From positions 311,854-375,853 of the forward strand of contig NW_012236523.1 in NCBI RefSeq assembly GCF_000787575.1: a DNA stretch of 64,000 nt, written 5' to 3'. The DNA is from Acytostelium subglobosum LB1. Its lineage: Eukaryota; Evosea; Eumycetozoa; Acytosteliales; Acytosteliaceae. The translations under genes and the position numbers were made by a program. The notes below the pieces were generated by a model, which did no database searches, was not told where the DNA came from, and saw nothing but the letters and a program-made list of their open reading frames with translations. Below are positions 1 through 64,000 of the stretch, piece after piece (within the stretch, counting starts at the first letter, position 1; each line of letters starts with the position of its first letter).

Positions 1-398
1 CCTTACTGATCTGATACTTGTTGTAGTCTACAGTATGACCAATAACATTCTCCAAGTATGATACACTCGGTGAGAAGTTCCTTCCACTATTCTTATCATC
101 AAATACCATATTGGATCTAAATAATAATGAGTTGATTGATTGATTGATTATGTAAGTATCTATGTTTGAGTGTGTGTCACATAATATTACATACTTACTT
201 TTCATCATTATTAGTAGTTGATGTAGTTGATGTTGTTGTTGGAGCAAAAGTAGTTGAAGTTGATGATGATGATGATGATTGAGGTAGATGTACTGGTGGA
301 GTGACACTACTCCTCTTCTTTAGTAATGACCGTATATATTGTTCATGAAGTCCCAATCTATTCAATAACTCTTTATCAGTAGTTGACTGTCCAGACAT
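1..398 (-). CDS. Unrecognised protein, N-terminal part only (runs off left end)
   Basis: Only the first two coding exons are in the window. The start is the ATG at 398 (MSGQSTTDKELL...); an upstream in-frame GTG at 422 is not a credible start. Exon 1 is 398-199, then a GTAAGT intron, and exon 2 is 116 to about 7. A GTAAGG at 6-1 may be the next donor, or the frame may simply continue off the edge. The roughly 100 visible residues have a short helical start (LGLHEQYIRSLLKKR), then a Ser/Thr-rich linker, then a more ordered stretch with FSPSVSYLENVIGHTVDYNK. I do not recognise a family. It is divergent from the CARMIL-like gene, with a 323-base shared upstream region. Confidence 0.6.
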
Positions 399-422
399 CG
401 TTGTTAATTCAACTAATATCAC

Positions 423-721
423 ATGTTCATTATATATATATATATATATATGTATATGTATATGTATATGTATTATATATTTGATCGAATGATCTCAAAT
501 GTTTACAAAGAGGAATGCTGATCTCTGACTTACACCAAAACAGTTCCTTCACAAGATCTTTACAAAAAAACAAAAGAAAAGACACCAATGCAAAAAGATA
601 TTTGTTGTCATCCATTCATTCACAACAACTACATTGTAATAATATATAACAAACAAACAAACAAACATATTTATTTATTTATTCATATAATATAACTATA
701 TATCAGTAGTACTAAGGCAAT
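423..721. promoter_or_regulatory. Divergent intergenic region with a TA-rich microsatellite
   Basis: This 299-base spacer lies between two divergent genes and presumably carries both promoters. It contains a (TA)n run followed by TATATG units at about 430-479, and (AAAC)n and (ATTT)n runs at about 650-685. No conserved element is identifiable by eye. Confidence 0.4.
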
Positions 722-3702
722 ATGTCAACTTACGACTATGTTAATAATGACTTACAGCGTATGTTCAAACATAACACAATTGATTGATTGATTGATTGAT
801 TGAATGAAGGTTGTTCATACACTAACATCACGATGATGAGAACAGACTTTGCTGAGGAACAATTAAGATCATCATATGGAGAGGAGAGGAAACTTACTGA
901 ATGGGTTGATTCCAGAACACTAAAGTCAAAGAGATTCAAGAAGAGGATCATAGTCGTTGGTTCATACCGTCTACTCAGTCTCAAGAAGGGCAAGATTGGT
1001 CTATCAGTATGTGAATGATCTCCAACTCATTATGTACACACACTCCAACTAACAAACTCAATCAATCAATAGTTAAACCATACTCTTCACTTCTATGACA
1101 TCTCCGACTTGATCGTTGTGGAGGATACAATTGAAGTCCGATTGAGGGCTTCAGCACACAATACAAAGAGCGCAAAGGAGGAGCATGGTATATTGATCAG
1201 GTCATCAAAGGATATATTACAGAGGATATTATATCACATTCGTGAACAGAATAGGATCATCTCATATGGACTGCCATCCGATCACTGGTCCTTCAGACTG
1301 TCGGCATCACAGGACTACCTCCTGACTCTGCCCGATAAGGAGATCAGCATTGCCGAGCAGTTCAACGAGGTATACAAGGGACTGTGCAACTATCGCAACA
1401 GCCCACCCAGCTCAGAGGTGTGTCGACTGGTCGAGCGATACGTCAGCGATCAGGTGACCGACTTTGACCTGACCAAGTGTCCCGGTCTCGAGGGCAGGAG
1501 CGACCTGTCGTTCAACATTGAGTACGTGTTGGAGACGCTCAAGTATAACAACTACTTCACATCGGTGATCGTTGGAGGAATGTCACAAAAGAATATATTG
1601 TCGGCCATTGGAGAGGTGTTGCACATCAATAGGAACATCAGAAAAGTCAGTGTCAGTGGTGTCAACGAGGATCAATCACTCTCATTGGTTGGTCTTGGTC
1701 TGCTCAACAATCCAACAAACACCATCCAAGTGTTGGACTTTAGTAATAACTCATTATCACAATCATCAATTGGTCAATTCTTTGATGTAAGTGTTGATGA
1801 TCATCTGGCCTCCACTCAATCAATCACTCATTCATTCATTCCAATCATCCAATCGAACAATCATTAGGGATTGGAGTCACTCAGACATACACTTCAATAT
1901 TTGAACCTGTCCAATTGTGGACTCAACTCTAGGAGCATTGAACTCCTGTTCACATCACTCTCCAAGAATGTAGAGTTGTCCTACAACTTGGAGTATCTCA
2001 ATCTCTCTGGCAGTAAATTCGAAGAGATTGGATCATTCCAATGTGGAAACTGGATAACAAAGATCAAAGGGTATGTTTGATCAATCATCAATCAACTCCA
2101 CTCCATCATTACAACATCTAACCATGTCCATCCAGATCATATCAACTGAAGAAGTTGTACCTTTCAGCCTGCCAGCTCAATTTCATTCAGTTGGGTCCAC
2201 AACTTAGATTGCTGACAGAGTTGAGGACACTTGACCTCTCACATAACAAGATGGAGAAGGCAGAGATTGAGGAAGTCAATCAAATATTCCAAACATACAC
2301 AATGCTCGAGTCAATAGATCTATCCGGTTGTGGAATATCAAATGATCACTTCCTCTATCTAACCAGTACACTGGCAAAGAATCCACATATTGAGGTACCG
2401 ATTATAATCATGCCATGTCAATGGACATCGCGACATTATGCTAACTTTAGCCACCCTCTAGGACTTGACATTGAACCTCTCACACAATGGTCTTGGAAAG
2501 AATGTTAACTTCATGGTGACAGCATTTGAGTTTGTGTCTGTGATCAAGAGTCTGGACATCACTTCCAATGGCATTGGAATGAGGGGACTCACAAGATTGT
2601 TGGAGGCACTCAGAAAGAATGATAGCATCGAGGTCTTGAAGTTGGACAATAACTTTGTTGGTGTAAGTAATAAGTATGAGTGAGTGAATGAGGGACTAAT
2701 TCTAATCATTCCAAATCACAGACATCGAGTGAAGGAACAGAGTTCTTTACAGAGTTGATGAACTTCTTGCAGAAGAAACCATCGTTGAAGACATTGTCGT
2801 TGGCTGGATCTTCATCTTGCCACATTCCAGGAAGATTGATCAATAACTTCCTCACTCAGATGGTCACCAATACGACCATTGAACATTTGAATATTAGTGG
2901 ACACTCGGCTGGTGATTCTGCCGCCCCAGCACTTGGCAACCTGCTTGAGAACAACATCACACTCAAATGTTTGGATATTGACAGGAATCACTTCACGGTT
3001 AACGCCTTCCAGGCAATATTATTGTCACTCCATGATAATCGATCACTCGTCCACATACCATTCCCAAGCTCTGACTTTGAGAAGGCGATCGCCATGCTCA
3101 GCTCAAGTAAGAAGCCAACACTATTCAACACGATGCACAAGATACAGATGATCCTGGAGGAGAATGGAACTTGGCCAACTGTCAATGAGCACTTCTATCC
3201 TACGCCCATCAGCGACCCTCAGCCAATCACCCACAGCAGTGCCAACAACAGGTACACTACCAACATAGCGCCACTCCAGCAACAACGATCAACAATGATC
3301 ATTAACAACAGTGCTGCCTCATCCGCTGCTGCTCAAGAGAGGCCAATCTCACCTGTCAAGCAATACGAGTCAAGTCCATCCGTGGTCGAGGAGGAGGTGT
3401 ATGTCCAGCCACAAGTTCAACCACAACCAATGATACCGGTACCAGCGCTGCCCCAACAACCGCCACCCCGCAACTCATTCAAGCCACTTCCACAGCCAGG
3501 AGGAGGTGGTGGAGGTTCGACCATTAATCTCTCAGCTCTAAAGTCTAGACCTGTGCCTCAGCCAGGTGGCGGCACACTCCCAGCCTCGTCATCCAGTGGC
3601 ATCGTTCCAAGACAGACACCACTAATCCCTGTACTACCACCTCCACAAAGGTTCACCAAGCAACAACAACAACCAACCTACGAAGACGACGAATACGCAT
3701 AA
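722..3702 (+). CDS. CARMIL-like PH/leucine-rich-repeat protein with proline-rich tail
   Basis: CARMIL proteins link actin capping protein, type I myosins and membranes. Seven exons are inferred: 722-758, 846-1006 (start could be 810), 1073-1786, 1868-2070, 2136-2394, 2462-2662 and 2722-3702, giving about 850 residues. The N-terminus has a PH-like fold (FKKRIIVVGSYRLLSLKKG, then LHFYDISDLIVVEDTIEVRL). A long run of leucine-rich repeats follows (for example LQYLNLSNCGLNSRSIELL and LRTLDLSHNKMEKAEIEEV). The last 180 residues are Pro/Gln/Gly-rich with PQQPPPRNSFKPLPQP and a DDEYA end. D. discoideum CARMIL is about 1050 residues, so this one is shorter, and I see no capping-protein-binding RPK motif. 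It may be a CARMIL paralogue rather than the orthologue. An AATAAA lies at 3725-3730. Confidence 0.8.
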
Positions 3703-3887
3703 GCTCAATAAGTCTTTTATTATTAATAAACTTGGGCAAGTTAATATGATATCAATGAGTTTATTCACAATACTTTAAGGGTAGGGGTAGGGTATGATCA
3801 CGTCGCTGTCGCTGTTGTTGTTGCTGTTGCTATTGTTGTTGTTGCTCTTGCTTGTTGGTACATAGAGAGGAGTAAAGACCCACTTAT

Positions 3888-4475
3888 TTATGGAGACAAA
3901 GCGAATGGAATGACCTTGGTGCCCTCCTTGGAGACGAACTTTAGGACGTACTTGCCACTGACAAGGAAACGAGTCTGCAGCTCCTTGCAGCAGAGATGCA
4001 TCAATTCGACACCTTGCTCAAAGGTCAGATCCTTCTTGTGATGGCGATCGAGCAGACCCAACAAGAAGTAGGCGGCGTATCCGTGACAGCCAAAGTCCAG
4101 CTTCTGTAATGATCCCAGGTAGTCCATGTAAAAGAGTGCGGGGCCGGTCTCCTTGTCAAAGCCGGCGATCAGCAGGTTGACATTGTATGGGCTGCGACGC
4201 AGAGCTGTGGCGAGCTCGGAGCGCACGTAGTTTGCTACGGCGCTAGTCGACAGTGTGTATCCGTTGCGCAGCTGATAGAGCTTGAGGTTCTTTGAAATGT
4301 ACTCTGTGAACTGCACTCTGTCGCCTGGCTCTCCTGCAGTGAGCAGTAGCTTGTGCTGGTCCAACACCATGATCTTATCTTCATCATCCTTCATCTTTAC
4401 AATCGAGTGATTGATGCTTGCATCTGCTAGACACAATACACCATCTGCAATAATAAATGACAATAGTGTCTCCAT
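3888..4475 (-). CDS. psmB2: 20S proteasome subunit beta type-2
   Basis: This is a non-catalytic beta subunit of the 20S core proteasome (yeast Pre1/beta-4 equivalent), acting in cytosol and nucleus. It is a single exon of 195 residues, the usual length for the family. Family-typical segments are MKDDEDKIMVLDQHKLLL, GEPGDRVQFTEYI, LRNGYTLS, PYNVNLLIAGFDKETGPALF, MDYLGSLQKLDFGCHGYAAY and LLDRHHKKDLTFEQGVELM. It starts METLLSF, matching human PSMB2 (MEYLIG), so there is no propeptide and no active-site threonine, as expected. It converges on the CARMIL-like gene, and its AATAAA is at 3765-3760. NEDD8, another gene of the ubiquitin/proteasome world, lies at 38.3 kb, but the two are not adjacent. 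Confidence 0.97.
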   Translation of the reverse strand: METLLSFIIADGVLCLADASINHSIVKMKDDEDKIMVLDQHKLLLTAGEPGDRVQFTEYISKNLKLYQLRNGYTLSTSAVANYVRSELATALRRSPYNVNLLIAGFDKETGPALFYMDYLGSLQKLDFGCHGYAAYFLLGLLDRHHKKDLTFEQGVELMHLCCKELQTRFLVSGKYVLKFVSKEGTKVIPFALSP

Positions 4476-5492
4476 TGTTTATGTATATGTATATATATAT
4501 ATATGTATAAGTATAAGTATATGTATAAGTATGTATTATATGTAAAGGTTGTGTGATTGTGTTAAATGAAGATTGAAGTTGATGTTCAACTTGTGATCAT
4601 CACCCACACTCACAATTTATTATTATTTTTTGATGAATGCTGATATAGGACTGGAAGTGCGAAAGATGGAGTTGCAGACCAATTAGTGTGACTTCCAAAC
4701 ATTCACAAAGTATTGATCATTCATTGATTCACTCAAACAGATAAAGTCTTATTAACTCAATCCAACACTGGACACAAATCAATCAATCAACTTACAATAA
4801 TGAGGATATAAAGTCATACTACCTTGGGCAACACAATGTTTACGAATTGGCCAACAAAGCAATCGGTAACATTAAACCAGGGATAGTGTTTATTTCCCAC
4901 TCATGTACCCTCCATCATATTTCCCTTGATGACGCTGGTGTGATCGGACTGGACCGGTCCATCATGATGGTCTAGGACAGGACATGACCTAAAACAGTAA
5001 TTCAAGGGTTTGGTAAACAAACTTCAACGATGTGATTGAAGACAACTTTACTACAACTATTCCATTTGGAAGTAATAGAAGGCAGAGGGATATTCTTGAT
5101 ATTCTCAAGCATAAGCATTATGAATGTATGATCAACATGACATTCTTGACATGTCGTAGTAGACAATTGAGTGTCTGCGTGTGTGTACGTAATCAACAGT
5201 CACATGTTTGATTGATTGAGTTTCGCACACACTCACTCTCAAGGTTTCAAGCTCGATCGTTCGTTTTGTGTGCACAAAATAAATTATTTAAATTGATGTG
5301 TTGATGATGAAACAGACAGAGCATCATCATGTTTAGAGCCTTGGGCGCGCCACATGTTGTTGTATTCATTCATTCAATCATTCATTGACATTAACATACA
5401 GACAGTAAGACAGTCAGACAGACATCAACTAGTGCCTGTACACTTACTATATCTATCTATACTTATACATACAGTTAATATAACATATAACA
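4476..5492. other. 1-kb divergent intergenic region, no gene found
   Basis: This spacer lies between psmB2 (minus) and the mitoferrin gene (plus). It has a TATA-rich run just upstream of psmB2 (about 4480-4540), scattered ATTG/TCAA repeats, a GGACCGGTCC palindrome near 4955 and a GGCGCGCC site near 5344. ORFs in it (for example 5002-5196 minus) have no coding character. I could not identify a tRNA, snoRNA or class I RNA, although a small RNA cannot be excluded by eye. Confidence 0.4.
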
Positions 5493-6564
5493 ATGGGTGG
5501 AGGACATGATGAAATGGACGAAGGTGGATCGTTCCATGTACACATGGTGGCTGGTGCCATCGCTGGAGTTGCCGAACATTGCGGAATGTATCCAATCGAT
5601 ACAGTTAAAGTATGGATCAATCATGATTGAATGAATGTGAAGTGACTGATCAGGCACTAACCTTGGCAATCAATCACTCGGTCGACGACGAATGAAACAA
5701 ACAGACACATATACAATCAGTTACTGCTGGATATCAAACATCTGGATTCCAGATGACTAAACAGATCATATCGAAATCAGGTGTCACCGGACTGTTTAGA
5801 GGTGTCACTGCCGTTGCTGCTGGCGCCGCTCCAGCACATGCCATCCACTTTGCCATATATGAGTACCTAAGGAACAAGATATGTCAGGGCGACAATGCCC
5901 ATCATCATCCATTCAAGACAGGTGCCGCTGGTGCTTTCGCAACTGTATGTGTTTCATGTTGCATATGCAATGTTTGATCGATTGATTGAGCAAACGAACG
6001 AGTGAGTGTGGCTGACCGACATCATCCACATTATTATAGATGGTTAGCGAGGCAGTAGCATCACCAATGGATGCTGTGAAGCAGAGAATGCAACTACAGG
6101 CGACTAGCTATGGTGGAATGTTCAGTTGCATGAAGAGCATGTGGGCGAGGGAAGGACTGCGGGCATTCTACGCAGGTTACACTACATCACTGGTCATGAA
6201 CGTGCCTTACTACGGCTTCTACTTTGCCTCGTATGAGAGTCTGAAGAAGCTGGTCGAGCCACTGCACGCCGAGGGCAGCGAAGACCACTATCAATTCCAG
6301 TTGCACGTCGTTGCAGGAGGTGGCGCAGGCATGGTGGCCGCCGGTCTGACCAACCCATTCGACGTGGCCAAGACGCGTCTGCAGACGCAGGGCGATGTTG
6401 GCAAGCACTACAGAGGCATGATCGATGCGTTCAAGACCATTTGGCAGGAGGAGGGCATGCAGGGAATGATGCGTGGCGTCAAGCCAAGAATCGTGTTCCA
6501 CTCGATGAGCTCGGCAATCGTCTGGTCTGTCTACGAATACGTCAAGCATCTCATGGGAGAGTAA
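5493..6564 (+). CDS. mcfF: Mitoferrin-type mitochondrial carrier (iron importer)
   Basis: Mitoferrins (yeast Mrs3/4, animal SLC25A28/37) carry iron across the inner mitochondrial membrane for haem and Fe-S assembly. Three exons, 5493-5609, 5705-5944 and 6040-6564, give 293 residues, the normal carrier length. The three carrier signatures are PIDTVKTHIQ, SPMDAVKQRMQ and NPFDVAKTRLQ. The mitoferrin-type helix 2 motif is present: LFRGVTAVAAGAAPAHAIHF followed by AIYEYLRN. The second exon is taken to start at 5705, because this keeps frame and restores THIQ; the more obvious AG at 5720 breaks the phase. The N-terminus is short and lacks a cleavable presequence, as is usual for carriers. Assignment to mitoferrin is by motif; the D. 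discoideum symbol mcfF is used on that basis. Confidence 0.88.
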
Positions 6565-6987
6565 TAATTATCTCCTTGTACATCTACATGATTGAATATA
6601 GCCTAGTCAATCATGGCCAATCTTATATATATACACGTTTACGACCCGCGCGATCCAATCCACAATCCAATCCAATCCACCATCAACCCAAATCCAATCA
6701 CTTCCAGCTTCCACCATCAGCATCAACTTGCTCCACACACACACAGTGTGGCACAATCAGACAAGAGGATAGCATGGTAGTGATCTGGTGACCGTTGCAA
6801 CGGTCAGCCCAACCTGTTTGGCCAGTCCATTAATCGATTGATTGGGGACCAAAAGCCAGCCAGTGAATAAACCGATCGTCATTATAATCAAATCTCTCCT
6901 ATCTCTTTTGTTTCCTTTGTCGACGTCGTCGTCGTTTATGGATTGTAAAGTACATTCTAGTCGCAGTCCATTCCTTGATAATTGATC
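6565..6987. other. Convergent 3' spacer with an 18-bp perfect palindrome
   Basis: This 423-base spacer lies between the 3' ends of the mitoferrin and BSD genes. It is C- and A-rich on the plus strand, with repeated AATCC units near 6655-6700. It holds the exact palindrome TGACCGTTGCAACGGTCA at 6789-6806. No gene is visible; the 116-residue open frame across 6441-6791 overlaps the carrier out of frame and looks spurious. Confidence 0.5.
6789..6806. repeat. 18-bp perfect palindrome TGACCGTTGCAACGGTCA
   Basis: The sequence equals its own reverse complement over all 18 bases, and each half contains the core CCGTT/AACGG that Myb-type factors recognise in other eukaryotes. It lies in the spacer between two convergent genes. 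No function is shown. Confidence 0.7.
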
Positions 6988-7849
6988 CTATCTTTCACTC
7001 CTTGGTATGTCTGTGTGTAACAGGTCGCCACTATTTCCTTGGATGATGATAGGTTTGTTATCGCTTTCTTCTGCGTTACTCTTGATGTTAATGTTGTTGC
7101 TGTTGTTGTTGTTGTTCTTCTTGTTCTTGTCATCTATAATGATGGGGACTTTCGCCACATCATTATCTTTGTCTTGTATCTTTGATTCAATCTCTTTGAT
7201 CCTGAGTGATAGGTATGTGTTCTCGGACCAGTAGTTATCCTCATCATCATCTATTCCCTGATCAAACTGTATCACCTTTGGTGCTCTTGCTGCCTCTTCC
7301 AACTTCATATCCAGCTCATCCAATGGACTGAGTGGTGTCTTCTTTGATATAGCTGCATTGGTCGTTCGTAAGTTATGTTAGTAACCAGCATATACAATCA
7401 ATCACATGCCAACAATGCATTGTTGTTTGATACCTACCATCAAAGTCTTGAGTTGCCACCTTTGATATGTGTAAAAAGTATATCCTCCAGAACATATCAT
7501 CCTTCATCAGTGAAGGACACAGTTGGAATCTAAGTGTGTCCAGTGTATCAACAATAGTTATAATCTTCTTTACATGTCTCTGTTGTAATGAGCTCATAGT
7601 GAATGCTACACATGACATTAAGTGATTGCGAGTGAGTAGGTGAGTCATTGATAAGTTGATTGAATGAATGAATGACATACGTGTCTTTGAAAGTGTATGT
7701 ATTGGGAAGTCTTTGAATGACTCGGGGTATTTAGATATATTCTTTACATAAAGTACTAGTTCATCTGTGATGCCTAGCTCCTCCCTCTCTCTGACCTCAT
7801 CAGTCGACTTGACCTCTGGTATATCTAATAGCTTTCGAAAGAAGTTCAT
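6988..7849 (-). CDS. BSD-domain-containing protein
   Basis: Three exons, 7849-7681, 7605-7438 and 7352-6988, give 233 residues. The first exon has the segment typical of plant and protist BSD proteins (GITDELVLYVKNISKYPESF, then KDFPI). The BSD domain follows with LDTLRFQLCPSLMKDDMFWR and IYFLHIS; the Trp and the aromatic after it are the signature residues. The third exon is acidic and hydrophilic (KVIQFDQGIDDDEDNYW) with a short polyN run and a coiled-coil-like stretch (LSLRIKEIESKIQDKDNDV). BSD domains occur in TFIIH p62, synapse-associated proteins and plant DOS2-like proteins; the exact function of this one is unknown. It ends near repB (the XPB gene), which is on the same strand upstream, but there is no sign of shared transcription. 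Confidence 0.85.
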
Positions 7850-8036
7850 ATCTATCTATCTATCTATCTCTATCTGTTGTTGTTATAAATTAATGTTCGT
7901 GACCAGCACTGCACTAAATGAAGTCAAGTGTGGTCGTCACGAACTTTGAGCAAAAGTCGTGTGTCCCCTCATCAGCAAACCTGATTTACAGCAATCAATC
8001 ATATGATGAAGTGTACATGCACAAAGAGTGTCTTTA

Positions 8037-10600
8037 TTACTTCTTCATCTGACCACGTTGATTGCCAAAGATCTTGGGAGCTTGGTATTCCATGTATGTA
8101 CTGCCACTTCCACCGGATAGTGCTCTAATGTTACCACTGGCACGACTGACGACATTGCTGGCAGCACCACCAGAGGTCTTGGGCTTCTTCTTCTGTTGCC
8201 AATCTGTAATGTCATCAAAGTCCTCCTCCAACACTTCACCTTTGCCACTGTCATCACCTTCCTTCAACACCTCGTTCAGTAGGTCCAGTTGGTCCTTCTT
8301 GGAGGTGTACATCAACTTCTCGCCGTCCAGACCGGGCATCTCTGAGATCACCTTGAAACTGTATCCCTGGTCAATCAAGAACTGCTGTCTCTTGGCACTG
8401 TAGTACATCTCCTGCGTGTCCTTGGACACGAGCGAGTAGAAGAAAGCGTTGTACAGGCCATCCGACTTGGGCTTTGGACGGAGAATACGTCCGAGTCTTT
8501 GAGTCTCTTGACGACGAGAACCATAATGCGATGAGATCTGAATGATCACTGTGGCTTCGGGGATATCAATGGATGTGTCACCGACCTTTGAGATGAAGAT
8601 TGTTCGTGTGGCCGGGTCGTGTTGGAACTTGCTGAGAATTGACATTCTCTCCTGGCCCAGCGTGGCACCATAGATGAAGAACTTCTTCAACTCGATGGCG
8701 TACTTGCGCAAGGCGTACACATTGTCCGAGAACACGATGATCTTGTCGCCACGTTGCTCGTGGAACTTGATGAGGTACTCGCACACACGGAACTTGTTTG
8801 GATTCATGGTGTAGAGCAGCTTCTTCTTGCCAGGCGACTCGTTGGTGAGGTACTCTTGATAGAACTCTGCGGTCATTGGACACCAGATCTCTGAACAGGA
8901 CACATTGGCAAGGTATCCTGCCTTTTGCAGGTCGAGCCAGTTGGCCTCGTACAACTTGGGGCCAATGAGGAAACTCAGATCTTGAATCTTGTCATCCTCA
9001 CGGAGAAGTGTGGCAGTCAGTCCCAGCTTGCAATGCGCCTTGGTGACGGTGAGCACACGTCTGAACATGTTGGCTGGCACGACGTGCACCTCGTCGAGCA
9101 GCACTAGACCCCACTCACGATTGGTGAGCTCATTCATGATCTTGAGTGCCTCGGCAGAACGCTTTCCACCGAATGATATCATTGTGTAGGTGGTGATTGT
9201 GACACCGGCCATTGTGAACATCTTCTCCTTGCTGTCTGATGTGAACTTTTGGATGGCCTTCTCATCGACATTGGTCCACAGTCTGAACTGATACTTCCAC
9301 TGCTCCACAGACACGGCTGATGTACACAGCACAAGGATACTCTTCTTGACTGTGCATGCCGCTGTGATGCCACTGAGTGACTTGCCTGCACCACACGGCA
9401 ACACAATGATGCCAGATCGTGCACGACCATTACCAAACATCTTGGACAATGACTTCTCTTGATAGGGACGAATCATTGTTGTGGGCTTGAGGTCCATGGC
9501 CAGGTTGGGATTGACCGTGTCATTCCTAAAGTCGTACTCCTCCAGCATTGGGTAGTCGAGCTCGATGCAGCGCTTCTTGACCGCCTCGACACTGTCAGAT
9601 GATATTTCGAATGAGTGGAACTGTTGATCAGAGTTGTCTACTGTGTCCTCTTCATCGCCCTCGAGCAGCGACGACAGATTGCTGTCCAGACCCTGGTTGG
9701 GAAGAATGCCTCCAGAGATCTGAGTTGGTGTCATGCCACCTGTGGTCACAATGAATCCAGTCTTGGTGTCCACCTGTCGCTGCGCTGGGTCGCCCACTGT
9801 GTTTGCCTGAGGCGCCGACGAAGTGACACGCGCTGATCGTATAGTGGAGTCCTTGAGGAGATGCTCCAAGACGTCGGGATAGGCTGATTCGACGTAGTAC
9901 TTGTTCTTCTGTAGCACCAGCTTGACCTTGCCATAACTCTTTGTGCACTTCTTAACAAAGTTGATGATCTCGCGAGGAATCTCCATCTTGGACAGACGTC
10001 CGAGCACATTGATGATGTCCGCCGTCTCCAGACCAACAGACACAGCGGCGTACAACGAGTACGGTGTCAGCTGGTACTCATGTATCAACTGTGGACGACA
10101 TACTGGCTCGGCAATTGCCACCAGAAAGTCTGATGCCTCCTTGTAAATGGGCGAGAATGTCTCCAAGAAGATATGACCATCTGGACATACCCACATTGGA
10201 CGTGATATATTTGATTGCTTCAACTGACATATCTTTGTATAATCCTTCACAATGTCCTTATTTGAATCATAGGCATCATGTATAGTTTCAGCTGCATTCT
10301 TTGGTACTGTTTGATTGATTAAGTTAGTGAGTGGGAGGGAGGGATGATTGAATGAAGCACTGCATACCATTAACAAGATCTGAGGTCATCTGCTCAGCAA
10401 TCTCCTCATAGTCTTGCCATTTGTCCAAAGGTTTATTGTTATTATTGGTTCTCTTTCTCTGTTTTGAAGAGAATGAGAGAGGACAAATGGTTAGACTGAT
10501 CAATATGTGTTCATATTACAATGATGTATGTTATATATCGTGATCACACATCCTATCCTATCCTTACCTTGAGAGAGTCATTTGATCGTGCTGGCTTCAT
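8037..10600 (-). CDS. repB: DNA repair/TFIIH helicase XPB (ERCC3)
   Basis: XPB is the 3'-5' DNA translocase of TFIIH, used to open promoters and in nucleotide-excision repair. Three exons, 10600-10568, 10458-10368 and 10306-8037, give 797 residues, close to the dictyostelid RepB length. Visible motifs are Walker A LPCGAGKS (Lys about residue 350), DEVH (about 446-449), [13 protein letters not shown] carrying the XPB-specific RED motif, and motif [15 protein letters not shown]. The N-terminal XPB region is present ([20 protein letters not shown] and [18 protein letters not shown]). The start gives [14 protein letters not shown], a basic, probably nuclear-targeting N-terminus. All motifs look intact. 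Confidence 0.97.
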
Positions 10601-10947
10601 AGTTATCTGTCTTTGGTCGGTGATGAAGTTATGATCTTTATCTTTAACTCTCTTTTAATTCTTCTTTATAACAACTACACAATAATAAATGATCAACAAC
10701 AAATAACAAATAATAATAAAGTGTTTAGTTTTAGTTTTAGTTTTGTTTTATATTCACACACACAACAAACAGATACTAACTGTTTGTTTGACAAATAAAT
10801 GTGATAAAAGTCAAATGAACTGTTTCACCAGTTTTTGGTTCTATTTATCACTGTATTGTCGACCACCACTTCATTCGATTCAATTCGATTATTATTATTT
10901 ATTATTATTATCTATTTCTCTATTTCATAAGCAACATATATATAACA
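10601..10947. promoter_or_regulatory. Divergent promoter region of repB and the TXNDC9-like gene
   Basis: This AT-rich spacer of 347 bases has AATAAT and TTTTAG repeats (about 10715-10745). It shows no recognisable element beyond A/T tracts and no ORF with coding character. Confidence 0.4.
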
Positions 10948-11667
10948 ATGAGCGATACCCATGAAGATGACTTTGACGACGATGACGAGCTAGCAAAGAT
11001 CAGAGAGCGAAGAATGCAGGAGATTAAAGACAGGTAATCAATCATTCATTCAATCGATCAATCAATCAATGATGGTGTTCACAACAGCAACTGACATGTA
11101 ATGAATGGATTGGTCAATATTAAAGAATGAAAGCAATAGATCAGTTAAAGAACAGCAATGCAGAGTATAAAGAAGTGATGGAGAATGACTTCCTGAAAGA
11201 GGTCACTGGTACAACCAACGTCGTCGCTCACTTCTTTCACAATGAGTTCCAAAGATGCAAGATTGTCGATAAGCACATGGAGGTAATACATCATTCATTC
11301 AATCGTCTCATCATCCTCATCATGGTCAATGCTAATCAATCATTCAATCAAACAATCAACAAAGATCTTGACAAAGGTACATATCAATACAAAGTTCATC
11401 AAGATCAATGCAGAGAAGGCACCATTCTTTGTTAATAAGCTGGCGATTAGAGTGTTGCCAACAATGGTGGCGTTTCACAATGGTGTAGTAGTGGACCGTA
11501 TCGTTGGCTTTGACGAACTGGGTGGCGTCGATGACTTTAAGACAGAAGCATTGGCCAGACGACTGGGACAGGCAGGTGTGCTCGAGCTAAAGACCTCGTC
11601 CAACCTGACCGTAATATCAAAGAGCGATAAACAATCAAGTAGAATGAAGAATGAGGATGATGATTAG
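10948..11667 (+). CDS. txndc9: Thioredoxin-domain protein 9 / phosducin-like protein 3
   Basis: TXNDC9 (PhLP3) is a cytosolic co-chaperone that works with the CCT chaperonin in tubulin and actin folding. Three exons, 10948-11033, 11126-11282 and 11365-11667, give 181 residues, slightly shorter than the human 226. The N-terminus carries the family helix DDDELAKIRERRMQEIKD. The thioredoxin fold follows (EVTGTTNVVAHFFHNEFQRC, then KINAEKAPFFVNKLAIRVLP and VVDRIVGFDELGG). The usual redox CXXC is reduced to a single Cys in FQRCK, as in other members, so it is a non-catalytic thioredoxin fold. The N-terminal half of the usual coiled region is short. Confidence 0.92.
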
Positions 11668-11807
11668 TCATTCATCACACCTGTCGACATTGGATGGACT
11701 CTTTGACTCACTCGTGTCGTGAGTGACATGATCATTTATTGAATCGAACGTGCCTGTTACTGCGCTACAATCTGATTGATTGAATGATTGATTGATTGAT
11801 TGATTGT

Positions 11808-12786
11808 TTATGGTCCCAAGAGGTTGGTGACCCACTCGACGACAGCCCAGGTGATGGCCTGACCTGGAGCCACACGAAGAATACGTGGGAGACAACCGGC
11901 CCAGAAGGCGGACACACCACCGTCGGCGTAGATGCTGCGGATGACCTGTGTGGAGGTCTGGTTCTGACCCTGCTTCTGCATGCGAGTCTTGATAGTGTCC
12001 AGTGGGTTGTTGAACAGTGTGGAGGCGGTACCGGCCAGGGCTCCGGCGGCGAGGTTCTGGAGCACGGGCAGCTTCTTGCTGTGATCGCCACCCTTGAGAC
12101 TGTCTGTGATGGCGTAGAACACGGGGAAACGAATCATGTGGTTGGTGATCTGTCGCAGCAATGTGGCACTGCCACCCTTGTACAGGCCTTGGATGCCCTC
12201 CTCGCGCCACACATCGCGGAAAACGTTGCCGAACGAGCGGCTGTGAGCCTGGGTCATGTGGCGCACCTTGAGCAGCTCACAGGGGATGACGACGAGGAAC
12301 GACTCGACGGTACCGGCAAAGGCACCTCCGGCCAGGTTGACAAAGAATGGGTCCTTTGGCGCCTTGCCGCCGTTGAAGCGCTCGTTGTACTCCTTGGTGA
12401 ACCAGGAGAAGGCAAAGTACCTGATGCCCACCTTGAAAATGGCCTCGGCGGTCATTGGCAAGATGCCCTCGTACAATGCGTAGACGCCACCTGTGAATCC
12501 CTTGCCCTTTGACGTGACATCGGTGAATGTCTGATATATCGATCTGCCTGGGTTGTTCTGGAGCTGTGTCTTGATACGATCCAATGGATGGCATGCCCAA
12601 ACATCAGCTGTTCCTGCAACTGCACCTGCAACCATTCTCTTCCATGGGTTCTCCTTCTTATCTGTTGATCCTGCTGGTGGGCCTATCGTGTTCAAACATG
12701 TAAGTATTCATTCATTCATTCATTCATTCAATCATTCATTCGTTCGTTCAATCAGTCGATCAATCCAATCTTGAAAACATACTCAT
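11808..12786 (-). CDS. Mitochondrial substrate carrier, tricarboxylate-type
   Basis: This inner-membrane carrier has about 292 residues. Its three signatures are HPLDRIKTQLQ, IPCELLKVRHMT and NPLDTIKTRMQ. Repeat 2 ends GLYKGGSATLLRQITNHMIR followed by FPVFY, and repeat 3 has the FNNPLD turn, closest in my reading to citrate/tricarboxylate carriers (SLC25A1-like); the substrate is inferred, not shown. The main exon is 12682-11808. In-frame sequence at its 5' end has no ATG, so the start is assigned to a four-base first exon ATGA at 12786-12783 followed by GTATG. Splicing gives MSPPAGSTDKKENPW and keeps phase. It sits between the TXNDC9-like gene and the IDH gene, with convergent 3' ends 140 bases from TXNDC9. 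Confidence 0.85.
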
Positions 12787-13839
12787 GATTGATTGAATAT
12801 ATCTCTGTTATATGTATATATGATTGACCTGCTGGCTTGGTTGAAGAATGATGTATGGTGGACGGTTCAACTAATTAGTCGGGGTTTGAGATAGTGATGA
12901 TCAAACAAACAAACATTGTCAAGAGGGAGAGGTTCCCAGCTGGTCTCCATGTTCATCAATAAAATCAAAATCAATGATTTTTGTGATTTTTTGACTGGTT
13001 TGGTGTGTGATTGATTGACTGACGACAATGGTGATGAGATTGATGTTGTTCATTGGTATGAACATTGACATCAACACCATCAATGATGTTGACAAGACCT
13101 ACCAGTTAATTTGAGACTGTTTGTGAATGATAATAATAAAAAGTACGCAAGAATAAGAGAGTATATAAGAGAGAGAAGTAAAGATCAAATGGATGAATGA
13201 ATGAGTGAGGGAGTTGAAGAGTTGTGAGCTTCACTTGACTCTTCAGATGGTATTGTGCTCCTGATAATGATGATGAGGTTGTAATAATAATAAAAGTTTG
13301 TTGTAGATTCTGATTGACATGACCACTGGAACCAAAAATCCCATTTGGGAATCCAGGTTGAAATTTCCCAACGACGTTAAAATAAGTTTGTAATTCTCTG
13401 TCTCTTTCTCTCACTTCTCTTTACTTCAACAACAAACGAAATGTTTGATTTCTTGAATTTCAATGTTGACCTTTCCTATCTTTCTCAAAGTAGGGAAACA
13501 CCAATCAATCCTACTTGTTGTCAATGTACATTTCTATCTAGTTCGACCATCAATATACAGATACAGATACAACAAAATGATTAGGAATATGATTGAATGA
13601 ACAACAGAAAAAGACTTCGTTTTTGTTTTGTTTTTTTTTCGATTGACCCTTTTTTTAATTTTTTCAACGCCCTGGTCGTGTGAATGACGATCGTTTGGCT
13701 GGCTGGATGCCGAAGCCGACTCGCAGTGTTACCCTCTGGTGGTGTGACAATCAAGCAATAGCAAACACCACACACTACATCATACTTACATCTTCGTACT
13801 AATATACATATATACTCATAAATACATATTTCCATAAAC
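12787..13839. other. 1-kb divergent spacer, no gene found
   Basis: This spacer lies between the carrier and IDH genes, which are transcribed away from each other. It is AT-rich, with TCAT/ATTG repeats, poly-T (about 13621-13660) and several short ORFs (13106-13414 and 13581-13862, both minus) that are low complexity or repeat-derived. I see no RNA gene. Confidence 0.4.
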
Positions 13840-15191
13840 ATGTTGCACCGTGTATCATTCAACGCTCAACGTATTGCCTCAAGCAATGTATGCATTCAAT
13901 CAATCAATCAATCAATCAAACGATCAATAATGCGAAAGACGAACGAATGAACGAATGACCGACAGATATAGATGATGCGACACACAGACGGACAGACAAA
14001 CAAGACAGGATCTAACATATGAATGAACGAAACGAATAATATTAGGTTGGCTCGATCAGAAACTACTTGGGATACACCTCAGGTCTCGACAAGAGAAAGG
14101 TCACAGTGATCCCTGGTGATGGTATCGGCCCAGAGATCACCTCGTCGGTGATGGGCGTGTTCCAAGCAGCCAAGGTGCCCATTGAGTGGGAGGTGTTTGA
14201 TGTCTCTGGCGGCCAGCCCATCTCTCAGGAGCTGATCGCCTCGATCTCCAGAAACAAGGTGGCTCTCAAGGGTCCACTGTACACTACCATCCTCTCTGGC
14301 TCGCAGTCGCGTAACATGGAGATGCGTAAGGCTCTCGACCTGTACGCACACGTCATCCCATGCAAGAAGATCGACGGAGTCAACGTGCGCCACAGCGACG
14401 TCCCCGTCGACCTGGTCGTCATTCGTGAGAACACCCAGGGTGAGTACTCTGGACTCGAGCAGACCCTGGTTCCAGGTGTCGTCCAATCACTCAAGATTAT
14501 CACCAAGGAGGCTTCCACCCGTATTGCCCGTTATGCCTTTGAGTACGCCAAGGCTGAGGGAAGAAAGAAGGTCACTGCCATTCACAAGGCTAACATTCAG
14601 TAAGTCAAGTTCAAAGTGATCATCACTCATTCAATCAATCACTAACTCACTCACTCACTCAATCAATCAATCACAATCAATCAATCAAACTTGCGAACAC
14701 AATGTAGAAAGATGACAGACGGATTGTTTTTGGAGACTTGCAAGCAGGTTGCCAAGGAATACCCAGAGATTGCATTCGATCACATGATCATTGATAACTG
14801 CTGCATGCAGTTGGTGATGAAGCCAGAGCAGTTTGATGTGATGGTCACACCAAACCTCTACGGAAACTTGGTCACCAACGTCGGTGCCGCCCTGATCGGT
14901 GGTCCAGGTCTGGCCGCCGGTGCCAACGTCGGTGAGCGTGCCGCCATCTTTGAGATGGGTGCCCACCACGTCGCCGCCGACATTGCCGGCCAAGACAAGG
15001 CCAACCCAACCGGTCTGCTCCTGGCCTCCGCCATGATGTTGAAGCACATGAAGATGGACGAGCATGCCACCAAGGTTGAGAACGCCGTGCGCAAGGTCAT
15101 CGCCGACCGCAAGGTGTTGACTCTCGACATGGGAGGCTCTGCTTCCACCAAAGAATTCACTAATGCCGTCATCAATGAGATCAATAACTAA
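13840..15191 (+). CDS. idhB: NAD-dependent isocitrate dehydrogenase, regulatory-type subunit, mitochondrial
   Basis: NAD-IDH is the mitochondrial TCA-cycle enzyme that oxidises isocitrate to 2-oxoglutarate. Three exons, 13840-13887, 14046-14599 and 14708-15191, give 361 residues. The first exon encodes a basic presequence ([16 protein letters not shown]), as expected for matrix import. Family motifs are [67 protein letters not shown] and [19 protein letters not shown]. The residue after RENT is Gln where catalytic subunits have Glu (RENTEGEYSG), and the isocitrate loop reads [12 protein letters not shown] rather than SLNLTLRK. That points to the non-catalytic (idhB-like) subunit, so an active enzyme needs a partner encoded elsewhere. 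Confidence 0.88.
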
Positions 15192-15363
15192 ATTAATTAG
15201 TTATTATTATGGCCATAATTGTTTATTTATGGATATGGAGTAGCAATAAACCAATCCAAGTACCAATATCATATTATATATATATAATAATAGTTATATA
15301 TCTCGCTCGCACGATCAATCGATCAATCACTCTGTCGTCACCCGCCACTCACACTCACTCACA

Positions 15364-15463
15364 NNNNNNNNNNNNNNNNNNNNNNNNNNNNNNNNNNNNN
15401 NNNNNNNNNNNNNNNNNNNNNNNNNNNNNNNNNNNNNNNNNNNNNNNNNNNNNNNNNNNNNNN
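15364..15463. other. Assembly gap (100 N) flanked by CACT repeats
   Basis: Exactly 100 N, the conventional size for a gap of unknown length. Both flanks are (CACT)n-like (CACTCACTCACA on the left, CTCACTCACAG on the right), so an uncounted tandem repeat probably broke the assembly. It lies 14 bases beyond the stop codon of the IQ-motif gene and within the convergent spacer after the IDH gene. Confidence 0.98.
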
Positions 15464-15477
15464 CTCACTCACAGTGA

Positions 15478-17446
15478 TCATTCGCTCGCGACTGTTGTGG
15501 CTGTGTCCACAGGGGCCACTGTGGCTGGAGCACTCACTGGGGCCGAACTGCCCTTCTTGGACTTCTTGTTGTCTGATGGCTCGGCCAGGACATTGGTCTT
15601 CTCGAGATCCTTCTGGCTTGGACGTCGACGAAGGAATAGTCTTAATATCTTCTTGATCCTGCTCTTGTCCTTCTTCTTGGTCTTCACCTCGTTCAAAGAC
15701 ATGTGTAGTGTCTTGTTCTGATGGTCCACAGTGGTTGATGATGAGGTGGTCTCGTTGTTGATGTTGTCCTCCTCTTGTGTGGATGGTGCATGCAACAAGT
15801 CTGCCGAGCTGAAGTTGCAACTCAATCTATGAATGCCAGACCTATACACACTTGCTCTGGTCTTCTTTGATGGATGCTGTTGTTTGAAGACACCGCCACT
15901 GCTACTGTCATCGGTATGTGTGGACTCGTCCTCCTTGTCAGAGTGCGATGACTTTGACTTGTCCGTGGCGACATTCTCGCTCTCACTCTCATGCTCGTCG
16001 ATCTTTGCCAGCGACAATGGCTGCTCTGGCGACTCCCTGGCAGTATGATCCGGTGAGTCTTTGAGTATGATTGTGGTCGTGGACAGGTTCGTTGGTGCTG
16101 GTACAGTCTTCTCCTTGGACAAGGGTGGGGTCATTGTTGGCATCATCGAGTGTCTGTTGGCCGATGTGAATCTCTTGAGCTTGTCACTCATGAGCTCCTC
16201 AGTCGTCTTGTCTTCGGTCGATGTAGATTGGTTGGGCTTGTCCGGACTATTCGGTGTAGAATTGCTCATGTTGTTCTTAAACTTGTTGTTGAGAGCGTAC
16301 AACATCTCTGGATTGGACACACTGACTGGGCGATCGCGTTGTCCTGTGGCTGAGGACCTCAGCACCACCTTGGACGGATCAAACTTTGGCAACATCAGAC
16401 CATTGCCTAAATTGATCAATCTTGGTTGAACAACTTGTTGTCCACTACCAGTCATTGATGGTTTGGTATTATTATTATCATTATTACCAAACTCCTCGTC
16501 ATCTTGCTCCTGTTGTAAATGTGTCTTCAACGAAGGAGATGACATCTCCCTTGACACAGGTCTAACACCTCTTGAAGGTCTTCTTCGTCCCTCAATACCC
16601 TTGGTTCTTGTTATCTACATGTACAGTGTTAGTTCATTCATTCAATCAATCAATCAATCAATCTACTATGGTACTCACAATATTTAACTTCTGAGCATTA
16701 GAGGCATCATTGTTTGCTACTGCCCAGTTGTGGACTGTTGGATCCTTTGGTTTGTCCTTCTCCTTATCCTTCTTATCTGTGTCTTTGGACTTTGTTTGGT
16801 CCTTCTCTGTTGTTAATGGTACAATTACACTCTCCTTTGTTGGAGCAGTGGTGGCAGCAATAGCTGTTGTAGTTGTTGATGTGGAAGATGAAGTTGGAGT
16901 TGGAGTTGGGGTTGGAGTTGGAGTTGGATCTTGGGTTGGGGTTTGAGTTTGCGTTTCGACTTGTGATGGAGTTGGGGTTGGTTTTGATGGGACTGAGTCT
17001 GAAGAAGGAATTGGAGTTGGAGTTGGAGTAGGTGTTTCGACTTGAGATTGAGTTGGTGTTGGAGCTGGGTCAGGTGTTGGAGTGGCCTTCTTGAGCTCTT
17101 GAACTTGTTTCCTGGCTCTATATCCTCTGTAATATCTTTGAATAGTCAATGCGGATTGACGAGTATGAAGTAGATGTTTCCTGGCAATTAATGCTCGACA
17201 ATGTTGTTGGATACATAATATTGATTCCAAATCAATTGAATCATCATCATCTTGTTTATCTAATATATCTTGTTGTGTTTGTTGCTGTTGTTGTTGTTGT
17301 TCTTGTTGGACCTTGTTTTGATCAGCATCAACACTAACATCCTCAGTTGTATCGAATTTTGATGGTGATTCCAACTCTTCTGATGGTGGAGTATGAAGAT
17401 GTGGATTTCCAAATACTGGTGTATCTAATTGAATGTATGCTGCCAT
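15478..17446 (-). CDS. IQ-motif (calmodulin-binding) protein with long low-complexity regions
   Basis: Two exons, 17446-16679 and 16614-15478, give about 634 residues. Near residues 75-115 there are two IQ motifs in a row (IQQHCRALIARKHL and IQRYYRGYRARKQV), which should bind calmodulin or a myosin-type light chain. After these comes a Pro-Thr repeat linker (PTPTP units with SQVET), then an acidic/Lys-rich stretch. The C-terminal half is Ser/Thr-rich with a short basic patch (KTKKKDKSRIKKILRLFLRR), a possible membrane or nuclear targeting element. I see no catalytic domain. The stop lies close to the assembly gap. Confidence 0.75.
16880..17075 (-). repeat. Pro-Thr repeat region of the IQ-motif gene
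   Basis: GTTGGA-type units on the plus strand encode alternating Pro and Thr (PTPTP) with SQVET breaks. It is a low-complexity coding minisatellite in the linker after the two IQ motifs, likely variable in length. Confidence 0.6.
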
Positions 17447-18604
17447 AGTTAGGGATAATTATAATAATTATTATAATATTATTAATATATTTAAATATTA
17501 TACAGATAGAGATATAAAGATTAGTTTAGTACTTTAACGATAAACACTCAACATCAACATCAACATCGACTTGGTGGTGATCAATAATAATAATAAATGA
17601 TAAAATAATATTAATAATATTATAAACTGACTTGGCTTATGATTGATTGATTCACTGACTGATTAGATCAAGATAAGATGTCCAATATTACTTGATCGAT
17701 GCTTGGTCGCTAACAACCTCCTCCTGTTTGAACAACCTGTTGTATGTGCCTCAACAACGATCAAATCGTCGATCCGTTAGACAGGTGATTTAGTGATCGA
17801 GGGGGGTGGGGTACAGAATGTGTGGGGTTGTTTTGTCCATCCACGGTAAACAATCAATCATTAACGTCAGTCAGTCAGTGCACACTGAGAGTGTGTGTAT
17901 GTATGCTTGAATGACTTAATCATGATGATCCTTTGCTTGTTTGAGGTGTTAACAGATAGAGAGAGTGTTTGAGATATAGAGGTAGAGAGTGATCGTGTGT
18001 GTGTGTGTGGAGATAATAATAGAACTGCCAAACTTACTTCCTTTTTGCCCTTTATACACAATCAATCAATTATATCTCTATCTGTCGTTCTGATTGATGA
18101 ACAGAGAGACTTCCAACACCTTTCCAATGATGATGATCATTTCATTGGTCAATCAAATGTTCATTGCCATTAGCCAGTCAATCGTATAAGTATGTGTGTA
18201 AGCAATTTGATTGATTGGTTGATTGGTTGATTGGTTGATTGAATATTTGACAGACTGAGCGAGTATGTTGCCATGTTGATGAAGATTTGAGAGATTTTGG
18301 AATGGACCATTATATATGATTGGAGCTTATCTTTTTATAATGATCTATGATACTCAAAGTTAAACATGTTCATAGGTGTTGTCAAATGAATGTCTTCCAA
18401 AGATGAGTTGCTAACAAAAAGTCGTCGGAAGTTAGAATAGATTCTTGTGGGAGAGTTGTGACTCATCGAAAATTGTGAAGTGCATTCATTTTCAACTCAT
18501 TCATTCATTCAGTTCTGCATTCCTACAATCTATTCATTCATATATCAGTATAACTGTTGTTGTTGTTGTTGTTGTTATAAATACAGCAACATTCAGTCCT
18601 CATA
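17447..18604. other. 1.1-kb divergent spacer, no gene found
   Basis: This spacer lies between the IQ-motif gene and the P5A ATPase gene. It contains ATTG and GTT repeats (for example about 18205-18240 and 18557-18575) and a G-rich run at about 17800-17830 (GGGGGGTGGGG, then GTGTGGGG) that might form a G-quadruplex. The short minus ORF at 17867-18061 is repeat-derived. No RNA gene was recognised. Confidence 0.4.
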
Positions 18605-21600
18605 ATGTAAGTAATTAGGACTATGGAATGAATGAAAGAATGAATGAATAACACAAGTGTCATCAAATTAGGAGTGGACCAGGAATACAGTCAAAGTCAA
18701 TAGCGTCGATTAGACTCTATAGAAGGAAGCCACCATTGTTTCATCTCAATGTCATTCCTTTTGTAGTACTCTACGCTTACTTAATATACCTTTATACGAT
18801 AGCTGAACCATTATCACTTCCATTGTCTACGATATCAAACTCAACAAATACGACAACGACAACGACAACTCAACTTCACAATGAGACCATTGACACAGCA
18901 GCAGCAGCGGCGGCAGCAACAACAATAGATCAGACACTAGTGAATAATGATACATCGATCAACACAAACAAAACAGATACAGACTCAACAACAGCAAACC
19001 CTTCAGTATCATTGGAGGGACCAGACTTTTATTTGTTCCTTCTTGGATTGGCCGCCTGCTTCCATGTTATCTCACAGCTGTTCAAGTACTGGTCGGTGGA
19101 GTACTGCGCCTTTGTCTCAATGACGCCCGTGTCGGATATCTCTCAGGCGTCCGACGTCAAGGTGACACCGTCGTCGCACGTCGGCTCCAAACAGATCTGT
19201 CCAATCGTTGTGGACAGCCGCCGACAGATATACTTTGAGTTCCAGAAGCGCAAGTTCACGTACGATCCCGACACTCGACAGTTCCGTCGCATCAAGCTGA
19301 TCGTGCCCGCAAGCAGCACCGAAGAGCTGCTCAAGCTGCGTGGCTACGATACGGCCGAGTCCCTCCAGCAGGCACAGTCACAGTTTGGCAACAACCGATT
19401 CGATATACCTCTGCCATCCTTCTGGCACCTCTACCAGGAGCAGGCCATTGCACCATTCTTTGTCTTCCAAGTCTTCTGTGTCCTCCTCTGGTGTCTTGAG
19501 GAGTATGTCCTCTACTGTCTCTTCACACTCTTCATGCTCCTAATGTTTGAAGCCACCGTAGTCAAATCCGTAAGTCATTAGCGAGTCAAGCTTTTGTCCC
19601 GTCCACTCACTCACTCAATCAATCAATCAATCATTCACAGAGACTGAGAAACTTGATGTCATTGCGAGAGATGAGTAGCAAACCATCTTACCCTGTGTAT
19701 GTGTACAGAGTGAACACTTGGAAACAGATCGACTCGACTGAGATCATTCCAGGTGATATTGTGTCAGTTGGAAGAGGCACGACTGAAGCCAACTCAACAA
19801 TGCCATGCGATCTTTTGTTGTTGGCCGGTGGTTGCGTCGTCAATGAAGCCATGTTGACGGGCGAGTCCACTCCTCATCACAAGGAGTCCATCCAAGACAG
19901 GAGCATCAGCAAGTCACCATCGATCGATCTCAAGAACGACAAGTTACACATCCTCTACGGTGGAACGCAGGTTGTTCAGCACAACGGTCCAGCCGACCGT
20001 CTCAACTCCAAGGTGCCCAAGTCTCCAGATAAGGGCTGTATCTGTTTTGCGCTCAAGACTGGCTTTGACACCAATCAGGGCAGTCTGATGCGTACGATCT
20101 GGTTCTCATCTGAGCGTGTCACTGCCAACAACAAGGAGAGTTTCTTCTTTATCATCTTCTTGTTGATCTTTGCCATTGCCGCGTCAGTCTACCTGTTCAT
20201 CAGAGGATACGAGGACGAGGAGAGGAACAGATACAAGCTCATCTTGCATTGCATCATGGTCATCACGTCGGTCGTCCCACCTGAGCTCCCAATGGAGCTG
20301 TCGCTGGCCGTCAACAACTCTTTGATTGCTCTCGTTCGTCTTGGTATCTACTGTACCGAGCCATTCAGGATTCCATTCGCAGGCAAGGTGGATATTTGCT
20401 GCTTCGACAAGACTGGCACACTCACCACCGACGACCTCATCCTCCAGGGTGTTGCCTGTTGTCCAAAATCATTGGACAATGAGCAAGAGGGCAGCAGCAA
20501 CTCAACGACAACTTCGACATCAGGACCAAGCGCACTCACTGCCCCAGCAGACATCCCCATTGTTATCCATTACATCTTGGCTGGATGCCACTCGTTGGTA
20601 CACATTGATGGCAAGCTTGTTGGAGACCCAATGGAGACAGCATCACTCAAGTCCATTCCATGGAGCTGCAAAGGCGACGTCTCGGCACACCACCGCAAGA
20701 AGGTGATCATCGAGATCATCAATCGTTATCTCTTCTCTTCGGACCTGAAGAGAATGTCGACAGTGGCATCAGTCAATCAAGATGGACACGTCTCTCATTA
20801 CGCCTTTATCAAGGGTGCACCAGAGGTACTCAGGCCATTCTTCAGGGCGGGCTCCATTACCAACGACTATGAGTCCACCTACAAGCTCTTCTCAAGACAG
20901 GGCGCACGTGTGATTGCACTTGGCTACAAGAGGATCCAGTCGGACAACATGTCTACGATGAAGCAGATCCAGCGTGAGGAGACTGAGCGCGACTTGGAGT
21001 TTGGAGGATTCCTCATTTTTGATTGCCCACTCAAGCCAGACTCGAAGGAGGCCATTGAGAAGCTGTCCAGTTCTGCTCACTCAATCGTAATGATCACGGG
21101 TGACAACAGTCTGACAGCGTGCCACGTTGCCAAGCAGCTGGGCATCCAGAACCCTCAACAACCAACGTTGATCCTCAACTCTGATGTTGATGGCAAGAAT
21201 GCCAAGTGGATCTCAGTCGATGAGACCGTAACATTGGCACTCGATACGAACAACATCAAGCACTTGCAGACACTCAGATCGCAATACAACCTTGGCGTGT
21301 CAGGACAGACCCTGTCGCTGATAATGAACAATGCCAAACTTGAGAAGGATCTGTTCATGGTTCAGGTGTTTGCCAGAGTGTCACCGGAGCAGAAGCAGTT
21401 GATCCTTACCAACTTCAAGGTCAATGGACATCACACTGTGATGGCTGGCGACGGTACCAATGACGTTGGTGCACTCAAGCAGGCACATGTCGGTATTGCT
21501 ATCCTCAACAAGGGTGACCTTCCTCCTCCCAGAGTGATTGATACCAGTCCAGCAGCAATTGTAAGTCATTCAAGTTGGCCATTGACATAGTCCTTGAACA

Positions 21601-22479
21601 GCCACTAACACAAGCCACCACGCCCAACAGATGAGACAATTGCAAGCACAACAACAACAGAACAAATCAAAGAGTGTAAGTGCAATGGATTTGACTAGGA
21701 AGCTCCAGGAGGATATGAAGGACCAAGAGTTGCAGATGGTTAAGTTGGGCGATGCTTCGATTGCAGCACCATTCACATCAAGGAGCTCAAGAGTGATGCC
21801 AGTCACACATATCATCAGACAGGGTAGATGTACACTGGTCACAACATTCCAAATGTACAAGATCCTTGCCCTCAACTCATTGATCTCTGCCTACAGTTTG
21901 TCAGTGCTCTATTTGGATGGTGTGAAGCTTGGAGACACTCAGATCACACTCGCAGGAATGCTGATTGCCATGTGCTTCCTGTTCATCTCAACCTCGAAGC
22001 CTCTGGAGAAGCTTGCCGCTAAGCGACCAAACCCCAACCTGTTCAGTCCATACATGATGCTGTCCATCCTGTTGCAGTTTGTACTTCATCTTGGCTGTCT
22101 GATATTCATTGTGCGCGAAGCTCAAGCACGCTCCGAGGGCACCATGCCCAAGCCAGACTCGACATTCGAACCAAACCTAGTCAACAGCGCCGTCTTCCTC
22201 ATCTCCAACGCAATGCAAGTGGCCACATTTGCCATCAACTACAAGGGACACCCCTTCATGCAGAGTCTGCAAGAGAACAAGCCACTCCTATATTCTCTGT
22301 CGTCTGTATGGTTGCTTGGCGCAATACTCTCGCTCGAGATCATCCCATCATGGAACACATTCCTTGAGATGATCCCTTTCCCAGACGCACACTTCCGTAT
22401 GCTAATGTTTGGAACCATTGTCGTCGACCTCGTTGGAGCATGGATAATCGAGAAGCTATGCTCTGTCATTTTGAACTAG
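18605..22479 (+). CDS. P5A-type ATPase (SPF1/ATP13A1 family), ER
   Basis: P5A ATPases are ER proteins that remove mis-inserted transmembrane helices. The exons 18605-18606, 18672-19569, 19641-21560 and 21631-22479 give 1222 residues, normal for P5A. Core motifs are TGES (about 373), the P5A-specific PPELPMELSLAVNNSLIAL (about 513), DKTGTLT with the phosphorylated Asp about residue 556, MITGDNSLTACHVAKQLGI, and GDGTND (about 903). Hydrophobic segments flank these at both ends. The start is inferred: only AT stands before the GTAAGT donor and the G comes from the next exon, giving MSGPGIQSKSIASIRLYRRK. The RLYRR segment matches the start of other P5A proteins. An Ala/Thr/Asn-rich insert lies after the first membrane span. 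Confidence 0.95.
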
Positions 22480-22560
22480 TCCATTCGATAATAATAACAG
22501 TCAACTTTGGCGAACCTATATACACTTTCAGATTACATATATGCCATTGCATTCAAACGT

Positions 22561-25500
22561 TTATTTGAGGAAGCCAAAGATGTGGAAACCATCCTTCTTA
22601 TCGGGCGAGGTTACTTTGGATGGTGACAAGGTGGCGGGAGCCTCAGGGCCAGGACGTTCTTGTTCGGTGGTGCAAAGTAGGAGTTGTTGATAGTCAGAGC
22701 ATAGCTCTTCTTCAAAGGTCATTCCCAACTTGTTGGCCTTTTCCTTGGCCTCTTGGATGGACTTCTCAATCTCGACATTGGCGTCCTCTTTGTTGGTAAG
22801 TGCGTTGACAATCGAACGGAGCAGGAGCAGTCTCGGCTGAGCAATTGGGAAGATGTCGGCAAACTTCTCCAAAAGTATCATACACTCGATGATCTCGTTC
22901 ATCAATTTGGATCGGTTATGTATGGTAGGTGGTGAGGGAGTTGTGTTGTTGTTGTTGCTTGGTGATGATGCAGTAGTAGTAGTCGATGTTGTAGTTGTTG
23001 ACTGGATATTAAGTATCTTGATTAGAATCAATGGCAATGAAGCGTATGATTCGTAAGTGGTGAAGTTGTTGGGTTCGCATCGGTTGAGAATAGTGTGTAC
23101 AGTCCTGCAATGTTCGTAGCAGGTGTTGATATCATTGTTATACAGTGCAATGTGAGCCTTGAGAATGTTGTAGTTCATCTGATAGGAGTTTGGTATCTCA
23201 GAGTTGCCCACTGTGGACATCAAGCGCTCGATCTCCTTCATGTTGGCAATGTAGCCTTCGTGATCACCCAGACGGAACTGGCACATGGATAGTGAGAGCA
23301 ACGACATGATCTGGATCTGATGGTCCTCTCTTGCCCTCGAGCTCTCCAGTGTTTGTTGTGCCAATGTCATGCTGGGCTTGATCTGACACATTAGGTATAG
23401 ACAGTTGGCAAGGAAGATACTGGACTCTTCCATCATCTTCTTGTCGCCAGAGGCAGATGCTGACTCTGTTGCTGTTTGGAAACCGGCCTCAGCCTCGCTC
23501 CAACGACCTAGACCAGCCATGAGAATGCCCCATGACTGATGCGAGTTGCCACATACATAGGTATTGGTCTCCTTTGACGCCAACACTGCAGCGTAGTATC
23601 TGAGAGGCGTTGTGTGATCTCCATTCGCTCCAAGCACACGGATACCAATTGAGAAGGCTTCCGATTGGAGATTCCAGTTCTCACCTGCCAGTTGGGAAGA
23701 GACAAAGCAGCACCAGGTGGCTGAGCTCTTGGCACAATCGTGCAAGAATATCTTGGACAGGAGCACGAGCGAGAGTATGGCTTCACGCTTTTCGAATGGG
23801 TCCAAAGATGATGTGAAGAACTTGGTCAGCGAGTCCTGTCTGGCCATCTTGGGCAAACGGACGAGCTTTCTTGGACCAGCGCTGGCTGGTGCTTGTTGTT
23901 GGGATGGCGGACCGTTCAGACCACCAGGCATCTCAATGCCCATGTGTTTGAGCGCAGAGAAGAAGTGCATGGATGCAGACTGAAGAAATCCCATGTTGTA
24001 CAATACCATGCCAAGCTTGCGGGTCATGGACACGACCTCAAATGGAGTCTTTTTGATCATACCAGCGCTTGGTGATGAGAGTGGGGCGGTCGTGATTGTA
24101 GTGGATGGCGAAGATGAACTCCTGTGATGGCCTCGCCTAGGTTTCTTCTCCTCATCGCCTCCCTCGCCACTGCTGTTGCCACCTCCAGGTGCACTTGGGT
24201 TATTGTTGGCATTCATCTCCATCTCCATACACTTCAATGTTAATTGGAAGTACTTGACAGCCTCCTTATTGTCATTGACGCCCATGGCCTTGAGACCAGC
24301 CTTCATCGCATACTCCTTCGTCTTGCTGTAGTCTTGAGCACAGTGATAGTGATGCACCAGTGATTGAGGAGTACCGTTCTCCTTCTCGAGTGATTTGGCA
24401 ATTTTGAAGTGTAGCTCACGTCGTTGAGAGAACAGCATCACACCATAGATGACCTCTTGTGTGCGCGTGTGTTGGAATGAGTACACCACGTCTGTTTGAT
24501 CATTTGTCTTGGATGCCACAGTCTTTGATTTGATAAAGTGTAGCTTCTCCAATTGAGCCAGATCATTGATAAGGTCCTGCTTGCTGGTCGAGTCAGAGGG
24601 CATCATTGAGTATAGATAGTCGGCTGTGAATGGCATGTCGATTACCGAAGCGACCTTGAGCTCAAGCTGCTGTGTGTTGCTCAGTCGATCTACTCTGCTG
24701 GTGATCAGTGATGTGACTGTGCGTGGCATGGACACCTTGACCTGTTCAATCAGCTCCTGCTTCGATAGACCAGAGCTCTCGTCAAACACACCTGATGAGC
24801 GCAGACTGTTGACCATCTCCTCAATCACAAAGTGGTTGCCCTGTGATCGATTGAATATCTCCTCAATGATCTCGTCATGTATCTTGTTGCTCCTGGGTGC
24901 TGCTGTGTTGCCGCCGCTGCCGCCACGGTCTAGTATCTGCTCAATAAGCATTGCCACCTCCTCCTTGGACGCGAGTGGCTCGAGCTGAATGGTCTCCAAG
25001 TTGGACAATTGGGTGAAGCCAGAGGGAAGCGCGTCCTTAAGAGGACGCATGGAGATGATGATCAAGTGATTCTCAAGTACCTGGCAGAGGTTCTGAGTGA
25101 GTGTCCAGCTTGCTTTGTCCATGAAGTGAGCGTCATCGATGACGATGATCGTGCCAGGTGGCACCATGGTCTGCACTAATCGCAACATGAGCATGTGTTG
25201 AGTCTCTGCTCTTTGTGGCGCAGAGTATCTTCTGTTTGCCTCTGGCAGCTCGGCGCGGATATCCAGAGCTTGTCTGAGCAGGTTGATGTGTGGGCCAAGT
25301 GTCTGTAATGTCTTGTAGCCAGTACGCTCGTCCTCATTCAGATACTCCTGGATCAGCTGTCTCCAAACATAATATTGAGTAGACTCGCTCATTTGTACAC
25401 CGCTAGCCTTGAGTATCTTGATGCCGGTGCAGAAGTTATGCTTGACCTCTGAGATGAACCTGCTCTTGCCCAGACCGGCCTCAGCCTCCAGCAAGAAGAT

Positions 25501-28500
25501 GCGTGTGGGCTTGCCTTGAGTGAGCTCGTGCACCGCGATGGACATCTGCAATAGCTGGGTCTGGCGACCGATGAGCTTGCTCTTGAGGCCGAGCTGTCGG
25601 GGTGAGTTGTTGTCCAGATGCTTGTGCTTCTTGATTGGCTTGAATAGGGGGATCAGAGTTGTCTTGCCTTTGACCTTGATGGGCTCGGTCATGCGAACAA
25701 ACTCAATGTTACGTGCGTTCCTCGATGTCTCCTCGTCACAGAGCACTCCACCCTGACTGTGCGACATGAGCCTCGCTGAGAGGTTGACAATGTCGCCGAC
25801 GACGGCATACTCTCGGCGCTCGTCGCTGCCAACGTCACCGCAGAAGCACTTGCCAGTGGTCACACCAACCGTGCTGATAACCTTGAGCTTGAACAGATTG
25901 ACAACGATCTCCATGGCGGCTTCGACTGCTCGCGAAGGGTCGTCCTCGTGGCTGACACCTGGCATGCCCCAGCAGGCGATCAACACACAACCCTTGTCGT
26001 CGATGATGAATTGGCGCACTGTGCCCTCGTACTTGTAGACGATTGTTTGAGTCTGAGACACGATGGCCTGCAGTGTGTCGAGGTCCTTGACGGGGTCGGG
26101 CACACCATACGAGAGGTTGACAAATATGACACTGATGTATCGCAGTTCGGCGAGGTATGCGCCACGCTTGATGTGATTGACCACAGTGTTGGGCACGAAT
26201 CGCTGCAGTGAATCCTCCATGTCCATGAGCAGGGGCAGGTCGAACAAGAACTTCCTGTCCATTGACGTCAACAAGTCCTCACCGTCGACCGTGGACGATG
26301 GTCGCTTCTCACGCTTCTCCAACTTGGCCAAAGAGTCGAGTCGGTAGTTGGCCTTGCTCTTCTTCTGTGTGACATTGGCAAACTGCTTGACATAGTCCAG
26401 ACATGATTGCGAGATGTAGATCTCACCGGCGTCTGCTTCCTTCTCGCACAGTGTTGCCTGCACGAGAGCCTCACCCGCGATGAGGAACTCTACCTTGGAT
26501 GACTCACCACCCACATAAAGGCCAGACACCTTGCCGCAACCAACTCCAATGTGCAGGGTGAGGAAGCCGCCCGGTACAGGGAAATTGTGAAGTTTGCGTT
26601 GTAGACTGAGTGCGCAGGCACATGCTATACGCACACGGTTCGTCAACTCTCCATATGTTGGCCAATGAGTCAAGACGGCATCACCTGCAAACTTTACAAT
26701 GTCTCCACCGTAGCTCTTCACAATCTTGATCAACATATCAAAGAACAAGTTCAAGTTCTTTGTGAGCAGCTCCACGCCCTCCTGTCCATGATTGCCCAAT
26801 CTCTCAGTGAGTGCAGTAAATCCACTAATGTCCGCGAATAGAACACATGATGAGTAGCTGGTGGTGATGATGTAGGAGTGGGGATAAGTATATGATTGGA
26901 ATAATTCCTTCCTGGTTTACTTACTTCTCAATGTGTGGAGGCTGAATGGGCGTGGCCGAGGCCAGCAATCCTTTGATGACAAGGTTGGAGACGTAGCTGC
27001 CGAGACTTGTGATCTGTAGTCGCTGACGATCGTCAGTTGGAAGTTTGTCCTGTCTGTTCTGCACGGTGGATCCCTCCATCCAGAACTGATTGAAACTATT
27101 ACGTTGTCTCTCCTCATCGCTCTGCTTCAGTCGATTGAGATGCTTGGAGAACACTGACAACTGCTTCAACTTTTGCTTCTTTGGTTGTAGTGGCATCTGT
27201 GTGTTGGTGATCGACGTTGGCTTTGTGTAATGTATAGGCGGTGCCACTGTTGGTGGTGGGGATGTCGATGGTTGTAACTTTGGTGATGTTGTGGAACATT
27301 CTGAGTATGGGTCTGAGTCTGTGGCTCTGTGCCTGATGGTTGATCAATGATGATTGAGGGCACGACTTGGGGCTTGGGATCTTGAACATCCTCAACACAA
27401 GGATCTTTGAGTGCTTGAATCGATGGTGATGGTGAAGGGGAGGATATTGATGTGATTGGTGGAGGTCCATGATGCTCGACACCTTGAGGATGATGTCTTG
27501 GACGTGTCTCGACACCTGTGCCAGACTCTGCAGGTGTCGATGGGCTAGTTGGTGACATGGCAACTGAAGCTGGAGGTGATGCCAATGGTGACATCAAAGG
27601 TGATATAGGTGAGGATGACGATGGAGATGTCGTTGCTGGTGTGATCGATATCGGTGAGGATGATTGTGATGATAATGCTGGTGAGCGAGAGGGTGGTACC
27701 TCTAACAACACATCCTTTTGTTGCTGTCGTTGTTGCTTCTCATTGTCATCCACTCTGACTATACTGAATGCCTGTCCTTGTGTTTGTTGTTGTTGCTTGC
27801 TTGGCTTGCCCTTGATCGAATTCATGAAGCCTCTCATTGGACCATGCTTAGTTGGTGACAAAGCATTCTTTTGAGTTTGCTTTGTACTTGAAGATGTCGT
27901 AGTAGTAGTCGAAGTCGTAGATGTAGATGATGTTGAGGTTGGTATATTCAATGGCCTTGATGGAGTGATTGGATCTGGTATGGGGAAGGGAACAAACACT
28001 GTCAGCAACTCCACTCTCTCATTCACTCCATCAATCAATCATTCATACATACCTTTGACATTGATATTGACCGAGAATACCAGTGACTTGAAGTTATCTA
28101 TACATTTGGTCAGTGATTCAATCATTTCCTAATCATTGTGATTGAGTTAGTATAACCATGGGATGGTCCAAGTGATCGCTGACTGACTTACACTGTGGCT
28201 CTGGACGGCAAGACCATTGATGAGTGTGATAAATAGTGTTGACTCCATCTTGATGTTGAGCTGTTGTGTCGTCTCTTGGAGTTGGAGACAGAGCGTTGGG
28301 AGTGTAAGACTTCTCGTTGTCTCAATATATATCGTTCCCAATGGTCTTGGTGAGCCTCCTTGAGGACTAGACTCATTCAAATGGCTGTGATGGTGTTGAT
28401 TAATGGCTGAGTCACCTGCTCCAACAGGTGATTCTGAAAGCTTGGGCATCTGATGTGGTTGTTGTTGATGTTGTTGTTGTTGCTGTTGCTTGTTCATTTG

Positions 28501-29475
28501 TATTCGTTGATAGTTCTTGAGATGCCAAAGGAGATTGGAGAGTGATTGTCTTATTTGATGAAGTACATCAAAGAGTGTAGCTTGTGGTTGTTGTTGTTGT
28601 TGTTGTGTCACAGTGTTGCTGTTGTTGTTGTTGATGGGCAATGGCATACCACGACCTCCTGTCATCTTGCGTGGCGATGTTGGTAGTGATGTTGTGACAA
28701 GTTGATGTGGCCAGTTCGATGGTAACAATGATGGAGATGGCGATGGAGATGGGGATGGCGATAGACATGGTGAAGGTGACGCCGCCACAATGACAGGCGA
28801 TGTGATGGCCAGCTCCGATATTGGAGACGCGGGTATTGATAACAGAGAGGAGGATGGTGTGAGAGGATGCAGTGGTGATGATGACCCAGACGTGGACTTG
28901 GGCGTGTATATCCTGGGCACGCGCCACATGACCTCTGACACGTAGATGATCAACTCCTTCCAGTGCTGGATCAACTGTTTGCGCTGCTCATGGTACTCCT
29001 TCTTGAGAGGAATGAGCGAGCTCAGTGATGAACCCTTGCGGGCCACTCCATTGTACGTCTTCATGCCATTGATGATGTTTGTAATGTTCACAATGATGCA
29101 CTTGATAATGTTGAACTGTTGATTGTGGCTGTATTGTCGCGCGATGCCAAAGCTTGTGTCGGCCAGATCGATCTGTGAGGCCGGTGAGTGTGCCAGACCT
29201 GGTGTGGGCGTCGACAGTTCCGAACATCTCGACGTCATTCTTCTTGAGAACATAACAATCTCCAATTCACTGACTACATCCGATGCATTGATCATGTCAT
29301 CAATTCTTGCCAAGTCTGTCAACATTGATCTGCCATAATCAAACACCTTTCTAAAGTTCTCATCGACCAATGATGACCCTCCTCCTGTCGTTGTTGTTGT
29401 TGTCATTGTTGTCGTTGTTGATGTTGTTATTGATGTATTGTTGTTGTTGTTGTTGTTATTATTGTTGGTGTCCAT
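22561..29475 (-). CDS. sgcA: Soluble guanylyl/adenylyl cyclase of the sAC (ADCY10) type, SgcA-like
   Basis: Exons are 29475-28192, 28128-28053, 27998-26925 and 26857-22561, about 2240 residues in all. The first 800 residues are Asn/Thr/Gln/Pro-rich with a few ordered patches. Then come two class III cyclase domains. C1 has FADISGFTALTERLG and GGDIVKFAGDAVL, with both metal-binding Asp present. C2 has VIFVNLSYG, TTGKCFCGDVGS and YAVVGDIVNLSARL. An ATPase module follows (LEAEAGLGKSRF, Walker B IIVIDDAHFMDKASW), then a helical, TPR-like C-terminus. This is the order of D. discoideum SgcA and mammalian soluble adenylyl cyclase; the substrate (GTP or ATP) is not decided by sequence here. The third exon needs a one-base change or an unseen intron near 27166-27330 to stay in frame. 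Neither flanking gene is related. Confidence 0.82.
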
Positions 29476-30022
29476 CTCTGTACATGTACAACAAACAAAC
29501 AATCAATCAACAAACAGATATATATAAATATAGATATAAGTTATACAACAAACAACAAATCGAGTGTTAAAGTGGTGGACTCTTGTGTGTTCTGTTTCCA
29601 AACCCTCAGGGGTCAAAAGCCCAACTTTTAATTGAATTCCAAAGATGGGTTGCTCAAAGGTGACCCCACAATGTTCATTTATGGTTTGGTTCCTACTTCA
29701 TCCTTTCAAACTCATGTTATTCATACATATAATTACTTCAATAATACAGATACATATCAACATTATAATTATTTATTGTTCTATTATCGTGATCTCACTC
29801 TCTTTATGCTCCAGGATGATTCATTCATAGAAATACTGCAAAGGAAAATTCACAACACCAAAAATATCCCATTCTTGTGTTTGGGCTCCAAGATCTTTGG
29901 GTCTTGTCGACCTCCCATTGCACATCATAAAGTGGTTCGGCTTGTTTGGTATCACTTAAATATATCTGTATCTTTATCTGTATCAGTATATATATAAGAC
30001 AACAAGAGACAGAGAGATAGAG
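29476..30022. promoter_or_regulatory. Divergent upstream region of the cyclase and kelch genes
   Basis: This 547-base spacer is AT-rich, with (ACAA)n and TATA-like stretches (29485-29560 and 29985-29998). I see no gene; a 121-residue open frame at 29632-29997 has no coding bias or recognisable domain. Confidence 0.4.
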
Positions 30023-32146
30023 ATGTTGAGTGCAAGTTGGAGGAAACATGAGTTTGGTGGCACATTGAAGAGAGGAGGTCATAGTGCCAATGTCATCGGA
30101 TCATTCATTTACGTGTTTGGAGGATGCACATATATAGGTATGTTTAACATCTACAACAAGTTGTTGTTGCTCATCATACTCATTCAATCAAACAATCAAT
30201 CGATGGATCGATGAACCTTAGCAAATATAGATTCTACAACGTTCACATATCATAACTCAATGTTGATGTATGACTTGGAGAAGAATCAATGGACGGTGAA
30301 GGAGCGAGGAAGTAATGTTCCAATGCCAAGATACGCTCATACAGCGACTGATATTGGTAATAATAGATTGTTGATCTTTGGTGGATTCGATGGACATAGG
30401 TACTATGATGACGTCAACATCTATGATACCGTGCACAATACTTGGTCTCAGCCTCAGACACATGGCAATGCGCCCAGTCCCAGATACGCACACAGCGCCA
30501 CGATGGTCGGCAAGCACCTCTATGTGTTTGGTGGCCTTGGCGAGAACGCCTTCTACAACGATATGTACTGTCTGGACGTGGCCACGCTCACCTGGACTCA
30601 CGTGCAGACGGTGTGCGATCCTCCACATGCGCGCACCTTCCACACGGCCAACCTCTACTCTAGCGGCCTCAAGCTCTATCTGTTTGGCGGCAGACACAAG
30701 ACGACCCACTTCAACGACCTCTACATCTTCAATGTGGACTCTCGTGTGTGGACCCCCGCCATTACAACAGGGTCGCCAATGATTGGCCCGCTGGCCAACC
30801 ATGCCGCGGTGTTTGTCGACAAGAACCTTTATATATTCGGTGGCATGGATGGCGGGCGCTGCTTCGACACACTCTGGATACTGAACATCGAGAGCATGCA
30901 GTGGCATTGTCCGCATCTGGAGAACAAGCCACCCATCAGGTTCAAGCACACACTGTCCGTCAGCGCCGATGGCTCAACACTGATTGTGATTGGCGGTATG
31001 GCCACTGCCCCGACCAGCTACGATGACATCCACTTCTTGCCAATTGCTTCGCTCTATCCTCAACTTCAACAGCAACAACAGCACAAGCAACAGAGTCCGC
31101 CATCACATGGACCCGCCCTCTCACTCTCACCCAACATACTTATGAGCTCGCCCAAGTCATCCCAGTCTCCATTGTTGTCGCCCATTATCAATAACAACAA
31201 CAACAATGGACAACCTCCAGCAGCGGCAACAGTTGGAGGATCAGATTATTCAAACGATTCCAATCATCAAAAGTACAAACAGATGCAGACTGAGCTCAAG
31301 AGACAGGCCGAAGAGATACTCCAACTGTCCATCAAGTATGAACATCTGTGCGGCAACAACCTGCACTCTCTATCCTACCAAATGTTGGACGATCTAGGTC
31401 GTGCCTACATGAAGGGTCTCAAGAATGTCAAGAATGCCCAGGTATGTTTATGTGACTGAACAGAGCATGATTGTGGCATGTAATCAATGTTACTGACTCC
31501 ACTAAATCAATCAAAGATGGAACTTTATGAAAGACTACAAGAGTCAAAGGATGAGGCCGAACAGAAGATAAGATACTATGAACAACAACAACAACAACCA
31601 CAGTCATCGCCACAACAACCATTCCTCCTGCAACAGCCATACTATCAGTCGCCACCCCAACAGCCACTTCATCAACACCAACAGCAACAACAACAACAAC
31701 AACAATATCACCAACAACAAAGACAACAACATAATAACAACAACAACAGGAACAGTCCTGGCAACAACAATAACATCAATATCAACAACAACAACAATAA
31801 CAACAATAATGGTAGACATAACTACAATAATGATGGCAACAGAGGTGGCTCCAATTTAATTAGAAGGGTCAACTCTGCAGAGAATGTACAACTGGACAAC
31901 AACAACTTCATGATGCACCAACAGTTGCCACAACAGCAACAACAGCTGGTGCAACAACAACAACAACTTCAGCTGGCGCAACAACAACAACAGCAGCAAC
32001 AGCCTCCTCCAATGCAACAACTACATTACAAACCATTCAAGACATCAATCAACAATAGCAACAGTAACAAGTACTACTCCAACAAGCCAAACAACAACAA
32101 CAACAACAGCAACAACAAGGGTAACAATGGACAGTACATCGAGTGA
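30023..32146 (+). CDS. Kelch-repeat protein with coiled coil and polyN/polyQ tail
   Basis: Three exons, 30023-30137, 30222-31441 and 31517-32146, give 654 residues. The first 290 residues form about six kelch repeats, each with a Gly-Gly turn and a later Trp/Tyr (VFGGCTYI, LIFGGFDGHRYYDDV, YVFGGLGENAFYNDM, LYLFGGRHKTTHFNDL, YIFGGMDGGRCFDTLW, VIGGMATA), making a beta-propeller. A Ser/Pro linker follows, then two coiled-coil segments (MQTELKRQAEEILQLSIKYE and ELYERLQESKDEAEQKIRYY). The last exon is almost all CAA/AAC triplets (polyQ and polyN), as is common in dictyostelids. It probably acts as a scaffold; the partner is unknown. Confidence 0.88.
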
Positions 32147-32319
32147 TATTGACAATTGTTTATGTATTATATAATAAAGGACTTTCGCTCCAGCCTCATC
32201 TTCCATTTTCCAACTTGGACTTGCCAAAAGTTGGGTTCAAACTGGACTGTGACTTCATTTGATCACGAAGCCTGACAGACTATTGATAGATAATGAACAA
32301 CATCAAGTAACAACAACAG

Positions 32320-34830
32320 ATGGTAGAAGTTACATTTACTTCATTGTTCAGGAATGTTGTCATTAGAAAGATGATCATGGAGCAATGCAAAGATCTGAAG
32401 TTGAATGGATCACTCAAACAGTTCATCATACATGGTAGAACTCATCTGTTTGTCAAGAGATTTAGAGAGTTGACTGATAAGATAGAGACACATCAATCCC
32501 TCTTTAATCATTCACCATCATTCACTCCATCTCAAAGTCCGACTTCAATAACTGAGATTGAAGATGGAGGTGGCGCGCCACGTATACCAGGCTATGTTGA
32601 CTTTATTCAGTCTTATACAGAGGAGGAAGAGCCAATGCGACAACTATTGACACTGGCTGCCAAACACAAGAATCAACAGATAGTCAAACTGATAATGGAC
32701 TACAATATGCTAAACAACAACCCGCATCTCAATCTTTTGACATGCCATGCAATTGAACCGGCTATACGTAGCAACGATGTAGAGTTCCTCTCATTTCTAC
32801 TCACCAACAGCAACCGAGGAGGACCACAAGACATCAAGCATCACATAAAACTTTGGACGATCGAGTGGAGAATAATTGAAGACTACCAACTATTCAAGGT
32901 TATAATGCGCCACTTGCATCAACTCCACGCCCCCGGTCCCATCTACTTGGGCAACCATGAGCCTCTCCTCAAGTCGATTGGATCTCAAGAGAATGCACTC
33001 GAGTTCATCACATCGATTGGAGTGCTACGCGATTGCTTCGAAGTCAAGGACATGAAGGCTGTCATCAACGACACTTTGCGTCAATACTTTAGTTTGGAGC
33101 TACTTGATCATATCAATCAGACACTGCCAGAGTACATGAAAAATGTTGATTGGATTGCTGAAGCAATCTGTACAACTCTCTCGAGATACCTCATCTATAT
33201 CGGGTTCAAGAGGAGCAGATCATCAACAAACAGCAACAACATGGCTGAGACCTCTGCCCCCTTTGTCTTGGCGTCCATCAACAACAACAATAACAACAAA
33301 GGAGATCTGTTGGCACTCTTGAAACAGGTTCACGCACACTTCACTGTCACTGGACTACCGTTCTCCATTGGGGATCAGTCCATGGTCACTGCGATTAAGT
33401 GTGGCAGTCCTTTGGATGTTATTTACTTCCTGTTGGATCAATACGACATCGATGTATTGTCGAATGATATCGATTTCACCATCCAGAAGATACATCCATC
33501 TCTCCAATCGATGGAGCTCATTCAACGTCTGGCCACATACCCAAACATCAGATTCTGCATCAAATCACTCAAGTGCTTGCTACAAGCTGGCAACTTTGAG
33601 TTGTTCCGTCTGGTTGAGCTTCACATGCAGCAGCATCAGCTATACATTGATTACCCTAGGTTACTCAGTGTACTTGTCAAACTCCCACCAGAGACAGAGG
33701 TGACCTCACTCATCACTTCCATCATACACAAACATCCAGAAGAGCTGTACATCAACCCGTATAGTCGACACATTACAAGTTGTACTCAAATATTGCTCAA
33801 CTCACACGCGCGTGCGGCAATCATTGCGACCACAACGCCAACTCTGCCTTCTCCTTTTACTATTGGCGACCTAGCATCATCCATATCAGAGTTGAAGCGA
33901 ATACCTTTGGCCAGTCAGCGTGTTGAGTTGCTTCAGCAGATTCTGGACAGTGACATCATCTCGACACGCTACCGCCGTCCAATCCGTGGTTATCCAATGG
34001 ACTGTGCCATTTCCGAAGGCCTCTTTGAGCTTCTCCCTGTGCTCAGTATCAAATATCCAGACGTACAACTTGCACATTTGGTGGACGATGGATATGGCAT
34101 CGTGGACCTCCTGACACGTGATGGCCTGACTGAGTCATTCAAGATTTACATCACGCACAAGGCACACATTAGTTCTCCATTCCTCCAACATGCTCGCATG
34201 TCCTTTGACAACCTGGAAATCATTCAATTCCTCTGCACCAACAACATTTACTTCGACATCCCAACATCATTCCTCAAAGCGGCCAGATCTGGCGCATTGG
34301 GTACACTCAAGTATCTGACCGACAATCGTAATATCAAGACGACCACTGAAGCAATGGATGGGGCGGCCACAAATGGACATCTTCACGTGTTTGAGTACCT
34401 TAATACCACTCGCAATGAAGGATGTACAGAGCAGGCATTCATTGGTGCCGCCAAGAATGGTCATCTTCACATCTTGGAGTTCATGTTCTCAAAGTTTAAA
34501 TATGATTACCAAAGATTGGTCTCGGTGGAGTCTTCACTGAAAATGATCATTGAAGCAATGGATGGTGGACACATTAAAGTAATACAGGCAATCATTCAGT
34601 ATGAACAACAACAACCTGGTATCAACAACAGATGGGAACAAATCCATAACCATTTCAAGAACTTATACTTGTTTACGAGTAAGATAATTGTTGGAAACAT
34701 CGACCCTAGTATTTTGGATGAGTTTGAGCTGGCTCCCCAATGCATCCACAATTCACTCAAGTTATCCATCACAGAAGGACAACTCAATCACGTGTCATAC
34801 TTTCATCAGAGGTTAATGAACATCCAATAA
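32320..34830 (+). CDS. Ankyrin-repeat-type protein of a dictyostelid-specific family
   Basis: A single exon of 836 residues. The first 45 residues (TFTSLFRNVVIRKMIMEQ, then GRTHLFVKRF) resemble the N-terminal signature shared by a large dictyostelid family of ankyrin-like proteins. The middle has degenerate helical repeats, and the last 170 residues have clearer ankyrin-like units (LKAARSGALGTLKYLTDN, AMDGAATNGHLHVFEYLNTT, AFIGAAKNGHLHILEFMF). No membrane segment or catalytic motif is visible. Many members of this family have no known function. It starts 174 bases after the stop of the kelch gene, same strand, and is not obviously related to its neighbours. Confidence 0.75.
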   Translation: MVEVTFTSLFRNVVIRKMIMEQCKDLKLNGSLKQFIIHGRTHLFVKRFRELTDKIETHQSLFNHSPSFTPSQSPTSITEIEDGGGAPRIPGYVDFIQSYTEEEEPMRQLLTLAAKHKNQQIVKLIMDYNMLNNNPHLNLLTCHAIEPAIRSNDVEFLSFLLTNSNRGGPQDIKHHIKLWTIEWRIIEDYQLFKVIMRHLHQLHAPGPIYLGNHEPLLKSIGSQENALEFITSIGVLRDCFEVKDMKAVINDTLRQYFSLELLDHINQTLPEYMKNVDWIAEAICTTLSRYLIYIGFKRSRSSTNSNNMAETSAPFVLASINNNNNNKGDLLALLKQVHAHFTVTGLPFSIGDQSMVTAIKCGSPLDVIYFLLDQYDIDVLSNDIDFTIQKIHPSLQSMELIQRLATYPNIRFCIKSLKCLLQAGNFELFRLVELHMQQHQLYIDYPRLLSVLVKLPPETEVTSLITSIIHKHPEELYINPYSRHITSCTQILLNSHARAAIIATTTPTLPSPFTIGDLASSISELKRIPLASQRVELLQQILDSDIISTRYRRPIRGYPMDCAISEGLFELLPVLSIKYPDVQLAHLVDDGYGIVDLLTRDGLTESFKIYITHKAHISSPFLQHARMSFDNLEIIQFLCTNNIYFDIPTSFLKAARSGALGTLKYLTDNRNIKTTTEAMDGAATNGHLHVFEYLNTTRNEGCTEQAFIGAAKNGHLHILEFMFSKFKYDYQRLVSVESSLKMIIEAMDGGHIKVIQAIIQYEQQQPGINNRWEQIHNHFKNLYLFTSKIIVGNIDPSILDEFELAPQCIHNSLKLSITEGQLNHVSYFHQRLMNIQ

Positions 34831-34973
34831 ATCCAGGATTGATTGCCAAAGTACAAAGAGGGGGTTGGATGGGGAGGAGAGATAACATCAATGTCTGTTG
34901 TGTTTTTTGGATGTTGTTCAATTTACCAACTTATAACTTAAGTCGTAGTAGTAGTAGTAATAGGACAACGACG

Positions 34974-36335
34974 ATGTCATTCTATCCATCACCAGCACCA
35001 TCAAAGTCATCATCCTTGGATAAGATAAGAGTGGCTGTTGTTGGTGACACTACTGTAGGTACATATCAAGTCATGGTGGCGGAGGTCCAAGTTACTGTTG
35101 ATGATGACGTTGATGATGTTGTTGATACTAACTAACTGACAACAACAACAACAACAACAAACAGGCAAGACATCATTAGTCAACCTAATATGTAAAGGAC
35201 AACTACTTGCTCATCCTCCCTCTTGGACAATGGGTTGCAACACAGACATAAAGGTAAGGAATGATTGATTGAATGAATGAACGACACATTATTAATGATT
35301 GATGATGATGATGTAGATACACGAATACCTATCCAAAGATTACTTTGTAGAGTTTGTAGATGTTGGAGGCTCAACAAAGTATAAGTTATCAAGACCAACA
35401 TTCTATAATGGTATCAATGGTCTGATCGTAGTGTATGATCTTACCAACAAGAACTCATTGGTCAATGTAAAGAAGTGGATATCAGAGGTGTTGAACAAGG
35501 TGTCACCAAACAACAATCCATGGTCACTGAAAGACAAGGAGGTGCCACTACTACTGGACAACACTGCTGATCAGCATCGAGCCACTCACGTTCCCTCCAT
35601 CCCCCTATTGATCATTGGCAACAAGTCAGACCTATTCTACGACAAGTCATTCATTGCGAACGATCATCTTGGACGATTAAGTGCTGCTGTTGTATGTTCA
35701 TTCATTCATTCAATCATTCATTCATTCTTACTCACTCTCGCTCCCTCATCCTTTAGTCTGCATTGAATGTTGATTGCTTCAGAGCTGGCAGCGAGAACTA
35801 TAATAAGCTTGACTTGTTTCTGAATAAGATCATCAGTATTATGCTGGAGGGCAATAGGAAGAGATCATCATCTAGCAATGTGACACCTGGCTTGACATTC
35901 TTTCCAACTTCAAACAGTTTCCATTCGGATATGAGCAGCAGTGGCAGTGGCAGTAGTAGGGAAAGACAACAAGATATTGATAGGTCTGGCGAGCGTCCAC
36001 TCTTTCTAAACAATCAACAACTACACTCTCTGTCGCCAACTCTTCCACACACAATGCAGGACCTATCATTCAGTCCGCCCTCAAACATACCATCAGCATC
36101 ATTGGCTTCATTCTTTAGTGGCAATGGCAATGTCAATAGTAGTGGCAATAGCATCAGTAGTAGTAGTGGCATCAACAACATCATCAACAACAACAATAGT
36201 GAACACTTAATACCATCTCCACAACAACAACATCAACAATCATCTTCAACAACATCATCAAGTGGAAACAAGCCTGTTCTTCATCGTAATCGATCGACCT
36301 CATACGAGATGAATTGGAATTGGAACAACAGTTAA
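34974..36335 (+). CDS. rabl3: Rab-like protein 3 (RABL3) GTPase with Ser/Asn-rich tail
   Basis: Four exons, 34974-35058, 35165-35253, 35317-35691 and 35757-36335, give 375 residues. The G-domain matches RABL3: P-loop GDTTVGKTSLVNLICKGQLL (the intron falls within it), the conserved PPSWTMGCNTDIK, switch II-like VDVGGSTKY, GLIVVYDLTNKNSLVNVKKW and PLLIIGNKSDL. RABL3 lacks a C-terminal prenylation cysteine, and none is present here. The last roughly 150 residues are Ser/Asn/Gln low complexity and are extra compared with the human 236-residue protein. RABL3 is linked to cell proliferation and to Ras prenylation control in animals; its role in amoebae is not known to me. Confidence 0.9.
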
Positions 36336-36690
36336 GTTATAGTTATAGCCATAGTCATAGTCATAGTCATTGTTGTATTACTCCTGTAAATAATAATAAT
36401 AATAAAGTGTAGATGGTCCATTGACCAACTCATTCCTGAACCTGGCATCCAATGAATCGGTGCTCTGACACCAACTTCAAAAAAAAGGAATGAACAACAA
36501 TCGTGAGTCATGATCATGAAGTGGTGTGTGTGACTCAGTCAGTCAACATTCAAACAACATCCATTCGTTGCTCAACACTTGAAAATCTATGTTGTAGAGT
36601 TATAGGTATAAGAAAGATATAGAGATAGAGATAGAAATAGACGATATATAGGAAGACAGTACAGATATTTAGATAGACTGACACATCGAG
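36336..36690. other. Intergenic spacer between the RABL3 and YIF1 genes, no gene found
   Basis: This 355-base same-strand spacer has AATAAT near 36390-36400 (possible poly-A signal of rabl3), (AGATAG)n near 36610-36640 and no coding ORF. Confidence 0.4.
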
Positions 36691-38014
36691 ATGAATTCGC
36701 AAAACTATCCTTCAATGGGTAAGCTTAGATAGAGTGACAAAGACATGGTTGATGCAATTGCATTGATACTCATACTATTACAATGAATGAATGAATAGAC
36801 CAATATAACTATGGTCAACAGGGACAACAGGGTCAACCTATGCAACAACATATGGGTGGAATGCCACAACAACAACAACAATGGACAAGTCCACCAAATC
36901 AACAACAACAACAACAATGGGGAAAGCCACCAGCACAGCAATATCCCAATCAACAACCATTCCAGAGAGACATTCCACAGCAATATGCAAGCGCACATCC
37001 ACAGTACTCTCCACCAGGTGCACAAAACCCAGACTTTATCGCCAACCTCTCCAACAACCCTCTGACTCAAGTCGGTCTGAACTATGGTCTCACCTATGGT
37101 CAATCATTGTTCAGTGATGGCAAACAATACGTCGACTCGAATGTAAGATAGTTAGATTGATCAATCCAGTCAGGCTATGAAGAGAAGTCGACTAATCAAT
37201 CATCCCAATGCATTACATAGTTTGGCAAATACTTCTCATTCTCAACATTGAAGAGCTACTTCAATGTCAACACCTCCTATGTATTCAATAAGATAAAGTT
37301 ACTACTCTTCCCCTTCCGTCAAAAGGTAGGTCATGCTCACATTGGCGCCAAGTCCATCTCGACCTCGAGCGCCACTCTAACATCATCTCACTCACCCTCC
37401 TTCAGACATGGAAGAGAAGAATCATTAGACAGGGCGATCTGGACCAATACCTTCCACCAAGGGATGACATTAATGCACCTGACCTGTATATTCCAATGAT
37501 GGCATTCGTCACATACTACTTGCTCTATGGATTCCAGTTGGGAATGTCAGCATCGTTCTCACCAGACAAGCTTGGCGCCTCAATCTCCAAAGGAATCATC
37601 ATTTGGTTGTTGGAGCTTGGACTCTTCAAGTTGGGCTTCTTCTTCACCAACTCCTACTCAATCCCCATGTACGATATGATATCCTACAGTGGATACAAAT
37701 ATGTATTGTATGTATATTACTATCATTTCTATCATTCGATCATTCAATCAACCTAACCTAACGTTTGTCCAAATAATAATGATAGGCTTGTATTGTCAAC
37801 TGCAGTGACTATACTGTTTGGCGGTGCTGTGACTTGGGGAGCATGTGCATACATATCAATATGTATTGGAATCTTTATTGTCAAGACACTCAGAGTTGTT
37901 CTCCTTTCAGACAACATTCACTCTGATATGCACAATCCAGAGGGAGGCACAAAGAGGAACTACTTTGTCGTTATGATTGCCATTCTCCAAGCACTCCTCT
38001 GTTGGGTGTACTAA
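36691..38014 (+). CDS. yif1: YIF1-type Golgi/ER transport membrane protein
   Basis: YIF1 partners YIP1 in ER-Golgi vesicle transport. Five exons, 36691-36718, 36799-37142, 37221-37325, 37406-37707 and 37786-38014, give 335 residues. The N-terminal cytosolic part is Gln/Pro/Asn-rich. The YIF1 signature follows (GLNYGLTYGQSLF, FGKYFSFSTLKSYFNVNTSY, VFNKIKLLLFPFRQKTWKRR). PPRDDINAPDLYIPMMAFVT leads into the first of about four or five membrane spans, and the protein ends hydrophobically as the family does (LQALLCWVY). All exon joins keep phase. Confidence 0.93.
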
Positions 38015-38324
38015 ACGAACCATGTCCTGTCATTCAATCAATCAGTCGATCGTTCGTTCATTCATTCAATCAGGAGGATAGACATATCGATAATGGAATC
38101 CAAATATATATAAGTATAACAAATAAATAACAACGTTCATCCATCCATCCGTCAAACATGATGAGGGAAAGACCTTTGTTGCTTGTTGAAGTGTCTATGT
38201 ATGTACCTAAAGGGAAGGTGGCGAGGGCAAGGGTTTATTATAACAAAGTGTCTGTAGCATTTTCAATCATGTTCCTGATGGTGCTGCTGCTAATGATGAT
38301 GATGTGAGCCGGTAAAGTAGTCAT
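38015..38324. other. Convergent spacer between the YIF1 and NEDD8 genes
   Basis: This spacer has a poly-A signal for each gene. On the minus strand AATAAA lies near 38240, and on the plus strand AATAAATAA lies near 38120. A 49-codon plus-strand frame (38158-38307) ends in a hydrophobic run, but it overlaps the NEDD8 3' region and has no other support. Confidence 0.5.
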
Positions 38325-39655
<1,331 letters not shown>

Positions 39656-41937
39656 ATGATAATACTTATTAAATCACCTTCAATAACATTTAGTGTGGAT
39701 ATTCATCCAGATGATAATATTGAAGCATTATATAATAAGGTTGCAGAGAGAACTGATTACCAAAGATTCCAATTCGAGTTGTTGTTTGCTGGAAATGGTC
39801 TAAGACATGGTATATCAGTAATTGATAATGGTATCCGAAAGGAATCAATTGTACATATGTTAATAATCAAAGAACTAAGATACATCGTCATCTATAACAA
39901 TGAAGAATATCCAATAACTCTACCAAACAACAATGGTCTAACTGTTCAATCACTACACATGTATGTTGTTGGATGGAACTATCCCAATCACTCAATCAAA
40001 CTAACAATGGACAATACATTTAGGTACATTCGCAATCACTTCATTCGACGTATACCTGCCATTGGTACACACAACATGGAGTTGAGTGTTAGAGGAAGTG
40101 GAAATATGTTGATTGCAACATCTTCGTTACATAGTTGCTTGAAGACAATGGACCGTATTGATCTGTTGTTGATAGAGAAGATACCAACTGTTGACATACC
40201 ATCTGGACCAAGTCTGCCAGAGCAGTTTGATCACGAACTGCTACTGAACAGCTTTGTCGAGTCGTCCATATCATCGGATGTAGAGATCGTCTTTTGTTTC
40301 GATACCACTGGATCAATGGCAACTATAGTTCATACTGTAAGACAACAGGTTGAGGCCACCGTCAGCAGATTGATGAGTGACATACCAAACATACGTATTG
40401 GAATCATGGGACTTGGTGATTATAGTGATGGCAAGGATGTTCTGACCACACTGGACCTTACACGTGATGTTGATCAATTGGTATCATTCATCAACTCTGT
40501 TCCAAACACATCTGGAGGTGATATACCAGAAGCATATGAATGGGCATTGTAAGTCTGTCACACTCGATCATTCATTCATTCAATCATCACTAATCATAGA
40601 CTGCACCCAAACAAATAGGAAAAAGGCCAAAGACTTGTCATGGTCAACATACACATCCAAGGCATTTGTGATGATTGGCGATTCGAATCCACATGAGCCA
40701 TCACATACCAATCTCAAGATCAACTGGTTTGAAGCATGTGTAAGTCGAGTCTGAATGATTGATCATGTCCCATGGCCTACTCACTCAAACGAATTCATCC
40801 CTGCGGATACAGGATGAGCTATACGACATTGGAATCAAGGTATATGGTGTCAAAGCATTGGGCAGTTCTATATTCTATGAGGAGATTGCACAGAGAACTG
40901 GTGGACTATGTATCAATTTCAATAACTTTAAGTTGATCACAGAGATGTTCTTGGCAATATGTTACAGGGAGGCATCATATGAGAAGTTCAAGAAGTATGA
41001 GAGGGAACTCATATCACCAAACACTGGATCATCAAACAACAACAACAGCAACAACAACAGTAGCTCTGATATCACAGCCATCCTATCCGATCTTAATCAA
41101 GCAAACTTCACTGTGGTCGAGACCAAGGACACAGCTGCGTCACCAACCTCCATCAAGCCATCACCATTGAATGATCTATCATCAGACAGCAACAGTAACA
41201 GCAACAACAACAACAACAACAACATTATAATCAAGAAACGTGGATACCCAACTAGAATGAGGAGTAATGAGGACTGGTTCAATCATTCATTGGACAAGAC
41301 TACTTATCCAACATTCATGTACAGCGATACACTTGGATACTTTGTACGCAACAATCCCGATGTGATGAGTAAGCCTGGCATCTCAGACGCACCCCATCAT
41401 GTCTATCCCGATGGAACAAGCTCACTATCAATGGCATCAACAATCTTTGCCGATGACTGCAGGAGCATGAGCAAACAAATGCACAGACGACCAATGGCCG
41501 TGGCAATCGTTGGCGACAACCACATTGGCAAGACAACATTTGTCAACAGGATCAACATGTTTGCATATGGTGATATTGTGTTGGAGGAGTTTACGCCACA
41601 CATCAGAGCCAATCAGATTGGCAAGGTACGTGCATATGGTGTATGCTTTGATGTATCCAATGCCAACAGCTACAAGAATGTTAGGGCATATCTGGACGTG
41701 ATCACAACCAGGGATCGCGGTACACCAATATTCGTTGTGGCACTCAAGTCTGATATTGTTGACAATGCCATTGGAACACCTGTGTATGAGCTGAACGAGT
41801 ACACAACCACTGGATACAAGATCATTGGACACTCCACACATCAGAACAATGCCAGTCTAAAGGAGATAGCAGAGAGGATTAAAAAGACCATCGACCCAGG
41901 TATGCCAGTGACAAAGTCATCCTGTAGTCTGATGTAG
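39656..41937 (+). CDS. Ubiquitin-like + vWFA + degenerate Ras-like GTPase, CAAX-ended
   Basis: Three exons, 39656-40548, 40619-40739 and 40813-41937, give 712 residues. Residues 1-75 look like a ubiquitin-like fold (IILIKSPSITFSVDIHPDDN, LLFAGNGLRHG). A vWFA domain starts near residue 213 with a MIDAS-like DTTGS (216-220), then GIMGLGDYSDGKD and FVMIGDSNPHE. After Asn-rich linkers, the C-terminal 150 residues look like a small GTPase: P-loop GDNHIGKT (572-579), FVNRINMFAYGDIVLEEFTP, VRAYGVCFDVSNANSYKNVR and FVVALKSDI at the NKxD position. The switch II DxxG strand is missing and NKxD is LKSD, so GTP hydrolysis is doubtful. It ends in CSLM, a prenylation-type CAAX box. I know no named family with this order. 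Confidence 0.8.
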
Positions 41938-42011
41938 ATGTAAATGGTTACTTCTTCCTTTTATTATTAATTACATGTCGTTCGTTCGTTCATGGCCCAT
42001 CCATTGAATGA

Positions 42012-42769
42012 TTATGGGTTTATCTTTGGTGTGATGGGCGTTCCAAGCCTGGAAAAGTTGAATATTGTACATAGGACAGCGTTGAAGAAGGAGCATACTA
42101 GTGCCGCGACGCCTAGTGACAGACCCTCGGATGGGCCCCACGTCAGTCCTTCGGCCTCACCCGAGAATGAATGACAATAATAGAGTCCATTGCACTTTTG
42201 GAACTTTTGATCGTTGAAGTTACCAGTGACGCTCAGTATCGATAGGAATCCAATCAGTTGGAAGACGAATGCCGCCAGTGAGCTGCTGAATGCCAAATGT
42301 TGAAAGACAATATCGCGATCCTTTACAAAGTACAATATATACGATATGAACATCAATGCCAACGGGAAGAATGTCAATCCCTCGAATGCCGCCACTGTTG
42401 AGAATGTTCCCTGTATGATCGTGTTTGTATAATCATGTTCTGTTTGTATAATCGCTGTAATATTAATCTGATTGATTGAGTGTGTGAGTGTGAGTGTGTG
42501 TGGGGTGGACCAAGGTCCAAAGGTAGTCCAAAGGTGGTCCAAAGGTCGCGACTTGGAAGTATGAATGAATGAATGAGTGTGATGCATACACTTGTCTTTG
42601 TATATCTTGTTAGACCGAATGAGTAGACATCCCAACTTGTCCTGTTTTGGTTAAGAGGTATATCTATTTCATACCAATCCTTGCAAAAGGTTCCAATGGT
42701 CAGGCCCAACAAGGCCAATGATACCAAGAACACAGTGGCAATTATAATACGATCGTGTGTTATAGTCAT
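42012..42769 (-). CDS. Four-pass membrane protein, copy 1 of a tandem pair
   Basis: Two exons, 42769-42590 and 42410-42012, give about 192 residues; the second exon start is chosen for phase and could be slightly upstream. There are four hydrophobic stretches (IIIATVFLVSLALLGLTIG, FPLALMFISYILYF, HLAFSSSLAAFVFQLIGFLS, and LGVAALVCSFFNAVLCTIF). A WYEIDI segment follows the first span. The loop before the last span has KCNGLYYCHSFSG. The same Cys-Asn-Gly...Cys-His-Ser pattern is in the neighbouring gene at 43255-44465. This resembles small tetraspan families in dictyostelids; the role is unknown to me. Confidence 0.7.
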
Positions 42770-43254
42770 TCTGTTGTATGTTTAGTATAAGTGCGCTTTT
42801 TCTATATAATTATAATTGTAATCTCTATGTATCTATATCTAAGATCTATTTGATTCAATCTTAATTAATTAATTACAACAAACAAATAATAAGTCAGAAT
42901 ATATAGTGTGTGTGATTGATTGTTGTTGACGGTGGACGTAGAGAGTCTGGATAAGTGTTTGGTGTATGATTGAATCTGTTTGAAGTACCTTCGGTGGGGG
43001 TGACCCTCCAATCAAATCCGTTGACATGATGCCATGTAGGGTGTGTTTTGATCAACAAAAAATCCTTATTTGAATTTATTTGATTTGAATCAAAATAGTG
43101 TGTGAATCTGATCTTAATTCATTGCGGGTTCAATCAACCAACCAACCAATTATTAGTACAAAGGACACAGTGTAGTGTGTGTGTGTTTATTGGTATGTTC
43201 CGATCGCTCGGTAATGTAATGTAGAGCCTAGCCATGCCATTCCATCAATATTAT
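42770..43254. other. 485-base spacer, no gene found
   Basis: This same-strand spacer lies between the two tetraspan genes. It is AT-rich with GTGTGTG runs and no ORF of note. The region around 43010-43100 has TTTGATTTGAATCAAA-like palindromic text and nothing else recognisable. Confidence 0.35.
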
Positions 43255-44465
43255 CTATATTAATGACTCGGCATTGGTAAATGGTTTGCCTGATGCATTT
43301 AGAGTTGTCGTCGTAGTTGTAGTTGATGTGGAAGTTGTCAGAGATGGCATGTTACCGCTACTGCTGACATTGATATTGTTGTTGGTGGTATATAATATAT
43401 TGTCAAAGCTTGATCTCGATGTATTTGACTTTGGTACATAAGGTGCAAGTATATATTGTTTGTTGTCATTGTTGTCATTGTTGTCATTGTTGTCATTATT
43501 GTTGTTGTTATGATTGAGAGGTTGGAATGAATATAATTGTTTGCCACCACTGATTGGTATAAGATTGTTTGGTATGATGAAGCTTGAAGGTGGTAACGTC
43601 ACTGATTGGTAGTCGACTACATCATTGCTGTTGTTGCCGTCAATGTTGTTGTTGTTGTTGAACACATCATCATCACTACTCTCAATTATAAGTTGATTTA
43701 GTGCACTATACTGTCGCTTATCCTTGCTCCTAAATGCCAACTTTCGAATCGCTCGAACATTGTTGAAGAAATGTACAAAGGACAGATCGATTCGTTGAGC
43801 GCCTTCAATGAAACTCTTGTGATAGTATGTGAAGCACATGACAATGCTCAGTGCCTCGGCCATTATCGAGAAGAGACATGCCCAGAAGCCATGCATCAGC
43901 TCCCAGTCCCACACCTTGCCGTTGGGCCCGACGAACTGGCCCTGCATCGAATGGCAAAAGGTGATGGCATCGGGCGAGAAGACGCCATTGCAGTTGAGAA
44001 AGTCGTCTTCTCGGAGGCTGGTGCTGATTCGAAAGAATTGGAAGAAACCAATCACCAGCATACTGAGTGTGACGACTGAAGCGCAGCCCGACATATATAT
44101 CGCACGAATGGTCTTGTGATAAATCAGATTGACTGTCAACGCCAAGTTTGTGATCGATCCAATCTGTGCCAGCAACACAAATGCAAAGCTTATCCTAAAT
44201 GTTGACTTTGTCCTACTCCCTGCATAAACTGCTGTATCCTTGGACTGGAAGTAATTGATCGAGTGTGTGAGTGTGTGTGAGCCACGATCAATCAATCAGG
44301 TGATGATGCTACACATACATTAAAGTCATCCTTTATATCGAACCATGTGAATATGTATAGGTCTTCACCATCTGTGATGTAGTACCATGGTGTGGACAAT
44401 GACATCAAGATGGCAAAACTGATAAGTATTCCCAACACAAGGTTGATGTTGAAGACATAGGACAT
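43255..44465 (-). CDS. Four-pass membrane protein, copy 2, with long Asn/Asp-rich tail
   Basis: Two exons, 44465-44319 and 44244-43255, give about 378 residues. The N-terminus has a hydrophobic span (INLVLGILISFAILMSLS) then PWYYITDGEDLY. Three more spans lie in the second exon (ISFAFVLLAQIGSITNLALT, IYMSGCASVVTLSMLVIGFF, WACLFSIMAEALSIVM). The extracellular loop has FLNCNGVF...FCHSMQG, matching copy 1 (KCNGLYYCHSFSG). The cytoplasmic tail of about 150 residues is Asn/Asp-rich with an NDN repeat (43465-43510), and copy 1 lacks it. The pair is a tandem duplication that has diverged. Confidence 0.72.
43461..43512 (-). repeat. Hexanucleotide repeat encoding Asn/Asp
   Basis: Read on the plus strand, units of TTGTCA repeat here, giving an Asn-Asp-Asn run in the tail of the second tetraspan protein. 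Repeat number probably differs between strains. Confidence 0.6.
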
Positions 44466-44815
44466 GATGTACTACTATGAGTTGAGTTTGTGTGTTGGGT
44501 TTATAATGATTGATTACATGTACTACAATATATCTATCTTATCTATCTGTTATATGTTTTAAATATAATGATCATTGAGAGAGTTGAGTCGTTTGTGTGG
44601 GTTGGTTGATCAAAAGTTGCATCCAACACTCAATCCATGTCCTTGCCCATGCAAGATAGTGTACCCCTTGTTCTAGTTTTGTGAAGGTCCACACTTCACC
44701 CCTTTTGCACCAAAGTCCTCGAGTCCCTAAGAAGGACCTCACACGATTGTTTGAAAAAATATCGCTTTTTGGTGCTTGATTGGTGCGATGCACCACACTC
44801 ACTTTAATACTACAA
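44466..44815. other. Spacer before the ComC array
   Basis: This 350-base region lies between the upstream end of tetraspan copy 2 and the 3' end of ComC copy A. It contains a short hairpin-like GGTGCGATGCACC near 44781. The minus ORF at 44572-44802 has no recognisable domain. Confidence 0.35.
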
Positions 44816-47800
44816 CTACTTTTTGTTCATCTTGATCATGTCTATCATTCGTCTACCTCTCAACTTTTTCTTGATGATTATTGATGTAGCGGCAACAATG
44901 ATTGCCACACCAACTACTGTGACTACAACGATCACTGGTATCTTCCACTTGTTGGAGCTGCTGGAGCGATCTGCACAGGCATCACGGGTGTCCTGATCCA
45001 CAAGTACGGAGAAGTCTGGATCAATTATACAATGTTGGCATTGTGGCAAATTGATTCCAATCAATGTTGTGGTGTCTGTTGTGTTGATGATCTCATTGCG
45101 AGAGAATGATGGTCTGCCATCGGACAAGGCAAAGGGCAAGAATCGACCAAACAGTTCAACACCATTCTTGTTGGTCACCTTGAGGAATTGGACATTATTG
45201 AGCTTGTCAATCTCCACGACACTCTGTGAGCCAGCGCACACATTGGTGGCATTGTTGAGCGAGCCGTCCTTCTGCATAACAACACGCAGCGTGTTCAAGT
45301 TGGACTTGAACGACCATCCACTAATGTCCACCGTCATCTTGAGTGAGTTGGGCGTGTATGTAGTTGTCTGTCCTGCGAATGAGAGAGTCCTGGTGTTTGG
45401 CGAGATGTCCAATGTCACAGTCACGTTCAACAACATCGTGGTACCTCGCTGTGGCACCAGGTTGTAGATGTATGATGTCAGGGTTGCGGATGTAATGACG
45501 CTTGATGTCCAGGTGTTGGTGAACAACTCATCGATGATGATGTTCCTGGTCGAGTCCAACTCTTGAATGGCAACAATGTTGAACTGGAATGACGAGCCAT
45601 CGGCCTCAATAGTCGTGGATGGACTGTTGGCATCAGGTGTGATCACCACACTTGGATTAAGTATTGATTCACAATAAGTACCACCATATCCATTGGAACA
45701 ATGGCACTGTCCACCAACACATTGACCATTGCCATTACACAGATTATCAGTTCCACATTGATCATTATTCTTTGTAGGGTCTACATAATATTATGTTTGA
45801 TTAGTATATGTTTGGAAAGGGTTGGTCGAGTGTGTGGAGTGCTTACAAATGATCAATGTATGGTTTGATTGATAGGCATGTGAGTTGATCTCAATGTAAA
45901 GGTTAGCATAACCTTCAGTCAATCCACCAGGTATCACACAACGAAGTACTGTTGAGTTGGGATTGGCGATATCAGTGCATGTCTTGTCATTGATCGTCAC
46001 CTTGATCTTGTTGATCTGATCACTAAAATATCCATAGAACATCACCGTTCCACCATCCACAGTCAATCTTGATGTTGATCCAACTGATGGGTAAACTATA
46101 TTGATTGAATGATCGATCGAGTGAGTGAGTGATTGATGGATGGCGATGGTTATACATACAATTGATTGGAACTGATGTTGTAAAGTTCTGGTAGTAGTTG
46201 GATAGGAGTAGTTGATTCACTCCTAGGTTGGGAACATCACTCCTTGATATGTTACATATCATTGATGATTGTGTGATCAGAGCTTGTCCACATAGTGCAC
46301 CACTGACAAATACCTTGTACATGAATGACGTCTCAAAGTAACCCGACAGTTTGATATTGATATAGTTGTCCTCGACTAGTCCATAAGCATCTGTTATGTT
46401 TGTACCATCTGTTGCCCATCCAATTTTCTTTGTAACATTGATCGAAGGTGATTCTGTGAATTTAACTTGATCAGATCCATCATCATTATATATTTGGTAT
46501 CTATTCGTTTGATTGATTGTTGTCAGTTTATGAACATTGATTGTTATTGGGTGGAGGGGATACTTACGTGTACAATGTGTTTGGGATGTTCAATCCCAGG
46601 TTGGTGGACATGCCATTGCCATAACCTAGATTTTTACCTCTGATCTTGAAAAAGGAAGGTCTAGGACGTGGCAATATAAAGATTGCACGATCAATTGTGG
46701 CATCTAATTGATTGATTGATTGATTGATTGAATAAGTCAGTAAGTGATTGAGTGATTGAATGAGTGATGGATTGTACATACTGCATGTAAAGGTAGAGGG
46801 AGGTGCAGGAATATTTGATGGAATGTAACCATTTACATCTGACCAGTAACAGTAGAAACATTCTGGGACGGAGAATATACCGGTCTTTGCATAATTGAAG
46901 TATGATTTCCTGATCTGACAATATGACTCTGGTATATATCCATTAACATTTGGATTATTATCGACCAGGAAGAATGTCAATTGAGCTCCTGATGCAAAAT
47001 AATCTGGAATTTGTCCTTTCAAATTATTATTGGATAATACACTATATTGATAATTGTCAATATACTTCTGAGATGGAGTGATGTATCTCTGATCATGTAC
47101 ATACATTTCCAGTTTATCTGTTTGATTGAACCAGCTGAGTGGTGGAAATGATTCAAGACCAGAGTTGGTGTTTGAACTGGATGTCAGGGGAGAGAGGAGG
47201 GCATGATAAGGTAAGTTTGGGTCTGTGATTGATTGATTGATTAATTGAGTGATGGGATGGATGATCACGTACTAAAATGTTAGACCAGATACTTTGGTAA
47301 TTGGACTAGAGACTCTATCGAATATACTGTACATATTGATTGATTGATGGGTGTAAGTAGGTGGGATAAGGATTGTGATGGATGTAGTTGGGAGCTTGAT
47401 TGATCAATAAATACATTGAAGTGATTGATTTGAGCGATGACAGATCCGTGGATGTAAGATTACAATTTGACAATCTCCTGTTTCAAGCAAAGATATGAAG
47501 GATGATTGTCAGTGAATGATTGATTGAATGGTTGGTTGGTTGGTTTGTTGATGCTTGTTGCTTACAAGGTTAGTATGCCAGATGATGCAAGACTGACTGT
47601 TGAGACTGGTGCAGTTACAGGTAGGCTGTAGTATGTTTGTTGAATATTGCTAAGTGGGAGAATGATGAATGAGTATTGTGTTCCTCCATGGAGGTACCTT
47701 GATTGAAGTCCATCACAACATACACTGATTGCAACTGAGGGTTGTTATTGATCTCAACCTGGATTGCTGTGGGAACAATCAATATCCTAAGGATTGATGT

Positions 47801-48855
47801 CGGAACATTGATTGAGTGAGAATGAGGAGCAACAACATCATCATCATCATTATTATTAATGTTTCCATAACTACAACTTACAAACTTTTTAATGATGGAT
47901 ACCTGGATGAGAGACTGAATGTTGTATAAGGTATTGTCTGTCCAGGAGGGTACTCCAAATTTCTGGAACATCCACGATATGTCAGTGAATGTTTCATTTG
48001 ATCCATTGATTGATAGATTATGTATACATACAACATGGTCAGTTTGGGGAAGTTCTGAATAGCTGGATCAAAGTTGAGTGAGGGGAACATGGCGTAGATG
48101 TTGTTGGTGAAGTCGACAACAGTAAGATTGGGCAGCTTGAACAATGACAGTGGTATATTCGAATATATATAAGTCTTCTTGATCTCAATTGAAACGATTG
48201 GATTGTACACTGGATAATTTGATGAGAACGTTACTGGATTGTTTGCATTGCCTTCCAATCTGTTTGTGTGATTGAATGAGTGAGTATGTTTGATTGATCG
48301 ATTGATAGACATGCACATACTTGATGTATGCCAGTTTGGTATTTGATGGATTGTCCAACAATTCAATCACACTCAAGGAATCATTCCCGACTGAGTAGTT
48401 GGAGTTGAATACGAGATTGAACTTTACAAGGTTGGGCAGTTGCAACTCTGGCAATGGCAGTGGAATGGCCTGTGACACTGGTACTTGAATAGTTGATCTT
48501 TGTGATTGTTAGAGAGAGTGATCAAACGAATCAGTATGAATGATGAACTTAAACATACATGATCTGAGTGACACTTGCATTGTTGAGTGTATTGCAAATG
48601 ACATCAGGTGATATGGACTGACATGTGAGTGCAGATAAGTTCCAGTTAAGTTTGAATTGAGCTCCAATCCATCTGATTGCCTCCACTTCAAACATTGATA
48701 GATTTGTTAGCAGGAGTATGAGGCCAATCAACATGACATCACATACATTCATTACTGTTTAGGTTCTGTCCTGATGTTGTATGAACATTGATCAATAACA
48801 CGAATAGAAGTAGTAGTGATGGGATCATTCCCAATGAGATATGTGAATGTGTCAT
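44816..48855 (-). CDS. ComC-family receptor, copy A
   Basis: This is a type I membrane protein of the dictyostelid ComC family. The start is taken at the ATG at 48855, giving a signal peptide (PSLLLLFVLLINVHTTSGQN); exon 1 is 48855-48747 and exon 2 is 48685-48559 (AIRWIGAQFKLNWNLS...). Many short exons with leucine-rich text follow. A conserved block then reads PECFYCYWSDVNG, ending TFTC, and IRGKNLGYG begins the IPT/TIG region. Later exons are 46703-46568, 46500-46160, 46095-45847 and the last, 45780-44816. The last exon has EGF-like CGTDNLCNGNGQC, the supersandwich domain (WSFKSNLNTLRVVMQKDGS, LIGINLPQCQ, DPDFSVLVDQ), a TM (VIVVVTVVGVAIIVAATSI) and a short basic tail. LRR exon borders were checked only in part. 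Confidence 0.8.
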
Positions 48856-49039
48856 GTTATATATCTTATGTTTATATGTTTGTTTGATTGATTGATTTTG
48901 GTTGGGTGATCAAAGATGTCAACCTTGGGGTGGAGTAAAACCATCCGCTTGTCCAAAAGGGTCAAAGGTGGCTTTTTGCCAAATAAATATCTTGATCTGA
49001 TCAAAGTGTGATCGATCAACTCTGCGCAGGGTTGATTTA

Positions 49040-52000
49040 TCACATTCTGATGATGTGGGCATCTTTGTTCTTGCCAGTCATTGACTTCATCTTATGTTGG
49101 ATGACATCAGTTAGGTATCGACCATGTAGTTTGTTGATCACAATCTTGGTGACCACGGCTATGATGACTATCGCTCCAACAGATACGGTGACAACTATCA
49201 CTGGCAACTTCCATCGATCACTAGGTGGTGATGCATGCTCACAGAGACTCTTTGGCACAGGATTGGCATCGACCAGCACAGAGAAGTCAGGATCAATGAT
49301 ACATTGTTGGCGACATTGGAACATGTTGATGCCAAAGAAAGTAGAGTCGGTGGTCGTGTTGATGATCTCATTGCGTGTGAGCGATGGACGACCATCGGCC
49401 AAGATCACCGGCAAGAATCGACCATATATCTCAATGCCATTGCTGATCACCTTGAGGTACTGGAGGTTCTGGTAGGCGTCAACTGACACGACGTTCTTGG
49501 TGCCACACGGACTGCTGGTGTCATTTATCATCGAGCCATTCTTGTGAATGACCACTCGCAGTGTGTTTAGGTTGGAGTGGAAGTTCCAGTGATTGATGGT
49601 CATGGTCATCTTGAGTGAGTTGGCAGTGTAGGTCACATTCTGTCCGGCAAAGGGGACGACTCTGTCCTGAGACGATACGGCCAGTGTGACAGAGGTGGTC
49701 AGGTCAGAGTCGATGGCGTTGGTCAGGTTGTACCGATCAGTCTTGACGTTGTTGTCCTTGATTGAGTCATGTGTCCATCCTTTGACCAATTGTTCATAGA
49801 CAATGTTACCATCTTGATCTAATTCTTGGATTGATACAATGTTGATTGAGAATGTTGTGGCATTGGCTGTAATGGTCGCCGCTGGTTGTGTTGGGTCTGG
49901 AAGTATTGTGACATCAGGTTTGAGTTCAGACTCACAATAATATCCACTGAATCCTTTGTTACATTGACATTTATGATTGATACATTGTCCATGTCCATTA
50001 CAACCTACTCCACAATCATCAACCTCTTGTGATGGGACTGATTGTTTGATTGATTGGGTCAGTGAGAGAGCGAGTGATCGATCAAGTGATTGAAGGGGTA
50101 CATACATATTGCCAGTGTCTTGTTGGAGATGAATGATTGACCATTGATGATGATGGTTAGGTTGGCATAACCGATTGTGAGTGTGGTCGTTCCATTGGAC
50201 ATAATTGTACAATTGATTACAGTAGAGTCTGCAAATGTAATATTACATGAGTGACCGTTGACCTTTGTAGTCACAGATGTGTTATCACTATAATGTCCAA
50301 AGTATCCAAAGAAACTAATATTCTTACTAGTATCAATTGTTCTAGTGAATGATGATATTGAAGGGTAGACTATATGAGGTGTTTGTGTGTCAGCATGGCC
50401 ACTCAATCATTCAAACATGTTAACAACATACGATATATCTTAACATCCAGAAGTTTGAACTCTTGATATTGGTTACGGATGGTAACATTGAGGTTGTCGG
50501 TGTAGTTGAAGATGGAAGTACTGACATCACATAGGAGTAGTGTGGTGTTGGTCGAGTTACATGGATACCACTTGTTATCATTGGCCAACATCTCATAGTT
50601 GAAAGATGAGTTATATATTCCAGGTGCACTCAATCTCCAATTACCAAACTTTCTCTCAATGAATGCCTTGTTTGGTGTTGGTACAGTCACTAATATAATT
50701 CCAAAGTTAATCAATCGGTCAATCACTCTTCATTCAAATACTTACAATCATAGACCCAGCTGACTTGTTTGCTAATGCCACGTGAGATTGAAAATGTCGC
50801 TGTTGCTTCACCACTTGATCTGGAATCAGTTGGAAGGAATCTTAAGACAAATTGGAGTTAGTTATTAGTTAGGTCAATAATAATAACTATAGTTAGTACA
50901 TACTCAAAGATAGAGTTTGCTGCAATTGGATATAGTTCAGGTGAATAATCAGCACTGGCTCCAAATCCAAGGTTCTCTCCCCTAATGATAAAGTATGGTC
51001 TAGAAGGCGTCAGGACATAGAATGTTTGTTCGATAGTTGTATCTTGATGTTCCAAATAATATGAGTTAGATATTAGTATGGTTGATTGATAGATTGATTG
51101 ATTGAAAGATATGGTAAACTTACTGCATGGATAAGGTAATGTTGGTATGGGTACTGTTGGAGGAAGGATGCCACTCACATCGCTCCAGAAACATTTGAAA
51201 CACTCGGGAACATCGGTGATGGAGGTTCCAATGAAAGACATTTCAGTGGCAAGTACTTCACAATAACTCTTTGGTAGTGTACCATTGATTTTTGGATTGT
51301 TGATTAACCTTGCTCTACCCAGACTGTACGTTGATGGCAATGTACCTTCATAGTTATTGTATGATCCTTCCCACTTATATCCACCATATGTTACATTATC
51401 CGAATCAGTCTTTGGTGTTGCAAATGTTTCAAGTGTTGGAAATACTGTTAGGTTGGAGTTACGATGAATACTATATATATATGGATGGAAGGTTAGGACA
51501 TATTTGTTGTCGGTGTTCCTGTGGTGGAACTTACAAAGTCAATAATCCTTTAAACTGTAACTCATTCACATAGTCCAGGGTACTAATAAAAGATGATGTG
51601 TTATGTGTCAATATAATCATCTAATCACATAATAATGTCGAGCACAGGAAATACATACACTGATTGCAATTTAAATGCTCGTAGATCTGTTGGGCTGGCA
51701 TTAACATTTCTAAGTTCCCTGTTTAATTTTAAAAAGTTAGATATTGTTTATAATAATAATATTGTTTTGGACTTACAAGTCATGAGAAGGTAAATAATGA
51801 ATCTCAATTGTACTTCTTGTTGTTGTTCCATTCTGGGTCATGATGAATGTTCTGTATTTGTAATAATAATATATATAGTGTCAGTATTATAAATGATTGA
51901 TTGATTGATTGATATGGTTGATAAATACAAATATTCCAAATTCGAATGATTGGCAACCAAATTAATTGGATATGTTGACCACATTGCACTAGTAATTGCC

Positions 52001-53111
52001 GAGTAATAATATTAATATTGGTCCTGCATGATTATTATCTACCTTTAAATGCTCACAATGTAGTCAGTACAGGGAAGTTTGGATTACTAAGTGTAAAGTT
52101 GGTATAGAGTGTTTGAGTGGTTGGAAAGGCTACATGGCTGAGTTGGTAATAAATTAATTAGTAAGTGATGTTTTTCCAAGTTGAAGTCGAGTATATCAAT
52201 CTTACAATCTATTCAAGTTCTTGTATACACCTTGAGGATTAATATGAATTTGAATGTTTCCAAGGAATAGATTCTTTGTTGCTTGAAATGAGGTCAATCT
52301 TGATATGAACTCTTCAGTAATATTTGATACCAATGTTGCTGATTCAATATCCCTAAAAGAAATAATTAATTATTGGACAATATAAATATATATATTAATA
52401 ATAATACTTACAAACTTTTCAAAGGGATATATTTTGGATAGTCTGGAGGAATATTGATCTTGACTTGATAGTTTCCTTTTAATCTAATTAAAGAAATAAT
52501 ATTATTATATTAATTAATTTAAAGATCTTGAATTAATTATTATTATTACTTACGTTATGGTTGCCAACTTTGAATTGTTTGGATGGTCAAACATATCCAT
52601 TATATCAAATGAATCGTTGATTGGGGCATTATTGAGTTCAGTCTGCATTTGGAAACTCTCCAAGTTGTTAAATATTAGGTGTTTCATATTGGGATCAGGT
52701 GCTCCATTGTTCTGGAGCACAGGAGGATATGGATACCTATGGGGTAGTTTGTTTGTTGTAAGTGATTAATCATCAATCAATAAATCAATAATATATATAC
52801 CTACAGATCATAAACTGTCTGTTCCAATGTCTCATTGTTAACAATGTTACAATGGATATCAAGCTGATTGATCTCTTCACAACTTGTCCCTGTCATATTC
52901 CAAGGAAGTTGGAATTGCTGTGCCAACCATCTTAAATTAGCCACTACATGTTTGGCGGGTCAATTAGTGATTGATTGTGGTCAGTCATTGCTATACAAAT
53001 GAGTAACATACATTCTGATGGAGGTAGGAATTCTGCAGTTGTACCCAGGGTAAATACCAACATAACTAGGGTACAACCTAATTTGAATGTGTTAAGGCCA
53101 ATCAATGCCAT
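49040..53111 (-). CDS. ComC-family receptor, copy B
   Basis: Same domain order as copy A. Exon 1 is 53111-53012, with signal peptide LGCTLVMLVFTLGTTAEF; exon 2 starts 52943 with LRWLAQQFQLPWNMTG. Leucine-rich exons fill 52.8-51.3 kb, then PECFKCFWSDVSG, then IIRGENLGFGAS and the TIG repeats (50.4-50.1 kb). The last exon, 50037-49040, carries CGVGCNGHGQCINHKCQC, WNFHSNLNTLRVVIHKNGS, FFGINMFQCRQQC, DPDFSVLVDANPVP, a TM (VIVVTVSVGAIVIIAVVTKI) and the tail KLHGRYLTDVIQ. This last exon is close to copy C, much closer than to A or D. Its 3' end is 184 bases from the start of copy A, so the promoter of A is very short. Confidence 0.8.
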
Positions 53112-53874
53112 TGTCAAGGGGGTTCTATCTGTATCTTCAATTATTTCTATATTTTATATCTTGATTGATTGATAGAGTGAGGTGAGTGAAGTGGGATGGA
53201 TGACAATAAGAACAGTCATCCATCCAATGACCAGAGGTATGAAGTTTGATGGAGGTCTGATCCCGAGTCTTTGATGGGGCGCCATGGTCTGAAACTTAAG
53301 TTATTATTATAATTAAATATCAACATCAACAAAATATCAAATGTGATCTTGCCCATTTGATGACGAGTGGCCCTGTCTTGTGTTGCACCTCTTCGTCAAA
53401 AGGATATCTAAAAAAGGGGCCAAACGATCATTTTGCCTCTTCACAATCCAAACGAAAATAACTCGTCGTTTTTCGGTGAACACCATCATTCCCTCTTGCC
53501 TTGACTTGATGGTCGTCTTTGGTCAGCACTCACCATGACTGTCGACGAGATAGTAGTTATTGACAGTGATATGGTCATCTCCAACATGTTCTTGATTCCT
53601 TTTGTTCCATCTAGTCATTGAGTACATCGTTGATGATAAAAGTTCGTTTGTTGGATGTTCACATCAGCTTCTCTTTCGCTTTCATCATTATATGTTGTCA
53701 TCCAAGTTGATCAAACGCATGAAGAATGGTTGATGGATTGATGATTGTATTTATTATTATTGAAACAGATACTATTTGTATGCTCTGTTGATGGATAAAC
53801 TGAATTGAAATGAAATGAAATGAGGTCTCACCCACGTACTTATCATTCCTCGCTCACACTCACTCACTCGATGA
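53112..53874. other. Spacer between ComC copies B and C
   Basis: This 763-base region contains the promoter of copy B and the 3' region of copy C. It holds A-rich and repeat-like text, but no coding ORF and no recognisable element. Confidence 0.35.
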
Positions 53875-56800
53875 TCACATCCTAATAACGTTTGAGTTCT
53901 TGTTTGTCATCTTGTGTAACTTGTGCGAGACAACGTGATGTAGCTTGCGACCTTGTAGTTGATTGATCACTACTTTGGCGACGACCGCGATAATGACTAT
54001 CGCTCCAACACTGACTGTTACAACGATCACTGGTATCTTCCAACGATCGTTTGGTTTCGTCGTGCATTGGTCCATTGGCACAGGGTTGGCATCGACCAGC
54101 ACAGAGAAGTCAGGATCAATCATACATTGTTGTCGACAGTGGAACATGTTGATGCCAAAGAATGTAGAGTTGGTGGTCGTGTTGATGATCTCATTGCGTA
54201 CGAGTGATGGACGGCCATCGGCCACGCCCAGTGGGAGGAAACGACCGTACATCTCCACACCGTTGCTAATCACCTTGAGGTACTGGAGGTTCTGGTAGGC
54301 GTCGATTGACACGACATTCTTGGCTCCACACGCGCTGGTGTCATTGATCATCGAGCCATCCTTCTGAATGACCACTCGCAGTGTGTTGAGGTTGGAGTGG
54401 AAGTACCAATAGTCGATGGTCATGGTCATCTTGAGTGAGTTGGGAGTGTACCTAACATGTTGGCCGGCAAAGTCCACCACTCTGTCCTCAGACCCGACGT
54501 CCAGTGTGATGGTCACTTGGTAGTCCCCATACTCTGGTGTGTTGAGCCTGTATCTGTCGGACTTGACACCTTTCGTGACGACAGGGTTGCTGTCTCTTGT
54601 CCAATTGTTGATCCTCTGCTCATAGACAATGTTACCTTCTTGATTCAATTCTTGAATGGCAACAATGTTCAATAGCAATGAAGTACCATTTGATTGGATT
54701 ATTGCTGCTGGAACCTTTGGGTCGGACAGAACTGTTACATTGCGCTGCAATGTTGACTCACAATAGTATCCACTGAATCCCTTGAAGCATTGACACTTAT
54801 GATCTACACATTGTCCATTATTATTACAACCTATTCCACAATCATCAACTTCCTCTGATGGGACTATATCATTGATTGATTGATTGAATGTGAGTGAGTG
54901 AGTGTGGAATCATTCCATGATGGATGGTTGGGCTACTTACATATTGCTAGAGTCTTGTTTGAGATGAATGGTTGACCATTGACTATGATGGTGAGGTTGG
55001 CATAACCAATGGTGAGGCCTAATGAACCAGGGGACAGGGAACAATTGATCATGTTTGAATCAGCATACTTGATGGTACAAGTCAATCCATTGACCTTGGC
55101 AGTCACTGAAGTATTATCAACATAATTGCCAAAGAATCCAAAGAAGCTAACATTCCTACTAGTGTCAATGGTCCTAGAGAATGATGATATTGAAGGGTAT
55201 TCTAAATGTTTGAGTGAGTGAATGAGTGAGTGAGTGAGTGATCGAAGGAGTGATTGAATCATTGATACTTACTGAATAACTTGACTTCCTCGAGAAGGAA
55301 CTGTTGGTATATGTTACGTAGTGTAATATTCGTGTTGTCGACGTAGGTGATCAATGTGGCACTGACCTCACATAAGAGCAATGTGCTATTTGTAGTGTTA
55401 CATGGATACCACTTGTTGTTGACCAACATCTCATAAGTCATTGATGTATTGAATTGACCTGGTGTACTAACTCTCCAATTATCATTCATCCTCTCAACGA
55501 ATGCATCAAACTCGTAAGGATTACTCACTATCATGACAATATTTGTAAGTCCATATCCATGCATCTATCAATCAATCTATATTAACTTACAATCATATAC
55601 CCAATCAACTTGTTTGCTGATCCATCTGCCGTGGGATTGGTTGGTGTGTAGCTAAGATTGATTGATGTTAGGCACCCTGAATGGTCAAGGTCAATTTACT
55701 GATCAACATACCTGAAGTGAAGGTTGGGCACGGTCATTGATAGTCCAGCAGTGGCATCCTTTCCATATCCAAGGTTGTTGCCAAATATTTCCAGTGTCTG
55801 AACAAATGGTGTGAGCAAGTAGAAGGTCTTCTCAATTGTTGTGTCTTGATTGAATGAGTGTTAGTACTTTGATTGAGGATGCTTTTGGACATGTGGACAC
55901 TTACTGCATGGTACAGCTGGTGGCACTGGAACAGTTGCAGGTAACAATGCACTGACATCAGACCAGAAACATTTGAAACATTCTGGGACATCAGTGATTG
56001 ATGTTCCAACGAATGACATTTGGTTGGTATCAACACGACAGAATATGTCAGGTAATACTCCATTCAAGTTTGGATTGTTGTTGAACATGGCATAATCCAA
56101 ATCATAAGGTGGTAATGATCCTGTAAGATCATTGCCTTGCATATCCCTTTGTTTGAATGATTGAATGAGTAAATGAACCAGTTATTATAAGGATGATTGA
56201 GTGAATACTTACATCCATATTATATCGAATGTGTTTCGATTCTCATCGTACTCTCTTGCCTTCATTGTGTCCAATGATGGGAATATTTTTACGATGGAGT
56301 TGGTATAAGTTCTAAATAAATATTAATTATGTATAAGTTATTGATACTACACAATGTCCTCCAATTATCGATTAACTTACAGTTGGTTCAAACTCTTAAG
56401 TTGAATATCATTATTGACATTATCCAATGAACTGGTATATTGTATGTTGATTGATTGATTGATTTGTTTATATTAATTAATTAATTTTGGAACAAACTCA
56501 AACATATTATGTTATGTAACTTACACAATTCTTAGACCAGAGGATCGCAAGTCTGTTGATGTAACATTAACATTGCTTAGTGATCTGGATCACGTTTTGG
56601 TTAGTATATCCGGTAGATGAATGAGTAAACTTACTCCTACATACAATTGATAGTTTGGAGCCTGTATGAAATTGATGTTGCTCTTTGGTAAAGCACCTGC
56701 TGGTTTCCTATCCAAGAACCTAATGGTTGATTGATTGATTGATTGAAATTTAAGTATATTTATATGACTATATCCTATCAATAAACAACTTACAATGTTG

Positions 56801-57990
56801 TCAACTTTGATCGACTGACGACCAAGTTCATTGAGTATGGTGATCCAAAATATCTGTAGACAAGTAATATTATTATTACTAAATATTCACAATATTATTA
56901 CAGTAAGTAGCATTATAAAAATCACTTACACATCCTTGAGTGAGGGAAAGTTGGTATCATTAATTGTGATGTCTGTATAAAGTGTCTGAGTTGGAGGGAA
57001 TTCAACATTCCTTGGTGTAACGAAACATTTTGTTAGTAAATATATATTTTGATTGATTGATTGATCGAATTATATCATGAATAAACTTACAGATCTTGAA
57101 GATCCTTGTATAGACCCATTGGATTTAGGTGGATTTGAATTGGATCGCCAAGAAAATTGCTCTGGGTTATCTGGAGATAGGTAAGGCGAGAGATGAACTC
57201 TTCACTAACATTGGAAATAAGTGTTGTTCCAACAAGGTTCCTATATTTGATTTTTGATTAATAATGGATTCCATGTTGTATATATACATAAATATGTACA
57301 TACACACTGGTCAAAGGAATATATTTTGGATAGTCTGGAGGAATATTGATTTTAAATCCACTGTTTCCATTAAACCTGGATTGATGAGTGGACAGTTAGA
57401 TCATGTTATTTTGAATGAACTCTTTAAAGAGTGTATATAACATACATGATGTCTGTCAAATGTTTGTTTGAAGGTATGTCAAGGAATGCCATTATATCAA
57501 CTGACGTATTGACAGGATCGTAGATGACAAGGGATGTTATGGAATATCTTGTGATGTTTGTGAATGGAAGGTCTTGTATACCTGGAGCAGGTATTCCATT
57601 ATCTTTTAAGTCACCTGCTCCAGAGATGTATGCGTTACTATTGTGGTATTGAATGGGTCAGTGAGTGATCATTCAATGATGATATGATCTAACACTCACA
57701 TTGATGAAACGTATTGCTCAGTTCCATTGGTATAACATGTGATTTGAACATTGTGGATACCTTCACATGTTGTTGCTGTCATATTCCAAGGTAGTTTATA
57801 CTGCATAGCTGTCCAAAGTAAGAGGTTCACTAATGATGCATAGCTGGTTAGAATGATTGAGTGATTGAATGAGAATGTAAGTATACCTACAATCAACTAT
57901 GTTCAACTGTTGAGATTGCACATTGATTAGATTGCACAAGACCAATATGGCCAACACCAACAACAACAACATGTTGGTAGAAATGGCCAT
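53875..57990 (-). CDS. ComC-family receptor, copy C
   Basis: Exon 1 is 57990-57891 (signal peptide MLLLLVLAILVLCNLINVQS) and exon 2 starts 57829 (LLLWTAMQYKLPWNMTAT). Leucine-rich exons run to about 56.2 kb, then PECFKCFWSDVSALLP, then NNLGYGKDATAG and the TIG block (IDTSRNVSFFGFFG). The last exon, 54863-53875, has the EGF-like start, WYFHSNLNTLRVVIQKDGS, FFGINMFHCRQQC, DPDFSVLVDANPVP, a TM (VIVVTVSVGAIVIIAVVAKV) and a basic tail (QLQGRKLHHVV). The supersandwich domain matches copy B almost throughout, which suggests a late duplication or gene conversion between them. Confidence 0.8.
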
Positions 57991-59059
57991 TGATGAGGAG
58001 ATAGACGGACCGATTGTTTGATTGATTGTATTACTTTGATGGAGATAGAGAATACTTGATGAATGATGATGAAGAGACTCATGATTTGTCATTGTGGGGA
58101 AACTGTCAGTCTTGGTGCACTGACTCAGTCAGCTTGGCGTCTGCCTCTAGGAAATGTGGCCCAACATATGACAATGATTGGGAATTCATTGTGCGAACAA
58201 GCAAGGACCGCCCATCATTAGACCTCACCTCGAGGATGGGATCACTATCTCGTTGTTCGAACAGTCACCCTACTCGACGAACAATGGGTCCAGATCGTTG
58301 AATTGAATAGAGAAATATCACTGATATTATTATAATGATGACGTTGAGTGAATGATCATGTCCAAAGTGTGGTGTCGCTTCAAAGACAGGTAGTGATCAA
58401 AAAAAATCAACTCTATTTCGAAGTTCATAACCATTGGCTCTACTTTGACATGTCACAAAACAATGAATACCTGATACTAGTGTGATAGCGAAAGTGAATG
58501 AATGGAGTATTCAAGGACCCTTCATTTTAAAATAGTCGGACAATAAAATATTATTTTTATTAGAGGCTGAGGCCCGACTCAAATTGGTGTAGTGTCACAA
58601 TGTAGAACTTTACATTGAAATTCGTAAGAAGAACATCATGAAGTATTAATACGGGTGATCAAACTTCAGATCCATCAAAAGCGATCCAAACAACTTTATA
58701 ACCTTTTATAGACATTCTCGTCACCCCAAGTACGGTTTTCGAAAAGGGTGGGTGCATTGTCATGGAACTAGGCAAAGCAAATTCGTTTCTTCTTCCATCG
58801 ACTTTTGATTTGTGTGGTCTTTTTGAAAAGGTAGGTGCACTATTCTGTTTGGAATTACACTACTTTTGCCCAGATTGGTAAGGATACCTGTCTATTTTAA
58901 TTCAAAAGACACCTGGTTTTGTGTGATTTGTAGGGTGACATGTGTCTGTGAGTGTGCATGTATGGACAATCCAAAGTGAGTGAGTAGTATAAATAAGAAC
59001 CAGTTCTAGTGATTCATATTATTATTAATAATTATTACACCAAGTCCAAAATATTAAAA
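57991..59059. other. 1.07-kb divergent spacer, no gene found
   Basis: This spacer lies between the start of ComC copy C and the alkylglycerol monooxygenase gene, transcribed away from each other. It includes a 91-codon plus-strand frame (58026-58301) without a recognisable domain, and otherwise AT-rich text. No RNA gene was recognised. Confidence 0.4.
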
Positions 59060-60473
59060 ATGATAGAGATAATTCATGATTATATGAAGGATGTATTACC
59101 ATACTTCCTATTCTTTATATTTGTAGAGAACGTTTTGGATCTTTTTTTTGAAGAAGACCTATCTTGGAATGATTCCTTTACAAGGTAAGTCCGGCTCATT
59201 CAATCACTCAAAAACTCAATTAATCAAAAATATTTAATACTAACATATTAAAAATAATTATTATTATAGTGTTGCTACTGGAATCGTATCCAAGACTTGG
59301 GACCTCCTGCTGGCTGGCTCATTTATTGCTGCGTTTGAGTATGCTGGTACTTGTTACATGTGGAACAACTATAGGTTGTTGGACTACGCCACAGATAATA
59401 AGTTGGCCTCATTCTTGTGTTTCTTAATGGTCGATATTGCATTTTATATTGATCATCGTCTAACACATGAGGTCAGTATATTATGGTTGGGTCATGTACA
59501 ACATCATTCTGCCGAGAAGTTCAACCTGATTGGTAACCTGAGGTTGAGTTTCCTCAAGATCTACCGTACCTGGACCTACCTCATACCCATGGGTCTTGTG
59601 TTCCCACCTCAGATGCTTTTCTTCCATCTCCAAGCCAACAACATATACCAATTCTTCCTCCACTGCAAGTACGTTCCCAAGCTTGGACCAATCGAATGGA
59701 TCTTCAACACTCCAAGCCATCACCGTGTCCATCACGCCAGGAACCCCAAGTACATTGATATGAACTATGGAGGGTAAGTTGACTTAATCACTCACTCAAT
59801 CAATCAAACATGATCACTCACTAACCCACTCAATCAATCAATCAACTATAGTGTCCTGATCATTTGGGACCGCATCCTTGGAACCTTTGTCGAGGAGGAT
59901 GAAGAATGCTTTTATGGACTAGTCCACCCTGTCAACAGCAATGACCCGACCTGGATCCAACTACACTACATCTACGATATGTATTTGAAGTGGAAGCAAC
60001 AGACTACTTGGAGCCACAAGTTCCAATCTTTGTTGAAGGGTCCAGGCTGGAGACCCGGCTCACCACGTTTGGGATTCATCGCCGAGATACCCGAGCCAGT
60101 GAAGGGTGACTCCAAGACCAGGATCGACCCACCCGTGGCCAGCTCTCTCAACCTCTATGTTGTTGTACACTGTGTTATGGTGATTGGCTCAGTCTTTGTC
60201 TTTATGACCAAGTATGAAAAGGACAATACCAACAAAGTTCTGGCGCTCTACCTCCTGCTATGCTACCTGAGCATCACCATCCTGGGTAGGATCTACGACC
60301 GCAAGAAGTATGCTTATGGTGTTGAGCTATTTAGATTGTTATTCTTAGTCGCATTCACCTGGACCAACGAGGGTTCCATGGTCCAATTCCTTCGATCGAT
60401 CTGTGTTGCCTCAAGTGGGTTCATGATCACCAAGATCATGGAGCCACCCGAGTCCATCCTTGTGCGAGCATAA
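59060..60473 (+). CDS. agmo: Alkylglycerol monooxygenase-type fatty acid hydroxylase (AGMO/TMEM195)
   Basis: AGMO is a membrane di-iron enzyme that cleaves ether lipids and needs tetrahydrobiopterin. Three exons, 59060-59184, 59270-59773 and 59852-60473, give 416 residues (human 445). The three His clusters are present in order: HRLTH, HVQHH and HHRVHH. Family-specific text includes DIAFYIDHRLTHEVSILWLG, TPSHHRVHHARNPKYIDMNY and LIIWDRILGTFVEEDEE. Several hydrophobic segments flank the catalytic part, and the C-terminal third is hydrophobic as in AGMO. It sits alone on the plus strand inside the ComC array. Confidence 0.93.
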
Positions 60474-60620
60474 CTTGGAGTCATGCTCAACACCATCTCA
60501 TTTGTACACAATAATAAATATTAACGACTATCTATGTGATATATAATGTTTGATTGATTGATTTAATGTTTGAATGAGTGATCGGAATGATCCCGACAAG
60601 TATGTTGGTGAAAGATTGGA

Positions 60621-63600
60621 TCAGTAACTCTTGCCCTTGTTGGACATCTTGTGTAGCTTGTGTGAGACTACGTCACCAAGTCGACGACCATGTAGTTTGT
60701 GAATGATCAGTACTGCAATGAGTGTGATAAAGATGATGCCTCCAACTATGGGCACTACAGTGATGACGATCAACTTCCATGATACCTTGGTACCATCTCC
60801 ATCTTTGCTGTTGTCATTACAATCAGAGTTTGGATCAAGAACATTGGCCTGATCAAACAATACAGAGAAGTCTGGATCAACTATACATCGTTGAAGACAA
60901 TGTGGGAGATTGATACCGATCAATGTAGATGTATCGGAGGTGTTGATGATCTCATTGCGTGAGATGGCCGGTCTACCATCGGACAATGCATAATGTAGGA
61001 ACCGACCAAATAGTTCGACACCATTGCTGTTGATCACCTTGAGGTATTGGACATTGTCCAATTGATCGATTGACACCACATTCTTTGTTCCACAACGACT
61101 GGTGTCATTGATCAATGATCCATCCTTGTGAAGCAACACTCGAAGTGAGTTCAAGTTCGACTTGAATGTCCATTGATCGATGGTCACGGTCACCTTGACA
61201 GAGTTGGCAGGGTACACAACTGTTTGTCCAGCAAACTCAATGGTCCTTGAACTGGAGAACACATCAATCTGAAGTGCAACACTGAGGTCTGATTGATCGG
61301 GAGTTGGTGAAGTGATGTTGTACACATAAGATGTCACTCCAGTTGATGTGATTGTGTTGAATGATACGTTGTCTTGTGTTGATACAACATAGACCACCTC
61401 ACCAAAGTTGTTCAACTCTTGTACTCCAACAATGGCAAACATGAATGTCTCGTTGCCAGCCTTGATCGTTGTGCTTGGACTTGAAGTGTTTGAGATGACA
61501 TCCACGCTACCAGGTGTGAGTGTCGACTCACAATAGTGACCTCCAAAGCCATTCAAACATTGACATTGTCCAGCTACACAGTTGCCATTGCCATTGCATA
61601 ATGATTGAGTGCCACAATCATCTGGTATCTCATCGGGGACTGTGTATGATCAATCATTATGAGTTAGTATATTTCCATTCCATCAATCAATCATTACAGT
61701 ACATATTACTAATGTGCGATTGGAGATGAATGACTCGGCATTGATGGTGAGGGCAAGGTCTGCGTATCCACTCTTCAATAGGACACCTCCGTTGTATGTG
61801 CACTGGATTGTGGATGAGCTGCTGCTTGATACAATCCATCCAACACCATTGATTGAGACTGATACCTTATCAATGTAGTTACCAAAGAATCCAAAGAATG
61901 ATATACTTGTACTACTCACTTTGGTTGGAGTGAATGATGAAATTGATGGATACTCTGTTGTTTGATTGATTGAGTGAGTGAGTCAGTTAGACATTGATTG
62001 AATGCTGTGAGAATGGATACTTACGATAATTGACCATGTTGTAATCAATGTCTTGATTGATGTTTGAGATAGTTATTCGGTTGTTTGTGTTGGGGAATGC
62101 TGTTGTTGTTGTGCTCACATTGGCACTTAGCATTGATGCACTGACAGTCAATGATGTGGTCACACCATTATACTTTAGATTATAAGTAAGAGTGACATCA
62201 AAAGTACCTAATATCTTGATCAACCATTGATCATAAAACTTATCAACTGAAGCCTTGGTGATCACCGTTGCTAAAATATCAATCAAATTTGTTAATATGA
62301 TTGATTGATTCATGTTTGTGACAGTATTGGTGAGGATACTTACCATCAGTCACCCATGAGACACTCCTGGATATTGAGTACTTTTGAGAGAATACCAATG
62401 ATTGTGATCCAGAAGGACTGGCAACATTGTATCTAAATATGAGTGTGATGTTTGTTAGTTCGTCTTTGTTTTGAGATGGTTGGAGGATCGATTGGTGGAT
62501 GGATATATACTTGAATCGTTCATTTGGTAAAAGGAGAGTGAGACCAGGTGTCTGAATATCTTGACCATATCCAAGATTCTTGCCTCTGATTGTAATTGAA
62601 TTCTCTGTTGGTAACTTGACATACTTTGTTGTATCAAGTGTTGTATCTAAATGAATGAATGATTGATTGTTAGAGAACGCGACTCAATTAATTGTTGTCA
62701 CTGATACATACTACAAATAAAGGTAGAGAGGTCAATTTGCATAGGAGGGAAGGATGATTGCATATCACTCCAAGCACAGAAGAAACAATCAGGTATCCTA
62801 GACTTATTGGTAAGAGCGGTGCCAGTGAAACTGACTGTAGCAGCACGACAATAACTATCTGGAATTGGTCCAGCAAAGAATGGATTATTGCTAAAGGTCA
62901 GTCGAGTTATATTAAACTCTGGTAGTGGACCTGTAAAGTTGTTGTTACTGGCATCCCTACAAATTCAATTATTGAATCTAGATTTGTAAGTGATCAATCA
63001 ATCAATTAATTAAATGTTTGACAATGTCCTTTCTTACCATATTATTGTTTCATAAGTTTGGGAATTATCCTTGAATGTGTTCAAAGGAGGATATGTTGAC
63101 AATTTGGAATCACTCTGATCACTAATATTATGTTTGGTCAGTATTGAAACAATTAATAAAATAATATAATTCGTAGTACTTACAGTTCCAATAAAGGTAC
63201 CAGTTGGACATCATTGATATTGGATACAATACTATGGAAAGAATGAAATAATTAATTAATTAATTCGGAAATTAAATCCATCCAACTTACAAATTCTCTA
63301 GTTTTGGGACAATAGTTCTAAGATCCGAAGGTATAATATTTGATCCAAATATATCCCTATTATATTAAATATTGTTAATATATTATTAGTTTGTGTTTGA
63401 GAAATTGTGGAACTTACAGATAATCCAATGCAGGAGCATTAATAAAGTAAAAGTTACCCTTTGGTGTAGCCCAATGATCAACTCTCTCATAATATACTCT
63501 CTGTAGAGTAGTATGATTGAAGTAGAGGTCAATTGGATTGTATGAAGAGATGAATCTATATCAAGTTTGTAGTTTCATAAGTTAATCAATTACTAACTCT

Positions 63601-64000
63601 CTAAATCAACAACAGTTACAACTTACACTGGGTTGGTAGGATATAAAGCTGGAAGTGTAAAGTCACTTATTGTAAAGGATGTATACCGTGTCTGGTGTTC
63701 AGGGTACATTATGTTCCTATATTATTGGAATTGATTAGTCATTGGACAAGCTTTGAAACTCTCCATCTAGTGAATTATAGTATTTACAGATCTTGCATGA
63801 GTGGGTAGGATATTGATGGATTGAGATTGATCTGATATGATGGGTCTGTGAATGTTATTTTCTGAAGTCTGATCAATCTACAACGTTGTAGAAACTGCTC
63901 AGGTACATCAGAATCAATGGTAATATTGACAAATTCACTGTTTGATAAAGTTGATTGATTGATTGTTAAGTAATGGATTTCAATAATCTTTGATTGATCA
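60621..64000 (-). CDS. ComC-family receptor, copy D (N-terminus off the right end)
   Basis: The start lies beyond the window; the LRR part begins at the edge (for example VPEQFLQRCRLIRLQKITF). The remainder follows the family: PDCFFCAWSDMQSSFPPM, ITIRGKNLGYGQDI, TIG repeats, then the last exon, 61639-60621. That exon has CGTQSLCNGNGNCVAGQCQC, WTFKSNLNSLRVLLHKDGS, LIGINLPHCLQRC, DPDFSVLFDQANVLD, a TM (VITVVPIVGGIIFITLIAVL) and the tail KLHGRRLGDVVSHK. By these motifs copy D groups with copy A, not with B or C. The 3' end converges on AGMO, with a 147-base spacer. Confidence 0.8.

Follow-up and report, generated by a model that had tools for sequence, protein, structure and literature searches.

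A predicted Acytostelium subglobosum protein combining ubiquitin-like and vWFA domains with a degenerate Ras-like domain and a CAAX-type terminus

A 64,000-nucleotide stretch of the Acytostelium subglobosum LB1 genome (hereafter, the window) contains a gene whose predicted 712-residue product carries a ubiquitin-like domain (UBL), a vWFA domain, an Asn/Ser-rich linker, and a degenerate Ras-like domain, in that order. The architecture is real and unusual, with a pseudo-Ras end, and something close to it is already known from this group of organisms. We consider it highly probable that the UBL-vWFA-Ras architecture and the pseudo-GTPase reading hold jointly. Our preferred overall reading, in which we place about as much belief as doubt, is that of a single dictyostelid protein with the order UBL-vWFA-Asn/Ser linker-pseudo-Ras-CAAX that is most likely a prenylated, membrane-tethered scaffold. 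Each domain is ordinary alone; the novelty lies in the combination.

Gene structure and coding potential

The exon joins and the 712-residue length proposed in an earlier note on this DNA were reproduced by joining the three exons listed in Table 1, which give 2139 bases including the stop codon. The introns are 70 and 73 bases long, and both have GT-AG splice sites. The note was also correct in its positions for DTTGS (216-220), GDNHIGKT (572-579), VRAYGVCFDVSN (at 610), LKSD (at 649), and the terminal CSLM. Exon 3 comprises 375 codons, stop included, and a 392-codon open run would be expected by chance with a probability of approximately 4e-10 at the stop frequency of the window (5.4%). Since this one open exon takes in the C-terminal end of vWFA together with the linker, the Ras-like part, and CSLM, these parts belong to a single gene at the DNA level, and a split between the vWFA and Ras parts is impossible unless the open frame of exon 3 is ignored.

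Codon bias was scored against six other long frames in the window, some of which have no Pfam match. Frame 0 scored +0.17 in the linker and +0.13 in the Ras-like part, where the other five frames were negative; in the vWFA part and in residues 76-200, frame 0 ranked first of the six, yet its score was negative. In the AT-rich ubiquitin-like part, frame 0 (-0.27) came second to a reverse frame (-0.22), which calls for caution with the codon test; it is not to be over-read, and the ubiquitin-like part is carried by its Pfam match instead.

Table 1. Features of the predicted gene and protein (positions in the window)
Feature	Position	Strand	Remarks
Exon 1	39656..40548	+	Residues 1-298, codon 298 shared with exon 2; encodes the ubiquitin-like domain, the middle region, and the start of vWFA; frame open, donor GT at 40549
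Ubiquitin-like domain	39662..39865	+	Residues 3-70; Pfam 27.8 bits (full-length protein) and 30.7 bits (residues 1-187)
Region without recognized domain	39866..40267	+	Residues 71-204
vWFA domain	40286..41016	+	Residues 211 to about 406; split by both introns; DTTGS at 216-220, SGGDIPEA at 286-293
Intron 1	40549..40618	+	GT...AG
Exon 2	40619..40739	+	Residues 298-338; vWFA
Intron 2	40740..40812	+	GT...AG
Exon 3	40813..41937	+	Residues 339-712 and stop; C-terminal part of vWFA, linker, Ras-like domain, CAAX; frame open 40759-41934
Asn/Ser-rich linker	41017..41469	+	Residues 407-557 (151 in all), including 25 Ser and 24 Asn
Ras-like domain	41470..41892	+	Residues 558-698; 28 residues fewer than the profile from helix 1 to strand 4
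P-loop (G1) GDNHIGKT	41512..41535	+	Residues 572-579; intact, fits GxxxxGK[ST]
Candidate degenerate G3, D592-I-V-L595	41572..41583	+	DxxG with Gly lost; five of five MAFFT modes
G4 position, LKSD (for NKxD)	41743..41754	+	Residues 649-652
CAAX-type terminus, CSLM	41923..41934	+	Residues 709-712; prenylation predicted

The window holds several other features. Between 44819 and 62683 on the reverse strand, several frames have similar Cys-rich, EGF-like starts, and one of them (44819-45790, reverse strand) matches the ComC supersandwich domain at 100.4 bits. This domain and the Asn/Ser-rich character of the linker are both in keeping with a dictyostelid source. A single frame of 1451 codons at 22564-26916 (reverse strand) encodes a guanylate/adenylate cyclase domain as well as AAA_16. 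Near 15.4 kb lies a stretch of N, read as X in the frames, which is presumably an assembly gap. Ten further frames in the window, searched with Pfam, returned nothing attributable to the gene at 39656-41937.

Domain composition

The order of domains that the earlier note had proposed, ubiquitin-like, vWFA, and small-GTPase-like, is borne out by three Pfam families. In the whole protein, ubiquitin (residues 3-70; 27.8 bits, cut-off 25.4), VWA_4 (211-322; 39.9 bits, cut-off 27), and Ras (602-655; 24.4 bits, cut-off 21.6) matched in this order, all above the curated cut-offs, as did VWA_2 (27.4 bits, cut-off 27). For the N-terminal domain, which thus matches the ubiquitin-like family profile, a phmmer search aligned residues 9-70 with the commonest ubiquitin chain at an E-value of 1.6e-5; ubiquitin concatemers reached far lower E-values because of their repeated units. 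The domain lacks a C-terminal di-glycine, which makes cleavage improbable, and it is probably not cleaved off.

Both family features of a vWFA domain were found, namely a DxTxS motif (DTTGS) and a profile match: the isolated segment scored above the cut-off with VWA_4 (44.6 bits), VWA_2 (29.6 bits), and VWA (27.4 bits). We take DTTGS and SGGDIPEA to be the vWFA metal-site motifs. Against PDB sequences, this part gave two weak matches only (E-values of 0.068 and 0.65). Searched alone, residues 71-200 and residues 407-556 each had a sole Pfam match, at E-values of 0.19 and 0.37, respectively, and three segments of the protein had no NCBIfam match over the cut-off. Residues 1-406 were also used in a pattern search of viral contigs, which found six matching stretches; none of these encodes a relative.

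The CAAX-type end, also proposed earlier, is present as CSLM. By composition, the chance of a terminus having both Cys at -4 and an aliphatic side chain at -2 is approximately 0.004. Prenylation and membrane anchoring of the C-terminus are putative, as they are read from these four residues.

Ras-like domain

Residues 558-712 alone matched Pfam Ras at 29.7 bits (cut-off 21.6), and the best phmmer match of residues 570-657 was to Rab6, with a weak E-value of 0.0023. We built a local Ras/Rab-like profile from 113 loci selected by a DTAGQE pattern (one was skipped), which yielded 47 domains possessing both a P-loop and NKxD, all of them from prokaryotic contigs. The Ras-like part scored 30.3 bits against this profile, and among 2000 shuffles, of which 1722 were reported, the maximum was 7.4 bits; with one row removed (46 domains), the values were 29.2 and 7.1 bits, respectively. 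The matches are collinear, with residues 567-586 corresponding to profile positions 5-24 and residues 615-658 to positions 81-124; in the protein, 28 residues lie between residues 586 and 615, and the corresponding stretch of the profile is 56 positions long.

As for the features of the Ras superfamily, the P-loop and the profile match are present, and the switch I Thr, DxxG, and NKxD are absent. LKSD stands at the NKxD position, and the SAK position of the profile (G5) aligns with THQ in GHSTHQ. Judged from the alignments, no canonical G2 or G3 is left, whichever placement of the loss holds. Together, the degenerate G3 and LKSD lead to the prediction of a pseudo-GTPase with an intact P-loop. 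The earlier description of a degenerate small-GTPase-like C-terminus is upheld as regards its Ras-like nature, LKSD in place of NKxD, and the lack of a canonical DxxG, and it is less likely to be right in naming the DxxG strand as the missing part; its term pseudo-GTPase describes the motifs best and, like them, rests on sequence.

A separate frame in the window (35317-35763, forward strand) also encodes a Rab-like small GTPase; it scored 45.5 bits with Pfam Ras, reads DVGGST, and is presumably RABL3-like. Among the 47 profile domains, seven (L010, L019, L057, L089, L091, L099, and L101) are Rab-like, with a P-loop and NKxD, and come from metagenome bins named Oscillospiraceae; such domains are unexpected in these bacteria.

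Location of the missing residues

The earlier note held that the strand with DxxG is missing. All five MAFFT modes, which share one method and are not independent tests, instead aligned D592 with the Asp of DTAGQE and deleted switch I, including the column of its Thr, together with strand 2. Strand 3 was kept in four of the five, in which the gap directly followed helix 1; in E-INS-i, the gap directly preceded D592, and strand 3 was deleted too. This placement was unchanged when one row was dropped to leave 46 domains.

Scoring against the profile with one gap did not discriminate between the placements: the observed best score was -8.5 bits against a shuffle mean of -8.2 bits, and 2543 of 5000 shuffles scored equally well or better. 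The best single gap in this scoring assigned ten residues to the side of switch I, none of them the conserved Thr, which counts against placing the loss at switch I. The one placement to stand apart was that on the G3 half, which was reached in 0.03 of shuffles, a comparison that was picked post hoc; the switch I placement was reached in 0.40. That switch I and strand 2 were lost is therefore favored rather than proven, as a more likely reading of the alignments than loss of the DxxG strand.

We also considered a displaced G3. The linker contains YSDTLGYF (41320-41343, residues 508-515), which resembles DTAGQE. This candidate was rejected: moving it into the G3 slot brought no gain with Pfam Ras (28.2 bits, against 28.1-29.4 bits for eight control inserts and 29.8 bits for the native sequence). 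When residues 407-561 were shuffled 20000 times, 3.7% of the resulting sequences contained a DTxG motif.

Predicted structure of the Ras-like part

A single-sequence model of residues 558-712 had a pLDDT of 31, and a model built with a 43-row alignment (42 of the 47 domains plus the query) had a pLDDT of 78 and a pTM of 0.74. The elements of the latter follow the order strand-helix-strand-strand-helix-strand-helix-strand-helix. Among the best 50 of 1137 Foldseek matches (E-value limit 0.001), a small G protein appears in 49 titles (Ran, Rab, and KRAS among them), and the remaining title, 7l5e, names CRM1 only; the TM-scores of these 50 by query length were 0.59-0.74. The structural check on the C-terminus thus returned a G-domain-like model, although the alignment used, which consists of distant prokaryotic GTPases, pushes the prediction toward that fold; the model is consistent with a G-domain and is not independent evidence for it. 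A short strand was modeled at residues 593-597, after D592 rather than before it, so the model gives no confirmation of a normal strand 3.

Proposed mechanism and alternative explanations

In the proposed mechanism, which we put forward tentatively, the Ras-like domain keeps its phosphate-binding P-loop and is without switch I, the glycine of DxxG, and the asparagine of NKxD, losses from which we propose that it does not cycle GTP. It may instead act at the membrane as an unchanging module for docking and targeting. The CSLM terminus, if prenylated, would anchor the protein and so place the vWFA binding site and the ubiquitin-like domain at the membrane, where the vWFA domain, whose metal-site motif is present, would bind a partner; the ubiquitin-like domain, remaining uncleaved, could recruit ubiquitin-pathway or proteasome/p97-type factors. 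The sequence itself shows the gene model, the three domains with their order, and the motif losses; the absence of GTP cycling, the prenylation, and the partner binding are all things that we infer. In its available text, PMC5593906 divides pseudo-GTPases into those with no nucleotide binding, those with binding only, and those with retained activity; by its features, the domain would fall into the no-binding or the binding-only class, and its intact P-loop could still bind nucleotide.

The same scheme supplies the most serious alternative, which we nevertheless think unlikely, namely that the domain holds a nucleotide permanently, as in the Rnd-type class ii, and that the bound nucleotide maintains its shape. 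An intact GDNHIGKT, the Lys and Asp kept in G4, and the class ii precedents given in the accessible part of PMC5593906 all speak for this view, whereas the lack of the switch I Thr, the change of the NKxD Asn to Leu, and the change of SAK to THQ should weaken the binding of both Mg-nucleotide and base. It is less likely still, and in our judgment improbable, that the gene is a decaying or misassembled copy, in which a recent deletion or an assembly error has removed 84 bases, without a frameshift, from a formerly working Ras part. The single genome available is a draft, as the run of N indicates; however, the 712 codons form an intact frame, Ras-family sequence flanks the loss on both sides, coding bias is present in the Ras-like part, and G4 and G5 are altered too, which a single deletion does not explain.

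We see very little chance that two adjoining genes have been read as one. A low-complexity linker of 151 residues does lie between the vWFA and Ras parts, and GC3 climbs along the gene; against this, no stop intervenes, and the one open frame runs through a linker with a positive frame-0 bias. Equally slight is the chance that the protein is a divergent member of the cpRAS-VWA family, in which a circularly permuted Ras domain is combined with a VWA domain. The two domain types do occur together in Dictyostelium, according to the available text of PMC2430557, which describes no N-terminal UBL; the motif order here is G1-(G3)-G4-G5 rather than G3-G4-G5-G1-G2, the domain order is reversed, and the Sec23/Sec24 trunk model of Pfam was not matched.

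Setting these alternatives beside the pseudo-Ras scaffold, we retain the latter. With considerable reserve, we suggest an undescribed dictyostelid family of membrane-tethered pseudo-Ras adaptors, in which switch I would have been cut out independently of CENP-M with the P-loop kept, turning a switch into a fixed anchor that links a metal-dependent vWFA site and a UBL to the membrane. The known pseudo-GTPases are relatively few, as far as the available part of PMC5593906 describes them, and two of those considered here, CENP-M and the pG1 domain of p190RhoGAP, have lost switch I. A separately assembled case, with the P-loop kept and placed before a prenylation-type end, would help to sort the anchoring from the switching parts of a Ras domain.

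Comparison with known systems

In the openly licensed literature, searched by title and start of abstract, no paper with the UBL-vWFA-Ras order was found among the matches listed, which is weak evidence of absence; the accessible portions of PMC2651865 and PMC8195603, consulted for combinations of vWFA, Ras, and ubiquitin-like domains, contain none with this order. To that extent, the earlier statement that no named family has this order holds, but it passed over the related cpRAS-VWA proteins (PMC2430557). VwkA, as presented in the available text of PMC1420674, is likewise a Dictyostelium signaling protein with a vWFA domain, and it has an alpha-kinase in place of the Ras part.

In p190RhoGAP, a pseudo-Ras domain is likewise part of a multidomain protein, and switch I of pG1 is absent through an 11-residue deletion; unlike in the present protein, all five G motifs of pG1 are degraded and the partner domains are different (PMC5593906, available text). 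The human pseudo-GTPase CENP-M has a Ras/Rab-like fold that has lost the helix 1-strand 2 loop and strand 2 (switch I), and its DxxG is highly divergent, as is the G3 here. In contrast to the present domain, it has also lost two P-loop glycines; it failed to bind MANT nucleotides and is a metazoan kinetochore protein, for which the available text of PMC4080450 describes no UBL, vWFA domain, or CAAX box.

A Ras-type and a VWA domain also occur in one protein in the cpRAS-VWA family, such as DdiCPRas1, which is found in Dictyostelium and in several other lineages. As described in the available text of PMC2430557, these proteins differ: their Ras domain is permuted and has typical motifs, a linker joins it to a VWA domain on the C-terminal side, and most have a putative zinc finger, with no UBL or CAAX box described. 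In the present protein, the motifs run from G1 at residue 572 through strand 4 at about 615 to G4 at 649, VWA_4 (211-322) lies upstream of the Ras-like part rather than C-terminally as a Sec23/Sec24-trunk VWA, and PF04811 is absent from the whole-protein Pfam matches up to an E-value of 10 with the HMMER filters applied. On these features (a non-permuted Ras domain, the reversed order, and a different VWA profile), the predicted protein is not a cpRAS-VWA member. CENP-M and cpRAS-VWA are its nearest precedents, and it belongs to neither.
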